From NCBI GenBank assembly GCA_015178975.1, contig WHVD01000017.1, forward strand, positions 558,001 through 622,000: 64,000 nucleotides of DNA, written 5' to 3'. A program made the position numbers and the translations under genes. The notes beneath the pieces are model-generated. The model had not been told where the DNA came from, did not search any database, and saw nothing but the letters and a program-made list of their open reading frames with translations. Positions 1 through 64,000 of this stretch are shown in pieces. Position 1 is the first letter of the stretch. Every line of letters starts with the position of its first letter. The stretch comes from Hysterangium stoloniferum. Taxonomy: Eukaryota > Basidiomycota > Agaricomycetes > Hysterangiales > Hysterangiaceae.

Positions 1-3000
1 TCATCTGACTAGGACCCATTTTGAACTTTCAAAATGTGTGCAACAAAACCCTTACAATGAGCTATTGGTTTGTGTGTGATGTGGACTTACCAAATAAGGA
101 TGTGGTCCTTGTGGCTGTACATTTCTGGAAGGTATGATGTTGAAGTATATTACATAATATTTTCAGCATTTTACAGAATTTATTTCTGGAGGAATAGCCA
201 TGTCTTTCAAAAAGTACAAAACATTGTAAGGGTTTTGTTGCCTACTGTATTTAGTAACTTGTCTATTCACAAGTATCCTTTCATTTGCTTATGATGTTCC
301 CAATTTGGAGCTTCTTCCTAATCCAGTCTTATTGTGATGTCAATCTGTAGTACATTAGCCAGAGAATCTATATTAGTTTCTGTGCATTTGTACTTACACC
401 TTAAATCTGATATTAACTTAGTTAACTTATTCCTCTTCTCTTTCTGTACACTTGATATTTAAAACTCTTTGGAACTCTGAATATCCACAAGCTCTTCAGC
501 ACTTATCAGTCCTCTGAAATTAAGGACATCTGAGTGTTTGTGTCATGGTGCAGCACATAAGCTGAAGCCAAGTCCCTGTGAAGAGTCATAAAAGTTCTGA
601 CTGTTCAATATATGAAGAATGTTGACCTTCTAGATATGACTAGGTTATATTGAATATCAAAGTACAATATAAGTAAAAGGGAATAATTGTTACAAGCAAC
701 CAACAGAGCTAGATGCAATTAGGACAATAAGTGGAATTGACCTCAACAGTACAGTTCAGATGAAAGACTCCAATGAAATGGAGTCAAGCAAGAATGGTTT
801 GCAAGAAGGAAATAAAGGGCACAAAGAGGTGAGACAGTGATGAGTGAGTTTGAGAAGATAACTCTAGGCTTTGATGGTAAGTACATATCTCAGAGTTGAT
901 ATAGCTAGTCGCCATTAGAGATGGCTGAGACAATACCCAATCACAACTTGCAGGACACTTTAAGATAATGTCTTGGGCAAGTCATGGTTACAGGTAAAAT
1001 GTGTCTGGTCTATTTGCTATGCCCACTAGTGTACATATGTATGTAAAACAATAGTAAGTGTGCACCTACAAGAGTCTATGTACCCACAAGCATATGTACA
1101 TAGATCTTCGAACTAATGTATGTAATTGAAGAATTACTTAATCAAAAATAGAAAAATGAGTAAAATAATATAAAGAGTATAATATGGTTGAATGGTTACA
1201 TTCCCATTTGAGGGAGGGTACCTCTCACACTCCATGGAAGTATCCAAGTTCCTGGATATTTCCCAATAGTTCCAGAATAAGTCCCAACACAGAACTTAAC
1301 AGGTGCAGGTGGTAACACTGTGGTCAGGGGTACCAAAAGTGGGTTGCTGGAGGGTTATGAGAGTAAAACTCAGTTGTGGGCACCTGAAGGATAAGGATTC
1401 TAACAGTATCCCCCCATTAGGTTGCGACCCTTAGAGATCTTTCTAGAAATGATGTTGGGACACCTTGTGCACTTGCTTGGGTAAATATCTGTGCCTATGA
1501 TTATTAGCCAAAATGGGGGCTGGAGGGGCATATGAAAAATGTGGAGATTTATCCATTGCCTTTTGTCTTCACTCTTATTCCTTCCCAGTGTCCCTTCTTA
1601 CCAAACCTGGGTGACAATGACACTGTTGCACAACTGCAGGAGGCTGAATAGGAACAGCATCAGGAGATTGAAAGAGAGGCTGCTGAGACGAGGAGGTGGG
1701 TGGACCATAGAGTTGTGTGGGCTGCAAAGAGGAAGGCTGCCAGTGATACAAAAGATTACAGGAAGGGAAAGTTGGTAAAGCATTGGAAGGTCCATCAAAG
1801 GCAGGTTTCTTGTTTTTCCCTTTGTCAATTGTTACTAATTGTGGTCTACAGGGAAAGAGGAAACACAAGGATGATAACAATGGAGAGGAGCATGAGGAGG
1901 ATGAGATAGAGGAAATTGGGGGATTTGAGCAGTAAGCCATTAATATTATCCTTTACTGATGTTTCTTCTAAGTCTTATGGTCTTTAGAAAGGGTCCAGTC
2001 TCAGGGGTGCCAGCATGTGCAAGCTGCACAGCATTGGGGATCTGATGTACATGCATGGGCTGGAATAGGGCCTGTGTGCAGTGTAACCAGAGAAGAAGGG
2101 TTGCAGCTATGCAACAATGACTTTAGAGCCAGTGGCTCCATGAGATATTGGTGGGACATGGACAGGTATTCTGGAGGTGTTACAGGGGCTTGTACAGCAT
2201 TCTGAATGTAGGGAGAAGTGGTGGGCTGCCAAGGACTGTAAGGGAGAAGCCAGAGAGCTGGGACAGAAAGGCCAAAGTTTGTTTGGAACTATTGATTGAC
2301 CTGTGATAACTCTGGGAGTTGTGGGGAGGCATCCCCAAATTCTTGTTTTACACTCACACCTCTTTTAGTTGTTGAAGATACAAATTAATATTCTTCTAAT
2401 ATAAAGTATGAATTGGGGGCAGCCCTTCTGCTGTTTCCCCTTCACCATCTATTAGTTCTACACTTTTAGATCTCTCTGTATCTGAACAACAATAGGATCA
2501 TCTTCCAGAGCAATGTTGACAAAAATAAGTGTCTTGAAATATAATGCAGAGACTGAAGATACCATCAAAGAACAAAGAGAGACATAGGGTGACAAGGAGT
2601 AATCAGAGGGCTGAATCGATGTGAATCTAAAATAAATACAAAGGTTTTCCCATCAAGGCATAATACTCGAGTTTTGAAAATCTATTGGGGTTCTGACAGG
2701 TAATATTGATTGTCAAGAAACAACTATTGACTGATGCATATCAGGAATGTCATATGCTGCTTGACTGACACATGATTTCTCATCCCCTCTTAGGCAGATG
2801 TCCCATCATCTAGCCATAAGGTCAGTGTGCTGAGAATGACACTTGAAAAGGTAGTGTAAACATTGGACTTGCTGAAGGAAAACAAAGGTTTCTGAAGTGT
2901 TAGCATGCTGTTTTCTGAAAGTTCCACAAGGTTGTGAGAATTCCTCAGAATGCTGTTAAGAGTAGCAATTGCTTCTAAGGGGGTAGTTGTATGCACAGAG

Positions 3001-3305
3001 GCACCAGACTGAGAGGTGTTCAAGGTGGATGTCTGAAGGGTACTCATGTATGGAGGTTGTCTGTAATCATTATAATATCACATGTTTACTAATAAAAGGA
3101 ATATTGCTACAAAAATTCATCTTTAAATAGTGGTATATATTCTGAGACCATTATGTTGTTAACCACCAACATCAAAGAAATGGGAAATGTTCAGCTGCCC
3201 TAGATACATACATAGCTTGCATAGTATTCCTAGTGAGTCTATAAACTTAGTGGTATTTTGTTTTTGATAACTTGGTCCATACTAGCCATCTTGGGTCATC
3301 AGCTA
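1..3305. other. AT-rich, CpG-poor tract without a recognisable gene
   Basis: I find no reading frame longer than about 120 codons and nothing that resembles a known family. The base composition is AT-rich and CpG dinucleotides are scarce, as in the other transposon-derived stretches of this window (18-31 kb and 35-41.8 kb). A motif shared with four other places in the window, CACATAAGCTGAAGCCAAGT, occurs at 554-573. The tract is best read as old transposon debris. Confidence 0.5.
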
Positions 3306-3625
3306 TGTTTCTGTAAAAAGGGCTTCACTTCTGATTGCTATTCCACTTCCCTGGGAATAGTACCACCATTGCTTTAGCCTCCTTAAAACTTGTATTATGA
3401 TCTCCCATTGGCTGCCTGTTATTTGGCACATATGTTTATCTTCTTGCAACAATATTCCTTCAGCCAGTTGGGGTAGTTCAAAATTGTCATCCACTTCATC
3501 AGATAAAAGGTTGGTGCCAGCCCGTGTTGAGTTTTATTCTGACATAAAATGGAGGATGAATCAATAATAAAGATATACACCATCCTGATGGAAATGATGG
3601 GTGATGGTGGGTGACAGCAATATCT
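3306..3625. repeat. Dispersed direct repeat, copy 1 (CpG-decayed)
   Basis: This stretch aligns along its length with 4980-5287 in the same orientation. Many of the differences are CpG in the other copy versus TpG or CpA here (for example cttcGctt versus cttcActt, tcGtccGctt versus tcAtccActt, ctgaCGg versus ctgaTGg). That is the pattern left by deamination of methylated cytosine. A 63-codon minus-strand frame spans it, but I recognise no protein. It is probably part of an unidentified transposable element. Confidence 0.7.
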
Positions 3626-4543
3626 AATGCAATGTCTTCTCCATAAACTTAGAGCTGAACATAGGAAGGTGCCTGACCATGGAAGAGTCTACTGAGGTCT
3701 GGTAAATAAATATTTTTTACATCTCAGAATTATACAGCTAGACATGATGGAAAAATGCTTAATGGGTTTGTTATTAAAAATAGTATGAGTTGACATATTG
3801 TAATACACAATCTACAAGGGTTTAATAGACTCGTAAAAGAGTACTTGTGTGTCAATCAATGTGTCAGTTAGTGAACGATCTGCTGACATGATAGGTTGGT
3901 GATAGTTTAGGTGTACATGGCCCACAATTTTCATTTTCATATAAAGGGGTAAAGGAGATGACCAGCTGCTAGGAGAAGGGCATTTCATCATCATTTCCCA
4001 TATTTTTTTGATCAGGTCCAAGTTTAATCCTCCTCCCATATCCACTTAGGTAGCTGTAAATAATTTACCCACCATATTCCAGATTTTAATTGTATTAAAT
4101 AAGGACAACATCAATGCTCACATGTCTGGCTCCAATACTGTATCTGGCCACACAGGGTCATTTATCCAACTGGGCTCCACATCATAAGAAGTACATGACT
4201 GCACATCCAGGACAGGTCCCCTTGAGGGCCCAGAAATATAATGTGGAGAAATAACTTCAAACAAGAATAGGCCTAGACGGGTCTACATCTCCAGGGTGAC
4301 TAAATTACTGTCAGACACTGACATTAATAAAGGGTAAGTGAGACATAAAAATCCTGAGACATTTCCACAACCACCCCTGTCCCCAGTTGAGTTACTATTG
4401 TCACGAAGGATTTAACATCATTGATAAATGGACTTCCATGCTTACTGATCATCAAATTGTGTGCAGGGATGCCCTCAATCACACTTTTCTCTATGCAAAG
4501 TGGAGCATATACTCTCCATGTATCAGATGAAAGTGAACCCCAC
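3626..4543. other. No gene seen; AT-rich flank of the solo LTR
   Basis: Only short open frames are present. The last 15 or so bases (gaaagtgaacccCAC) together with the sequence right of the solo LTR match an uninterrupted stretch near 16,980-17,030. This tract is therefore part of a dispersed repeat that existed before the LTR inserted. Confidence 0.4.
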
Positions 4544-4756
4544 TGTAAGACTAGTATCTGCTGCAGGTGCAGACGAACACTAGAATGAGTGATAGGGAAT
4601 AAACCATTACTGTATTGAAATCCACATGTACATAATATATACTGGTGGAGAACAATAGAATGTGAGCAACAATGGGATGTGGACAACAATGGAATGTGGA
4701 CAACAATAGAGCTAACTATTACCAAATCATAGTGTAGGGAGTCTCACTCTGTTACA
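4544..4756 (+). repeat. Solo LTR (213 bp) with 4-bp duplication CCAC
   Basis: The element begins TGTAAGAC and ends GTTACA, with CCAC on both sides (4540-4543 and 4757-4760). A second copy lies at 26,060-26,331. It contains a few copies of a roughly 17-18-bp unit built on GGATGTGGACAACAAT. The uninterrupted paralogous site at about 16,980-17,030 supports an insertion at this point. No internal domain or second LTR is present, so this is a solo LTR or a similar non-coding element. Confidence 0.75.
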
Positions 4757-4979
4757 CCACCACCCCCAGCTGAAAGGCCTGACAATAATGTGTGCTAGCA
4801 AAGCCACAAAGTTTAATGTGGCTGTGGACAAGGGCAGGACAGGGGCTCAGTGATAGGCTGGTTCTTTCTCAGCTCACCCATCAGTAGTTCAAGCCTGCTC
4901 CCTCCTAGAATCCATGTCGGAGTATTGCATCGCTCCGAGTGATAAATTTACCACACCGTTGGAAATCGATCATTGTCTA

Positions 4980-5287
4980 TGTTTCTTTACAGAGGGCTTC
5001 GCTTCTAATTGCTGTGCCAATTTCCTGGGCATAGTACCAGCATTGCTTTAGCCTCCTTAAGCTCGTCCAATTGGCCGCTCGTTCTTTGGTACATGTGTTT
5101 ATCTTCTTGCAACAATATCCCTTCGGCCAGTGGGGTAGTTCAAAATTGTCGTCCGCTTCATCAGATCAAAGGTTGGCGCCAGCTGGCGTTGAGGTTTATT
5201 CCTACATAGAGTGGAGGATGAATCGATAATAAAGATATACACCATCCTGACGGAAATGATAAGCGATGGTGCTTGACAGCAATATCT
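4980..5287. repeat. Dispersed direct repeat, copy 2 (CpG-retaining)
   Basis: This copy is homologous to 3306-3625 and retains CpG where the other has TpG or CpA. The similarity ends with the shared gacagcaatatct, after which the sequences diverge. No protein family is recognised on either strand. Confidence 0.7.
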
Positions 5288-5552
5288 CGCAGTCTTTGGT
5301 TCTTATTAATGTGTGGAGCAACAGAGAGAGATTAAATACAATTTAGTTATACTACAAATCACATAGACAGGTCATAATCCTTCAAGATCCCCCGGATTGT
5401 CGATAATGACCTGTTTGTGGCGAACTTGGTAATAGCGTTCACCTCATTTGGGTGGCAATGTTTGGTCCTGATATCCAGGAACCCTCCACAAAAACCGGAT
5501 TTCAAGTGGGAAATTGAAGTAGCATTGCCATGCACCTTCTGTTAAATGGGTG

Positions 5553-9615
<4,063 letters not shown>

Positions 9616-9640
9616 ACGTGATCACAGTATATATAGCCTA
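9616..9640. other. 25-bp palindrome spacer
   Basis: The unpaired centre begins acgtgatcac and contains a TATATA run. On both sides lies the short inverted pair CTTTTGTTCTTGGC / GCCAAGAACAAAAG. A short pre-existing inverted repeat with a small spacer is the classic seed for large palindrome formation, so this may mark where the inverted duplication began. That is an inference. Confidence 0.8.
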
Positions 9641-10443
9641 GCCAAGAACAAAAGGGATGGAACAATAAGAGTGGAACAAAAAGAGAATGCGTAAGACTGG
9701 GGCTCCAGGCTTACAGGTGCTATTATGTTTATAAGTAGCTACATGATTTCATTCCTATGTAATTCCTATACTTTCTGTTGAGATGAGATGGACTTCTGCC
9801 TCACCCGAGTATAGCAGGGAACCCTCGCAAACGCGCGGGAGCTCTATTCACACATAGCTACATATATATACAATAGGAACAATGGAATCCTAATGAGGAA
9901 AACAACAAGGATGTGAGACAAAAGGAAAGGAACAAAAGAATATGAGCTTGTATGATGCTCGAAATCCAACACTTTCTTCTTCTTGTGCGACTTTTTCGCG
10001 GATACCACTGCTACTACATTCCGTGTCGACCGACGCAACGATTTTACATCTGCGACTTCAACCAGAGAACGTTTCTAACCACAAAAGACAATGGGTCAGA
10101 TAAGTAACCACGTCTGAAATGGTTAGAGAGGTACCGTTCCCCGTGGGCCTTCCACGTTCTTCTTTTGCTGATCTTCCTTAACTTTATTTTTATATTCTTT
10201 GGCGATCGCACCCAACAGTGCATGGCAGCGTTTCGACAGTTCCTGGGGAGTCCGACTCTTAAAGAACCAATCAAATCGGAAATCCGGGGACTCGGTGATG
10301 TCCTTCTTAATACGGTCATACACGTCTGGGCTCTTCAATCCATAATAGTTCAGCCGGCAAAGAAGGTAAAGATCCTCTTCTTCGTCGTATACCTTTCCTT
10401 TCGCGATGGTGTAGTTGAGCTCTAGTTCTTGAATTGGGAACTG

Positions 10444-10582
10444 TGTTGGGATTTATTAGGATATGTTGCAAGCCGTTGAGCTTGATGGTCTCATACTGTA
10501 CAGTAGCTTAGTCATCGGATGTATTTCGTTAAGGGTTTTGTCACCCCTTCACCCACATGGAAACCTGCCGCATATTCTTACA
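10444..10582 (+). repeat. TRIM 5' LTR (139 bp)
   Basis: Begins TGTTGGG and ends TTCTTACA. It matches 11,260-11,398 along its whole length. Confidence 0.92.
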
Positions 10583-11259
10583 GGTTATGGGCCCCGCCAG
10601 TTGCCTCTAATTTGCTACACCCCTTCGTCATTGTCAACATTGCTGCTCTTATTTCGAAAATTTTTGTTGGCGCAATGAGAGGTGAACTTACAAAGTGTGG
10701 TATTGGGACTAAAGATACTGTGGAGTGGCAGTGGTATATGGAGCATGGTTTATTGGGAATGGACTCACAGATTGTTGTACCTGTTCCAAGAACATCTATG
10801 GGTTTGATGAAGACAACAACATTCGACTTCGAGTTCTGCGAACCGACCTTTGCAAAGTAGGCCTGTTGTCCCACGAGTGGCCAGGCTGAAGTATTCTGTT
10901 ATTTGTGGGGACTACGAGTTGTGAGCAGGGCTCTGAGGTCTGGCATCAGAATTCCGGGAGGTTAGGAGGATGTGTACTAGGAGTTCTGAGCCTGAGGTAC
11001 AATTCAACGCTAACGTAGCGGATGTGTGGTCTGGGAGGTTGGGGGAATGTGTACTAGGAGCAAGGGATGCTCCAAGGTATGATTCGACGCCAAATGTACC
11101 AGACGATTTTTGCGTCTAGTGGGCGCAGCGTATTTTCAAGTTTCGGACGAATATCGCATATGGTGGGCGCAGTGGATTTTTTATTTTCGATTTTCGGACG
11201 GATTTTCGGATGGATTTTGCGTCAAGTGGGCGCATTCTCAACAACTTGCAAAGTGGGCG

Positions 11260-11398
11260 TGTTGGGATTTATTAGGATATGTTGCAAGCCGTTGAGCTTG
11301 ATGGTCTCATACTGTACAGTAGCTTAGTCATCGGATGTATTTCGTTAAGGGTTTTGTCACCCCTTCACCCACATGGAAACCTGCCGCATATTCTTACA
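11260..11398 (+). repeat. TRIM 3' LTR (139 bp)
   Basis: Same sequence as 10,444-10,582. It is preceded by an aaagtgggcg tract that could serve as the polypurine tract and followed by the target duplication AACTG. Confidence 0.92.
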
Positions 11399-12855
11399 AA
11401 CTGGACCGATTTAATCATTTCATCCAGGAGCGCCTCCAGGTTATCTTGCTTTTCGCGGCGGGCTTCACCTTCGAGAATGCGTTGCTCGATACGTTGGAAA
11501 TCTAAAAATATGGAGTCAGCGATGCCGTGGGATTGAAAATGTGCAATGATATTCCTACCTTCCAACTCGCGCCATCGCTTCCAGAAGACTTTAGCATATG
11601 CTTTCACTTCCTCCGCAGTCTTATGCCGGATCTCCTGAGCAAGCACCTCATCTGGCGCATTCCTGCATGAAAGATACCCATCAGAGTCCGAAGAGAGATG
11701 TAATGGCACATCATAAGAGTCCTACCGTCCATGTGCCTCAACAGCCTTCACAAACTGCTGGAAGTTACGCTTACTCCAATTGTCAAAGCCATGTCGGCTA
11801 AGTTCCTCCTTACGAGCAGTTTCTTCCTTCGTTAATGGTTCAGCTAGAGATGTGTGCCATGGTCAGCTTACTATAAGCACAAATTTGAGATAAGAAAGCA
11901 GACCATTGTCAATGATGGCCTGTTCAGCTGCACGCTCAGCCTCGAGCATTTCCGGCGCCTCATCCTCATTTTGAGGGTCCTGAAGCGGTACCTGATACTT
12001 ATGCGCACGCTTAAGGAACCAAAGTCACTGGTAAGTTACGCGGTTCACGATCTCAACCTCAAACATCATCTTACCTTGAAAGCATTCGCTTCACGCTCTT
12101 GCAGCGCTTCAAGTTCCCGAGGATAGAATTGATAATCCTGACTACGGGATGCCGGAAAGTAAGTTTAATGCGATGGTATATTAGTTGAACACCTGCACCA
12201 TGACTTGCTTTGGAGGTCGTGGTTGCTTAGGTGCCTTCTCGGTCTTCAGGTCAATGGGCATTGCTTCTTTATAATACCCATCAATGGAGTAGTTTCCTTT
12301 CCGTTCACGCTTGGAGTGCTGTATCCATCCAAAACCAAGGGATTTGTTCTAGGATTAAAGACGGCGATGTAAACAAGATACACAGTCAAAGAAGGCGATG
12401 ACAGCATGTACCTTGCTACCGAATTCTTCGCTTAATGCTGAAGTCAGATTTGAAGTTGTTCAAATCATCGATGCTCAATTCTGCGTATTTTTTTATTGAT
12501 TTCTTCCGTACGTTCCTCACCACGATGAATGATCTCATCGATATCGGCGTTTACAAGAAGACTATCGTATTTTATGAGCTTCAAACTTCAGGGGAAAGGA
12601 ATTACATACTCGTCATTTGATTTGACAATCTTCTCGGCACCATGGTGGATAATATCGAGAAGCTCTTCTTTATTTGTGGCTGAATAAAGTGCATGTGAGT
12701 ACTTTATCAAACCACAGCAGGCAGTAGCACATGTTACCTTTCGTGATCTTCGTGTGGCCTTGTTGGATGACCAGTTGATCCAGTCGAAGCTTTTGTGCAG
12801 CCCTCTCAAGCATACGCTCCTCGACTGAATTCTACGAAAAAGTCAGCATAGATTA

Positions 12856-13191
<336 letters not shown>

Positions 13192-14665
13192 CTAGGATAA
13201 TCATTTTCCCGCAGTTGTCTATGAGGTGCTCATCGGTCGTGTAGGGAGGGCCAGGTTCCTAAGGGATCCGGAGTGTAAGAACAACTAAGTAACACAATAG
13301 CACAGAGACATACAGCTCCATCAAACAAGTATGGGTGGCAAGTGACTGCATGAGGGAGGTATCGGTATCGTCCACAAAGACAATGAGAAGACAACTCCCA
13401 ACCTTTTCGAAGTTGCATGACGATGTTCGATCATCGCTGTCAACCGCCCGCTCTCCACCTTTCAACATTTCTTCGTCCTCTTCCTTTTCACTTTCCGATG
13501 TTGTTTGTCATTATCAGCGCTACAAATGTAACAGATAAATCAATCGCGTCGAACACGTGTAGAACACAATGCACAAGTACTTACGTAGCCTTTTTCCGCC
13601 CACGACCTTTTGGCTTAGGCTGCGCGTCCATCAGCGCTACATACTCAGGATCTCGGCCGCGCTGCAAACAAGTCAGAGAGTAAAACAGGAGTCTTAACCA
13701 GTACTAACGAACCTTTACATCTACAAAATGACGGAAAAGATCTGTCTGTCCAAGCAGGTATGAGTATCGCTTGATAGAATCCGTAATCTATCCGAAGCGC
13801 GTCAATAAATGCAGGCGAACATTCATAAATCACGTCCAAAATACCTTCGCCTTATCCATTTCTTTCCTGTCATTAACAAGTTCTCCCTCTTGACCCTTCC
13901 TGACACTCCGCTTCTGCCGCTTTTCGGCTGCTTGAACCTGTTGCGTGACCCGGGATGGTGACACTGGCTCATCAGGAAACTGGGAGAAAAACGCGTCAAG
14001 TGCGATTAATTTAGAGCCATTAATACAACAACATATAACGCCACATTTTTTCTTACCCCTTCCGGTGCCTCCAAATCAGATTCCAATTCGTCCATTTTGC
14101 TTTCTTGGCCCTCAATGGCCGAGTGCAAGCTTAGGTCCTCATACGGACGTTCGCTCACCTAATGAAATATCAAGTTAAAAAACAGAAAACACGTATGTGA
14201 CGTGAAAAAAAGAATTTACCTGGCGGGAGATATCATTGCTATCGGGAATTACATCACTTAACTTGTCCTCTTCGATACCAGGGGGCGGTGCGAGAGTCTG
14301 TATCAATGAAATTAAATCGCCTGGTACCACTTACTAGATAGAAATACGTACGCTCATATTTATTAAAAGTATTTAGTCGCGGTTGATGAGGGGCGTGCTA
14401 GTGGAAGAGGAGAGGGATTTATGAGGATGTGACAGATGTGACAGCTCATCAGGTGGCGGACTTAAAGACCCTTCAATCTAAATCTTAAAAATTCCAAAGA
14501 GGACGCAGCGATAGATTCGAAGAAGAATGTTCCCAGCACGCAAATTGCATAATTTTAGCCCGATATTATTATAACAATAAACGTCAATTATTTAGTAGTA
14601 GTAGTTTTGAACCGACAGTACAGATGGCAGCGCCAAATCAATATTGTTGCCACTCTTCCTCAATT

Positions 14666-17600
14666 TGGCCACGATGGTGCTTACATGATGACAAGCCTTT
14701 GTTCATATGAAGAACTGTGTCTTGATACTGCACATTACTTTTTTTGTACTAGTATTTGCAATGACAAAAGGATAAATTCACAAGGCTATGTCAATATATC
14801 TTGGGCTGAAAGCTTTAAACTTCTACATAGTTGTGTATGCATGCTTGGTACCTAATGGCAAGTAGAGTTGCTCCAACCAGTACCGTGACCGCCGCTATGC
14901 CATCGGCTTTGTCACATCTGCACTAACGTTCCATCCAGAAAATATTTGGCAACGAAAACGAATCAAGGGGATGAGGGATGCGGAACAAATGAGGATGAGG
15001 AGAACACGTTTTTGAAAGGGCTAGGTGCTAGAAAAGAAGCAAATGGTCGTTTCCTTGGCGCTGCACGCTTATCTACCAGTGGAGCTACGGAATCGTTGAG
15101 ACGTGTGAATCAGGGTGACGATGCATGCACAGTCGGGCTTGCAAGTCTATTGATGATCAGCTTCATGTGGCAAACACATACATGCGTTGGCTGACACGAC
15201 CAGATCCCTACAACTCCGACTCATTTCCACGTCGGACAAGCTTACAGGGCGAGTTTATAGACAAATTAAAGAAGATAAATACTAGTCCTCAGTGAATTAT
15301 TATTGAGTAAGACGTTTGAGGTCGTGGTAGCCACACCGATGGCCCAGGCTAAGGAACGAGAACTAAACAAAAGCTTAAAGAAGGCTAAAACGCAGACACA
15401 CTAAGCGATGGTCACCAGATCTTGGGCTTTCCCCTTCATTTTCGTGATGTGATTTGGCGTTTGAAATTCGAAGCATAGCACGGATCATGACATTAGGAGG
15501 CTTACCAAAAGAATTGCGTTCTGCTTCGTCATGATGACGTACAACGAACTAAGTTGCACACTTTCACATGACTCTAATTCCGTTTAATATGTATAGCAGC
15601 CGTATCGGAAGCCCTAAGTATCCGTCCATATCCACAACAAGAGCAGTGGTGAGCCGCCCAATAATAGTTCGCCAAGTTGCTGCTAATACAGTAGGACGAA
15701 GGACCTCTCGAGCACAGGTTAGGAGAACATGAACGGCCGATTCGGTAGCAAGTGGACCTATGAATTACTTAGTTTTAATTATATGTACCCCATTGTTGTA
15801 TTTTTTCGTCGAGACACACTGAGAGTATCTAATGTGACCTTAAATTCGGAGCGGAATGTACACTGCAGAACTTCTTTTATCAAGGAACAGTTTCTCAAAG
15901 CTTAATCGAAAGCCCTAAGTGATTTTACGAGCTGGAAAATGATTTATTACACCATCCCTTCAGACTTTCATCACTCTACAGGTGACGAACATGTTATTTC
16001 GGCCGCGTTTGATTTTAGAATCACTTCGGGTAGAAATTGGATCCCCATTCGGAAAACTGAATTAGACACCTTTTTGCCCCTTCTCGTAAACTGACACCTG
16101 TCTTTCTTTTGCATAATAAACCCCTTTTTTGATTTTTTTATCCGCTTTCCGGAATAATTCTAGACCATCATTGGCCGAGCCCCTTGCATTGCATACACGA
16201 GCCCACTGATTGACAGGGCCCTAAAACTCCATGACGACAGACCAGAATAGAGGCACTACAAAGGTTATAAAGGCTTGTTATGGTTGTTTCTCTTTTCTAT
16301 CCACTTAGTGTTCACTTTTCTACTTTCCGCTGATGTCTCCCGCGTAGATTACCATGCATGGGGCCAGTATCGTATTGGAAGTAGTTGGCTATTGGTCGTG
16401 ATTCATAGCCATTGCTGACCAGACAATTCTGTCTCGGAGGGCATTGCGATGAGTGGGGTCAATGTGTCTGATATTCTTCCTATTATTTTGGTGTCTACTT
16501 TTTGTTGAGTCGCAGGCTTTTGCTTTTGTCCACAATACCTGAGGTCAGTGTCGTGTCGTCCTCTGGTTGTGTGTAGCTAATTCTTGGGATGCCATTGTCT
16601 GCCATACAATGGTGTCACAAGAGCTTTAGTGGCAAACACAGGTACCCCAGGATTTTGCGTATCTACGGATGTAACTGTTATGAAGCCCTGTGTCTCGCGT
16701 TGTGTCAGTATTATTAGGTGGCACTCTACCGTAGGAGGCTACAGTGCCTGGCCGTTGAAGGTCGGTCATGGCTGCGGGTATGCCTCGCATAACCATACCT
16801 GAACAAACAACATACCCCCAGATTTTCTGTGCCCCTACGGATTATGGTTTCATAATTATGGACAATGCCTAATATAGTAGACACCACACATAAAAATATT
16901 TTCAAAGCAATCATACGAATTAAGGCGCCGAAACGTGAAGAACCCGCCTCTCTAAGGAGCTCGTGACTAAATCATTGGGTGAAAGTGAACCTCACACCAG
17001 CTGAACGGCCTGAAAATAATGTCTGATTTCAAAGTGGTCGGTGCATTCAAAGACACAGTTCTTCATATGAACAAAGGCTTGTCATCATGTTTAGACTAAA
17101 AAATAGATGTTGTTCACCAAACCGGAGGGAAGAGAAAGAAGAGCACCGGGGAGGTCTACATTATACTTCAATGATATAGCGTGGTTTCCACCACTATATA
17201 TATCTCTTATTTCAAAACCATGCTCGACCCAATCCCAATATTCACCTCCCCTCTCCTTCCAAGGGTCTCATTACACTTAGCTGATGTTCCCCCACAGTGA
17301 TGCGGTTGATATTTACATGATCTCCAAGAGTCCCATGTTCTTAAATTGAGTCTTTGACTTGTGATGCAACGTACTAACCACAAAAGTGAGTGACGATGTG
17401 AAAGCCATGTGGCTATGACAGCGCCTATTACCAAATACAGTTTGGGGATGGAGACTGGAAATGAAATAGGTAATTAAATGAAAGGAGACAGATGATGGTG
17501 AGCAGAATGATGATATATTAGATTGAGATGATGAATGTTCTTGCCTAGATGTGGCATAGGAATACAATTGGAATCAGTATAAATTGACATGCATAATATC

Positions 17601-17742
17601 CCGATGTCTGTTAGACGTGTGAATGCATTATATGTCTGGAGTGACAGGAAAGTTTGGGGATTGTCACCAGATCGGTGAAAGTGAGGAGAAGAAAAACAGG
17701 GCCATGTCGAAGGTCCCATGACAACTTGCCAAACACCCAACA
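14666..17742. other. Intergenic, no convincing gene
   Basis: CpG content is higher than in the flanking transposon tracts, yet no frame exceeds about 110 codons and I see no family motif. About 42 bp at 14,682-14,724 recurs inverted at 17,050-17,092 (centred on tgacaagcctttgttcatat). The sequence at about 16,980-17,030 is the uninterrupted counterpart of the site where the solo LTR sits at 4544. It may be relics of genes or elements decayed past recognition. Confidence 0.4.
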
Positions 17743-17870
17743 TGTTAAAAGTGTAGATAATGAATGGCCAGACTGGGGATTGAACCCAGGGCTTCTGCAT
17801 ATATAGCAGGGGTGTTAACCATTACACCACCTGACCCTGGGAAGCACTGCTAGCATTACTCAAACTAACA
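17743..17870 (-). repeat. LTR of the tRNA-bearing TRIM (left in window)
   Basis: 128 bp, beginning tgttaaaagtg on the plus strand and ending actaaca. It differs from 18,026-18,153 at one position that I can see, in the T-stem of the tRNA-like unit. Confidence 0.9.
17765..17836 (-). tRNA. tRNA-like sequence inside an LTR
   Basis: On the minus strand this folds as a tRNA: acceptor GGTCAGG/TCTGGCC (7 bp with two G-T pairs), D arm with A-box TGGTGTAATGG, T arm CTGGG-TTCAATC-CCCAG with B-box GGTTCAATCC, discriminator A. The anticodon arm is CCTGC-TATATAT-GCAGA. The loop would give anticodon UAU, but position 33 is A, not the invariant U, so decoding is doubtful. A TTTT Pol III stop lies about 17 nt downstream, still within the LTR. 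The body resembles Gln/Glu-type tRNAs. Its likely role is as an LTR-internal Pol III promoter. Confidence 0.65.
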
Positions 17871-18025
17871 CACTCCCTTAATGCTAGCACTCAACTATAC
17901 TATAAGCAGATATAGGTCCTCTCTGGCTCTTTTGTCCAGACTTGTCCACTATACCACACACAAATATAGCTGTTCACTCTACACACAGGAACCATGCCCT
18001 ATAGCACACAGCGGGGCCCATAACC

Positions 18026-18153
18026 TGTTAAAAGTGTAGATAATGAATGGCCAGACTGGGGATTGAATCCAGGGCTTCTGCATATATAGCAGGGGTGTTA
18101 ACCATTACACCACCTGACCCTGGGAAGCACTGCTAGCATTACTCAAACTAACA
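18026..18153 (-). repeat. LTR of the tRNA-bearing TRIM (right in window)
   Basis: 128 bp, matching 17,743-17,870. It is followed by the target duplication CAACA. Confidence 0.9.
18048..18119 (-). tRNA. tRNA-like sequence inside the second LTR
   Basis: Same 72-nt unit as 17,765-17,836 with one change (GGGTTC to GGATTC), which breaks the last T-stem pair and alters the B box. The difference between the two LTRs suggests slight decay since insertion. Confidence 0.6.
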
Positions 18154-21100
18154 CAACATTGCTATCTGATAATTGTGACTATGTTGGAGAGCCTGGTACC
18201 AACATATTAAAGAGCCTCAGACTGATGGAAAAGAGACGTTTTAAATGCTGTACATAAGACTGCGGCCTCCATTGGGATTTGTAAAATTGTTCGTAGTAGC
18301 TTCCATGGGACATAGTGGAGGCTGGGTGGTCAGACACTCTGGAAGGTGATGGCAGCCAAGGAAAAATAGCGTTGAGAATCTGGTTTCAAAAGTATAATGA
18401 AGATATGGACTCAACACACACCACTGGGCCCCTTACACTATACTTGTGGAGCCAATATTTCCGGAGTTACTTTAAATAACTTCATCATAAAATTGCTTAT
18501 ATAATTATTTAAGAGCAACTGTGGGCAGCCAGAATGTGTGAGGTAAATATTGTGAATTATAAACCTGGCACCCTAGTCTTACGCATTCACTATTGTTTGT
18601 GTTTGCCTTTTGTCTTCCCTTTCAGTTTCTAGTACCACATGAGCATGGTATATATACCCTGGGGAATTTTCCTTCTCTTTCCTTACCATATACTGTCTGT
18701 CATGTATATCATTCACAGTTCATTGAGCAATATACCATGGTCCTATCAAACTGTGTTGACTCAGACCAGTGAGCCTATTTGACAACAGGCTTCCACGAAT
18801 CCTCTTCCAGGCTGGGAGTGGCTCTGGGCTATGTAGTACAGCACCATGATGCTCATTATCACTGCACCTTCCTGGTGTCCTAAAGATAATAAGGGCATGT
18901 TTCATGGCAATATTATCTTGTATATAATATTGTCATCTATTTCCAAAACATCCTGAGTGGATCATAACTCCATTATGGCAAATTGTTAAGTGCCATGTCG
19001 GGAACTTATTCCAGAACTATCAGAAAGTCACTGGGAATTCAGGAACTATCGGATAGGGTCAGGATGTTGGCTTCAGCTTATGTGCTGCACCTCTATTCAA
19101 ATGCTCAAAGTCCTCAATTTCAGAGGAGAGACTTACAATGGAAGATACAGATATTCAGAGTTCTGAAGAGTTCCAAATATTGAGCGTACAGAAAGATGGA
19201 AGAGGGAATAAGAAACTAAGTCGATATCAGATCTAAAGTAAAGTACAAATTCGTGGAAACTAATATAAGTCTTCTCATTATTGTACTACAAACTAAGACC
19301 ATAATAAGACGGAAATAGGAGTATTTCTAAAATGGGAATACAATAAGACATATCGGGGAGATAATATTCCGAAATGGGAATATAGTAGACAAACAAATGA
19401 ATACTTGTCAACGGACAAATTACCAAATGTGGAACAAGGGAAGAATGGGGAAGATACGGTAACTATGATGTTCTGTAGCTGGAGGTCGGAAGTCAGATAT
19501 TGAAACATCCGGGAACGGGTCGTAACACAAATGTCTGATACTGAATGTATGGGTAGTTGTGATACAACACATCCATAGAGGTCCCCAGACATTCATTGAA
19601 TCTACTGAACCATAATCAGCATCCTTTATAAATAACAATGAAATTAATAATCAATACTTTCACTCTTTGTACCATCAGTTAACTCTTGAATAAACAACTC
19701 CATGATAACTCTTCAAGTGCAGAGGTGGGTATTTGATCCGCTGTAAAATGATTTATTGTTATTTCACTGGTAGGATGCCCATGACAACTGACGACTGAAG
19801 AAATACAGTAGGTTGGTCTGGGACATGCACCCCAAAAGTGTCATCAGTTGAATCACTGGACATTTGTCCTCACCACATGCAATATAGAGTGGTTGTACCA
19901 GATTGATGGTTAGCCCATCAGGTCATCTTTAGTGATGCATTTGCAGAGGTATATTACATAATTATTCACATTGATTCTTGAAAGAAAAAATGGCAACAAT
20001 CACATTGCAAGGCTTCTTCGGCTTCCTCAAGCACTCATTTCAACTAAGCCATCCCCAAACAATTCACAGTGTTGAATAGCAGCCTGTATCAAGTCATCCC
20101 AAGAAACACATTTGCAGATGGTTTGCCATTTCAGTGAATCTGTCAATATGATTATGATATTTCATCCATATACCTATGGTTGTACAAAAGCATCTCTTCA
20201 GGGAAGAAAAGGGCTGTTTTTGTATTTGCTGTAGATGGTGGCACTAGATTGATGATTGCAGTCACTAGGAGACAATCAGACCGTTGTTATCACCTATAAA
20301 TGATTAGACAGAGAAGCATCATGGGGGGGGGAATACCACCTGAAAACAGATCAGGTTTGACACACAAACATTAGAGCCTGGGATGCTCCCATCATGAAGT
20401 GTGCTCGGATGTCCACCTGCCCATGTCCTAGACTCAGATAGTCTCATCCTCATCACAGGCAACATTAATCACTGCCTTGGGTGAGAAATACCTCCAGAAA
20501 TACAATAAAACTTGTCACTGAATGCGTTGACTTCACATACTGCAGTTTCACTCTAGAACTTGATTTGTACAGCTTCAACAATGAGGTTAATGTTGGGAAC
20601 CTGGATAGTGCAGAAAATATTTCTGATTAATCAAATTAAAATCCCATTCACATCCTTGAATTTTCTAGAATTATAAAATGATATAGTATCTGTTAAATGA
20701 GCCACAATTGAGTTGAAATCTCTTGTCCTCCAGCTATACATACATATAGACTCTCTTTTTTCTCCACATCCTCAAAAGAAGCTAGATCACACACAACAAA
20801 ACAATCCCCAGTTATACATAAATATTCAAATGATGCTAATAGGTGCTTATGGCAAGTTCAACTCTCAAAGAGGTCCACTAAGGATCCCTTAAGTCTTTGG
20901 ATCTGAGAATTTTTTCAATGTATGTGACTTAGACTCCTTTGAGCATATTGAGAACATGGGGAGTTTTTTGTGATAATGTAATGGTCTATTGGAGGAGACT
21001 TTAGAAATGACATATCTGGAAAATGCAAAGTATATTTCTCATGTTCTTTTAAGATCAAGTTGCTACACTCAGATACTAATATTGATATTGCACCTAAAAA

Positions 21101-21390
21101 TACTCCCTACCTTGCTTATAAAATTTCATTATCTGAGGTACCTATCAAAAACATAATGAAATTCCTAAGAGAAACTATTTGTGACAAAATTATCTGACAT
21201 GATATAGATATCTCCCAAGATATACCCTATCTTACAACTAGAAAAGATGTTCTTAAACATACATATATTAAATCATGGAATAAAAGCAGAAAATATTATC
21301 AATGATAGAAAAAAGGTTGGAGATAATTGTATATCCTTCTTTAATGATGACCATTCATGCAAAATTTAAGTATACAATAAATTTGTACAA
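18154..21390. other. AT-rich, CpG-poor tract, no recognised gene
   Basis: Only short frames are present. About 18,565-18,660 resembles the LTR-like sequence at the palindrome centre (ccctagtcttacgcattc, then TATATA), so a degraded LTR lies here. From about 20,640 the sequence becomes strongly AT-rich and Lys/Asn-coding, leading into the frame at 21,391. Confidence 0.4.
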
Positions 21391-21747
21391 ATGCTAGAAA
21401 GCTGTGATATGATGACTACTCTAGGATCTGGAATCCACAATTTATATATTGATCCTACTGAGGCAATGTCACAATCACTAGAAAGATTAAAGAATGTGGG
21501 AATGACAAAGATTGAAGTTAAGTTTTATAGTAAAAAAGTATTTTCAAAATCATGGTATATAGACAACTTTATCAGTATTAGAAACAATTTTAATGGATGT
21601 AGATTCCATAAAAGTTCTTTTGAAGAGCAGTGGAAAGTACTTGTGGATAACATCTATTCTAAATCAACAATAATGGTTTACTTAAAAGATAGAAAATTCT
21701 TTGTATATTGTCATTGGTGGAACTCCTTGACAGGAAATATTCAATGA
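21391..21747 (+). CDS. Uncharacterised AT-rich ORF, 118 aa, probably a fragment
   Basis: The protein is rich in Lys, Ser, Phe and Asn, with KVFSKSWYIDNFISIRNNF in the middle and a Trp/Tyr-rich end (YCHWWNSLTGN). I do not recognise the family. It has no introns, and codon use (A/T-ending) is unlike the DUF6535 and HNH genes. Sequence upstream at about 20,700-21,390 has similar composition but is broken by stops, so this may be the last readable part of a longer decayed gene of mobile or viral origin. Function unknown. Confidence 0.3.
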   Translation: MLESCDMMTTLGSGIHNLYIDPTEAMSQSLERLKNVGMTKIEVKFYSKKVFSKSWYIDNFISIRNNFNGCRFHKSSFEEQWKVLVDNIYSKSTIMVYLKDRKFFVYCHWWNSLTGNIQ

Positions 21748-21839
21748 GACTTCCAAAAAAAATGTAAATAAGGAAAATATAATTCAATTACTCTCTAATT
21801 ATAGTTTTAATAGAAATACTTTTAAATCTATTAAGGTGT

Positions 21840-22290
21840 TAGGACTGGAAAACCTGCTGGGCTCCAGACCCCATCCTATATGCACCCAACTCTTTATACC
21901 CACCAGGTCCAAGTTCACAACTGGACAGCCTGCTGGGACCTGGATGTCAAACCTGTCTATGCCTGGCCCTCTGTGTCTCATGCACCAGTCATTGTAATAC
22001 CCGCCAGGACCTGCACATGTCAACCTGTCTATATCCAACTCTGTCCCAAGTACCAGTTCACTGGACTCCACCTGGACAACCCATCAACTCTCTAACTGAG
22101 CTCCATTCCTGTTATAGTCAAATGACCTGTCATGTTTCACACCCCACTCCCATTCTATTCCATCCCTAACACCTAGTTTGGTGTTTACTCATCTCATTTC
22201 ATGATTACTTGTTTCAGTCTTCATTATTACCAGATTTGGGATTGCATACATTCCACAGTCTATATAGACTAGCTAATGTTGTACATACAG
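21840..22290. repeat. Dispersed repeat, copy 1 (partner at about 36,100-36,560)
   Basis: Shares long stretches with 36,100-36,560, such as gtcaaatgacctgt, cacctagtttggt, tcattattaccagatttgg versus tcattattatgagatttgg, and agtctatatag. Both copies are CpG-poor and non-coding. They are probably LTR-derived, but the ends are not defined. Confidence 0.6.
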
Positions 22291-22329
22291 TGTCATATGC
22301 GCGCACAGGTGTGAGAGCATTATGTCATC

Positions 22330-22715
22330 ATATATGCTACTACAGCAAAAACCGGAAACTCCCTGGAATATTCCAGTGGCTTCCAATGCTGACCTAAAGC
22401 CAGCTTCTTTCAACACATTCCTAACCGTCTGAGGAGTGACAGAGGTAGATATGATGGAATTTATGAATTGGGTGGCTTGGACAGCATTGTCAAGCTTCCC
22501 AGAGCTGATTTAATAGATAATTGACTGTTTATCATAAGGGAAAGCTTGGAAGGATGGCCACCAGGATAATTTTCCTTATCCCCCTCTACCTCCTTACTGA
22601 TCCTGCCAATAATACCCTTCCCCAGGCCAGTCCTAGCTTGAATTTGACAATGGGAATATCCCTCATTGAGGAGAGAAACAACAGAAGAATGCTTTTCAGC
22701 AGAGATGGATTTCAT
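22330..22715 (-). pseudogene. Tc1/mariner transposase N-terminal relic
   Basis: The minus-strand ORF from 22,715 reads MKSISAEKHSSVVSLLNEGY and continues with a helix-turn-helix (SHCQIQARTGLGKGIIGRI) and the linker GGHPSKLS typical of Tc1 DNA-binding domains. After a frameshift the next part (AVQATQFINSIISTSVTPQT) continues to about 22,330, ending in VLKEAGF. The catalytic DDE part is missing. Tc1 transposases cut and paste DNA at TA targets; this one is inactive. Confidence 0.75.
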
Positions 22716-22859
22716 AGTGGTGGTAAGAAGTCAAGGAGATGAATGAACAAAGTTCAACATGCCAAATTGATACAAATAAGGTCACATGACATGTTGATGA
22801 TTCACATGACCCACTCCTATCTTATACTGGTGTGTAACATTGAAAATCAGAGAAAATAA

Positions 22860-23078
22860 CAGAGGGTCAAAAAACTGCCCCCAATGAGTGATTATTTTGT
22901 TTGATTTATTGAGCAATGACCTTTGATTGGAATTACATGATTTCTTAAGTTGGTAGATAGCCAACATGTTCTAGTATATCATGTGAATTCTTCAGAATTT
23001 TTGCTGATGTCATTCCTTCACACAATATCAATCTTTCTAAAATGCATAAACATTGGGGCAGTTTTTTGACCCACTGTA
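22860..23078. mobile_element. Tc1/mariner-type terminal repeats, MITE-like
   Basis: About 219 bp bounded by inverted repeats: CAGAGGGTCAAAAAACTGCC on the left, and on the right (23,051-23,078) the complement of TACAGTGGGTCAAAAAACTG. No coding potential. It sits just upstream of the transposase relic at 22,330-22,715. It may therefore be either a separate MITE or the 5' end of that element with an internal copy of the terminal repeat. Confidence 0.6.
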
Positions 23079-23105
23079 TGTACTAATAGTAGATAGAATA
23101 TTGTA

Positions 23106-23244
23106 GAATATTCTATAAGATTCCAGAATGTTCTATTACGCTAAGAACATTCTATAGTGTCTTAGAAGTAGTTAGAACCTTCCACAATGCTCTAGAAAAT
23201 TCTAGAAAATCCTAAATGACATCATTCAATCTTCTAGAATCTTC
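23106..23244. promoter_or_regulatory. Cluster of heat-shock elements upstream of a TATA box
   Basis: Heat-shock factor sites are inverted GAA/TTC triplets spaced by two bases. Exact matches occur at 23,106-23,113 (GAAtaTTC), 23,121-23,133 (TTCcaGAAtgTTC), 23,145-23,152 (GAAcaTTC), 23,175-23,182 (GAAccTTC), 23,200-23,207 (TTCtaGAA) and 23,232-23,244 (TTCtaGAAtcTTC). A TATA box (TATATAAG) follows at 23,266-23,273. No gene is evident directly downstream. The tandem repeats at 23,358-23,724 suggest an LTR promoter. Confidence 0.6.
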
Positions 23245-23265
23245 TAAATGTCTCAGACCAAAATG

Positions 23266-23273
23266 TATATAAG
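23266..23273 (+). promoter_or_regulatory. TATA box (TATATAAG)
   Basis: Perfect TATATAAG 22 bp after the last heat-shock element. It supports plus-strand transcription from about 23,300. Confidence 0.5.
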
Positions 23274-23357
23274 GAGCTCAGCTCCAGCCTTGAAAAACAT
23301 ATCATCTTTACTACACTTTATCAGCCACATCAGTGTGCCACTGCAGCAAGCAGTTAT

Positions 23358-23724
23358 TCCACCCCTAGTTGGGCTGTTGGATAAATACATACAAACACTT
23401 AGTCACCTCTAGTTGAGCTGCTGACCTAAGTTAACTCAGGATCCCTTTGTCACCTCTAGTTGAGCTTCTGACAATAGTCCTACCCCCTGGTCACTCTTCT
23501 GACCAATCAGGATTCTCTGCCACCTCTTGTTGAGCTTCTGGTATTAATCCTTTATACTATAATCACCTCTTAATTGAGTACTGATTATTAGTTTTCTTTA
23601 CATTGTTATTTGTAATCTAAAACTTCAGTCACCTCTAGTTGAGTAATTTGACTGTTAATTACATTGCAAATAATCCCTCTACATTGTTATTTGTACTCTA
23701 AGACTTCAGTCACCTCTAGTTGAG
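23358..23724 (+). repeat. Seven degenerate repeats of a CACCTCTAGTTGAG motif
   Basis: Copies start at about 23,358, 23,404, 23,451, 23,521, 23,564, 23,630 and 23,711, spaced 43-81 bp, each followed by ctgac or a similar pyrimidine-rich stretch. The two last copies share longer flanks (agacttcagt...taatttgactgtt). The array lies in the region expected to be transcribed from the TATA box. It is probably the R/U5 part of a retroelement LTR. Confidence 0.55.
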
Positions 23725-24626
23725 TAATTTGACTGTTTATTACATTGCAAATAATCCCTGTTCCATTGCTCATTTATTGTGAATCAGTAAAGCATACTCA
23801 TATAATATCTAAAGTGTTTGAGCATCAATAAATACTGAGAATATCCTTGCAAGATCCTAAGACTGCATTAAGATCCTGATAAGTTAGTATCACAGTAGAC
23901 CCTGTAGGTTAGTGTAAATAAAGCATATATTAGCCAAATAAGTGTTTTATTCCATATCTAATCTTTTGACCTGTTTATAAATATTTTTGCTGTTTGATAA
24001 ATAATATAATATGTATATATATAAACTAGCTAGTATTGAAGTTAAGTCTAGCTTCGGAATCAGTAAATTGTTATTCTTATTTTAATAGTTGTCGTCACAG
24101 AAAAAGAACAAGCTTGCACAAGCAGCTCTCAAAACCTTCTTTGCAAAGTAGGGTGCATATATTCAAGTAAACTCTTGACTTCAGGGGTTCTAAGTCTATT
24201 TAGGCTGCCACTGATTAATATCAAATACTTAAATTATTTTACCTTGCAGTGAATTGAGTATTTGCACATTTTGATAGAGCATTGGACTCCTTTTTCAGAA
24301 AATAGTATTAAAATAAGGCTAATACATCACAATGACTTGACAGGGGCATAAATGGGGTTTGATCACTGTGAAGGTATACATCAGTGTCCATGTGCCAACA
24401 GTTGCCAATACGATGAGGTGGCTAATAACTTGAAATGCAGGCAGACAATAGTATCATCGGGGACTGTCGGGTTATGACAGGGTTGTGATACAGTCTTAAC
24501 ATGGGCCCAGAAACCTCAATCCTCAGCAGAAAAGGAATTGATGCAGTCTGTGAGCATGACGAATACCCATTTTATAGAAAGCATCTCTAAACTGGAAGTG
24601 GACCACATCTCTAACCCTGAATCACA

Positions 24627-25678
24627 ATGGCAGACGACTTTGACCCTGCAGGCCCAAAGACTTCAGAAGTCCCTTCTTTGGAAAAATGTTCCTCAGAGGA
24701 GCTAGACAAGCTAGTCAACCTATGACCTGATGTACCTCCAGAAATTATGCCTCATCTTAGCTCAATATTGACTAAGAACATATACATAAGCATTCGGAGT
24801 TGACAGGAGACTAAGTCAAGTGGACAGCAAGGCTACCCAGATCACCACTGTGAAGAGTCAAGTAAATTACCACTCAATGTGTGAGACAAATAGACTTATA
24901 ACAGTGCAATGATGGTATCAACTATTAGAATAGTAATAGCTAAGTAATATAATAGTCTGATAATCTAACACCATAGAACTAAGATTGACTCTCACAGTGC
25001 AATTGACAAGACAAGCAGTAAGAAAGGGGATTCACCTTAAGGTGCAATCAGACTGACAGTAGCCAGAATGGAGAAGAATTTAGAGGTGTGATCAGGGAAC
25101 TGCTTGTAGAGTTGTTTTGAGGGAAATGGCACTACTATGAGAAAGGAATGGAATGGCTTCAAGAGATGTATTATATTGCACAAAGTCTTAACTTTAGAGA
25201 CATGTTGAGTAGTAGCAGGCAAACTTCAACTGTTTCAGTGTGAAGTTTTGCTTACTGTCAAGATATAAAGAGTGGTGACACAGTTGTATTGAGACATGTG
25301 GCACACCTAAAGGAAATACTTCACACATGAGATGTTGACAATACTCAGATGCACCAACAAATCCTAGAACAGGAGCATGAAGCAGATGACCTAAGGGCTG
25401 AAATGAACAAGATGACACATAAACATCGCTGGTTGGTGGATGACCAAACCTTGGACCTTCAGGAATATGCACAACACAAGGATGCTGTGAAGACGGAATT
25501 AGAAGATGTGGTATGGGAAAAGACTGAAGCCAATGTAATGCTGGGATTGATGAAGAAGCAATTTGGAGTCTTGATTGTTGAGGTGGAGCATTTAAGAAGA
25601 CAAGTACACAACTTACAACAAGAAAACATGCTCATGATCCCTTGCTACCCAAATCCCAGAAAATTTAACATGCACTAG
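24627..25678 (+). pseudogene. Relic of a retroelement gag-like region
   Basis: A frame from 24,627 reads MADDFDPAGPKTSEVPSLEK and stops at a TGA after 33 residues. At 25,349-25,678 is a 109-codon frame rich in Glu, Gln, Leu and Lys (HEADDLRAEMNKMTHKHRW; VEVEHLRRQVHNLQQEN) that would form a coiled coil. Position downstream of the LTR-like promoter suggests the gag end of an LTR retrotransposon, but I see no protease, RT or integrase. The family is not identified. Confidence 0.35.
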
Positions 25679-26059
25679 ACTCCAAACAACAAGAATTGGA
25701 ACTAGTACATCTTTACTTCGCACTTTGGTCAGTAGGTATTCCTGTTCCTATTGCAGCTGAAGTGCAAAATTGGCGTAAAAGAACCAGGAGGCTTGATTTG
25801 ATGCCTGCGCCTAACCACATTTGGCTCCCTGACTTGTCTTGTCGACCATTTGCTTTTGTGACACATGCCATACACCGTTCCCAACCTAGCCCTGTCACAG
25901 CCATCACTAAACCAATACATTTCAAGATACCTTTGAAGAAAGAGACATCCATATTGGGTACTAGTACTTCAACTGCAAAAGCTACATGTATGGGACCACC
26001 ACCAGTTGCATCGCAGTACACCACCATCAAGGTCAATGTTTGCAATCCTCACTTCCCAT

Positions 26060-26331
26060 TGTAAGACTAGTATCTGCTGCAGGTGCAGACAGACACTAGA
26101 ATGAGTGATGAGGAATAAACCACTACTGTATTGAGGTCCACATGTACACAAGTACACAATATATACTAGTGGAGAACAATGGGATGTGAGCAACAACGGG
26201 ATGTAGACTACAATGGGATGTGGACTATGATAGGATGTGGACAACAATAGGATGTGGACAACAATAGGATGTGGACAACAATAGCACTAATTATTACCAA
26301 ATCACAGTGTAGGGAGTCTCACTCCCTTACA
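26060..26331 (+). repeat. Solo LTR (272 bp) with an expanded minisatellite
   Basis: Same family as 4544-4756: begins TGTAAGACTAG, ends CCTTACA, with 4-bp duplication CCAT (26,056-26,059 and 26,332-26,335). It is longer because the unit GGATGTGGACAACAATA is present more times (about 26,190-26,285) than in the other copy. Confidence 0.75.
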
Positions 26332-26681
26332 CCATTAGCTTAGTTCTGCACATAGATCATCATTGGTGGTGTCCTCCTCAGCTGCCAGCATGTTACAGAA
26401 GACAGCTAAAAGGAGAACAACCAATCTATCAAAACACCTGTTGCAAGTAGCAAGACCCTAGTTCCCACTTGATAATTCCTCTTGGAAACTTATTATTATA
26501 TCTGGTTAGGCTTTAGTTACTGGTATTACTTATTGACTCTTTTTGTCTCATTTTGTGTTGTTGGGTTACCATAATTTACTGTGCTAGTATATGTTGTTAT
26601 AAGGATAGAATACAAGGGGATTGGGGCACAGAATAGTGACCTTAGTGGATGAATAGACCACCACTCAGACACAGACACATA

Positions 26682-26842
26682 TGTTAGATTTAGTGACTCG
26701 GCACAGTAGTTACAGGTTGTGTACCATTGTGGGTCTGTAGTGTGCACTGGTGAAATTTGCATTCGCTTGTTCATGTCTGTGTCTGTGTCTGAGCTCTCAC
26801 ACTTCTTGTGTTTCACATCCACCTCCCTTCTTCATTTTAACA
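26682..26842 (+). repeat. 5' LTR of the Copia element
   Basis: 161 bp, starting TGTTAGATT, ending TTTTAACA. It contains a gtgtctgtgtctgtg microrepeat. Confidence 0.88.
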
Positions 26843-26948
26843 GGTTTTGGGCCCCGGCTCTTACTAAATAACACCAAATTTACCACCAAACTTCCTCTTG
26901 TTAGCCCTATCACTTCACCACCACCCATAGCATCACTCTACCAGCATC

Positions 26949-27855
26949 ATGTCTTTGCCCAACTTCCTCACTCCTATCATAGCCAAAGTTCCTCTCCTTA
27001 CAGAAGACAATTATTCCAAATGGAGCGATGCAATGTCTATGGTCTTTTTAGGTGCTGGTGATTTTTGAATTACAGATAATGAAGATACTGTGGCTTCCAC
27101 ATCCCCTACTTCTTCTGTGCAAACAGATAAGCAAATGGCAGCCATCATCTGGTCTACTATTAGTGATGAGTTGCAGTATTTGGTTATAGGGCAGACTTCA
27201 GGTTTAGCTGCTTGGAAAGCAGTGAGGGAACACTTCCAGAGGTCTACAATGGCTCGTCATTTCAAATGTCATGAGGATTTCTATCATATTGAGCATGATC
27301 CTTCTAAATCCATTGACATTTACATCCATGCTATTGAAAGTGCTTGCCAGAACCTCATATCTTTAGGTTGTGTTATTGATGATTGTCAAACATTGGATGT
27401 CCTCCTCATGAACATTCACCCTTCCTACCACACCATTCATACTTCCATTCTCACTGCCAAATTTGAACCCTCTCTTTCTGATACCAAAGGGATTCTCATT
27501 GGTTCAGCTTCCTCTGCCATTGCCATCAAATCTGAGCTGATCGATGTTGCATATGCAGCTGGTCCAAAGCATGGGAATGTTCGAAAACAATCTGGTCAGT
27601 TTTCTAGGTCAGACACTACTCCACCATCTATTTTAGAAGATGACAAAGGTTTTCATTGGTGTGATCCTACCAATGAGGGTCACTATCACCATTGTGGTCA
27701 CCCAGGTCATATTTCTGCATTTTGTGTCTACACCATGCTCCGAGAAGTCAGGGAATGGGTCATAAGTGGTCCTCTAAAGCCACCATATTTTGCCTCCTCC
27801 TCTACCAACACTGCTCAAACAGAACAAGTTTTATCTTTCACCATTGTTAATAAAT
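26949..27855 (+). pseudogene. Copia-type Gag (UBN2-like) with a premature stop
   Basis: The frame opens at 26,949 (MSLPNFLTPIIAKVPLLTED, typical of Copia Gag N-termini). It is broken by TGA at 27,066-27,068, where related proteins usually have Trp. It then stays open to the nested insertion. Gag features: AWKAVREHF and a helical core (residues about 80-200 after the stop), then a zinc-knuckle remnant YHHCGHPGHISAFC in which the first Cys is Tyr. The last codons are displaced by the element at 27,856, which supplies a new stop at about 27,875. Gag forms the retroelement particle and binds RNA; this copy is probably inactive. Confidence 0.8.
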
Positions 27856-28104
27856 TGTTAGAATTAAGCTTGTGAGAACAGAGAGCAATAAGGTTCCGTT
27901 TGTCTATTTGGCCGTAAGGCAAACGAATGGCTAGATACATGGACTCTAGGCTACTTATATGTATCTGTTAAAAAAAAGGAATACTAAAATAGAGAACAAA
28001 AGGGGAGAACAAAAGTGGAGAGACAAAAGGCTTGACAATGGTGCGTGCAAACCTTTGATTACATAAGCAGAATGAACACATAATCAGCTTGATAAATTCC
28101 AACA
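27856..28104 (-). repeat. LTR of the nested element (left)
   Basis: 249 bp, TGTTAGAATTAAGC to AATTCCAACA. Confidence 0.85.
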
Positions 28105-28424
28105 CTCCTCTGCAAGCTGTGAAGCGTGATAATGAAATATGTGATCAAAACTCTTCAGTGAGCAATGGTGGATTCCGAAGGCATGGACATTTTGAGAAAA
28201 TCCATATGCATGGTGAGCAAGACTCATGTGCACGGTGAATTCGAGTGAGATTTTGCCAAATGACGAATGGGTTCTCCTCATTTCTGATATGGGGAAGCTG
28301 GGAAGGTTCGTGGCAAGGATTATTTTGAAGCGGACAAGGCTTTGCTTCTCCAAGAAGGTCCTGGCACCTTTCGAGTTGGGTGGTTGGCATGATCAGATAA
28401 GAAATTGGGGGGGGGGGGGGGGTG

Positions 28425-28572
28425 ATTCCAGTGTGCCGCAGCAGTGACTGTGAGCTCGCAAGCTAATTCAATATAATTCCAGTGTGCCACAGGAGTGACC
28501 GTGAGTCCGCAGACCAAACCAATATAATTCCAGTGTGCCGCAGCAGTGACCGTGAGCCCTCAGGCTAAACCA
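28425..28572 (+). repeat. Three tandem copies of a roughly 60-bp unit
   Basis: The unit starts ATTCCAGTGTGCC, includes GTGACCGTGAG and ends near caatataa. It lies inside the nested element next to a long G run (about 28,408-28,421). Non-coding minisatellite. Confidence 0.7.
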
Positions 28573-28613
28573 AATTTAGCTGTGGTGAACGGGAGCTGCC
28601 CGTGATTTGTTTG

Positions 28614-28862
28614 TGTTAGAATTAAGCTCGTGAGAACAGAGAGCAATAAGGTTCCGTTTGTCTATTTGGCCGTAAGGCAAACAAATGGCTAGATACATGG
28701 ACTCTAGGCTACTTATATATATCTGTTAAACAAAAGGAATACTAAAATAGAGAACAAAAGGGGAGAACAAAAGTGGAGAGACAAAAGGCTTGACAATGGT
28801 GCGCGCAAACCTTTGATTACATAAGCAGAATGAACGTGTAATCAGCTTGATAAATTCCAACA
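28614..28862 (-). repeat. LTR of the nested element (right)
   Basis: 249 bp, the same length as 27,856-28,104 with a handful of differences (for example aaaaaaa versus aacaaaa near the middle). Confidence 0.85.
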
Positions 28863-28984
28863 TAAATATGTACAGGTCTTCACCACCCTCATCTCCTTCT
28901 TCTAGTCCCGCCAGATTTATTCTTAGGATTTGAGTATTTTGTCTGGTGGGAGTCATTACTTAGATATGTCTCATCAGGTGGGAG

Positions 28985-29136
28985 TGTTAGATTTAGTGAC
29001 TTGGCACAGCAGTTACAAGTTGTGTACCATTGTGGGTCCATAGTGCACACTGCATTTGCTCGTTCGTGTCTGTGTCTGTGTCTCAAGCTCTCACACTTCT
29101 TGTGTTTCACATCCACCTCCCTTCTTCATTTTAACA
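28985..29136 (+). repeat. 3' LTR of the Copia element
   Basis: 152 bp, clearly homologous to 26,682-26,842 but with several substitutions and a short indel, so the insertion is not very recent. Confidence 0.88.
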
Positions 29137-30649
29137 ACATACTGGTTAGCAGAAGTAACCAAACTCAAACAACCGCATGCTGCACAGAGTCACAGATATG
29201 GATAGGGACTATTATGGATACATGTGGGTACTTAGTGTTCTGAACCACAAACTCCAACATATGTATCAATGACAGGTGCATTAACAATAACAATTCATCG
29301 AAAATTTGTCATTATTTGAAGCTGGTATCTACATAAGTAGTTCAGTCAAACGTATGCCATGCTAGTTGAAACAGGCAAATGGAGTGATACAGAGTATGGA
29401 GCAAAAATTCAAGGAAATCCAAAGAATGAGTAGTATACCTGGATCGGTATATACATGAGTGCCGTGTAAGGAACAAAGATGTGTTACTTACCATATTTCA
29501 GTCATGTCAGAGTAGCACATACCCACTTCCCCTCGTCATGAAGCTTTGATGAAGATGCCATTAGTGAAAGGCTGCTGTCTAATGCAGCCTTACATTGGCA
29601 TCGGTCCAGACGTTGATAGGACCAAACTGTATTCCTCAAGAACAGCGAGTACAATACATGATGATGATGGTAAGTAAAACGATTAACTAAAAACCATACT
29701 ACGTGTCTGTTATAATGTAATCAGTATGTCGTAAGTTACCAGGCTTACAGTTAGCAAACACAAGTTGGAAAAATGCGAGCACCGACCTTTGAGGAGCAGT
29801 TACAATACAACCCCCATCATTCTCAGTAATACACGTAGAATCGAATAAAACAAGACCTTCCATGCACCTCAAACAAAGCTTATGCCATGCCCTCCCCCCC
29901 ACCATCACTTCATGAATTGCGCCTGAAAACATCACCATCTGCTCTTCCCATGGATCCCATGAAGTTGGGCACCACTACCATCTTAAAGAAGGAATCAACA
30001 TCACAGGTGTTTTCTTCCATGCATCTAGCGTGGGATGAAAGGATCACTGCGATATCCAAGGAAATAGCTGGGCGAATTGTACGGGGCGTACGGGGTTGGC
30101 GATACATCTGAGCAATGTGGTGGTCGGGAATACCGTCCATGGAAGGCACATCTATGGAGAGAACCAGGAGCAAAGTTCACAAATAAAATGCCAGATATCC
30201 AGAGAATGCCAATGCAGACTACGAACCAAATAATCCAATGCAGCAAAGGATGACCACAACCAAAGGACAACCAAACATTCAGTGAGGATGCATGGGTTTC
30301 CCATTGACTCCTGTCTGAAGTTGGACAATGTAATCTTGAAAGGGCACAGCACATAAGCTGAAGCCATGTCCTTCCCCAGAACATCTGCAGGTTTCTCTGG
30401 AGACCTACCTATGTGCCCTGCACTTAACAACATGTTTGTTTTAACCTGTACTCCTTCATGTATATAAGAGCCTCTCTTTGCCCTCTATTGAACAAGCAAT
30501 TTTGTTATATCTTATTTACAAAGCCCATTCTTAAATCAGAAGCTTAAGTCTTATGCTCCATCTTACTCCTACAACCAGTTGGAGATATCACAGTATCTCT
30601 TACTGTTGAAGTTCTATGTTCTACAGCATTAGCCTTGCATCAGCTTTTT
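29137..30649. other. No recognised gene; mixed sequence with a repeated LTR-like motif
   Basis: About 29,900-30,170 retains CpG and is open on the minus strand for 87 codons (containing IDVPSMDGIPDHHIAQMY), but I do not recognise the protein. At 30,350-30,369 is a copy of the recurrent CACATAAGCTGAAGCC motif. It is followed by a TATATAAG at about 30,462 and ends near ...ctcctaca at 30,577, which could be a degraded LTR. Confidence 0.4.
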
Positions 30650-31400
30650 GTATACAGTGAGGGACAAAACTGTTCTCATGTTTTGCCATTTCAGATTGTT
30701 TTGTTTATACATAGATCATGGACATAAAATTGAAAAAATATGAAAATATTCAACTGGATACTCTGACATCATGACATCTTATCTGTACAATAACAATTAT
30801 GTAGTACCTGTACATATATGGTAAGTATACAAATATTTCCTTTAAGGATCATCATGAGAAAGGTTTTGCCCCTGACATTCTGAAACATATAAACTCCTAT
30901 GTATCAATGCTTTGGGTAACCTCCTGTGGTGTTTATCACAGCTGCCACTCTTCTAGGCATACTTTCAATCAAATTCTGACACACCTCTGGCTTCATCCTA
31001 TCCCATTCCCTTTGCACATGCTCCTACAATTCCAGTACCCCATTTGGTGCTATTGATATTCTCCAAGTGTCTGTTTGAGGGGATGCCTTAGGCATTCAAT
31101 GGGATTAAGGTCTACAGACTGCTGCCCATGACATAACCTTAACCCCATTGTCAGCAAACCATGTTTTGGCTTTCTTGAAGATCATCTTCCAGAATCTGAA
31201 CATACAGTTCAGCATCCATCCTTCCATCAATATTGCATGCATATCCAACACCATCCCATACCGTGTGTTAGAATCCCTGTTGTTTGGCCCCCTGCAAGCT
31301 TGTTTTGCCCTCATAACCCTCTGGTACTCCACTATCGGCACCCCAACCATGGTGTTGCCACCTATGGTGCCCCGACACTTGGTTTACTGTAAGTTTCCCC
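30650..31400 (-). pseudogene. Tc1/mariner transposase C-terminal relic
   Basis: The minus strand retains pieces of the DDE half: MVGVPIVEYQRVMRAKQACR, then FKKAKTWFADNGVKVMSW (about 31,130-31,190), matching the Tc1 segment just before the DLNPIE motif. Farther downstream in other frames are VSEF and PKALI fragments. The start of a terminal repeat, CAGTGAGGGACAAAACTG, lies at about 30,655. The N-terminal part is absent and several frames are needed, so it is dead. Confidence 0.7.
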
Positions 31401-31744
31401 TTTGATCATTCAGAAGATGTATATATATTAGGTTAAAATTTGGAGTTAAGCATCTGCCCCACCCCGTGTTTCGGCAAATTTAGGCCACTATCTCTTTTTC
31501 CTTACCCATCTTATATGACTTATTCAAAGAGGGTAAGGAGCCAGTAAGGGTGTAAGACAACAGCCGATTTAAAGACGGCTACCTTATTTTGCTCCTTGTG
31601 TAATGAGATTTATACTCACAATAAGGAGTCGACGAAAAAAAGTTAGTATTACATAATACATGATCACCAAACAACCATGGTACTAGAGCTAAAGGATGAT
31701 ATGAAACCGCTTTTGCTAATTTAATGAAGCCCAGTTCCAGCTCG

Positions 31745-32700
31745 CTAGAGCAAGGTAGCATTAAAGCCAGCAACTGCCCGTTTGCCCACTCCTCTGACAT
31801 GTATCAACAAGGCGACGTGGAGGTGTGCCCGAAGCAACTCCATGCTACATGGGGGGATGGTATTCAAATTTGACGGTCGAATATTTGCAGTGGGGTATTG
31901 TTCCAAAACCGTAGCACCCGACTTCTCGAAACGAACAATTTTATGTATACCCTGGTCAGACTGCTATGAAAATTAAAGAGCAGAACGTAGGGTAAAACCG
32001 ACATACCCATATGCTCCATTGATAGTCATCGAATAAACTGTGTATATCTGCGCAGAGAAGCATAGCATTGTGAGGACGATCTGCAGCCTGACGAGTAGAT
32101 ACTTGTGCCCGAGCAGATGCTGACAGGGTCTCTATCCATCCTCGCTGCATGTGAGAAGTGAGAAGAATAGATTCCGTGACGTAAGTCTGTACTCACGACA
32201 CCAACACCGATTAATGGATATGTATGTGCAACCTCAAGCCCTGGGAAATTGCCACCACGAGCACGTTTAACAGCGGCCTGGCCTGTGACTAGGCAGCACT
32301 TATCTCTCATGCGTACGGCAATGCGAGTTCCGGTATTCTGAGTGTGTTAAGTTGAAGTTGCATGATAACCCTAGCAATGGTAGACTTACACGAGATGGTG
32401 TACCGCTTGGAGAAGGTGTACAGGTCTGCGATGGGGAACGGCTCCGCCGCTTGAATTCGGTGAGAACGAGCTTTGGCCAAAAAGAGATAAATTTCTTATC
32501 CTGCCTGTCTGGAACAAAACGTCCAACGTAGGCGTTCGCGGATGAATGGAACCACTATTACCAAATCGATATATCATATAATGCCCCTCTTTCACTGAAC
32601 TTGTGAGGGTTCTCGCAAGAGGAGGCTCTTTAGGGTGTACAATGGCTCCTATCGGAAACGACATCGTCCTCGGATCCTTGGGGCAGCGGAACAAAGCCAT
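31745..32700 (-). CDS. HNH-endonuclease-domain protein, about 252 aa, 5 exons
   Basis: Exons joined by eye: 32,700-32,562 (MALFRCPKDP...MIYRF), then DRQDKKFISFWPKL, then RMRDKCCLVTGQ...LEVAHTYPL, then RPHNAMLLCADIHSLFDDYQ, then QSDQGIHKIVRFEKSG to TAG at 31,745. Introns are 45-60 nt with GT..AG, and all joins keep frame. The HNH signature is complete in order: CLVTG, EVAH, HN, and DIHSLFD with YQWSI after it, as in Pfam HNH_2 (PF13391). Such proteins are numerous in mushrooms; their substrate is generally unknown. It is divergent from the related broken gene at 33,222, about 520 bp away. Confidence 0.75.
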
Positions 32701-33221
32701 GCTTCCGATCTCTGCGATATTTCATTACAGGGACGCGAAAAGAGAAGTATTATCAACCACATCTGACCATGCGTCTTGAGATCCATGATTGTGTCGAGCC
32801 AGCTATAAAACATGGAAACCTCCAGCCCCCCATTGTGTACATAGCAACCTAGAGCTTAGTGGGACCAAGTATGTACGAATACAGATACCAAGTTTACCGG
32901 CAATTAGTCCAAGAGTGGGTTTATGGAGCAGCTTTTTGCTATTGTGGGAGCACCGCCTCACCATGGAACACCATATATGTACATTTCGTTCAGATTCGTT
33001 GATGTAAGAACCATTCGAATCTGCTTCAGGTAGGTGTTCCATGGACAATACTGTAAGTCAGGAGTATCGAGGGCGACAACGAATGCAAGAAAAATGGTAT
33101 GAAAGACAAAGCAGAGATCAATCGATAACTGTGGCGTCGTTGTGATGTACTCTTGTTTGACACTGTTTTGTCATATTTGTAACTTTGTATCTTGCATTCC
33201 TCACGCACGAGTCACACCGCT
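32701..33221. other. Intergenic space between divergent HNH-type genes
   Basis: About 520 bp between two divergent starts, with no coding frame that I believe. It probably holds both promoters. I see no clear TATA box. Confidence 0.4.
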
Positions 33222-34582
33222 ATGTACGAACCCGTTCACGTCTTGTCCAAAAAATCCACTCGACAACACCGCAACGTCTTCATTTGGTGCACTAAATCGT
33301 GCCGCCTGGCCTTAGGAGAGTTTTTTTGACGTTCAATCTCCAAAATCGTCCTCAAACTCATATTTAGGTTGGCGTGTTAATAACAACTCACCCATTACTG
33401 TTTCGACAGCATATCGCTGGATAACCGATGCTGTCTTCAGTCAAGATCGGTATCATCCTTGGGAGGAAGCCGAGACGTATACTCTCTTTCCGGTCGAGGT
33501 TGGACCTAGTATTGTGTTGACGTATTCTGTCCACAAAAATGGCGCTGGCTTGTCCCGAAAATCTCAAGACATCATTGCTCCTGGAGACTATGGGTTATAT
33601 GCTATAGGCAAGAATACCATTTCGTGTACCACTACAGGCTACGTTACCTTGACACAGGAAACCCCGCACTTTACTTTTTCTTCGATCCAGTTCACCCATT
33701 TTCGAGTATGGAGGAAGCAATGGAAGAAGATAGCCGGTTGCTCTCCGCCAAGGTACCTCATTTTGTCGTGGAATGTGCTTTACTCTCTCTGATGCTTAAC
33801 AGGTGTCCTTGACTGCCCCTATCATTCAACAAGCTCTCGATAGAGATCGTCAATGCATTTTTTCTGGTGTCGTGCCAAGCTGTGGCTCTGATGCGCTGGT
33901 AGCAACATGGGTATTTCCCCCATTCTTGGGCTATAAGGCAAGTGTGTAACATTTCGAACCATCGCATCTATGTTGAGATTTTCCGCGATCCTTATTATCC
34001 CTAATAAGCTGTCAGATGACCCATGGTTAGAGAACAAGTACAATCAAAATCCCAATGCATGCGATCTAAGCGACTTGATGGTGGTCGAAAATGTCGTATC
34101 AGGTCGTAGGACATTGTCACCCTCTTTTGGGAAAACAAACTGGGCGTTGACGTTGAAGTGCGTATTCTGCCTTTCAAATAGTTAGCTGTGGTATCCATGA
34201 CATACAGGACGATTGTCGCATCATCTTATTCGAGGGGTCGGAAATCTTAAACAGTGGTGTACCGTTGAAAAGCCATATGATCCTTATCGATGGGCCCTAT
34301 AGACCTAGCGACCGGTTTCTCCGTCTGCATTTCCAAGAATGCCTTGCTGTCAGTGCCTGCCGTGGCGACGTCATGGAAGATTACCATGAGCAGGAGATTG
34401 AGAATTTCATGGAAGAACTTGGCGTTTACGATGGCGAGATAGATACTGGTGATCCAAGATGGTCGACCCCACTAGGTTCACATGTCCATGCTTACCTCAT
34501 AAGGCAGAAAATGGCAGAAAAGTCAGTCATCCTTTGTATTTTTTTTTGTGAGAAACACGCCCTGAAGGAGCACCGTCGGTAG
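33222..34582 (+). pseudogene. HNH-like fungal protein gene with frameshifts
   Basis: The frame starts at 33,222 (MYEPVHVLSKKSTRQHRNVF) and shifts at a T7 run near 33,320 (...LGEFF, then DVQSPKSS). It continues through SPITVSTAYRWITDAVFSQD and, after another frame change near 33,640, YFFFDPVHPFSSMEEAMEED. An intron at about 33,753-33,802 leads to ALDRDRQCIFSGVVPSCG. ATWVFPPFLGY occupies the place of the usual AAHIFP. A missing base near 34,105 separates VENVVSGR from DIVTLFWENKLGVDVE. The C-terminal part (LRLHFQECLAVSACRGDVME) is conserved-looking. Both the frameshifts and the lost His suggest a dead gene, unless the indels are sequencing errors. Confidence 0.6.
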
Positions 34583-37500
34583 CGATATGACCAACATCTA
34601 AACCAAAGCAACTACCTCACGACGCCAGGATGCACGCTATGATTACCAGCGGAAGGTGATTGTTGTGCCTTTTAATTACATTACTTTCTTTCCTGTCCTT
34701 GGTGTTCCCGTGAATCCAATAAAATAGATACTCCTTTGCTATGAACAGGCACATTGGTAGCAAAACAGGGACTTGCCTACCCGCCAACTGTAAGCCTGGT
34801 GAGGCTTACAAGCCTCATTTTTTAATATTTAGTATCCGCTTCCTTAGATAATTACGGTAAACGCGCATAGTAGTTTTTCCATTATCGTCTTACCTAACCG
34901 TCTCTGTTCATTGATGAATATACTCGAGTCCTATCAACACTTGGGCTGAGACTTAGTGAAGGTGCAACTGACGGCAGCCTTACACCAACAATCCCTTTAG
35001 GCTATGTAGGTGTACATAGGTATCACCCATTTTCTTGATGCGTTTTCAGTTCACCCAGTGCTCATCACTCATTCTAAGTTCACCTCAAAATACTCCGAAC
35101 CCATGTCAGTCATTCAGCAGACAAAGCTGGTTCCAAGAATACACTGAGGCAACACCCAGGACCTTCTCTACAAACCTCCATCACTCTCGTTTTGTACAAG
35201 TCGATGACCAGACCCTGCCTGGAGATTCTGGCTCTCACAATATATGCAATGTCCATCTGAATCAGTTTTGGAACCTGGTTGTCAGTTAGTTTCCCATGTC
35301 CCATGTGTATGTTCCTGTTTCACTTCAGACTTTCCCCAGACTTCAGTCATCCCTGTCTATTTCCTGTCTTCCATTCTGCCTGTTTGTTTATCCATTCTGC
35401 TAGGATTGTAGTATGACCCATCTATATAAACTAGACCAAATTGTATTTACAATCCAATCAGAAAATCAACTAAGTTACCCCCATATCCTATATCAGGTAA
35501 AATCTCTATTTGTACACTCAGAGGCCATGGGCCCTCTTCCTGAGAGTCTTTGGACTTCCCATCCCTCCCACTCACCATCCCTATATCCTCATGGACTCTC
35601 CAGGCCTTCTGTTTGTCCTGCCTAAAGTAGGACACAGCAATCTCATGAGGGTGCAGTATATAAGCTCAAGCCAAGTCCTACCTGCATACCAGAGATGACA
35701 CCATCTGCTTCATACTGCAATTTATGTGGAGTCTGCAATTGGAGGGGGCTGCTGGGTGGATTCTATTATTAGAGGTAGGAAATGAGATAATTATATGGAC
35801 AAAGCTCCAAATACAACCTTCATTGGGAAGGTGAAGAGTGCACTCTGCTAAATGTTATGCCTAGAGGATGTTTCTCACTACACCTCCTTAATTGACCATG
35901 CTGGAATGCTGTATTTCATTGTTACCAAATGGAATCATCATTTAATGAACAATGAATCTAATCCACTCAGAACTCAGAGAAAAGCACTAGTATTACCAAT
36001 TCTGTGGCCAATGTGGCCCATTACATATTTGACTTACACATTGATATTATCAAAGGCAATTGATCACTTGACCCTGGCCCAATTGATGAATGCAGTGGAA
36101 AACTGACCAGGACCTGGACCCCCACCCTATATCTATATTGTATCCAATGTACAGTTACAACTAGAGGACCCACCAGCACCCACACATCACCCTATATGCA
36201 CCAGTTGTCAGACTCTGCCAGACCCACACATCAACTTGTCTATATCCAACACTGTGTCTCATGTACCAGTTGTCAGACTCTGCTGGACCCACATGTCAAC
36301 CTGTTTATACCCGACTCTCTGTGCCTATCACCAGACTATGACCAGACTCCTAGAACCTCTCTAACAGAGCATAGAACCCTGCTCCCATTATGGTCAAATG
36401 ACCTGTTATGATTTGACCTCCACTTCTGTTCCATTCCTTCCCTTACACCTAGTTTGGTATTTGCTGCACTCATTTTATGTTTACTTGTTTTGCACCTCAT
36501 TATTATGAGATTTGGTCTTGCATATAATTCAAAGTCTATATAGTCTCCCATACTCATGTACTTACAATCCAGTTTGAATCTCAAACTAGGTTACACCATG
36601 AATACATCCTGATCCAGCCTCTACTCCTCTTGTCTGTCTGCATGCTTGATTCCTGGAACACCCACAGGAACTCCGGAATCTACATCTTCCTTGTAGGTGT
36701 TCCATCAGCTTGAAATATGGATACCCAAATGAGTGTATGAGGGAATAGCACATAAGCTGAAGCCAAGTCCATCCCAGTAGGTAATTATGCTGATACTCCT
36801 TGTACTAATCCCTGGAAACTCCCTGGACTATTATTACCTGGGGACTCCATGGGACATTCCCAGAAAGTCTTCAGAATATTACTGGAAACTTGTGGCTCAA
36901 GACCCTTGGAACTTAACAGCCCCCCAGAAACATGAGAACTTTACCCAAGGCTCTCCAACAACTCAATATAGTCAATTTGGGGTGGCTTTTAGAAACACAA
37001 GAACTTTACCTGAGGCTGTCCAATAAATAATGGGATGAATTGTAGTGCTTCCAGAATTGATGATGTGTGGCTCCATGCAATGTATTGGTGAGTATGCTGC
37101 ATGTTTTGTAATACTAATATTTATTGATTATCTTCATTAACCATTACAAGGCTGTGACCTGTGGGGCAAGCCTCCCCACTACCCCACCACTCTATTCTGT
37201 ATCAACAATTTTAAGTATCTATTAATGCATGCTCAGAAAATCCATTTACGTCTCCATTGACTTTACACTAAGTATTCTGCTCCCTGCCTTCACATGTGCT
37301 TGCCCACTCTCAGTCCCTGACCCCTTGGCCCGACACTCAACTTATCCTTCGGTCCCAATAAGTAACTCACCAAGAGGTACTCGTTAGGACTAGTCTTCAC
37401 CCATCCGAAATTTAAGGACACCCGATGGTTACTTGCGAGGGCACAGCACATCAGCTGAAGCCAAGTCCTTCCGATTGGTCCCCATCGGCCTACTGACATT

Positions 37501-37949
37501 AGTCAGTTTTCAGTTCTTAACAATAACCTCTTACATATTAAAATAACTCCTCTATCTATATACACATGTAGAAATAGTATTTGCAATCCAATCTGAATAT
37601 GGTGTTACATCACATTGTATTCAAACTTACTCCTCTCTACAGAAAAACCACCATTCCCTTTCTATTTTGGCACATTGAATAACAACTTTACTTATGGATG
37701 ACAGAGGCTCTAAAAAATGTCAAATACTATGTGTGAAATACTTTATACTGTATGTTCTTAAAATGCAAATGATATATACAGAAACTCTGTTTATTTGCAT
37801 TAAAATATTTTATACATACCTCTAAGTCTCTTTAAAATTCAACCTGGGTTGTTTTCTTAGTATTCTTTCAGACTGCTTCTCAAACAAAGCTTCCTCACAC
37901 ATTCCCTCTGCTTTGATCTTCTGAGCTGGTCAGGGTTTTGGTCTATTTA
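34583..37949. other. Transposon debris, no recognised gene
   Basis: Frames are short. It holds a 22-bp palindrome TGTAAGCCT-ggtg-AGGCTTACA (34,789-34,810), three copies of the recurrent CACATAAGCTGAAGCC-type motif (35,657, 36,749, 37,447) and the dispersed repeat at 36,100-36,560. CpG is scarce from about 35,000 on. Confidence 0.5.
36100..36560. repeat. Dispersed repeat, copy 2 (partner at 21,840-22,290)
   Basis: Same order of matching blocks as 21,840-22,290, in the same orientation, with many point differences. Confidence 0.6.
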
Positions 37950-40560
37950 GAGGGAAAATATGAGATTCTTGAGTGTCTGGTTCACTGCCTTCACTAGATT
38001 ATGGCCCATGCTATATGAAAGTATGAGTATTAATCTATACCAGATTTTGAAATTGATAGTAAAATACCTGATATTCAGTCTCCTCTGGTTCAGGAATATC
38101 ACATTCATTCCAAGAGTAGGGAACAAAAGAATATGGACTCCATGTATTCTGATGATTACCTGCATCCAATCCCCATTGTTGAAAGCTGGCAGGCCCTGCT
38201 GCTTTTGAAGTCTCAAACATTTCATGTTTAAGTAATCCAATGACTTCTTTGTCAACATCTATAGCAGGGAAAAGGTGGTACCTGGCTATGCTGTACATAT
38301 ATGCCATGAGTGCTTCAGTAGGTCTTGAAATAGTTGTGTATGTTTAGGAAGATCCTCAAATGGTGGGCCATCAGGGGATAATTGGGTGCAGGACTGTTTG
38401 AGCATAAGAAGAGTCATTCCATGGGTTGCAGGTACTCTTTGAATCCATTTATCCTTGTTCCTTGTACCAGATTCTAGGTCCATTTGGAAGAGGGATTTCC
38501 AGAAAACAATATAAGATGGTTTTTTAAGGTAAGTGGGATTCAGCCTTCAACTCTGAAATAGCCTTCCCAGTGTACAGGTAATCCAAAGCAGGAGAATAGC
38601 CCTCTCAAACCAACCCATAAGAACATCAGGCTCATTAATTGCTTTGATAAACCTCTTTTGAAGGAGTTGTTCACATAATTGATCACATTTGGTAAAAATC
38701 AATATATTTTCTTGACCATTGAATATATCACCAACAGTAAAGTAACTAAATGCTCTTTGAAAATATGGTATAAAAATGAGAGTAATAACTGAGTATCCAG
38801 TTGTGAAAATGTTTGACATAATGCTTGCCAATGGTGATCAACTGCCTGGTATATGAGTTCAAAAGAAGTATCCAACCAACAGGAGTTTTCTTTCCATTGG
38901 TATCCTGGAATAAGGACAGATTTCTTTTTCTTGCCTTTGGTACCAAGGCTAAGTGCCTTAGCAGTATCTGGTAGATAACCATTATTTTGAAATCTTTTAG
39001 AAGTTGGATTTCAGTGGACTTTAGTTCATCCTAACCAATGAGCATTCTTAGTCCAAGGTTTCATAGTCCTATATGCCACTGGTACCCCTGATCACCCAGA
39101 AATACCCTGCATCTTTAGAAGATTCACAAATGAAAATAGTCTCTCTAGACCTTCCATAAGTCCTAAATTGTGACCAAGCCCACTGTAACATCTAAAATGC
39201 ATGGCTTCTTTAACATTTGTAGTATCTGGTAGTCACTCCCAGAGATCTTCTTTCATGGTTTAAAATGGTTTAAAAAGCATTTGGGAAGTTCTGTCCTGCT
39301 GCCACCAATCCATCCAGTTTTTAATGCCTGGAAAGTCATGTATAAGTGCTGCAGCATGTGCTTTAAATGCCTCTGCATTGATAGCCTCTAACAAACCTAG
39401 AGCATATGATTCAAAAGTGTCCTGTACCTGGGGCTGTATCACACCACTAATCCTTTTGAGACAAGTGATGCCAGTATGAAAATGCTGATAGCATCCTTTC
39501 AAAAGTGAGTTTGCTACCTTAGTTAATTCCTCATTATTTCATGTATTGCCTTCCATGGTTGACCAAAACTGAATAAAAGCCTTCACAAAGCCATTTGCCT
39601 GAGCTGGACTGAAATCAACAATACATGGAAACATTTCATCAGTTAATTGGTGTCCTTGCTTCTGACATTGAGAGGCCATACTTTGAAACAGCATTAGAAA
39701 TTGTATTTGATAATGATTGGAATTGGTGCCATTAGTGCTGAGAAGAGAAATGGAACCTAACAATAAAGATGTCAAGAATATACAGATAATACTACAAGCA
39801 TCCAATCACTCATTCCCCAATAGCCATGTGCAGCATCAGAGACAAATCCATAAACAGCATCATCCTGAACAACATCCAAGATTACTTGTAGCTCCATCCA
39901 AGAAGTTTGAAGTACAAGGATTGTAGTTGGTCCAATCTCAATATAATGTAAAAAATCAGGATGACAAGATCCAAACTTAGCTATATAGCTGTTCCAATGC
40001 TGATTCTGCAATCCCTCCAATAATCTTATTTCCTTTGTGTACAATTTTCTTCTCATACCAAACATGCAACATTTATTAGAACTGGGGATATCTCTGTGAC
40101 AGATTTATCTGGACCAGAAAATCCAGGAATACCAACAGCTAATCATAGTGAGCCCATTTTGGGATGTTCCTGAAATATTCTGTGGAGCTGAGCTTGTTCA
40201 TTGGCCAGAAGATGGAGTCTATGAGTGGGTCATTGGTGAAGATGTGTCCCACAATTATGATACATAATCCTATTCCTATAATGAATAAGTGGACAATATA
40301 TTGTATGTTACATGATATAAATTCCATCCACAATCACAAACACAGTTTAATTGCTTTTGAATACCAGCATCTCTGGTCTGAAGTCAAATGATAATATCAC
40401 AGTCAGATGTATGATATCCAAAAATTTACATTTTGTATGATTTCCATCATCTAAAGTTAAAGAATTTATATCATGTTGTTTATCCCCACCTAGCACTGTG
40501 GTTGTCCAGTGAACAGATAACTTGTTGAGTGCCTTATATCCAGAATGCATAAACTGATAT
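37950..40560 (-). pseudogene. Relic of a large fungal transposase-like protein
   Basis: A series of minus-strand frames lies in one direction, separated by stops and shifts. They run from about 40,550 down through FVKAFIQFWSTMEGN (about 39,560), LKGCYQHFHTGITCLKRISG (39,480), AHAAALIHDFPGIKNWMDWW (about 39,300) and WLDTSFELIYQA (about 38,850), to IARYHLFPAIDVDKE (about 38,270). The order and motifs recall the large proteins of fungal KDZ/MULE-like DNA transposons with a cysteine-protease-like C-terminus. That identification is from memory and tentative. CpG is almost absent, so decay by deamination is likely. Confidence 0.35.
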
Positions 40561-41809
40561 GACCATTCACCATCAGGCTATTCATCCCAGTCTTGAACTT
40601 TCCTATTCTCCAATTGGTCCAATAGATGGTTGTAGAGCCTTGAGATGGTTCTTAGACATGAAATTGGGAGATGGTGATAATTTCTCTAATTTTGGTAAAG
40701 GAACTGAGGGAGTAGGAATGGTAATATTGGGCTTTGGTAGTTTGGAAGCAATATTATCAGGAATAGTGTGAGGTGGGACTTGGGAATTGAATATAGATGG
40801 ATTGATCTGATTTGGATTTAAAAAATAACCAAAAAGATATCCTATCAATAATGAATTAATTATTCTGTATTGAATAATTGAATATAGCTCATACCTTCCA
40901 GGTCATAACCAGGTAACATCCTAGGTGGATAAGGCCCATTATATAATTTAGTAAAATAAAGAAATTATTAAGGGAAACTTGGCATGCCTTTTCCAGGAAT
41001 AGATATTGTTGGTTCCTGGTCTTTAGTATTGACAATATCAGGCCTGGAATGAAATCCAAATAATTTGTGAAAATGATCGAATAGAAACTATATAAAGAGT
41101 ACATTAGAATCAGTTCAAAAAGTATTATGATAATATATCATTAGAGAAATAAGACAGACAATTCCAAAATAAGAGGAATAACTGAATAAATTTCAGAAAG
41201 TCCAGAAAGCAGTTTAAGTGATCCAGTAAGCCAAGAGTTCCAAATTACATCCACAGGGCTCCAAAGTATTCACCGATACTTCTGATATGAGATTTTACCA
41301 GCAGGGAATTCACCACAAGATAGTATAAGGATTTAAAGCTTATATACATACATATATCTCTGGCTGGTATAAAATGTGCCGTGAAAAGTGGACAATTGCT
41401 GCGAATATACATTTTGGCTTCAAACTAAAACATAGCTATATTTTGAATGGTAATACTCAAAATACCACTTTAAATGATATATTCTCTTAAAAAAAAAAAG
41501 GAGCTAATTCACAATTTTAAACATTAAAACCCAGTCTTAAAGTAAATTAGCAGAGCCCCAGTAGGCAGATTGATATGTTATGAAGAATATATTCAAAATA
41601 TATCTATTTTATACTAGTTAAGTGCATATTTGAGGGTATCTTGAGGTGTTCACAGCAGTCGCAACACCCCCTGCACAGCACTTTCCCATAGCCTGTGACA
41701 GAGGGTCCCCTGACAAGTTCCCCCCCAACTTGTAGGCTCCATGACCACACATACTGGCTGATCATACTAATCACTTCACTATCTGGAGTAATGGGCATTG
41801 ATACAGCAC
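40561..41809. other. AT-rich tract leading into the tandem duplication
   Basis: No gene seen. From about 41,739 the sequence (catgaccac.catactggctga) matches 51,300-51,368 and, in part, 63,217-63,256, so the duplicated block starts near here. Confidence 0.45.
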
Positions 41810-42018
41810 TATAGCTTGCAGCAATTGACCATTTGCAATCATTAGACATCCACCAAAATTTCCAATATTGAATGGTGTACAATCAAGTGGAAAGAATGTG
41901 TGGGGTAAATACGAATGGCACAAAGTACCGAGTGCATAAGCATTTGGCATGAGCCATGTGTAAATGTGGGTGGATTTTTCGCAGTTCAGCCACTCTTGGA
42001 CAATAGTGATGTGCGAGG

Positions 42019-45000
42019 CTACAATGTTGTCAATAGTCCGTGTCTATCCATTTCCAGTATCAAGGCCCGAATACAATCAGAAGGAATATCACCCATGAAA
42101 TGTGTCATGAAGGACACAATATGAGCAACTTCAATAATGGTATGGCTTACAAAAGCTGGAAAAATTGGCATTCATACAACTAGAAGATGGAAGCACTCAC
42201 CATCCTCCAAGAGGATTTCAATCAGCGTGCCACGGTGCGGGAGAGGTGGTTCGGGTAGATAGAATTGGCACAGTGCAATGAGGACGATCTGCAGCTTGAG
42301 GTTGGAAAAGTAACCTGAAAAACGGTAAAAGGAGTCAATGCTGGATACAATTAAAGCATACCATATTTAGAAAAACCTGCAAACAGTTTTACACCGGATA
42401 ATACAAATTCATCGTTCTTGGCAGCAACGAGGGATGCACAGTGATGTTCTAGGTTGCAACGAGCAATTAAATCACGAAAGCAATCTTTGAAAACATAGCT
42501 AAGAAGAAACAGTTGACTTGCGTCTCAAGGCACGCACCGTGTGCTGCAAGCTTGACGAGTAAGTCTACAACACGTGTTGCATTGGATGGGTGTATATCCT
42601 CCAAAAGTTTAACAATACTAGGAATAGCCCGCGCAATGGCAGATCTAAATTCCGCTATGGTCAAATGTCAGCTGGATTCCTATTCGATTATGTGGCACTG
42701 AACCCTGGTCTGAAAGCTTCGCCAGGGCTGATGAAGCACTGGGTCGAACATGGTACCGAAGGTCGTTCAGAAGTGCAACAATATCGGGAATAAGACGCGA
42801 CACGTCAGCTTGAAATTCGGCTGGGGACAATGTCACTCGGAGTCCCATCCCATGATAATGCACAGCACCTTGCTCTGAAAGATTGGCCAGGGCGAATATT
42901 CCGTTTGATCGAACATCGGCGTCAGGGTGCTTCGAAAGTGCAACAATGTCGAGGATGGCGCTCAAAATGGCAGGCCGAAATTCGACTGTGATCCAATGTC
43001 AGCTAGATTGCCATCCCATTGTGAGGCACCGCACCTTGCTCGGAAAACTTGGCCAGGGCCAATGCTGCGCTTGAATGAACAAGGTAGTCAGTGTCCTTCA
43101 AAAGTGCGACAATGTCAGGGATGGCAGGCGAAATGGCAGGCCGAAATGCGGCTGCGATCAAATGTCAGCAAGATTACCGTCCCAATATGAGGCACTGCAC
43201 CTTGATCTGAAAGCTTGGCCAGGGCCGATAGTCCATTTGATTGAACAAGGGACTCGGTGACCTTGAAATGTGCAACAATGTCGGAAATGACATCCGAAAT
43301 GGCAGCCCGAAATTCGGCTGTGATAAATGTCAGCTGTGTTCTCGTCCCATTTTCGAGGCACCGCACCATGTTCTGAAAGCTTGGCCAGTGCTGATCCAAT
43401 ATTTGATTCACCCCACGGGTCAGGGTCTCCCAAAAGTATGGCAATGTCGGGTATAGCATCCACAATGGTAAGTCGAAATTCGGCTGGGGTCAAATGTCAG
43501 CTGGGTTCCCATCCCATTTTGATACAAAGCACCTTGCTCTGAAAGCTTGGCCAGGGCCGATGCTGCCTTTGAACGAACAAAGATGTCAGTGTTCTTCAAA
43601 AGTGCAACGATATCAGGAATGGCACGCGACACGGGAGCTCGAAATTCGGCTAGGGTCAAATGTCAGTCGGATTCCCATCCCATTATGGTGCAACGCACGT
43701 TGCTCTGAAAGCTTGGCCAGGGCCGATACTGCGTTTGAACGAACGACGTCGTCAGTGTCCTTCAAAAGTGCAACAATGTCGGGAATGGCATTCGAAATAG
43801 CAGGCCGAAATTCGGCTGTGAGCAAATGTCAACGATGTGATGTTCCCATCCCATTATGAGGCACTTCACATTGTTCTGAAAGTTTTGCCAGGGCCGATAC
43901 TGTATTTGATCGAGTAGATGACCTAGAGTCCTTCAGAAGTGCAGCAATGGCGGGAATGGCACCCAAAACGGCACCGCGAAATTGGGCTGTGGTTAAATGT
44001 CAACTGGATTCCAACCTGTTATGATGCACCGCACCTCGCTCTAAAAATTTGCCTAGGGCCGATACTGCGTTTGATCCAAGGGAGAGGTAGGGGTCCTTCA
44101 AAAGGGCAACAATGTCGGGAACGGCCCCCGAAATGGCAACTCGGAATTCGGCTGTGACCAATTGTCAGCTGGATTCCCATCCCATTCAGAGACACCCCAC
44201 CTTGTTCTGAAAGCTTGGCTAGGACCGATACTCCCCGGGACCGAAAGAAGCCATCAGAGTCTTTCAAAAGTATGACAATGTCAGGAATGGCACCGGCAAT
44301 GGCGGTTCGAAATTTCTCTGGAAACTCATCAATTATGGCAGTTCGCAAGAAGTCGGCACACTTACCAAACACATGGAGAGTAATCACCGCCTGTCCTAGA
44401 GCCAATTTTCCTTCATGGACTCTGAGGTTGAAGGTTGGTAGGGTGAGGCCAAAATTGTGAGCTTTCAAGTAGTTTGGACATTGGGAAATGAACAATATGT
44501 AAAATAACATATGACGGCCCTTCACGTACATGCCATCGTTATGTGTTGAAGGATCCTGATACCTTCATGACGCCAAATGCTGTGAGTACTCTGTAAGAGA
44601 TCTATAGTCGACCAGAGACGGCTCGTCGTGAATTGGGAGATGTGGTGTGTGTCGGGCTTATTGACTAGATCGCTGTTATATGTATGAGTATGGGGTGGAG
44701 CGGAAGGGGGGATAGTCAAGCTTCGGAGTGGAGTTGAAGGGGGATTGTGCGGCGATGGCCGCATGTTGTCAGACAAACCGACAGCACCAAGTATGTAACC
44801 CCTGACAAGAGGAAGGAACTTCGCTATGGAGACTTAAGAAAAATGCTTCATGAAGAATTATTGGACTACCTTGTTCAGATAACTTGGCCAGCAGAAATGC
44901 TGCGCTTTGGCGAACGGGGGCATAAGGGTACTTCAAAAGTGTAACAATTGCAGGAATGGCATTCAAAATGGCAGCTCGAAATTTATCTGTGGTGAAATGT

Positions 45001-48000
45001 GAGCTAGATTCTCACCCCACTGTGACTCATCCCACCTTGTTCTGAAAGCTTGACCAGGGCTGATACTCCATCTGACCGAGCGGATTCGCCCCAATATTGT
45101 AAATGTGCAACGATGTCAGGAATAGCATTCACAATGGCAACTTGAGATTCAACCATGGTCGAAAGGGCAGTCCGAAATTCGACTGTGGCCAAGCGTTACT
45201 TGGATTCCAATCCCATTAGGCGGGACCATACCTTGTTCTGAAAGCTTGGCCATGGTACATGCTGCCTTTAATCGAACAAGGGACCTAGAGTCCTTCAAAA
45301 GTGCAGCAATGTCGGAAATCGCACTTGAAATGGCAGCTCGAAAGTCGACTGTCAACAAATGTCAGCTGGGTACTCATCACAATATGAAGCACCGCACCTT
45401 GGTCCGAAAGCTTGGCCAGTGCTGATACACCATTTGATCGAACATCTTCGTCGGAGTCTTTCAAAAGCATGACAATGTTGGGCATGGCATCCACAATGGC
45501 AGGCCGAAATGTGGCTGGTGTCAAATGTCAGTTGGCCTTCCATCCCTTTAAGAGATACCGTACCTTGATCCGAAAGCTTGGCCAATACTGATACACCATT
45601 TGATCGAACGGATGCGTCGGAGTCTTTCAACAGCATGACAATGTCGGGTGTGGCATCGACAATGGCAGGCCGAATTTCGGCTGGGCTCAAATGTCAGCTG
45701 GTTCCCATCCCATGAGGAGGCGCTGCAACCTTCCTTGGAAAGCGTGGCCAGGGCTGATACACCACTTGATAGAACACATTTGTCAGTGTCCTTCAAAAGT
45801 GTAACAATGTTGGGGATGGCATCAGCAATGGCAGACCGCAATTCGGCTATGGTCAAATATCAGCTGGGTTCCCATCCCATCATAAGGCACTGCACCCTGT
45901 TCTGAAAACTTGGCGAGGGTCGATTCCCCCTTTGAACGAACAGAGGAGTCAGTGTCCTGAAAAAGTGCAACAATGTCGGGAATGACACGCGAAATGACAA
46001 CTTGAAATTCGGCTGTGATTAAATGTCAGCTGTGTTCATATCTTCTTATGGGGCACCACACCTTGTTCTGAAAGCTTCGCCAGGGCCAACACTCCGTTTG
46101 AGTGAACCCAGTCGTCAGTGTCCTTCAAAAGTGTAACAATGTTGGGAATGACGTCAGCAATGGCAGGCCGGAATTCGGCTGTAGCCAAATGTCAGCTGTG
46201 TACCCATCCCATTACGAGGCACTGCACCCTGCTCCGAAAACTTTGCCAGGGTCGATACCGCATTTGAACGAAGCCAGCGGTTAGTGTCCATCAAAAGTGC
46301 AACAATGTCAGGAATGGTACGCGAAATGGCAACTCGAAATTCGGCTGTGATTAAATGTCAGCTGGGTTCACATGTTATTATGGGGCACTGCACCTTGTTC
46401 TGAAAGTTTCGCCAGGGCCGTCACTCCGTCTGAACGAACCCAGTCGTCAGTGTCCTTCAAAAGTGCAACGATGTCGCCAATGGCACCCGAAATCGCATCT
46501 CGAAATTCGGCTGTGATCAAATCTCAGCAAGATTACCATCCCATTATGAGCCACCGAACCTCGTTCTGAAAGCTTCGCCACGGCCGATACTCCGTTAGAT
46601 CGAACGGTGCTGTTAGAGTCCTTCAAAAGTACAAGAATATGGGGAATGGCCCCACAAATACCAGTTGGGAAATTCGCTGAAAACCGCTGCATATTATATC
46701 AAACTCCTTTTCCACTTCGCATACTCTTACCACATTTCACCAGTAATAATTCTCCGGGATCAGTTCCATTTTGAAAGCGGTCGATCCTACATTGTGCTAG
46801 TCTCTTTATCCATTCGTTTCCTTTTCCGGCCGTGCCAAGACGTTTAGCTAAGTATATTTGCATTCATGTAAAGAGGACAGTTCACCTGCTATAACACCCT
46901 TCCCTTCCAGCATTCTCTGGCAATCTTCTGTTCATCAATTAGTTTCTTTCCTGTAGCCATGACAAATGGCCTTACGAAAATGCCAATATGCCAATATTAC
47001 TTCTTCGCAGCTTGCACGTAGGCCCTCTTTCTCTGACAATGCTCCATCAATAGCAGCCATCATCAATGTCTGTCGCTCGTAAGGTGCTGCACCCAGCGTG
47101 ATCAGAGTTTGGATGTCTGAGCCTGTCGACACCCCCAGGGTACCCTCAACCATGTTGACCATAATACCAATAAGTACCGCCAACCCCAATGTCCTCAGGC
47201 GAGGCTCTAAACTGTCCAACCGATGTAAGGGTCCCCCGACTTGTATCAGGGTTTTGAAGGGGGTAAGGTAATCTTTGTCTATCCGTTTGTCTGTTCGTGG
47301 CGATAGGAATCGTGACATTGCCAGGAGAGAAACTTCGGCAAGCTCCGTATCAGGTACAGTGACGACGCCCGCGGTAACATGAAAGCAACTTTCAAATATT
47401 TTGGATATTTTTTCCGTTACGGCTCGTTGGCACAGAGCAATTCGCAACTGTTCACATGGTTTCGCACCTGCTACAGCCCTCAGTGCCTCCTGAACTGCCT
47501 CCTCCGACATAGATTTTTCAATCACCCATGCCAAGACAACAGCTTCAAGTTCGGTCCGTTGAGGCTTGCGTTGCGCTTCGACCAAGAACCGAGAAAGGCT
47601 CTTTACCCATTCGGAAATTCTAAATGGATATGTCCATGTTGGTGAAAAAGACCCAGGATCGTTTGACCCGGACGTCCCATACTTTGCGCCTGCAGAGACG
47701 ACCGGGAAAAAGCGTGACATTGTTGTCTGAAAGGGACAGGCCGGGGAAAACAAGGGAAATAATGTGCCGAGTATATATAGCGCGATCCCGCATCCGGTCA
47801 AAAAAAGCATAAGCATGCCTAAAGCTACGCTGCTATTCCAGGTGAATAAGACGAGGCCTGCAGAAAAAAGAAAGAGAGCTAGTTGGATCAAAAGCGGGAT
47901 GCCAGTAACAACTGACTCGAGGCGCCATTGCTGCGCTCTCTTAACACGAAGGAGGCGTTCACATGCATCACTTGAGCGACTTCCTGGGGATACAGGAATA

Positions 48001-48641
48001 TAGTTCGCCAGCCATTCCCTTGCAAGTACAGCACAAAGCGCACTGAAGAGGGTCAGACCGAGACTACTGAACCACAAATGGTTGACAATAAGGGAAGATT
48101 TGGCGACTTGAAAAGGCGGAGGCGGAGAGGTAGTCCCAGCGAACTGATTTTGGAGTGTGTGGAGGATTTCCTGAAGAGGATCTACCTGCATATCCTTCCT
48201 ACTTTCGATCAGGAAAGCGGTAAGAATCCCTCCAAACAAACCTGCCTGAGAAACTATGAATTAAATATCCCATAAAGAAGAATGAATTCAGTTTACAAAT
48301 ATGAGAAGCTCGTCGATACCAACTTGCAATGAACTGGCAAGTTCTCTGTCCTCTTTTTCGGTTTCCTTCAGATATAATGACCATACGGACGAATCCGATT
48401 GAAGGTGCTTGGCATAGGGATTGCCTTCTTCGCTATCAACGCCATTACCGCCACTGAATGCTGCCTTGGTTGGAGTTGAGGGAACCGCGGTAGACCGCAA
48501 CGAAGGTTGACGGTTGATCGTTCCTGATGCTTCCGTTTGTGTGCTTCAGTTTAGAAAAAGCGTAAAATCTGTTGTAATACCTGCGGCAACTGGTATCTGT
48601 GATTCAGCGGAGCTACTATCTCCTGCATACTGCGAAGACAT
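42019..48641 (-). CDS. DUF6535 membrane domain plus 22 exon-encoded ARM/HEAT repeats, copy A
   Basis: ATG at 48,641 (MSSQYAGDSSSAESQIPVAA), intron, then the DUF6535 N-terminal motif (SVWSLYLKETEKEDRELASS), another intron, and the large exon to about 47,015 with roughly four hydrophobic segments (LFGGILTAFLI; LWFSSLGLTLFSALCAVLA; GIPLLIQLALFLFSAGLVLF; MLMLFLTGCGIALYILG). An intron beginning GTGCAAG joins in frame to KKLIDEQKIARECWKGR. Then come 11 repeat exons, a linker (SLTIPPSAPPHTHTYNS), 11 more repeat exons, and a tail ending GLLTTL at 42,019. DUF6535 is a basidiomycete membrane domain of unknown function; the repeats should form a solenoid that binds partners. One junction (about 44,380-44,560) needs a frame change I cannot splice cleanly, so a second gene could begin there. 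Confidence 0.75.
42538..44317 (-). repeat. Copy A, distal array of 11 repeat exons
   Basis: Exons: 42,538-42,654, 42,704-42,820, 42,869-42,985, 43,035-43,151, 43,201-43,317, 43,367-43,483, 43,533-43,649, 43,699-43,815, 43,870-43,986, 44,035-44,151 and 44,201-44,317. All eleven are 117 nt. Introns are 48-49 nt, one of 54 nt. The last repeat exon (42,538-42,654; VKLLEDIHPSNA) is the most divergent and leads into the C-terminal tail (NLEHHCASLVAAKNDEFVLS; GYFSNLKLQIVLIALCQFYL). No stop codon interrupts any exon. Confidence 0.88.
44870..46686 (-). repeat. Copy A, membrane-proximal array of 11 repeat exons
   Basis: Exons on the plus coordinates: 44,870-44,986, 45,036-45,182, 45,232-45,348, 45,398-45,514, 45,564-45,680, 45,730-45,846, 45,896-46,012, 46,062-46,178, 46,228-46,344, 46,394-46,510 and 46,560-46,686. 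All are 117 nt except 147 (ten extra codons) and the first-transcribed 127-nt entry exon. Each encodes EFRxAIxxxIPDIVxLLKD, a variable loop, then VRSNGVSALAKLSEQ: two helices. Introns are 48-49 nt, phase 1, with a CTGAC branch motif. Most variation is in the loop after LLKD. Confidence 0.88.
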
Positions 48642-50921
48642 CACTTTGACGTAGGGTCAGTTGGGCGCTTCAAATCTGAAGCTCTCAAGGGCTACCGACA
48701 GGTGGGGCGCTTCCACCGCGTGAGTGCCGCGCGTCCTGGAAAATCATGTAGCAGAATTCATCTTCGTAAATAAAACACTAGTTCAAATTTATCTTCTTCT
48801 TAGTTTATACTTCAAAAGCAGAGCGAAATATTCTGTTGTGTATGACCTGAAATAAGCTTGTTGTGGCACGGTCAGTAGCGGGTGGACACCACTAATCTAC
48901 ATTGGCGGAAAGCTTATATTTTGAAGAAGGCTTTCCTGTGCCTAAAATTCAATGCCCATATGCTTATCACATTTTCCACTGAAATCGACAGCAAGATATA
49001 AATATCAAGAGTTCTTAATTGCGTGCCACACTTTCAATCACCTGAGTTAGCCCATTTCCCAGCATTGGTTATAAAAAAAAAACTGTCTATGATGTATTTA
49101 TCAATTTTGACTCAGAGAACTCCAGCACACTCATGAACTAAATCGTGCGCGGCGGCTTCTGGTGGCCCTAGTCTCAAGGAGGCGAGCAAAAGGGAAAATC
49201 GGAAATCATATCCAAGATACAGTTCTAACCTTTGCAGAAAGCTTTTCTCCAACTCAAATAAATCACTCTCCCCTTTTCCCGGCATCGCAATCGAAAACTG
49301 AAATGGCCCAATAGTGTCAACTTAACAAACTGAACTCCATGTAGCAGAGGAACATCATCCACACTTTTGTTTCCTCCCACCAAAACTGTGGTTTTAATAC
49401 CTTAGATGGCAGTTTACCATAGTTTGACATTTTCTCGCGAAATTGGCGCATTCAGTCCCTTTTACGTTTTATGTGAGGGAAAAATTGCAACGCTTGAAGA
49501 TGTCTCAAAATCCTGAGGATCCACTCAGAGTCCCCGGCCAGCCATGACTGCGATATGGACTGAGATCAGATGTCGTGTCTGCGTCCTGAGTTCCTATCCA
49601 TTTTCAACTACACACCAACTCGTATATCTAAAATTATAAATGAGTAGCTGACAGTAGGATGTGGTGATTGTCATCAGGAGCTCGATACCATAAATTATGG
49701 CTAGTATCCTTCCAATCCCACCGTTCCAGAGTTTTTCGCGAAACATCTCCCTCATTCCCACAATGCTCTGACTTTGTTGTTCTGAGCTCAGTAACAGCTG
49801 GCGAACCCGATGCAGGTAGTTCCTCGAGACAGCTTCGACAGAAACCTCAGCAGGTACCTCATTCGTGTCGTGACTGCACGCATTCGGTTTGTTAGATGTA
49901 GGCATTGGTGTACCGTAGATGTGCTCATAGCAGGTGAGTATAATTATTGCTTATTTATGGTAGAATGCGATAGATTAACATTGAAACGTCGCTTGTGCGG
50001 AAATCACTCTTTCCTGGCGGCTTCAATCTCGTTGCTATATCCGGCGATATTGTCCGGTTCACATTCAAAACTGGTTACTTGTTCAAATTGTGCGCTTCAT
50101 GTTCAAGTTGTAAACTTCTTTTTGAATCCGTTTTCAACTCTATCAATATTGGCAACGACGAGAAACGAAACCTACGGTTCAGGATACTCCCAAGTTGCCC
50201 CAAGCATTTGTTTTACATCATCACCGCATAAGTGTGGCGAGTTCTCATGTAGAGTTCAGGCAATCCGCCCTTTCTATTATTTAAAAAAGTGACATCACCA
50301 TGAAAAATATGAATGCAGTGGATACTGAGCTATGCGGTTGCTATGGTGCAGGACACATAGTCCTTTGTATCTTTCACAAACATTGTATTTTCCACGAATG
50401 TCAAGGGAACATATGATGTAAAATCACTGGAATTCTCATAAATACTAGTCACAGGGGGAGGTTTGATGCTCCATCACAATGCTCTTCTGAGAACCCTGGT
50501 ATCGCTCCCATGCATAGAGATAGAGGCCACTACATGTCACACTGTTGGGTCTCAATCGCGATTTTAAAATACCCCCTAAATTTCATGGATAATACAAAGT
50601 TTGTGGAAATTACACAGATTTCCCGAAAATGTTCAGTTTTATTTTCCTTTTTTTGGAACTGTGTGGAATTTTATATATCGTAATTGGAAACTTTCAAAAT
50701 TAAGCTATCTAAAATTTTCAAGGTGCTCTCAATGCAAGAATAAACATTGTGGACTATTGAGGGACCATTAACATTAGGTCTCTCGTACAGAAGACTTCTT
50801 TAAATTTCGGAATCATTTTCCAGAATTTGGACATTTTCGGGCCCAACTCTCATACTTGGCATTTATTTTAAAGCAAATGACGAGGTTGAGAATTTAAGCT
50901 TAAGTCTCGTCGATGTGTGTG
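48642..50921. other. Space upstream of gene A with a block shared with unit B
   Basis: The stretch at about 49,600-49,905 (minus strand) could encode LLSSEQQSQSIVGMREMF and GIGRILAIIYGIELLMTITT. It is homologous to two inverted copies at 61,090-61,280 and 61,460-61,640. About 50,000-50,290 and 50,437-50,900 also match unit B (61,830-62,100 and 62,370-62,790). I do not recognise a family and see no complete gene. Confidence 0.45.
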
Positions 50922-51069
50922 TGTTAGAATATTGCAAGCCGTTGAGAGTGCTCACAGTCTGACTACACTCAGCTATTTAGTACTGTACAGTAGCTTAGTC
51001 ATCACATGTATTTCGGTAGGGACTTTGTCATCCCCTCACCCACATGAAATCCCGTTGCATATTCTTACA
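50922..51069 (+). repeat. Solo LTR of the 10,444 TRIM family (148 bp)
   Basis: Begins TGTTAGAATATTGCAAGCCG, ends CATATTCTTACA, flanked by the duplication GTGTG (50,917-50,921 and 51,070-51,074). The equivalent place in unit B (about 62,810) lacks it, so it inserted after the segmental duplication. Solo LTRs arise by recombination between the two LTRs of a full element. Confidence 0.88.
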
Positions 51070-51074
51070 GTGTG

Positions 51075-53171
51075 TCCGTGTATTAGTCCGCATACCGTTT
51101 CCGTAATCCTCGGAGCCTGTGGTCACTCACTCAGCACTGTCAGAATATCTACCGATATCAAAAAACGGATCCTATATTCCACCTTGAGATAGATATAACA
51201 GAAAACGAAGCACTACTCAATCCCCGTACTTACACGATCACGCTGTCTGCAGTACCATTGCCACACGGAATAACCTGCATGTTGTGTGTGTACGTAGGCC
51301 CCATGACCACGCATACTGGCTGACCATGCTAATCAATTCGCTATTTGGAACAATGGGCATTGATATCAAAAGAGACCGACGGGTAGCATCCCGTGTCGTG
51401 AGTGAAAAGGTAATAATACAAGCGAACAACTTTGAAAAGTTCTTACAACTCCCAGGTGGGGAGAGGCCCATCAGCTCAGTACTAATCCAACTTAATTTTA
51501 GATATTTACAGTGAGCCTAGATGCAAATCGTGTCACGGTCTAATTCGTCCATTCACGCGGTATCATCATAAGTCACGGTTCATGGCTAGTCTATATTGAT
51601 AGAGGGTGGAATATGGTGAAAAACATACAGTATCTGTAGTAGTCGATATTCACGATTCATTTAACATATAGCAGAGGAATGCTATCGCTTCATTCTGTGG
51701 TTTGAATACCTTAATGGTGGTTCACCGTAATTCAGCAACTGTTCTTGAAATCGGCGTATAGTGTCCCCTTGTTTCTCTGCGGGAGCCATGTAGCTTGCCT
51801 CTCAGTTGCGAACACAGGTTCGCGTTAGACATCTTGCGAACAATCTCTTGACATCTAATTTAAAAATAGTTTCAGAACTCATCCGTGGAATTATGTTATG
51901 GCGAGCAATCTGTATCCATAAATGTAATTTTAGTCGTTTTGTTGAGATATCGTTCATCACTTTCTATAAAATGTGATCTGTGAAACATGTAAATGCGCAA
52001 CTTCACCCAGCCAACGATATGCCTTCAATACTGGTATACAATGCGAATTGTGTGATCCACACAGACCAGTGAATGGAGTAGCGAGTAAGCATAAAAAAGA
52101 GTGACCATTGTAAAGGAATTCTTGATAGGACTGCAGTATGGATGTGGTGTATGTTTTAAGTGTGAGCTTGCGTCACAATGCGGAAGGGCAGAAACGAGAC
52201 TATGAAGGTAGTGACAGTTCGCACTGTGGTACACAAGGGCTCGTGGTCCGCAGATCGAGCCATAAACTTCAGAATAGTCTTGATTATGTCGTACCTCTAT
52301 CCAACTCCCATAATTGGAGAGTCTCATGCGTTTCGACCCAGTATCTTTTTGAGGAGACATACATGGTGCTTCATCTTCCGAAGACCACACGACAACTAAA
52401 CGGGTGTTACGAACGGATCAAGTGGTGTCGAGCAGGCATCCTGGGCTTTAACAGTACTGGGCTGTTAACCTAAAGGAGTTGTTGCAAGGCAAGCGTTGAA
52501 TTGGTTAAACTGTCGGCGAGAATCGTTGTTGATCTTCCTGGATTATAAAAGTCACACCGTTATTTGGATTCAAACATTTCATCGCCGTCCTTATTCCCGC
52601 GGGAACCTCGGCGCCGCCACTACGTACTAGAATTGGGCCTACCAACGCGCGCACACACGTATGTACTAATGGCTACAGAGCTATGGATTGAACCCTCCCA
52701 GCAGTGATTTCCACATCCCACAGCAGGATATTAGTCTTGAAACTCGGATATCAGTAGGTGAACCTTTCCTTCCATCATTCGATCGACACAACAGAAAACG
52801 GATCATCTCTCAATCGTAGGAATTAGTATATAGTCGGGCTATCCCAGAGTACAATGAATTGCAGATGGGAAGACAGTTTACAGTGGACGTCAATGGAGAT
52901 TTAAAAAAAAAAATCTTTTGGAGGCAGTAAGGACGGGAATGTTGGTGCGTTTTTCACGACGCATCATTTGTGCGGATGTTCGTCGTGAGGTAAGACAGGT
53001 TTAATCATGTAGTCCATGTCCTACTCAATCCCCGCCTTTAAAGCTTTACATCGATCCAATTATCGTGACTGGTACACATGGTGACTGGGCTTTAATAGGA
53101 AAACTGCCCATTGCTGCACAAATGTACATTTGGAGGAGCTCCCTCAAATGGACATGAACGCAATTAACCCT
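51075..53171. other. Remaining intergenic part of unit A, no recognised gene
   Basis: Matches unit B in patches (51,300-51,510 with 63,220-63,520; 51,575-51,650 with 63,930-64,000; 53,020-53,100 with 63,690-63,770). A 121-codon minus frame at 52,025-52,390 has no recognisable features. Confidence 0.4.
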
Positions 53172-53413
53172 ATAGCTTGCAGTAATCGATCGTTTGCAAT
53201 GAGTAGACATCCACCAAAATTTCCGGTGACTGTTTAATAAACCAAGCCGAGCCAATAATATTGAATGAGGTGTACAATCTAGTGAAAAATATGTGTAGGG
53301 TAAATACGAATGGCCCAAAGTACCGAGTGCATCAGTGTTTGGCGTGAGCCGTGTGTAAATGTTGGTGGAATTTTCACCGTTTAACCACTCTTCGGCAATA
53401 ATAGTGTGCGAGG

Positions 53414-56400
53414 CTACAATGTTGTCAATAGTCCGTGTCTATCCATTTCCAGTATCAAGGCCCGAATACATTCAGAAGAAATATCACCCATAAAATGTGT
53501 CGTGAAGGACAAAATATGAGCAACTTCAAAAATGGTATGGCTTACAAAAGCTGGGGAGATTGGCATTCATACAACTAGAAGATGGTAACAATTACCATCA
53601 TTCAGGAGGATTTCAATCAGCGTGCCACGGGGTGGGAGAGGGGGTTCAGGTAGATAGAAACGGCACAGTGCAATGAGGACAATCTGGAGCTTGAGATTGG
53701 AAAAGTAACCTGAAAGACGGTAAAAGGAGTCAATGCTGGAAACAATTAAGGCATACCATATTTAGAAAAACCTGCAAACAATTTCACACCGGATAAAACA
53801 AGTTGGTGTTTCTCGGCAGCAACGAGGGAAGCACAGTGATGTTCAAGGTTACAACGAGCAATTAGATCACGAAAACAATCTTTGAAAACATTGTTAAGAA
53901 GAAACTGTTGATTTGTGTGTCAAGCCACGCACCGTGTGCCGCTAGCGTGACGAGCAAATGGACAACATATTCTGCATTGGATGGGTGTCTATCTTCCAAA
54001 AGTTTAACAATACTAGGAATAGCACGCGCTATGGCAGATCTAAATTCCGCTATGGTCAAATGTCAGCTGGATTCCCATGCGATTATGAGGCACTGAACCC
54101 TGGTCTGAAAGCTTTGCGAGGGCCGATAAAGCATTTAATCGAACATAGTCCCAATGGTCCTTGAAAAGTGCAAGAATATCGGGGATAGCATGCGACACGG
54201 CAACTCGAAATTCGACTGGGGACAATATCACTCGGAGTCCCATCAATTGTGATGCAACGCACCTTGCTCGGAAGGCTTGGCCAGGGCCAATACTGCTCCT
54301 GATCGGACAGCGTCGGCAGCGTCCTTCAAAAGTGCAACAATGTCCGGGATGGTACTCAAAATGGCAGGCCGAAATTCGGCTGCGATCAAATGTCAGCTTG
54401 GTTACCATCCAATTATGAGGTACTTCACCATGCTCGGAAAGTTTGACCAGGGCCAATACTCCGGTTGATCGAACAAAGGGGTCAGTGACCTTCAAAAGTG
54501 CAGCAATGTCGGGAATGACACCTGAAATGGCGGCCCGAACTTCGGCTGTGAGCAAATGTCAACTTTGTTCTCATCCCATTACGAGGCACCGCACCGTGTT
54601 CTGAAAGCTTGGCCAGTGCTGATTCGCCATTTATTTGAACGGATGGGTCGTGGTCTCGCAAAAGTATGACAATGTCAGGTATCGCATCCACAATGTCGGG
54701 TATCGCATCCACAATCCCAGGTCGAAATTCGGCTGTGATCAAATGTCGGCTGGGTTCTGATCTCACTATGTTGCAAGGCACCATGCTCTGAAAGCCCGGC
54801 CAGGGCCGATGCTACGTTTAAACGAAGAAAGCCGTCAGTGTCCTTCAAAAGTGCAACAATGTCGGGAATGGCACACGACACAGCAGCTCGGAATTCGGCT
54901 GGGGTGAAAATGTCAGTCGGATTCCCACCCCATTATAATGCCACACACATTGCTCTGAAAGCTTGACCAAGGCCGATACTGCGTTTGAACGAAGGTAGAA
55001 GTAAGGGTGCTTTAAAAGTGCAACAATGTCGGGAATGATATTCGACATGGGAGGAAGGAATTCAACTGTGATTAATGTCAGCTAGATTACCATCCCATTA
55101 TGATCCACCGCACCTTGCTCTGAAAGTTTGGTCAGGGCCCATGCTGCGTCTGAACGAACAGAGTCGTCAGTGTCCTTCAAAAGTGCAACAATGTTGGGAA
55201 TGGCATTCGAAATAGCAGGCCGAAATTCGGCTGTGATCAAATGTCAACTATGCTCCCATTTCATTATGAGGCACCGCACCTTGTTCTGAAAGCTTTACCA
55301 GGGCCGATACACCATATGATCGAATATCTGACCTAGAGTCCTTCAGAAATGCAGCAATGTCGGGAATGACACCCGAAATGGTGGCCCGAAACTCAGCTGT
55401 GCTCAAATGTCAGGTGTGTTCTCATCCAATTACGATGCACCCCACCATGTTTTGAAAGCTCAGCTAGGGCCGATAGTGCGTGGGATCTACCCGACCCCGA
55501 CCGCTGCCAGTCCTTCAAAAGTACAACAATGTCGGGGATGGCACTCGCAACGGCGGGGCGAAATTCGGCTGCGGTAAAATGTGAACTGAATATCCAACTC
55601 ATTTTGATGCACCGCACCTTGCTCTAAAAGCTTGGCCAGAGTTGATACTCCAACGGAGCCGACAGAGTTCTTCAAAAGTGCAACAATGTCGGGAATGACC
55701 CCCGAAATGGCAGCTCGCAATTCGGCTGTGATCAATTGTCAGTGGGATTCCCATCCCATTGAGAGACACCCCACCTCGTTCTGAAAGTTCGGCCAGTGCC
55801 AATACTCCGTTGGACCGAACGGAGTCATTAGAGTCCTTCAAAAGCATGACAATGTCGGGAATGGCACTGGCACTGGCGGTTCGAAATTCGTCTGGAAACG
55901 CATAAATCATGGCAGTTTGCAAAGAGTCGGGGCACTTACCAAACACATGGAGAGTAATGACCGCCTCTACAAGGGCCAATTTTCCTTCACGCATTCTGAG
56001 GTTGAAGCTGGGTAAGGTGAGGCCTAAATTGTGCGCTTTAAAACAGTTTGGAAATTGGGCAATGAATAATATACGAAATAATGTATGAGGTCTCTTCACG
56101 TTCATGCCATCGTTACCTGTTGAAGGATCTTGATGCCTTCACGACGCCAAATACTGTGAGTACTCTGTAAAAGATCTATAGTCGACTGGAGACGGCTCGT
56201 CGCGAATTGGGGGATGTGGTGTGTGTCGGGATTATTGACTAGATCACTGTTATATGTATGAGTATGGGATGAGGCAGAAGGGGGGATAGTCAAGCTTCGG
56301 AGTGGAGTTGTGGGTGGATTGTGCAGCGATGGCCGCATGGTGTCATACAAACCTACAACACCAAGTATGTGACCCCTGACAAGAGGAAGGAACTTCGCTA

Positions 56401-59400
56401 TGGAGACTTAAGAAAATGCTTCTTAAAGAATTATTGGACTACCTTGCTCAGATAGCTTTGCCAGCAGAAATGCTGCGCTTGATCGAACGGGGACATAAGA
56501 GTACTTCAGAAGTGCAACAATGTCAGGCATGACACCTTCTATGGCAAATTGACATAGGGCTGTGTTCAGATGTGAGCTGGATTCCCATCCCATTATTGAG
56601 GCACCGCACCTTGCTCTGAAAGCTTGGCCAGGGCCGATACTGCGTTTGATCGAACGGAGAGGGAAAAGTCCTCCAAAAGTGCAACAATGGCGGGAATAGT
56701 ACCGATAATGGCCGCTCGAAATTCAGCTGTGGTGAAATGTCAGCGAGATTCCCATCCCACTGTGGCGCACCACACCTTGTTCTGAAAGTTTGGCCAGGGC
56801 CGATAGTCCATTTGATCCAGGGGATTTGTCCCCGGATTGCAAGAGGGCAGCGATGTCAGGAATGGCATCCACAATGGCAGCTCGAAATCCGGCCGTGGTT
56901 GAAAGGGAAGTCTGAAATTCGACTGGTCAAATGTCACTTGGGTTCTCATCCCATTATGTGGGGGTGTACCTTGCTCTGAAAGCTTCACTATGGTACATGC
57001 CACGCGTGATCGAATAGAGTACCTAGAATCCTTCAAACGTTCAGCAATGTCGGAAATCGCACTCGAAATGGCAGCTCGAAAGTCGGCTGTCAACAAATGT
57101 CAGCTGAATTCTCATCCCATTATGAGGCAACGCACCCTGCTCCGAAAGCTTGGCCAGTGATGAGACAAAATTTAATCGAACAGATTCGTGTGAGTCTTTC
57201 AAAAGAATGACAATGTCAGGCATGGCATCCACAATGGCAGGTCGAAATTTGGCTGGGGTCAAATGTCATATGTATTCTCATCCCATTACGAGGCACCACA
57301 CCTTGTTCTGAAAGCTTTGCCAGTGCTGATACACCATTTGATCGAACGGATGCGCCGGAGTCTTTCAACAATATGACAATGTCGGGTATGGCATCCAAAA
57401 TTGCAGGTCGAATTTCGGCTGTGATTAAATGTCAGCTGGGTTCCCATCTCACTATGGGACACCGCACTTTGGGCTGAAAGCTTCGCCAAGGCCGACACTA
57501 CGTGGGAACCAATGGAGTAGCCAGGGTCCTTCAAAAGTGCAGCAATGTCGGGAATGACAACAGCAATGGCAGGTCGGAATTCGGCTGTGATCAAATATCA
57601 GCAAGATTCTCATCCCATTATGAGGCACTGCACCCTGCTCTGAAAGCTTTTCCAGTGTCGATACTGCGTTTAAACGAACGGAGTAGTCAGAATCCTTCAA
57701 AAGTGCAGCAATGTCGGGAATGACATCAGCGATAGCAGGCCGGAATTCGGCTGTGGTCAAATCTCAGCAAGATTCTCATCCCATTATGAGGCACTGCACT
57801 CTGTTTTGAAAGCTTTGGCAGCGCGCATACTCCGCTTGAACGAACCCAGTCGACGGTGTCTTTCAAAAGTGCGATAATGTTGGGAATGACGTCAGCAAGA
57901 ACAGGCCGGAATTCAGCTGTCCTCAAATGTCAGCAAGACTCTCATCCCATTATGAGACGCTGCACCCTGCTCTGAAAGTTTCTCCAGGGCCGACAGTCCC
58001 TTTGAAAGAGTGGAGTCGTCATAGTCCTTCAAAAGTGCAACAATGTCGGGAATGGCATCAGCAATGACAGGTCGGAATTCGGCTGTGTTCAAATGTCAGC
58101 TGGGGTCCCACCTCATTATGAGGCACTGCACCATGGTCTGAAAGCTTGGCCAGGATCGATACTCCGTTTGAACGAACGGAGTTGTCAGAGTCCTTCAAAA
58201 GTGCAACAATGTCGGGAATGGCACCCGAAATCGCAACTCGAAATTCGGCTGTGATCAAATGTCAGGAAGATCACCATCCCATTATGAGACACCGCATCTC
58301 GTTCTGAAAGCTTCCCCAAGGCCGATACTCCGTTTGATCGAACGGTGTTGTTAGAGTCCTTCAAAAGTGCAATAATGTGGGGAATGGCACCACAAATACC
58401 AGTTGGGAAATTCGCTGAAAACCGCTGCATATTATATCAAACTCCTTTTTCACTTGGCATACTCTTACCACATTCCAACGGTACTCGTTCTCCGGGATCA
58501 GTTATATTTTGAAAGCCGTTCGTACTACACTGTGCTAGTCTCTGGATAACCTCGTTTACTTTTCCGGTAGTGCGAATACGTCAGTTATGTGTGTTTTCAT
58601 TCATGTAAAGAGGACAGTTCACCTGCTATAACACCCTTCCCTTCCAGCATTCTCTGGCAATCCTCTGCTCATCAATCAATTTCTTTCCTGTCGCCATGAC
58701 AAATATCCTCACTACGATGCCAATATGCCAATATTATATTTTCGCAGCTTGCACGGAGGTCCTCCTTCTCTGTCAATGCTCCATCAATAGCAGCCATCAT
58801 CAATATCTGTCGCTCGTAAGGTGCTGCACCCAGAGTGATCAGAGTTTGGATGTCTGAGTCTGTCGACACCCCTAGGTTACCCTCATGCATGTTTACCCCA
58901 ATACCAATAAGAACCGCCAACCCCAATGTCCTCAGGGAAGGCTCTAAACTGTCCAACCGATATAAGGGTTTCCTGACCTGTATCAGGGTTTTGAAGGGGG
59001 TAAGGTACTCTTCGTCTATCTGTTTGTCTGTTCGCGGCAACAGGAATCGTGACATTGCCAGGAGAGAAACTTCCGCCAGCCCTGCATCACGTACAGTGAC
59101 GACGCCCGCAGTAACGTGAAAACAACTTTCAAAGATTGTGCATAATTTTTCCGTTACGGCTCGTTGGCACAAGGCAATTCGCAACTGTTCAGATTGTTTC
59201 GCACCTGCTACAGACCTCAGTGCCTCCTTGACTGCCTCCTCCGATATAGATTTTGCAATCACCCATGCCAGGACATCAGCTTCAAGTTCGGCCCGTTGAG
59301 GCTTGCGTTGTGCATCGACCAAGAACCGAGAGAGGATTTCTAGCCATTCGGACACCTTGAATGTACATGTCGATATCGATGAATCAGACTCAGAGTAGTC

Positions 59401-60379
59401 TGATCCGGATGTCCCATACTTTGCGCCTGCAGAGACGACCGGGAAAAAGCGGGACATTGTTGTCTGAAAGGGACAGGCGGGGGAAAACAAGGGAAATAAT
59501 GTGCCGAGTATATATAACGCGATTCCGGATCCGGTCAAAAAAAGCATAAGCCCGCCTAAAGCTACGTTATTATTCCAGGTGAACAAGACGAGACCTGCAG
59601 TAAAAAGAAAGAGAGCTAGTTGGATCAAAAGCGGGATGCCAGTAACAACTGACTCGAGGCGCCACTGCCGCGCTCTCTTAACGCGAAGGAGACGTTCACA
59701 TGCATCACTTGAGCGACTTCCTGGGGATACAGGAATATAGTTCGCCAGCCATTCCCTTGCAAGTACAGCACAAAGCGCACTGAAGAGGGTCAGACCGAGA
59801 CTACTGAACCACAAATAGTTGACAATAAGGGAATATTTGGAGACTTGAAAAGGCGGAGGCGGAGAGGTAGTCCCAGCGAACTGATTTTGGAGTGCTTGAA
59901 GGATTTCCTGAAGAGGATCTACCTGCAAACCCTTCCTACTTTCGATCAGGAAAGCGGTAAGAATCGCTCCAAACAAGCCTGCCTGAGAACCCATAAATTG
60001 AATATCCCCATAAAGGAGAATGATTTGAGTTTACAAATATGAGAAGCTCGTCGATACCAACTTGCAATGAACTGGCAAGTTCTTTGTCCTCTTTTTCCGT
60101 TTCCTTTTGATATAACGACCATATGGTTGAATCCGATTGAAGATGTTTGGCATAGGGGTTGCCTTCCTCGCTATCTAGGCCATTACCGCCACTGAATGCC
60201 GTCTTGGTTGGGCTTGAGGGAACCGGGGTAGGCCGTGGGGAAGCTTGAGGGTTTGTCGTTCCTTGTGCTTCTGCTTACGTGCTTCAGTTTAGAACAAGTG
60301 TAAAATCTGATTGAATACCTGAGGCAAGTGGTATCTGTGATTCAGCGGAGCTAATGTCTCCTGCATACTGCGAAGACAT
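53414..60379 (-). CDS. DUF6535 membrane domain plus 24 exon-encoded ARM/HEAT repeats, copy B
   Basis: Paralogue of the gene at 42,019-48,641 in the same order. ATG at 60,379 (MSSQYAGDISSAESQIPLAS). The membrane exon (to about 58,750) is close to copy A, with four hydrophobic segments. The in-frame join KKLIDEQRIARECWKGR differs from A mostly at third positions, evidence that it is coding. Twelve repeat exons follow, then the linker (SLTIPPSASSHTHTYNS), twelve more, and the tail to a stop at 53,414. Copy B has one more repeat than A in each array. One repeat exon (58,298-58,424) has AT instead of GT at its donor. The junction at about 56,000-56,110 shows the same unresolved frame change as copy A. 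Confidence 0.75.
53933..55891 (-). repeat. Copy B, distal array of 12 repeat exons
   Basis: Exons: 53,933-54,049, 54,099-54,215, 54,263-54,379, 54,429-54,545, 54,595-54,732 (138 nt), 54,782-54,898, 54,949-55,065, 55,114-55,230, 55,280-55,396, 55,446-55,568 (123 nt), 55,618-55,725 (108 nt) and 55,775-55,891. The three odd lengths are +21, +6 and -9 relative to 117. The +21 is a local duplication giving IVDAIPDIVDAIPDIV. All exons stay open. Confidence 0.88.
56443..58424 (-). repeat. Copy B, membrane-proximal array of 12 repeat exons
   Basis: Exons: 56,443-56,559, 56,610-56,726, 56,776-56,922, 56,970-57,086, 57,136-57,252, 57,302-57,418, 57,468-57,584, 57,634-57,750, 57,800-57,916, 57,966-58,082, 58,132-58,248 and 58,298-58,424. 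All are 117 nt except 147 (the same ten-codon insertion as in copy A, third from this end) and the 127-nt entry exon. Introns are about 47-50 nt. Confidence 0.88.
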
Positions 60380-61090
60380 TGACTTAGCGTCAGTTGGGCG
60401 CTTCAAATACGATTCTTAGACGTGATATCACCTCCGCAAGCAACTTTTCCACAGTCTCAAGGGCTACCGACAGGTGGGGGCTTCGACCGCGTCACCTCAG
60501 CTATTTGGCGTACTACGTGCTTCAGACAATGCTGAGGTGATCTATTTAATACTACCTTCACCAGGATACCCACCCTCTCCACAAAGCTTTAGGATCCTTA
60601 GTTTATCAGAGTTCAAATTGGTTAGGGATTTTTGAGGATCCAAAAATTCATGAATTCTAAACCCGCCAATCACATGTTAGATTCTTAACCGACTTTAACT
60701 CGGTCAAGGATCCGATGAGTGATTGGCGGAGTTTATAAAAAATAAGCTTCTAATGAGATCCTAGAGCTAGGGCTTTTCCCGGTGCTTCCGTTCGGTCATT
60801 TTTACTTACTCTACTTACCTGGTCATTATTCTTGTATCTAGGTAAACCTATGTAGCCATTCGGCATGCAACGTGCAAATGCTGTGGTATTATTCTTGTAT
60901 CTAACGCTACTTCTCACATTGTGCAGGAACCGGCCAGGTGCCTTGTATTGAAATTTGTCAACAGTTTCCATTGCATTGTCAACTTTGCCATCAGCATAGC
61001 CCTCTTTGCATTGTAGAGGAGTTTTGTCGCAACCCCCTCCAAACAGACTCCAATACCCTGGAGTTCGTCCAAACTGTCGAGGAAGACCCC
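60380..61090. other. Space upstream of gene B
   Basis: No gene recognised. It includes an inverted-repeat element at 60,657-60,737. The first 100 bp match the region just upstream of gene A (48,650-48,730), so promoter sequence may be shared. Confidence 0.4.
60657..60737. repeat. Short inverted-repeat element (about 80 bp)
   Basis: Ends pair as ctaaacccgccaatcac and gtgattggcggagttta, with a second small inverted pair inside (accgactttaactcggt). Unit A lacks it at the matching place as far as I can see. It may be a tiny MITE. Confidence 0.45.
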
Positions 61091-61290
61091 CATTGGTTTC
61101 CCAAACTGACCTGAGCTCAGAACAACGTGGTCAGATCGCTGCAACTGGGAATGAATATTTCGTGAAAAACTTTGAGAACCATGGGATTGTAAGGGTCCTT
61201 GCCATCATTTATGTTATAGAGGTCCTAATGACGATCACTACATACCACTGTCTGCAACATGTCTGGAGTTTTGGATAGACAAGTTGGTCT

Positions 61291-61456
61291 GTATTTGAGA
61301 ATGTATATATGACTGATCCAGAATGACACTCGGACGTTTTCAGTGCCAAGGAGAAACGACCTACCAATAGCCAGTGGCTCATGGTAGGTCGTTTCTCCTT
61401 GGCACTGAAAGGTCCGGGTGTCATTTTGCATCTGTTAGATCTACATTCTCAAATAC
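61291..61456. repeat. Fold-back (hairpin) repeat inside a larger inverted duplication
   Basis: The arms 61,291-61,365 and 61,383-61,456 pair along about 75 bp with a few mismatches. The innermost part is gtgccaaggagaaacgac and its complement, with a 17-bp loop. Outside them, 61,110-61,290 and 61,457-61,640 are diverged inverted copies of the SSEQRGQ/LAIIY-coding block. A transcript across it would fold into a long hairpin. Confidence 0.8.
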
Positions 61457-61640
61457 ACGTCAAGGTTTCGATCCAAACCACTAGATTATTTTCAGACAAT
61501 GAGACGTGCTGATCGTCGTCGGGGGAGCGATAACATAAATCATGGCCAGTATCCTTACAAGTCCACCAGTGCCAAAGCTTTTCATATAATATTTCCCTCC
61601 TTCCCGCAATGACCTGACCACGTTGTTCCGAAATCAGCAC

Positions 61641-63265
61641 GGACGGGGAAACTAACGGAGGTAGCTCTTCAATATCTTCAACGAAAGCCTCGGTGTAGCT
61701 CGTTCATCTCGTAGCTGTTTGCACTCGGTTTGTTGGATGTAGGCATTGGTGTACTGGAGTTGTGCTCATAGCGGGTGAGTATAGCTATTGCACATTTATG
61801 GTAGAGTGAAATATATTACAGGCATAACATGGGGACTTCGCTTCCGCGGGAATCACAATTTTCATTCTTTCTCGGTCACTTCAATCTCGTTGCTATATCC
61901 GGCAAAATTCCGCAGTGCGAATTCAAACTGGTTACTTATTCAAACTGTGCGCTTCATGCTCAAGTTGCATGCTTCTTTTCAAATTGTGTGCTTCATATTC
62001 AACTACAATATTGCAACGACGAGAAATGCACTGCCTTTTGTTTCCTTTCAGAGAAGGCTCATACATCTACTGTGATTCCTGTAAGTGTGCTTTAGGATAG
62101 TCACAAGTTGCCCCAATGATTTCTTCTACTTCATGAGATCGTCTGCCGCCAAAAGCGCACATGACCGCTGACTGTTGTTTTAAGTTATCACCGTATACTG
62201 CCAGTGTGGCAACCCAAGAGTTCTCAACCCTTTCTATTATTCAAGAAGTGACATGGTCATAGACAACATGAATACAGTAAATACTGAGCTATGTGTGCGG
62301 CTGCTATGATGCAATACACCTAGTCCTTTGTATTTTTCACAAACATTGTATGTTCCACAAATTTAAGGGGATATACTAAAATCCCTGGAATTCTCGGAGT
62401 TACTAGTCATAAGGAGAGGTTTAATGTTCCATCACGGTGCTATCTTGAGAACCCCGGTGTCGCTGCCATGCATAGAAATGGAGACCACCACATGTCACAC
62501 CGTTGAGTTTCATATTCGCGATTTTAAAATATCCCTTAAAATTGTGGAAAATATAAAATTTGTGGAAATTATAAATTCTTTTCCTGATAATGTTCAATGT
62601 TTCATTTGTTTATTTATTTTGAAGCTGTGTCGAATTTTATATATCGAATTAGGTTTCTCTGGGCACTTCCCGAATAGAACCATTTGAATTTCTCGCATTC
62701 TCGATTCCACAATAACTAGCTCGGACCATTCAGGGACCCCAATCTGTCCTAACGTTAGGTGTCTTGTACGGAAAAATTCTTTCGAAAACATATTTGTCCT
62801 TCAAGTTGATCCTCAGAATCTGTGGTCACTCCCTCATAATGCAGTACTGTCAAAATCTAAGGATATAAAAAGAGGGATTTTATCTTTCAACCTTGCGATA
62901 GATACAACGGAAAACGAAGCGCCGGACTTACACAGTCACGCTGTCTTGGAGTACCATTGCCGTACGGACTTTGGGTGTTCACGCAATTCCCGTGCTGTTT
63001 GTAAGCTCCATATATTTGTTGGAAATTGTGGACTATGACATGCGAGCGTCGTAGAGTTTGACGTCACACTTGAAGTCATAGTAGAGATCATGGTTGATGT
63101 CATGGTAAAACCGTGTTTTATTATATATAGTGGACATGTAAATGTCGTACCATATGCGTTTTGTAACCTGATACGGTTTCAAGTCCAATTTTCGTTCGTT
63201 AAAATTCAACAATATTGACTAATCACTTCACTATCTGGAATAATAGGCGCTGATATGCAAGATAT
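61641..63265. other. Intergenic part of unit B, no recognised gene
   Basis: Homologous in patches to unit A (49,900-51,300). Only short frames are present. Confidence 0.4.
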
Positions 63266-63394
63266 TGTAAGAATATGCAACGGGATTTCGTGTGGGTGAG
63301 GGGTCCCTACCGAAATACATGTGATGACTAAGCTACTAAATAGCCGAGTGTAGTCAGCCTGTGAGCACTCTCAATGGCTTGCAATATTCTAACA
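63266..63394 (-). repeat. Solo LTR of the 10,444 TRIM family (129 bp, reversed)
   Basis: On the plus strand it begins TGTAAGAATATGCAAC and ends GCAATATTCTAACA, flanked by the duplication GATAT (63,261-63,265 and 63,395-63,399). The matching site in unit A (about 51,365) has no insertion. Confidence 0.88.
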
Positions 63395-64000
63395 GATATC
63401 GACATAGTATCCATGTTGTCATTGAGGGACGTGGTAATACAGACGAGCACCTCTTAAGAGTTCTTATAACTGGTATGTGTAGAGGAGTCCATCAACTCAT
63501 TAGTAATCCAACTTGATTTCAGCGTGAGCCAATTGACGCCTATTGTAGTGCTTTAAAACCTTTTTATTTTATCCTTTAGATGTAGTCAGGGTCGAATTCA
63601 CGTATTCAACGGTCTTATAATTTCGCCATATGCCAAGCAGGAGAAAGTCACGATGAGATAGGTCAACTTTAATCATGTAGTCCATCTCTCAATCCGGGCT
63701 TTTCAAAGCTTTACCGCAATGCAGTTACCATGACTGGTAAACATTTTCCCTACTGTAGACTGGGCTTCAGGAACACCCTCTCATATCAGCCATAATGTAT
63801 GTTCAGAAGATGTTCGTCACGTCTCCTGGGACGCAGTCGGAATTAACCCTATAACCCTATAGCTTCCAGCTATCGAACGTTTGCAGTCAGGAGACATCAT
63901 GGTTTTTATAGCAATTGTTGAATAAAGTCACGTTTCACGGCGAGTCTATATTTGATAGGGTACAATATGGCAAAAAACATATTGCATCTGTAGTGGTCGA

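What the first reader, a model, noticed from the sequence alone, without database searches (positions are those of the whole stretch)
42538..46686. Each ARM/HEAT repeat is one 117-nt, phase 1-1 exon in a tandem exon-intron array
Twenty-two consecutive exons in gene A each encode one 39-residue repeat; apart from one +30 exon and the 127-nt entry exon, all are exactly 117 nt. Introns are homologous, nearly all 48-49 nt, and always in phase 1. The repeating unit is therefore about 166 bp of DNA including its intron. With symmetrical phase, any unequal crossover or conversion between units yields an in-frame protein with repeats added, lost or swapped. No exon carries a stop. Joined to a DUF6535 membrane domain, this looks like a rapidly diversifying membrane-anchored binding protein, perhaps for self/non-self or pathogen recognition. 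The structure is seen directly; the recognition role is inference.
Basis: partly seen in the sequence, partly recalled or inferred. Interest (0 to 1): 0.88.

Follow-up and report, generated by a model that had tools for sequence, protein, structure and literature searches.

The report
Fungal exon-per-repeat HEAT protein family
A fungal gene family builds a membrane-anchored protein from more than twenty similar building blocks, each on its own exon, and evolution changes mainly a few amino acids per block that, in related designed proteins, touch the binding partner.

Summary
The array is real. On the minus strand, gene A has 22 HEAT-repeat exons (21 of 117 nt, one of 147), split 11 + 11 by a coding linker rather than consecutive. 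The 20 introns inside the blocks are homologous, 48-54 nt and phase 1. A spliced 1,668-residue model has one terminal stop. Splicing is supported only indirectly: branch-point position, exon lengths in threes while introns are not, and a Hysterangium protein that reads through the same intron. The genome holds 1,368 matches to the intron/exon junction.

The family evolves in two ways. In gene A's group, repeat order is frozen across paralogues. In a sister group, units are homogenised, scrambled and block-duplicated. In both, codons 23-24 at the helix A/B turn exceed the intron/synonymous neutral rate (about 2x and 4.8x); helix-B positions 28, 32 and 35 do so in the second group only. Four of the six alphaRep randomised positions are among its top six.

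So: a diversifying HEAT binding solenoid on a DUF6535 membrane domain. Recognition is inferred. Nearest parallels are Tetrahymena 90-bp-exon LRR genes and fungal NLR repeats.

The parts
42019..48641 (-). gene A, 31-exon model, 1,668 residues
   Evidence: spliced model with one terminal stop; 29 of 30 introns phase 1; full-length relative P0001 of Mycena albidolilacea, 37% identity over 100%. The join 46976 to 46820 is uncertain
46976..48529 (-). DUF6535 domain exons (48529-48297 and 48245-46976), four main hydrophobic stretches
   Evidence: PF20153 145.3 bits, cut-off 23.9, at window 47835-48383; 118.8 bits on the second exon alone; hydropathy
44870..46676 (-). HEAT block 1: 11 repeat exons (ten of 117 nt, one of 147 nt) with phase-1 introns
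   Evidence: HEAT PF02985 1.8e-22 on eight concatenated repeats of this block
44366..44823 (-). central linker: exons 44823-44530 (294 nt) and 44461-44366 (96 nt)
   Evidence: aligned in 18 arrays; linker exon 1 open in frame here; same linker in Hysterangium protein P0022
42538..44317 (-). HEAT block 2: 11 repeat exons of 117 nt
42019..42484 (-). C-terminal exons 42484-42377, 42314-42201, 42155-42019 (all entered in phase 1)
   Evidence: shared with gene B, with the stop after the same last residues
53414..60379 (-). gene B, tandem paralogue, 33-exon model, 1,752 residues, 24 repeat exons (12 + 12)
   Evidence: The donor of its first repeat intron (58297) reads AT where the others read GT; the model uses the homologous place

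Best explanation
Gene A is one of a large family (75 DUF6535 matches, some of them pieces of one gene, and 1,368 repeat-junction matches in this genome) that makes a membrane-anchored HEAT solenoid. Each 39-residue, two-helix repeat is one phase-1 exon with its own ~49-nt intron, so a 166-bp unit can be added, lost or exchanged without shifting the reading frame. The repeat scaffold is kept, while the turn between helix A and helix B (codons 22-24), and in the second group positions along helix B (28, 32, 35), change faster than neutral sites: the surface by which HEAT-like binders hold protein ligands. New specificities arise by point substitution in frozen arrays (gene A's group) and additionally by unequal exchange and conversion of exon-intron units in homogenised arrays (second group). 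Most likely job: a cytosolic-facing, membrane-anchored sensor or decoy for varied protein ligands, in non-self recognition or defence. Shown: anatomy in the sequence, homogenised versus frozen arrays, constrained scaffold and diversifying sites. Inferred: splicing in vivo, topology, ligand binding, the recognition role.
For: HEAT fold: Pfam; among solved sequences the best matches to a consensus array are a synthetic fusion (9sah), alphaRep chains and PP2A-A, to P0001 PP2A-A, then the synthetic fusion and alphaRep; helices at about 1-19 and 23-37 of the unit in a model of P0022. Function kept: 0 of 155 class I and 0 of 201 class II 117-nt exons carry a stop, with 75 and 31 expected in simulations at intron divergence. 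Diversifying sites: class II, 7 arrays, 99% intervals above neutral at codons 5, 15, 20, 22, 23, 24, 28, 32, 34, 35, 36, with 23 and 24 at 4.7-4.8x and above 1 in 7 of 7 arrays. Gene A-anchored units, 19 groups: codon 23 2.14 (95% 1.55-2.85), codon 24 1.88 (1.11-2.82); pooled other 33 codons 0.71 (99% 0.53-0.94). In Mycena P0001 positions 23, 27, 24, 22, 31 are the most variable (17 of 21 matched repeats used; entropy only). Four of six alphaRep randomised positions (PMC3754942, passages) fall among the top six codons, hypergeometric p 0.0025, and four among the eleven flagged, p 0.042. Unit exchange: class II arrays share few collinear units (3-12 of 25-35) against 11-22 of 21-26 in class I; runs of near-identical units at one offset in 5 of 7 class II and 0 of 8 class I arrays, L049 units 23-25 and 28-30 fully identical with introns; r2 between sites falls from 0.25 to 0.10 with distance in the unit. 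Membrane: four main hydrophobic stretches and a basic loop (7 K/R, 4 D/E) between the second and third.
Against: No RNA, protein or phenotype evidence. For gene A's group the pooled six-codon set reaches only 1.39 (99% 0.94-1.91), and codons 22 and 28 alone are not significant. Neutral rates rest on short introns and on paralogues that may exchange sequence, and class I and II were assigned after seeing the identities. Codon 23 also has raised fourfold diversity (0.253 against 0.095 overall), which selection alone does not predict. Linker exon 1 is broken in 6 of 17 parsed arrays (five by length, one by a stop), so not every array is an intact gene. Both structure models have low overall confidence (mean pLDDT 62), and fold searches list armadillo proteins (engineered, importin, catenin) first, with low TM-scores; the one alphaRep chain in the 50 rows shown is rank 28, none. 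Hydropathy shows weaker hydrophobic windows elsewhere too.
Confidence: 0.55

Rival explanations
1. Trafficking or scaffold proteins (in the manner of Vac8 or the PP2A A subunit) whose exposed turns are merely under relaxed constraint; the exon-intron array is a by-product of internal duplication.
For: Solved relatives include PP2A-A and Vac8; gene A's array is collinear and stable.
Against: Relaxed constraint cannot exceed the neutral rate, yet codons 23-24 do in both groups; a family of this size with 21-35 units in the complete arrays would be unusual for a scaffold (the last point is recalled knowledge).
Confidence: 0.2
2. Minisatellite-like exon duplication without function: a decaying, transposon-rich cluster.
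For: Truncated or frame-broken copies exist (L039; decayed exons in L044_41).
Against: 0 stops in 356 exons of 117 nt against about 106 expected; exon lengths keep to multiples of three; linker and C-terminus conserved.
Confidence: 0.05
3. A local mutational hotspot or targeted hypermutation at codons 22-24, rather than selection, makes the variable site.
For: Third positions of codons 22 and 23 are also diverse (0.40, 0.54) and fourfold diversity at codon 23 is 0.253.
Against: Neighbouring codons 21 and 25 have fourfold diversity 0.045 and 0.010; further variable codons 28, 32, 35 lie apart from them.
Confidence: 0.1
4. A genomic-conflict family (for instance a driver, killer or its resistance) rather than a sensor.
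For: Clustered, multi-copy, fast-evolving, in a region with retroelement and dispersed repeats.
Against: No Pfam match to a toxin-like domain over its cut-off in the parts scanned; architecture shared with Mycena over the whole length.
Confidence: 0.1

Closest known systems
Tetrahymena 90-bp-exon LRR gene arrays (PMC6564038)
   Same: repeat-sized exons of one exact length, uniform intron phase on both sides, variable unit number, exons scrambled between paralogues, an older diverged group and a younger group with repeats visible in the DNA (abstract and passages)
   Different: LRR, 90 bp, phase 2 and ciliate there; HEAT, 117 bp, phase 1, ~49-nt introns and fungal here; that paper reports purifying Ka/Ks for most of its genes, here single codons exceed neutral. 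Its authors write that they are unaware of another eukaryote with such uniform exons and introns
Fungal NLR repeat domains, Podospora HNWD and ANK/TPR genes (PMC2873952, PMC4986451)
   Same: high-identity internal repeats, exchange between units and paralogues, diversifying selection on a few surface positions per repeat (passages)
   Different: those carry a NACHT/NB-ARC domain; none was found in the DUF6535 exon here, the anchor is a membrane domain, and the unit is an exon plus intron (the word intron does not occur in the main text of either paper)
alphaRep designed HEAT-like binders (PMC3754942; chains 6fsq, 6ft5, 4zv6, 4xl5)
   Same: among the closest solved sequences; randomised positions 18,19,22,23,26,30 align with codons 23,24,27,28,31,35 by the LKDxDxxVRxxAAxALGx motif (the numbering anchor is my inference)
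   Different: artificial, 31-residue unit (recalled); here 39 residues; codon 27 is not variable in class II and codon 31 not significantly so
DUF6535-HEAT 'armadillo-type' proteins of Mycena (P0001, P0007) and HEAT arrays of Hysterangium (P0022, P0002)
   Same: P0001 has the same N-to-C order and the 39-residue unit, P0007 DUF6535 with about five repeats; P0022 has the linker and a retained copy of the intron, 14 of 15 residues
   Different: annotated by name only; the titles listed in the literature searches made show no study of them

Membership tests
DUF6535 family (PF20153) | profile match over the curated cut-off | tested here: met
   145.3 bits in six-frame search, 118.8 bits on the main exon, cut-off 23.9
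HEAT repeat (PF02985, PF13646) | profile match over cut-off; two-helix unit | tested here: met
   77.7 and 79.8 bits; helices at about 1-19 and 23-37 of the unit in the model of relative P0022
exon-unit repeat array as in Tetrahymena LRR genes | exons of one exact length with one symmetric intron phase | tested here: met
   425 of 468 parsed repeat exons are 117 nt; phase 1 throughout the repeat parts of both gene models
Tetrahymena-type LRR gene | leucine-rich repeat of 90 bp, phase 2 | tested here: not met
   HEAT, 117 bp, phase 1: same way of building, not the same family
fungal NLR | NACHT or NB-ARC domain | tested here: not met
   no such match at E up to 0.1 in the main DUF6535 exons of A and B nor in P0001 at 1e-20; the short N-terminal and C-terminal exons of A and B were not scanned for it
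fungal NLR-like repeat evolution | homogenised repeats plus diversifying selection at surface positions | tested here: met
   class II arrays; in gene A's group only the selection part is met
non-self recognition receptor | ligand-dependent response or incompatibility phenotype | not testable with these tools
   no expression, isolate or bench data

The most novel reading that the evidence does not exclude
The genome keeps a store of well over a thousand interchangeable exon cassettes, each one two-helix binding module with a variable patch, that recombine within and between dozens of membrane-anchored receptors and, because every cassette is symmetric, might also be skipped or combined by alternative splicing: a natural, evolving counterpart of the designed alphaRep libraries serving fungal immunity or allorecognition.
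Probability: 0.3. Interest if true: 0.92.

Novelty: new variant of a known kind. Interest (0 to 1): 0.74.

Why it matters
The Tetrahymena authors wrote that they were unaware of a second eukaryote with such uniform exon-intron repeat units. This is one, in fungi, with another fold, exon length and phase. Because every unit carries its own intron, each array has a built-in neutral yardstick, so selection on single residues can be measured without outside data. The most variable residues coincide in good part with those that protein engineers randomise in alphaRep binders. If the recognition role holds, mushrooms would have a receptor repertoire outside the NLRs, with a modular route to new specificities.

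Tried and rejected
Tried without gain: literature searches for fungal exon-per-repeat or HEAT-array genes listed nothing on this family (listings only, capped); the one paper of the library that mentions DUF6535 (PMC12387923, passage only) lists it in a table of down-regulated genes. A flank search for a second haplotype hit a dispersed repeat and said nothing about alleles. The structure models give helices for the repeats but no surface that could be measured here, so 'ligand face' rests on the alphaRep paper and helix spacing; the fold searches only say alpha-solenoid.

Considered and rejected: bacterial or archaeal source (111-Mb genome with spliced genes); an insertion between repeats 11 and 12 (the interval is in 18 of 20 arrays and codes for protein); neutral array.

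Rows dropped: of 20 parsed arrays, 15 were used for the two classes. Left out were L039 (truncated), L047 and L044_41+1 (fragmentary) and L040 and L054 (intermediate identity, 0.81 and 0.76). L042, used in class I, is cut by the end of its locus. Stops found outside the counted 117-nt exons: L039 unit 1, L040 unit 1, L045 unit 17, L049 unit 6, L044_41+1 units 6 and 11, and two of three decayed exons on the other strand of L044_41.
Full report
What is there. The window lies in contig C79 of an unnamed 111-Mb assembly. On the minus strand, 46676-42538 holds 22 repeat exons, 21 of 117 nt and one of 147 nt. The 20 introns within the two blocks are 48-54 nt, GT-AG and phase 1. After the 11th repeat exon comes a 552-bp interval. 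It is not an intron of the common kind: it holds two coding exons, and the same interval (525-552 bp) is found in 18 of 20 parsed arrays, the other two being fragmentary. The array is therefore two blocks of 11. Splicing everything gives a 1,668-residue protein with one terminal stop; 29 of 30 introns are phase 1. Its parts are an N-terminal DUF6535 domain, HEAT block 1, linker, HEAT block 2 and a short C-terminus that gene B shares. Gene B at 60379-53414 is a full tandem paralogue with 24 repeats. One join in each gene, between the long exon and the 90-nt exon, is uncertain, and gene B's first repeat intron has a changed donor.

Is splicing real? There is no RNA. Indirect evidence: exon lengths depart from 117 almost only in threes (408 of 412 interior exons) while introns do not (28, 286 and 81 by residue class). 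The parser of that count preferred frame-keeping donors; without the preference it is 396 of 401, with introns 28, 271 and 76. A CTNAY branch point lies 8-22 nt before the intron end in 313 of 389 introns, 296 of them at one distance, against 32 of 389 shuffled. A Hysterangium protein, P0022, contains in frame the translation of this very intron, 14 of 15 residues, where 200 shuffles reached at most 7; automatic annotation seems to have retained it. That also shows the exon-intron unit in another genus. P0022 carries the same linker.

How large is the family? 75 DUF6535 matches, some of them pieces of one gene, and 1,368 intron-end/exon-start matches within three mismatches, against none for the reversed pattern. 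I parsed 20 arrays from the window and 18 fetched stretches: 468 repeat exons, 425 of them 117 nt. The complete arrays have 21-35 units.

Two modes of evolution. In class I (gene A's group, eight arrays used) units within one array are on average 68-72% identical, while reciprocal best units of different arrays are on average 84-91% identical. Gene A shares 21, 21, 20 and 19 reciprocal best units of 22 with four paralogues, all in order; with gene B, L045 and L042 it shares 14, 16 and 12. In class II (seven arrays, 25-35 units) units are on average 84-90% identical within the array. Five of the seven have runs of near-identical neighbouring units at one offset, as after block duplication, and none of the eight class I arrays has; L049 units 23-25 and 28-30 agree fully, introns included. 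Order is largely lost between class II arrays, and linkage between sites decays within the unit.

Selection. No stop occurs in 155 class I and 201 class II exons of 117 nt; 75 and 31 would be expected in simulations at the intron divergence from consensus. Against the higher of intron and fourfold diversity, class II replacement diversity exceeds neutral with 99% intervals at 11 of 39 codons, above all 23 and 24 (4.7-4.8 times, in 7 of 7 arrays), then 22, 28, 35 and 32. In unit groups anchored on gene A, codons 23 and 24 lead again (2.14 and 1.88); the 33 codons outside the six-codon set are constrained (0.71); none of the other ten codons printed has a lower bound above 1. Whole-exon dN/dS is only 0.54-1.30 between class I arrays and 0.68-1.05 within class II, so the signal lies in few sites. 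Codon 23 also has raised fourfold diversity, which leaves a local hotspot possible. In Mycena P0001 the most variable positions over 17 of 21 matched repeats are 23, 27, 24, 22 and 31, in a different lineage; there is no neutral control there.

What the sites do. In the model of P0022 helix A spans about unit residues 1-19 and helix B 23-37 (mean pLDDT 62, the regular repeats about 70-90). The variable sites thus sit at the A/B turn and at steps of three to four along helix B. The best solved relatives of a consensus array by sequence are a synthetic fusion and alphaRep designed binders, whose randomised positions 18, 19, 22, 23, 26 and 30 (PMC3754942, passages) correspond to 23, 24, 27, 28, 31 and 35. 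The numbering anchor, VR at alphaRep 20-21, is my inference from the aligned chains. Four of the six are in our top six (p 0.0025) and four in the eleven flagged (p 0.042). The paper's library mimics natural variation at these positions, so this says 'the same surface', not 'proof of binding'. In its A3/bA3-2 complex the concave faces with these residues touch. Fold searches with the two low-confidence models list armadillo proteins first and say no more than alpha-solenoid.

Mechanism and place among the known. Best account: a membrane-anchored HEAT solenoid with a diversifying binding face, built from exon cassettes. Topology: the basic loop between the second and third hydrophobic stretch suggests that both ends face the cytosol (inference; weaker hydrophobic windows occur elsewhere). 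It works like the Tetrahymena 90-bp-exon LRR genes in gene architecture (PMC6564038, abstract and passages) and like fungal NLR repeats in evolution (PMC4986451 and PMC2873952, passages), but it is a member of neither. The literature searches made listed no title on this family; they cover open PubMed Central papers only, and some lists were capped. The host is probably an agaricomycete by its relatives: Hysterangium 54-57% in the HEAT part, Mycena 40%. No species is claimed.

Weak points. Classes were set after seeing the data, 5 of 20 arrays were left out, and paralogues may exchange sequence. In linker exon 1, 11 of 17 parsed arrays are in frame; L051, L052 and L055 share a one-base loss and L044_41 a gain at a C/T tract, L039 is also shifted, L054 has a stop, and L056 (295 nt) was not parsed in that count. 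Whether these are assembly errors, truncated proteins or other splicing is open.

Noticed in passing
L051, L052, L055, L044_41, L056: linker exon 1: Frame-changing length differences at or near a C/T homopolymer tract, although the 117-nt exons of these arrays, both blocks, hold no stops. Assembly error, alternative splicing or a real switch between long and short protein.
   Followed up: partly
window 54732-54595: Gene B has a 138-nt repeat exon containing an in-frame 21-nt tandem duplication (TRF 54669-54722; IPDIVDAIPDIVILL), a small-scale lengthening of helix A.
   Followed up: no
window 58297: The donor of gene B's first repeat intron reads AT instead of GT; at homologous places L047 has AT, and L048 and two units of L050 have GC.
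   Followed up: no
window 27069-27875: Copia-type gag fragment (PF14223, 4.1e-14); 30000-32000 is a dispersed repeat with matches on many contigs.
   Followed up: partly
window 8497-9135: Open frame with a SLIDE domain (PF09111, 2.9e-39), as in ISWI chromatin remodellers (recalled).
   Followed up: no
L039 (C512:394500-404400): A copy 98% identical to L043 over 5.1 kb, where the match ends before the 5' part of the array, and frame-shifted: a recent dead duplicate.
   Followed up: yes
P0002, P0022 (Hysterangium stoloniferum): Public gene models of this family look fragmented or fused, probably because annotation misses some of the 49-nt introns; counts from annotated proteomes may be too low.
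   Followed up: partly
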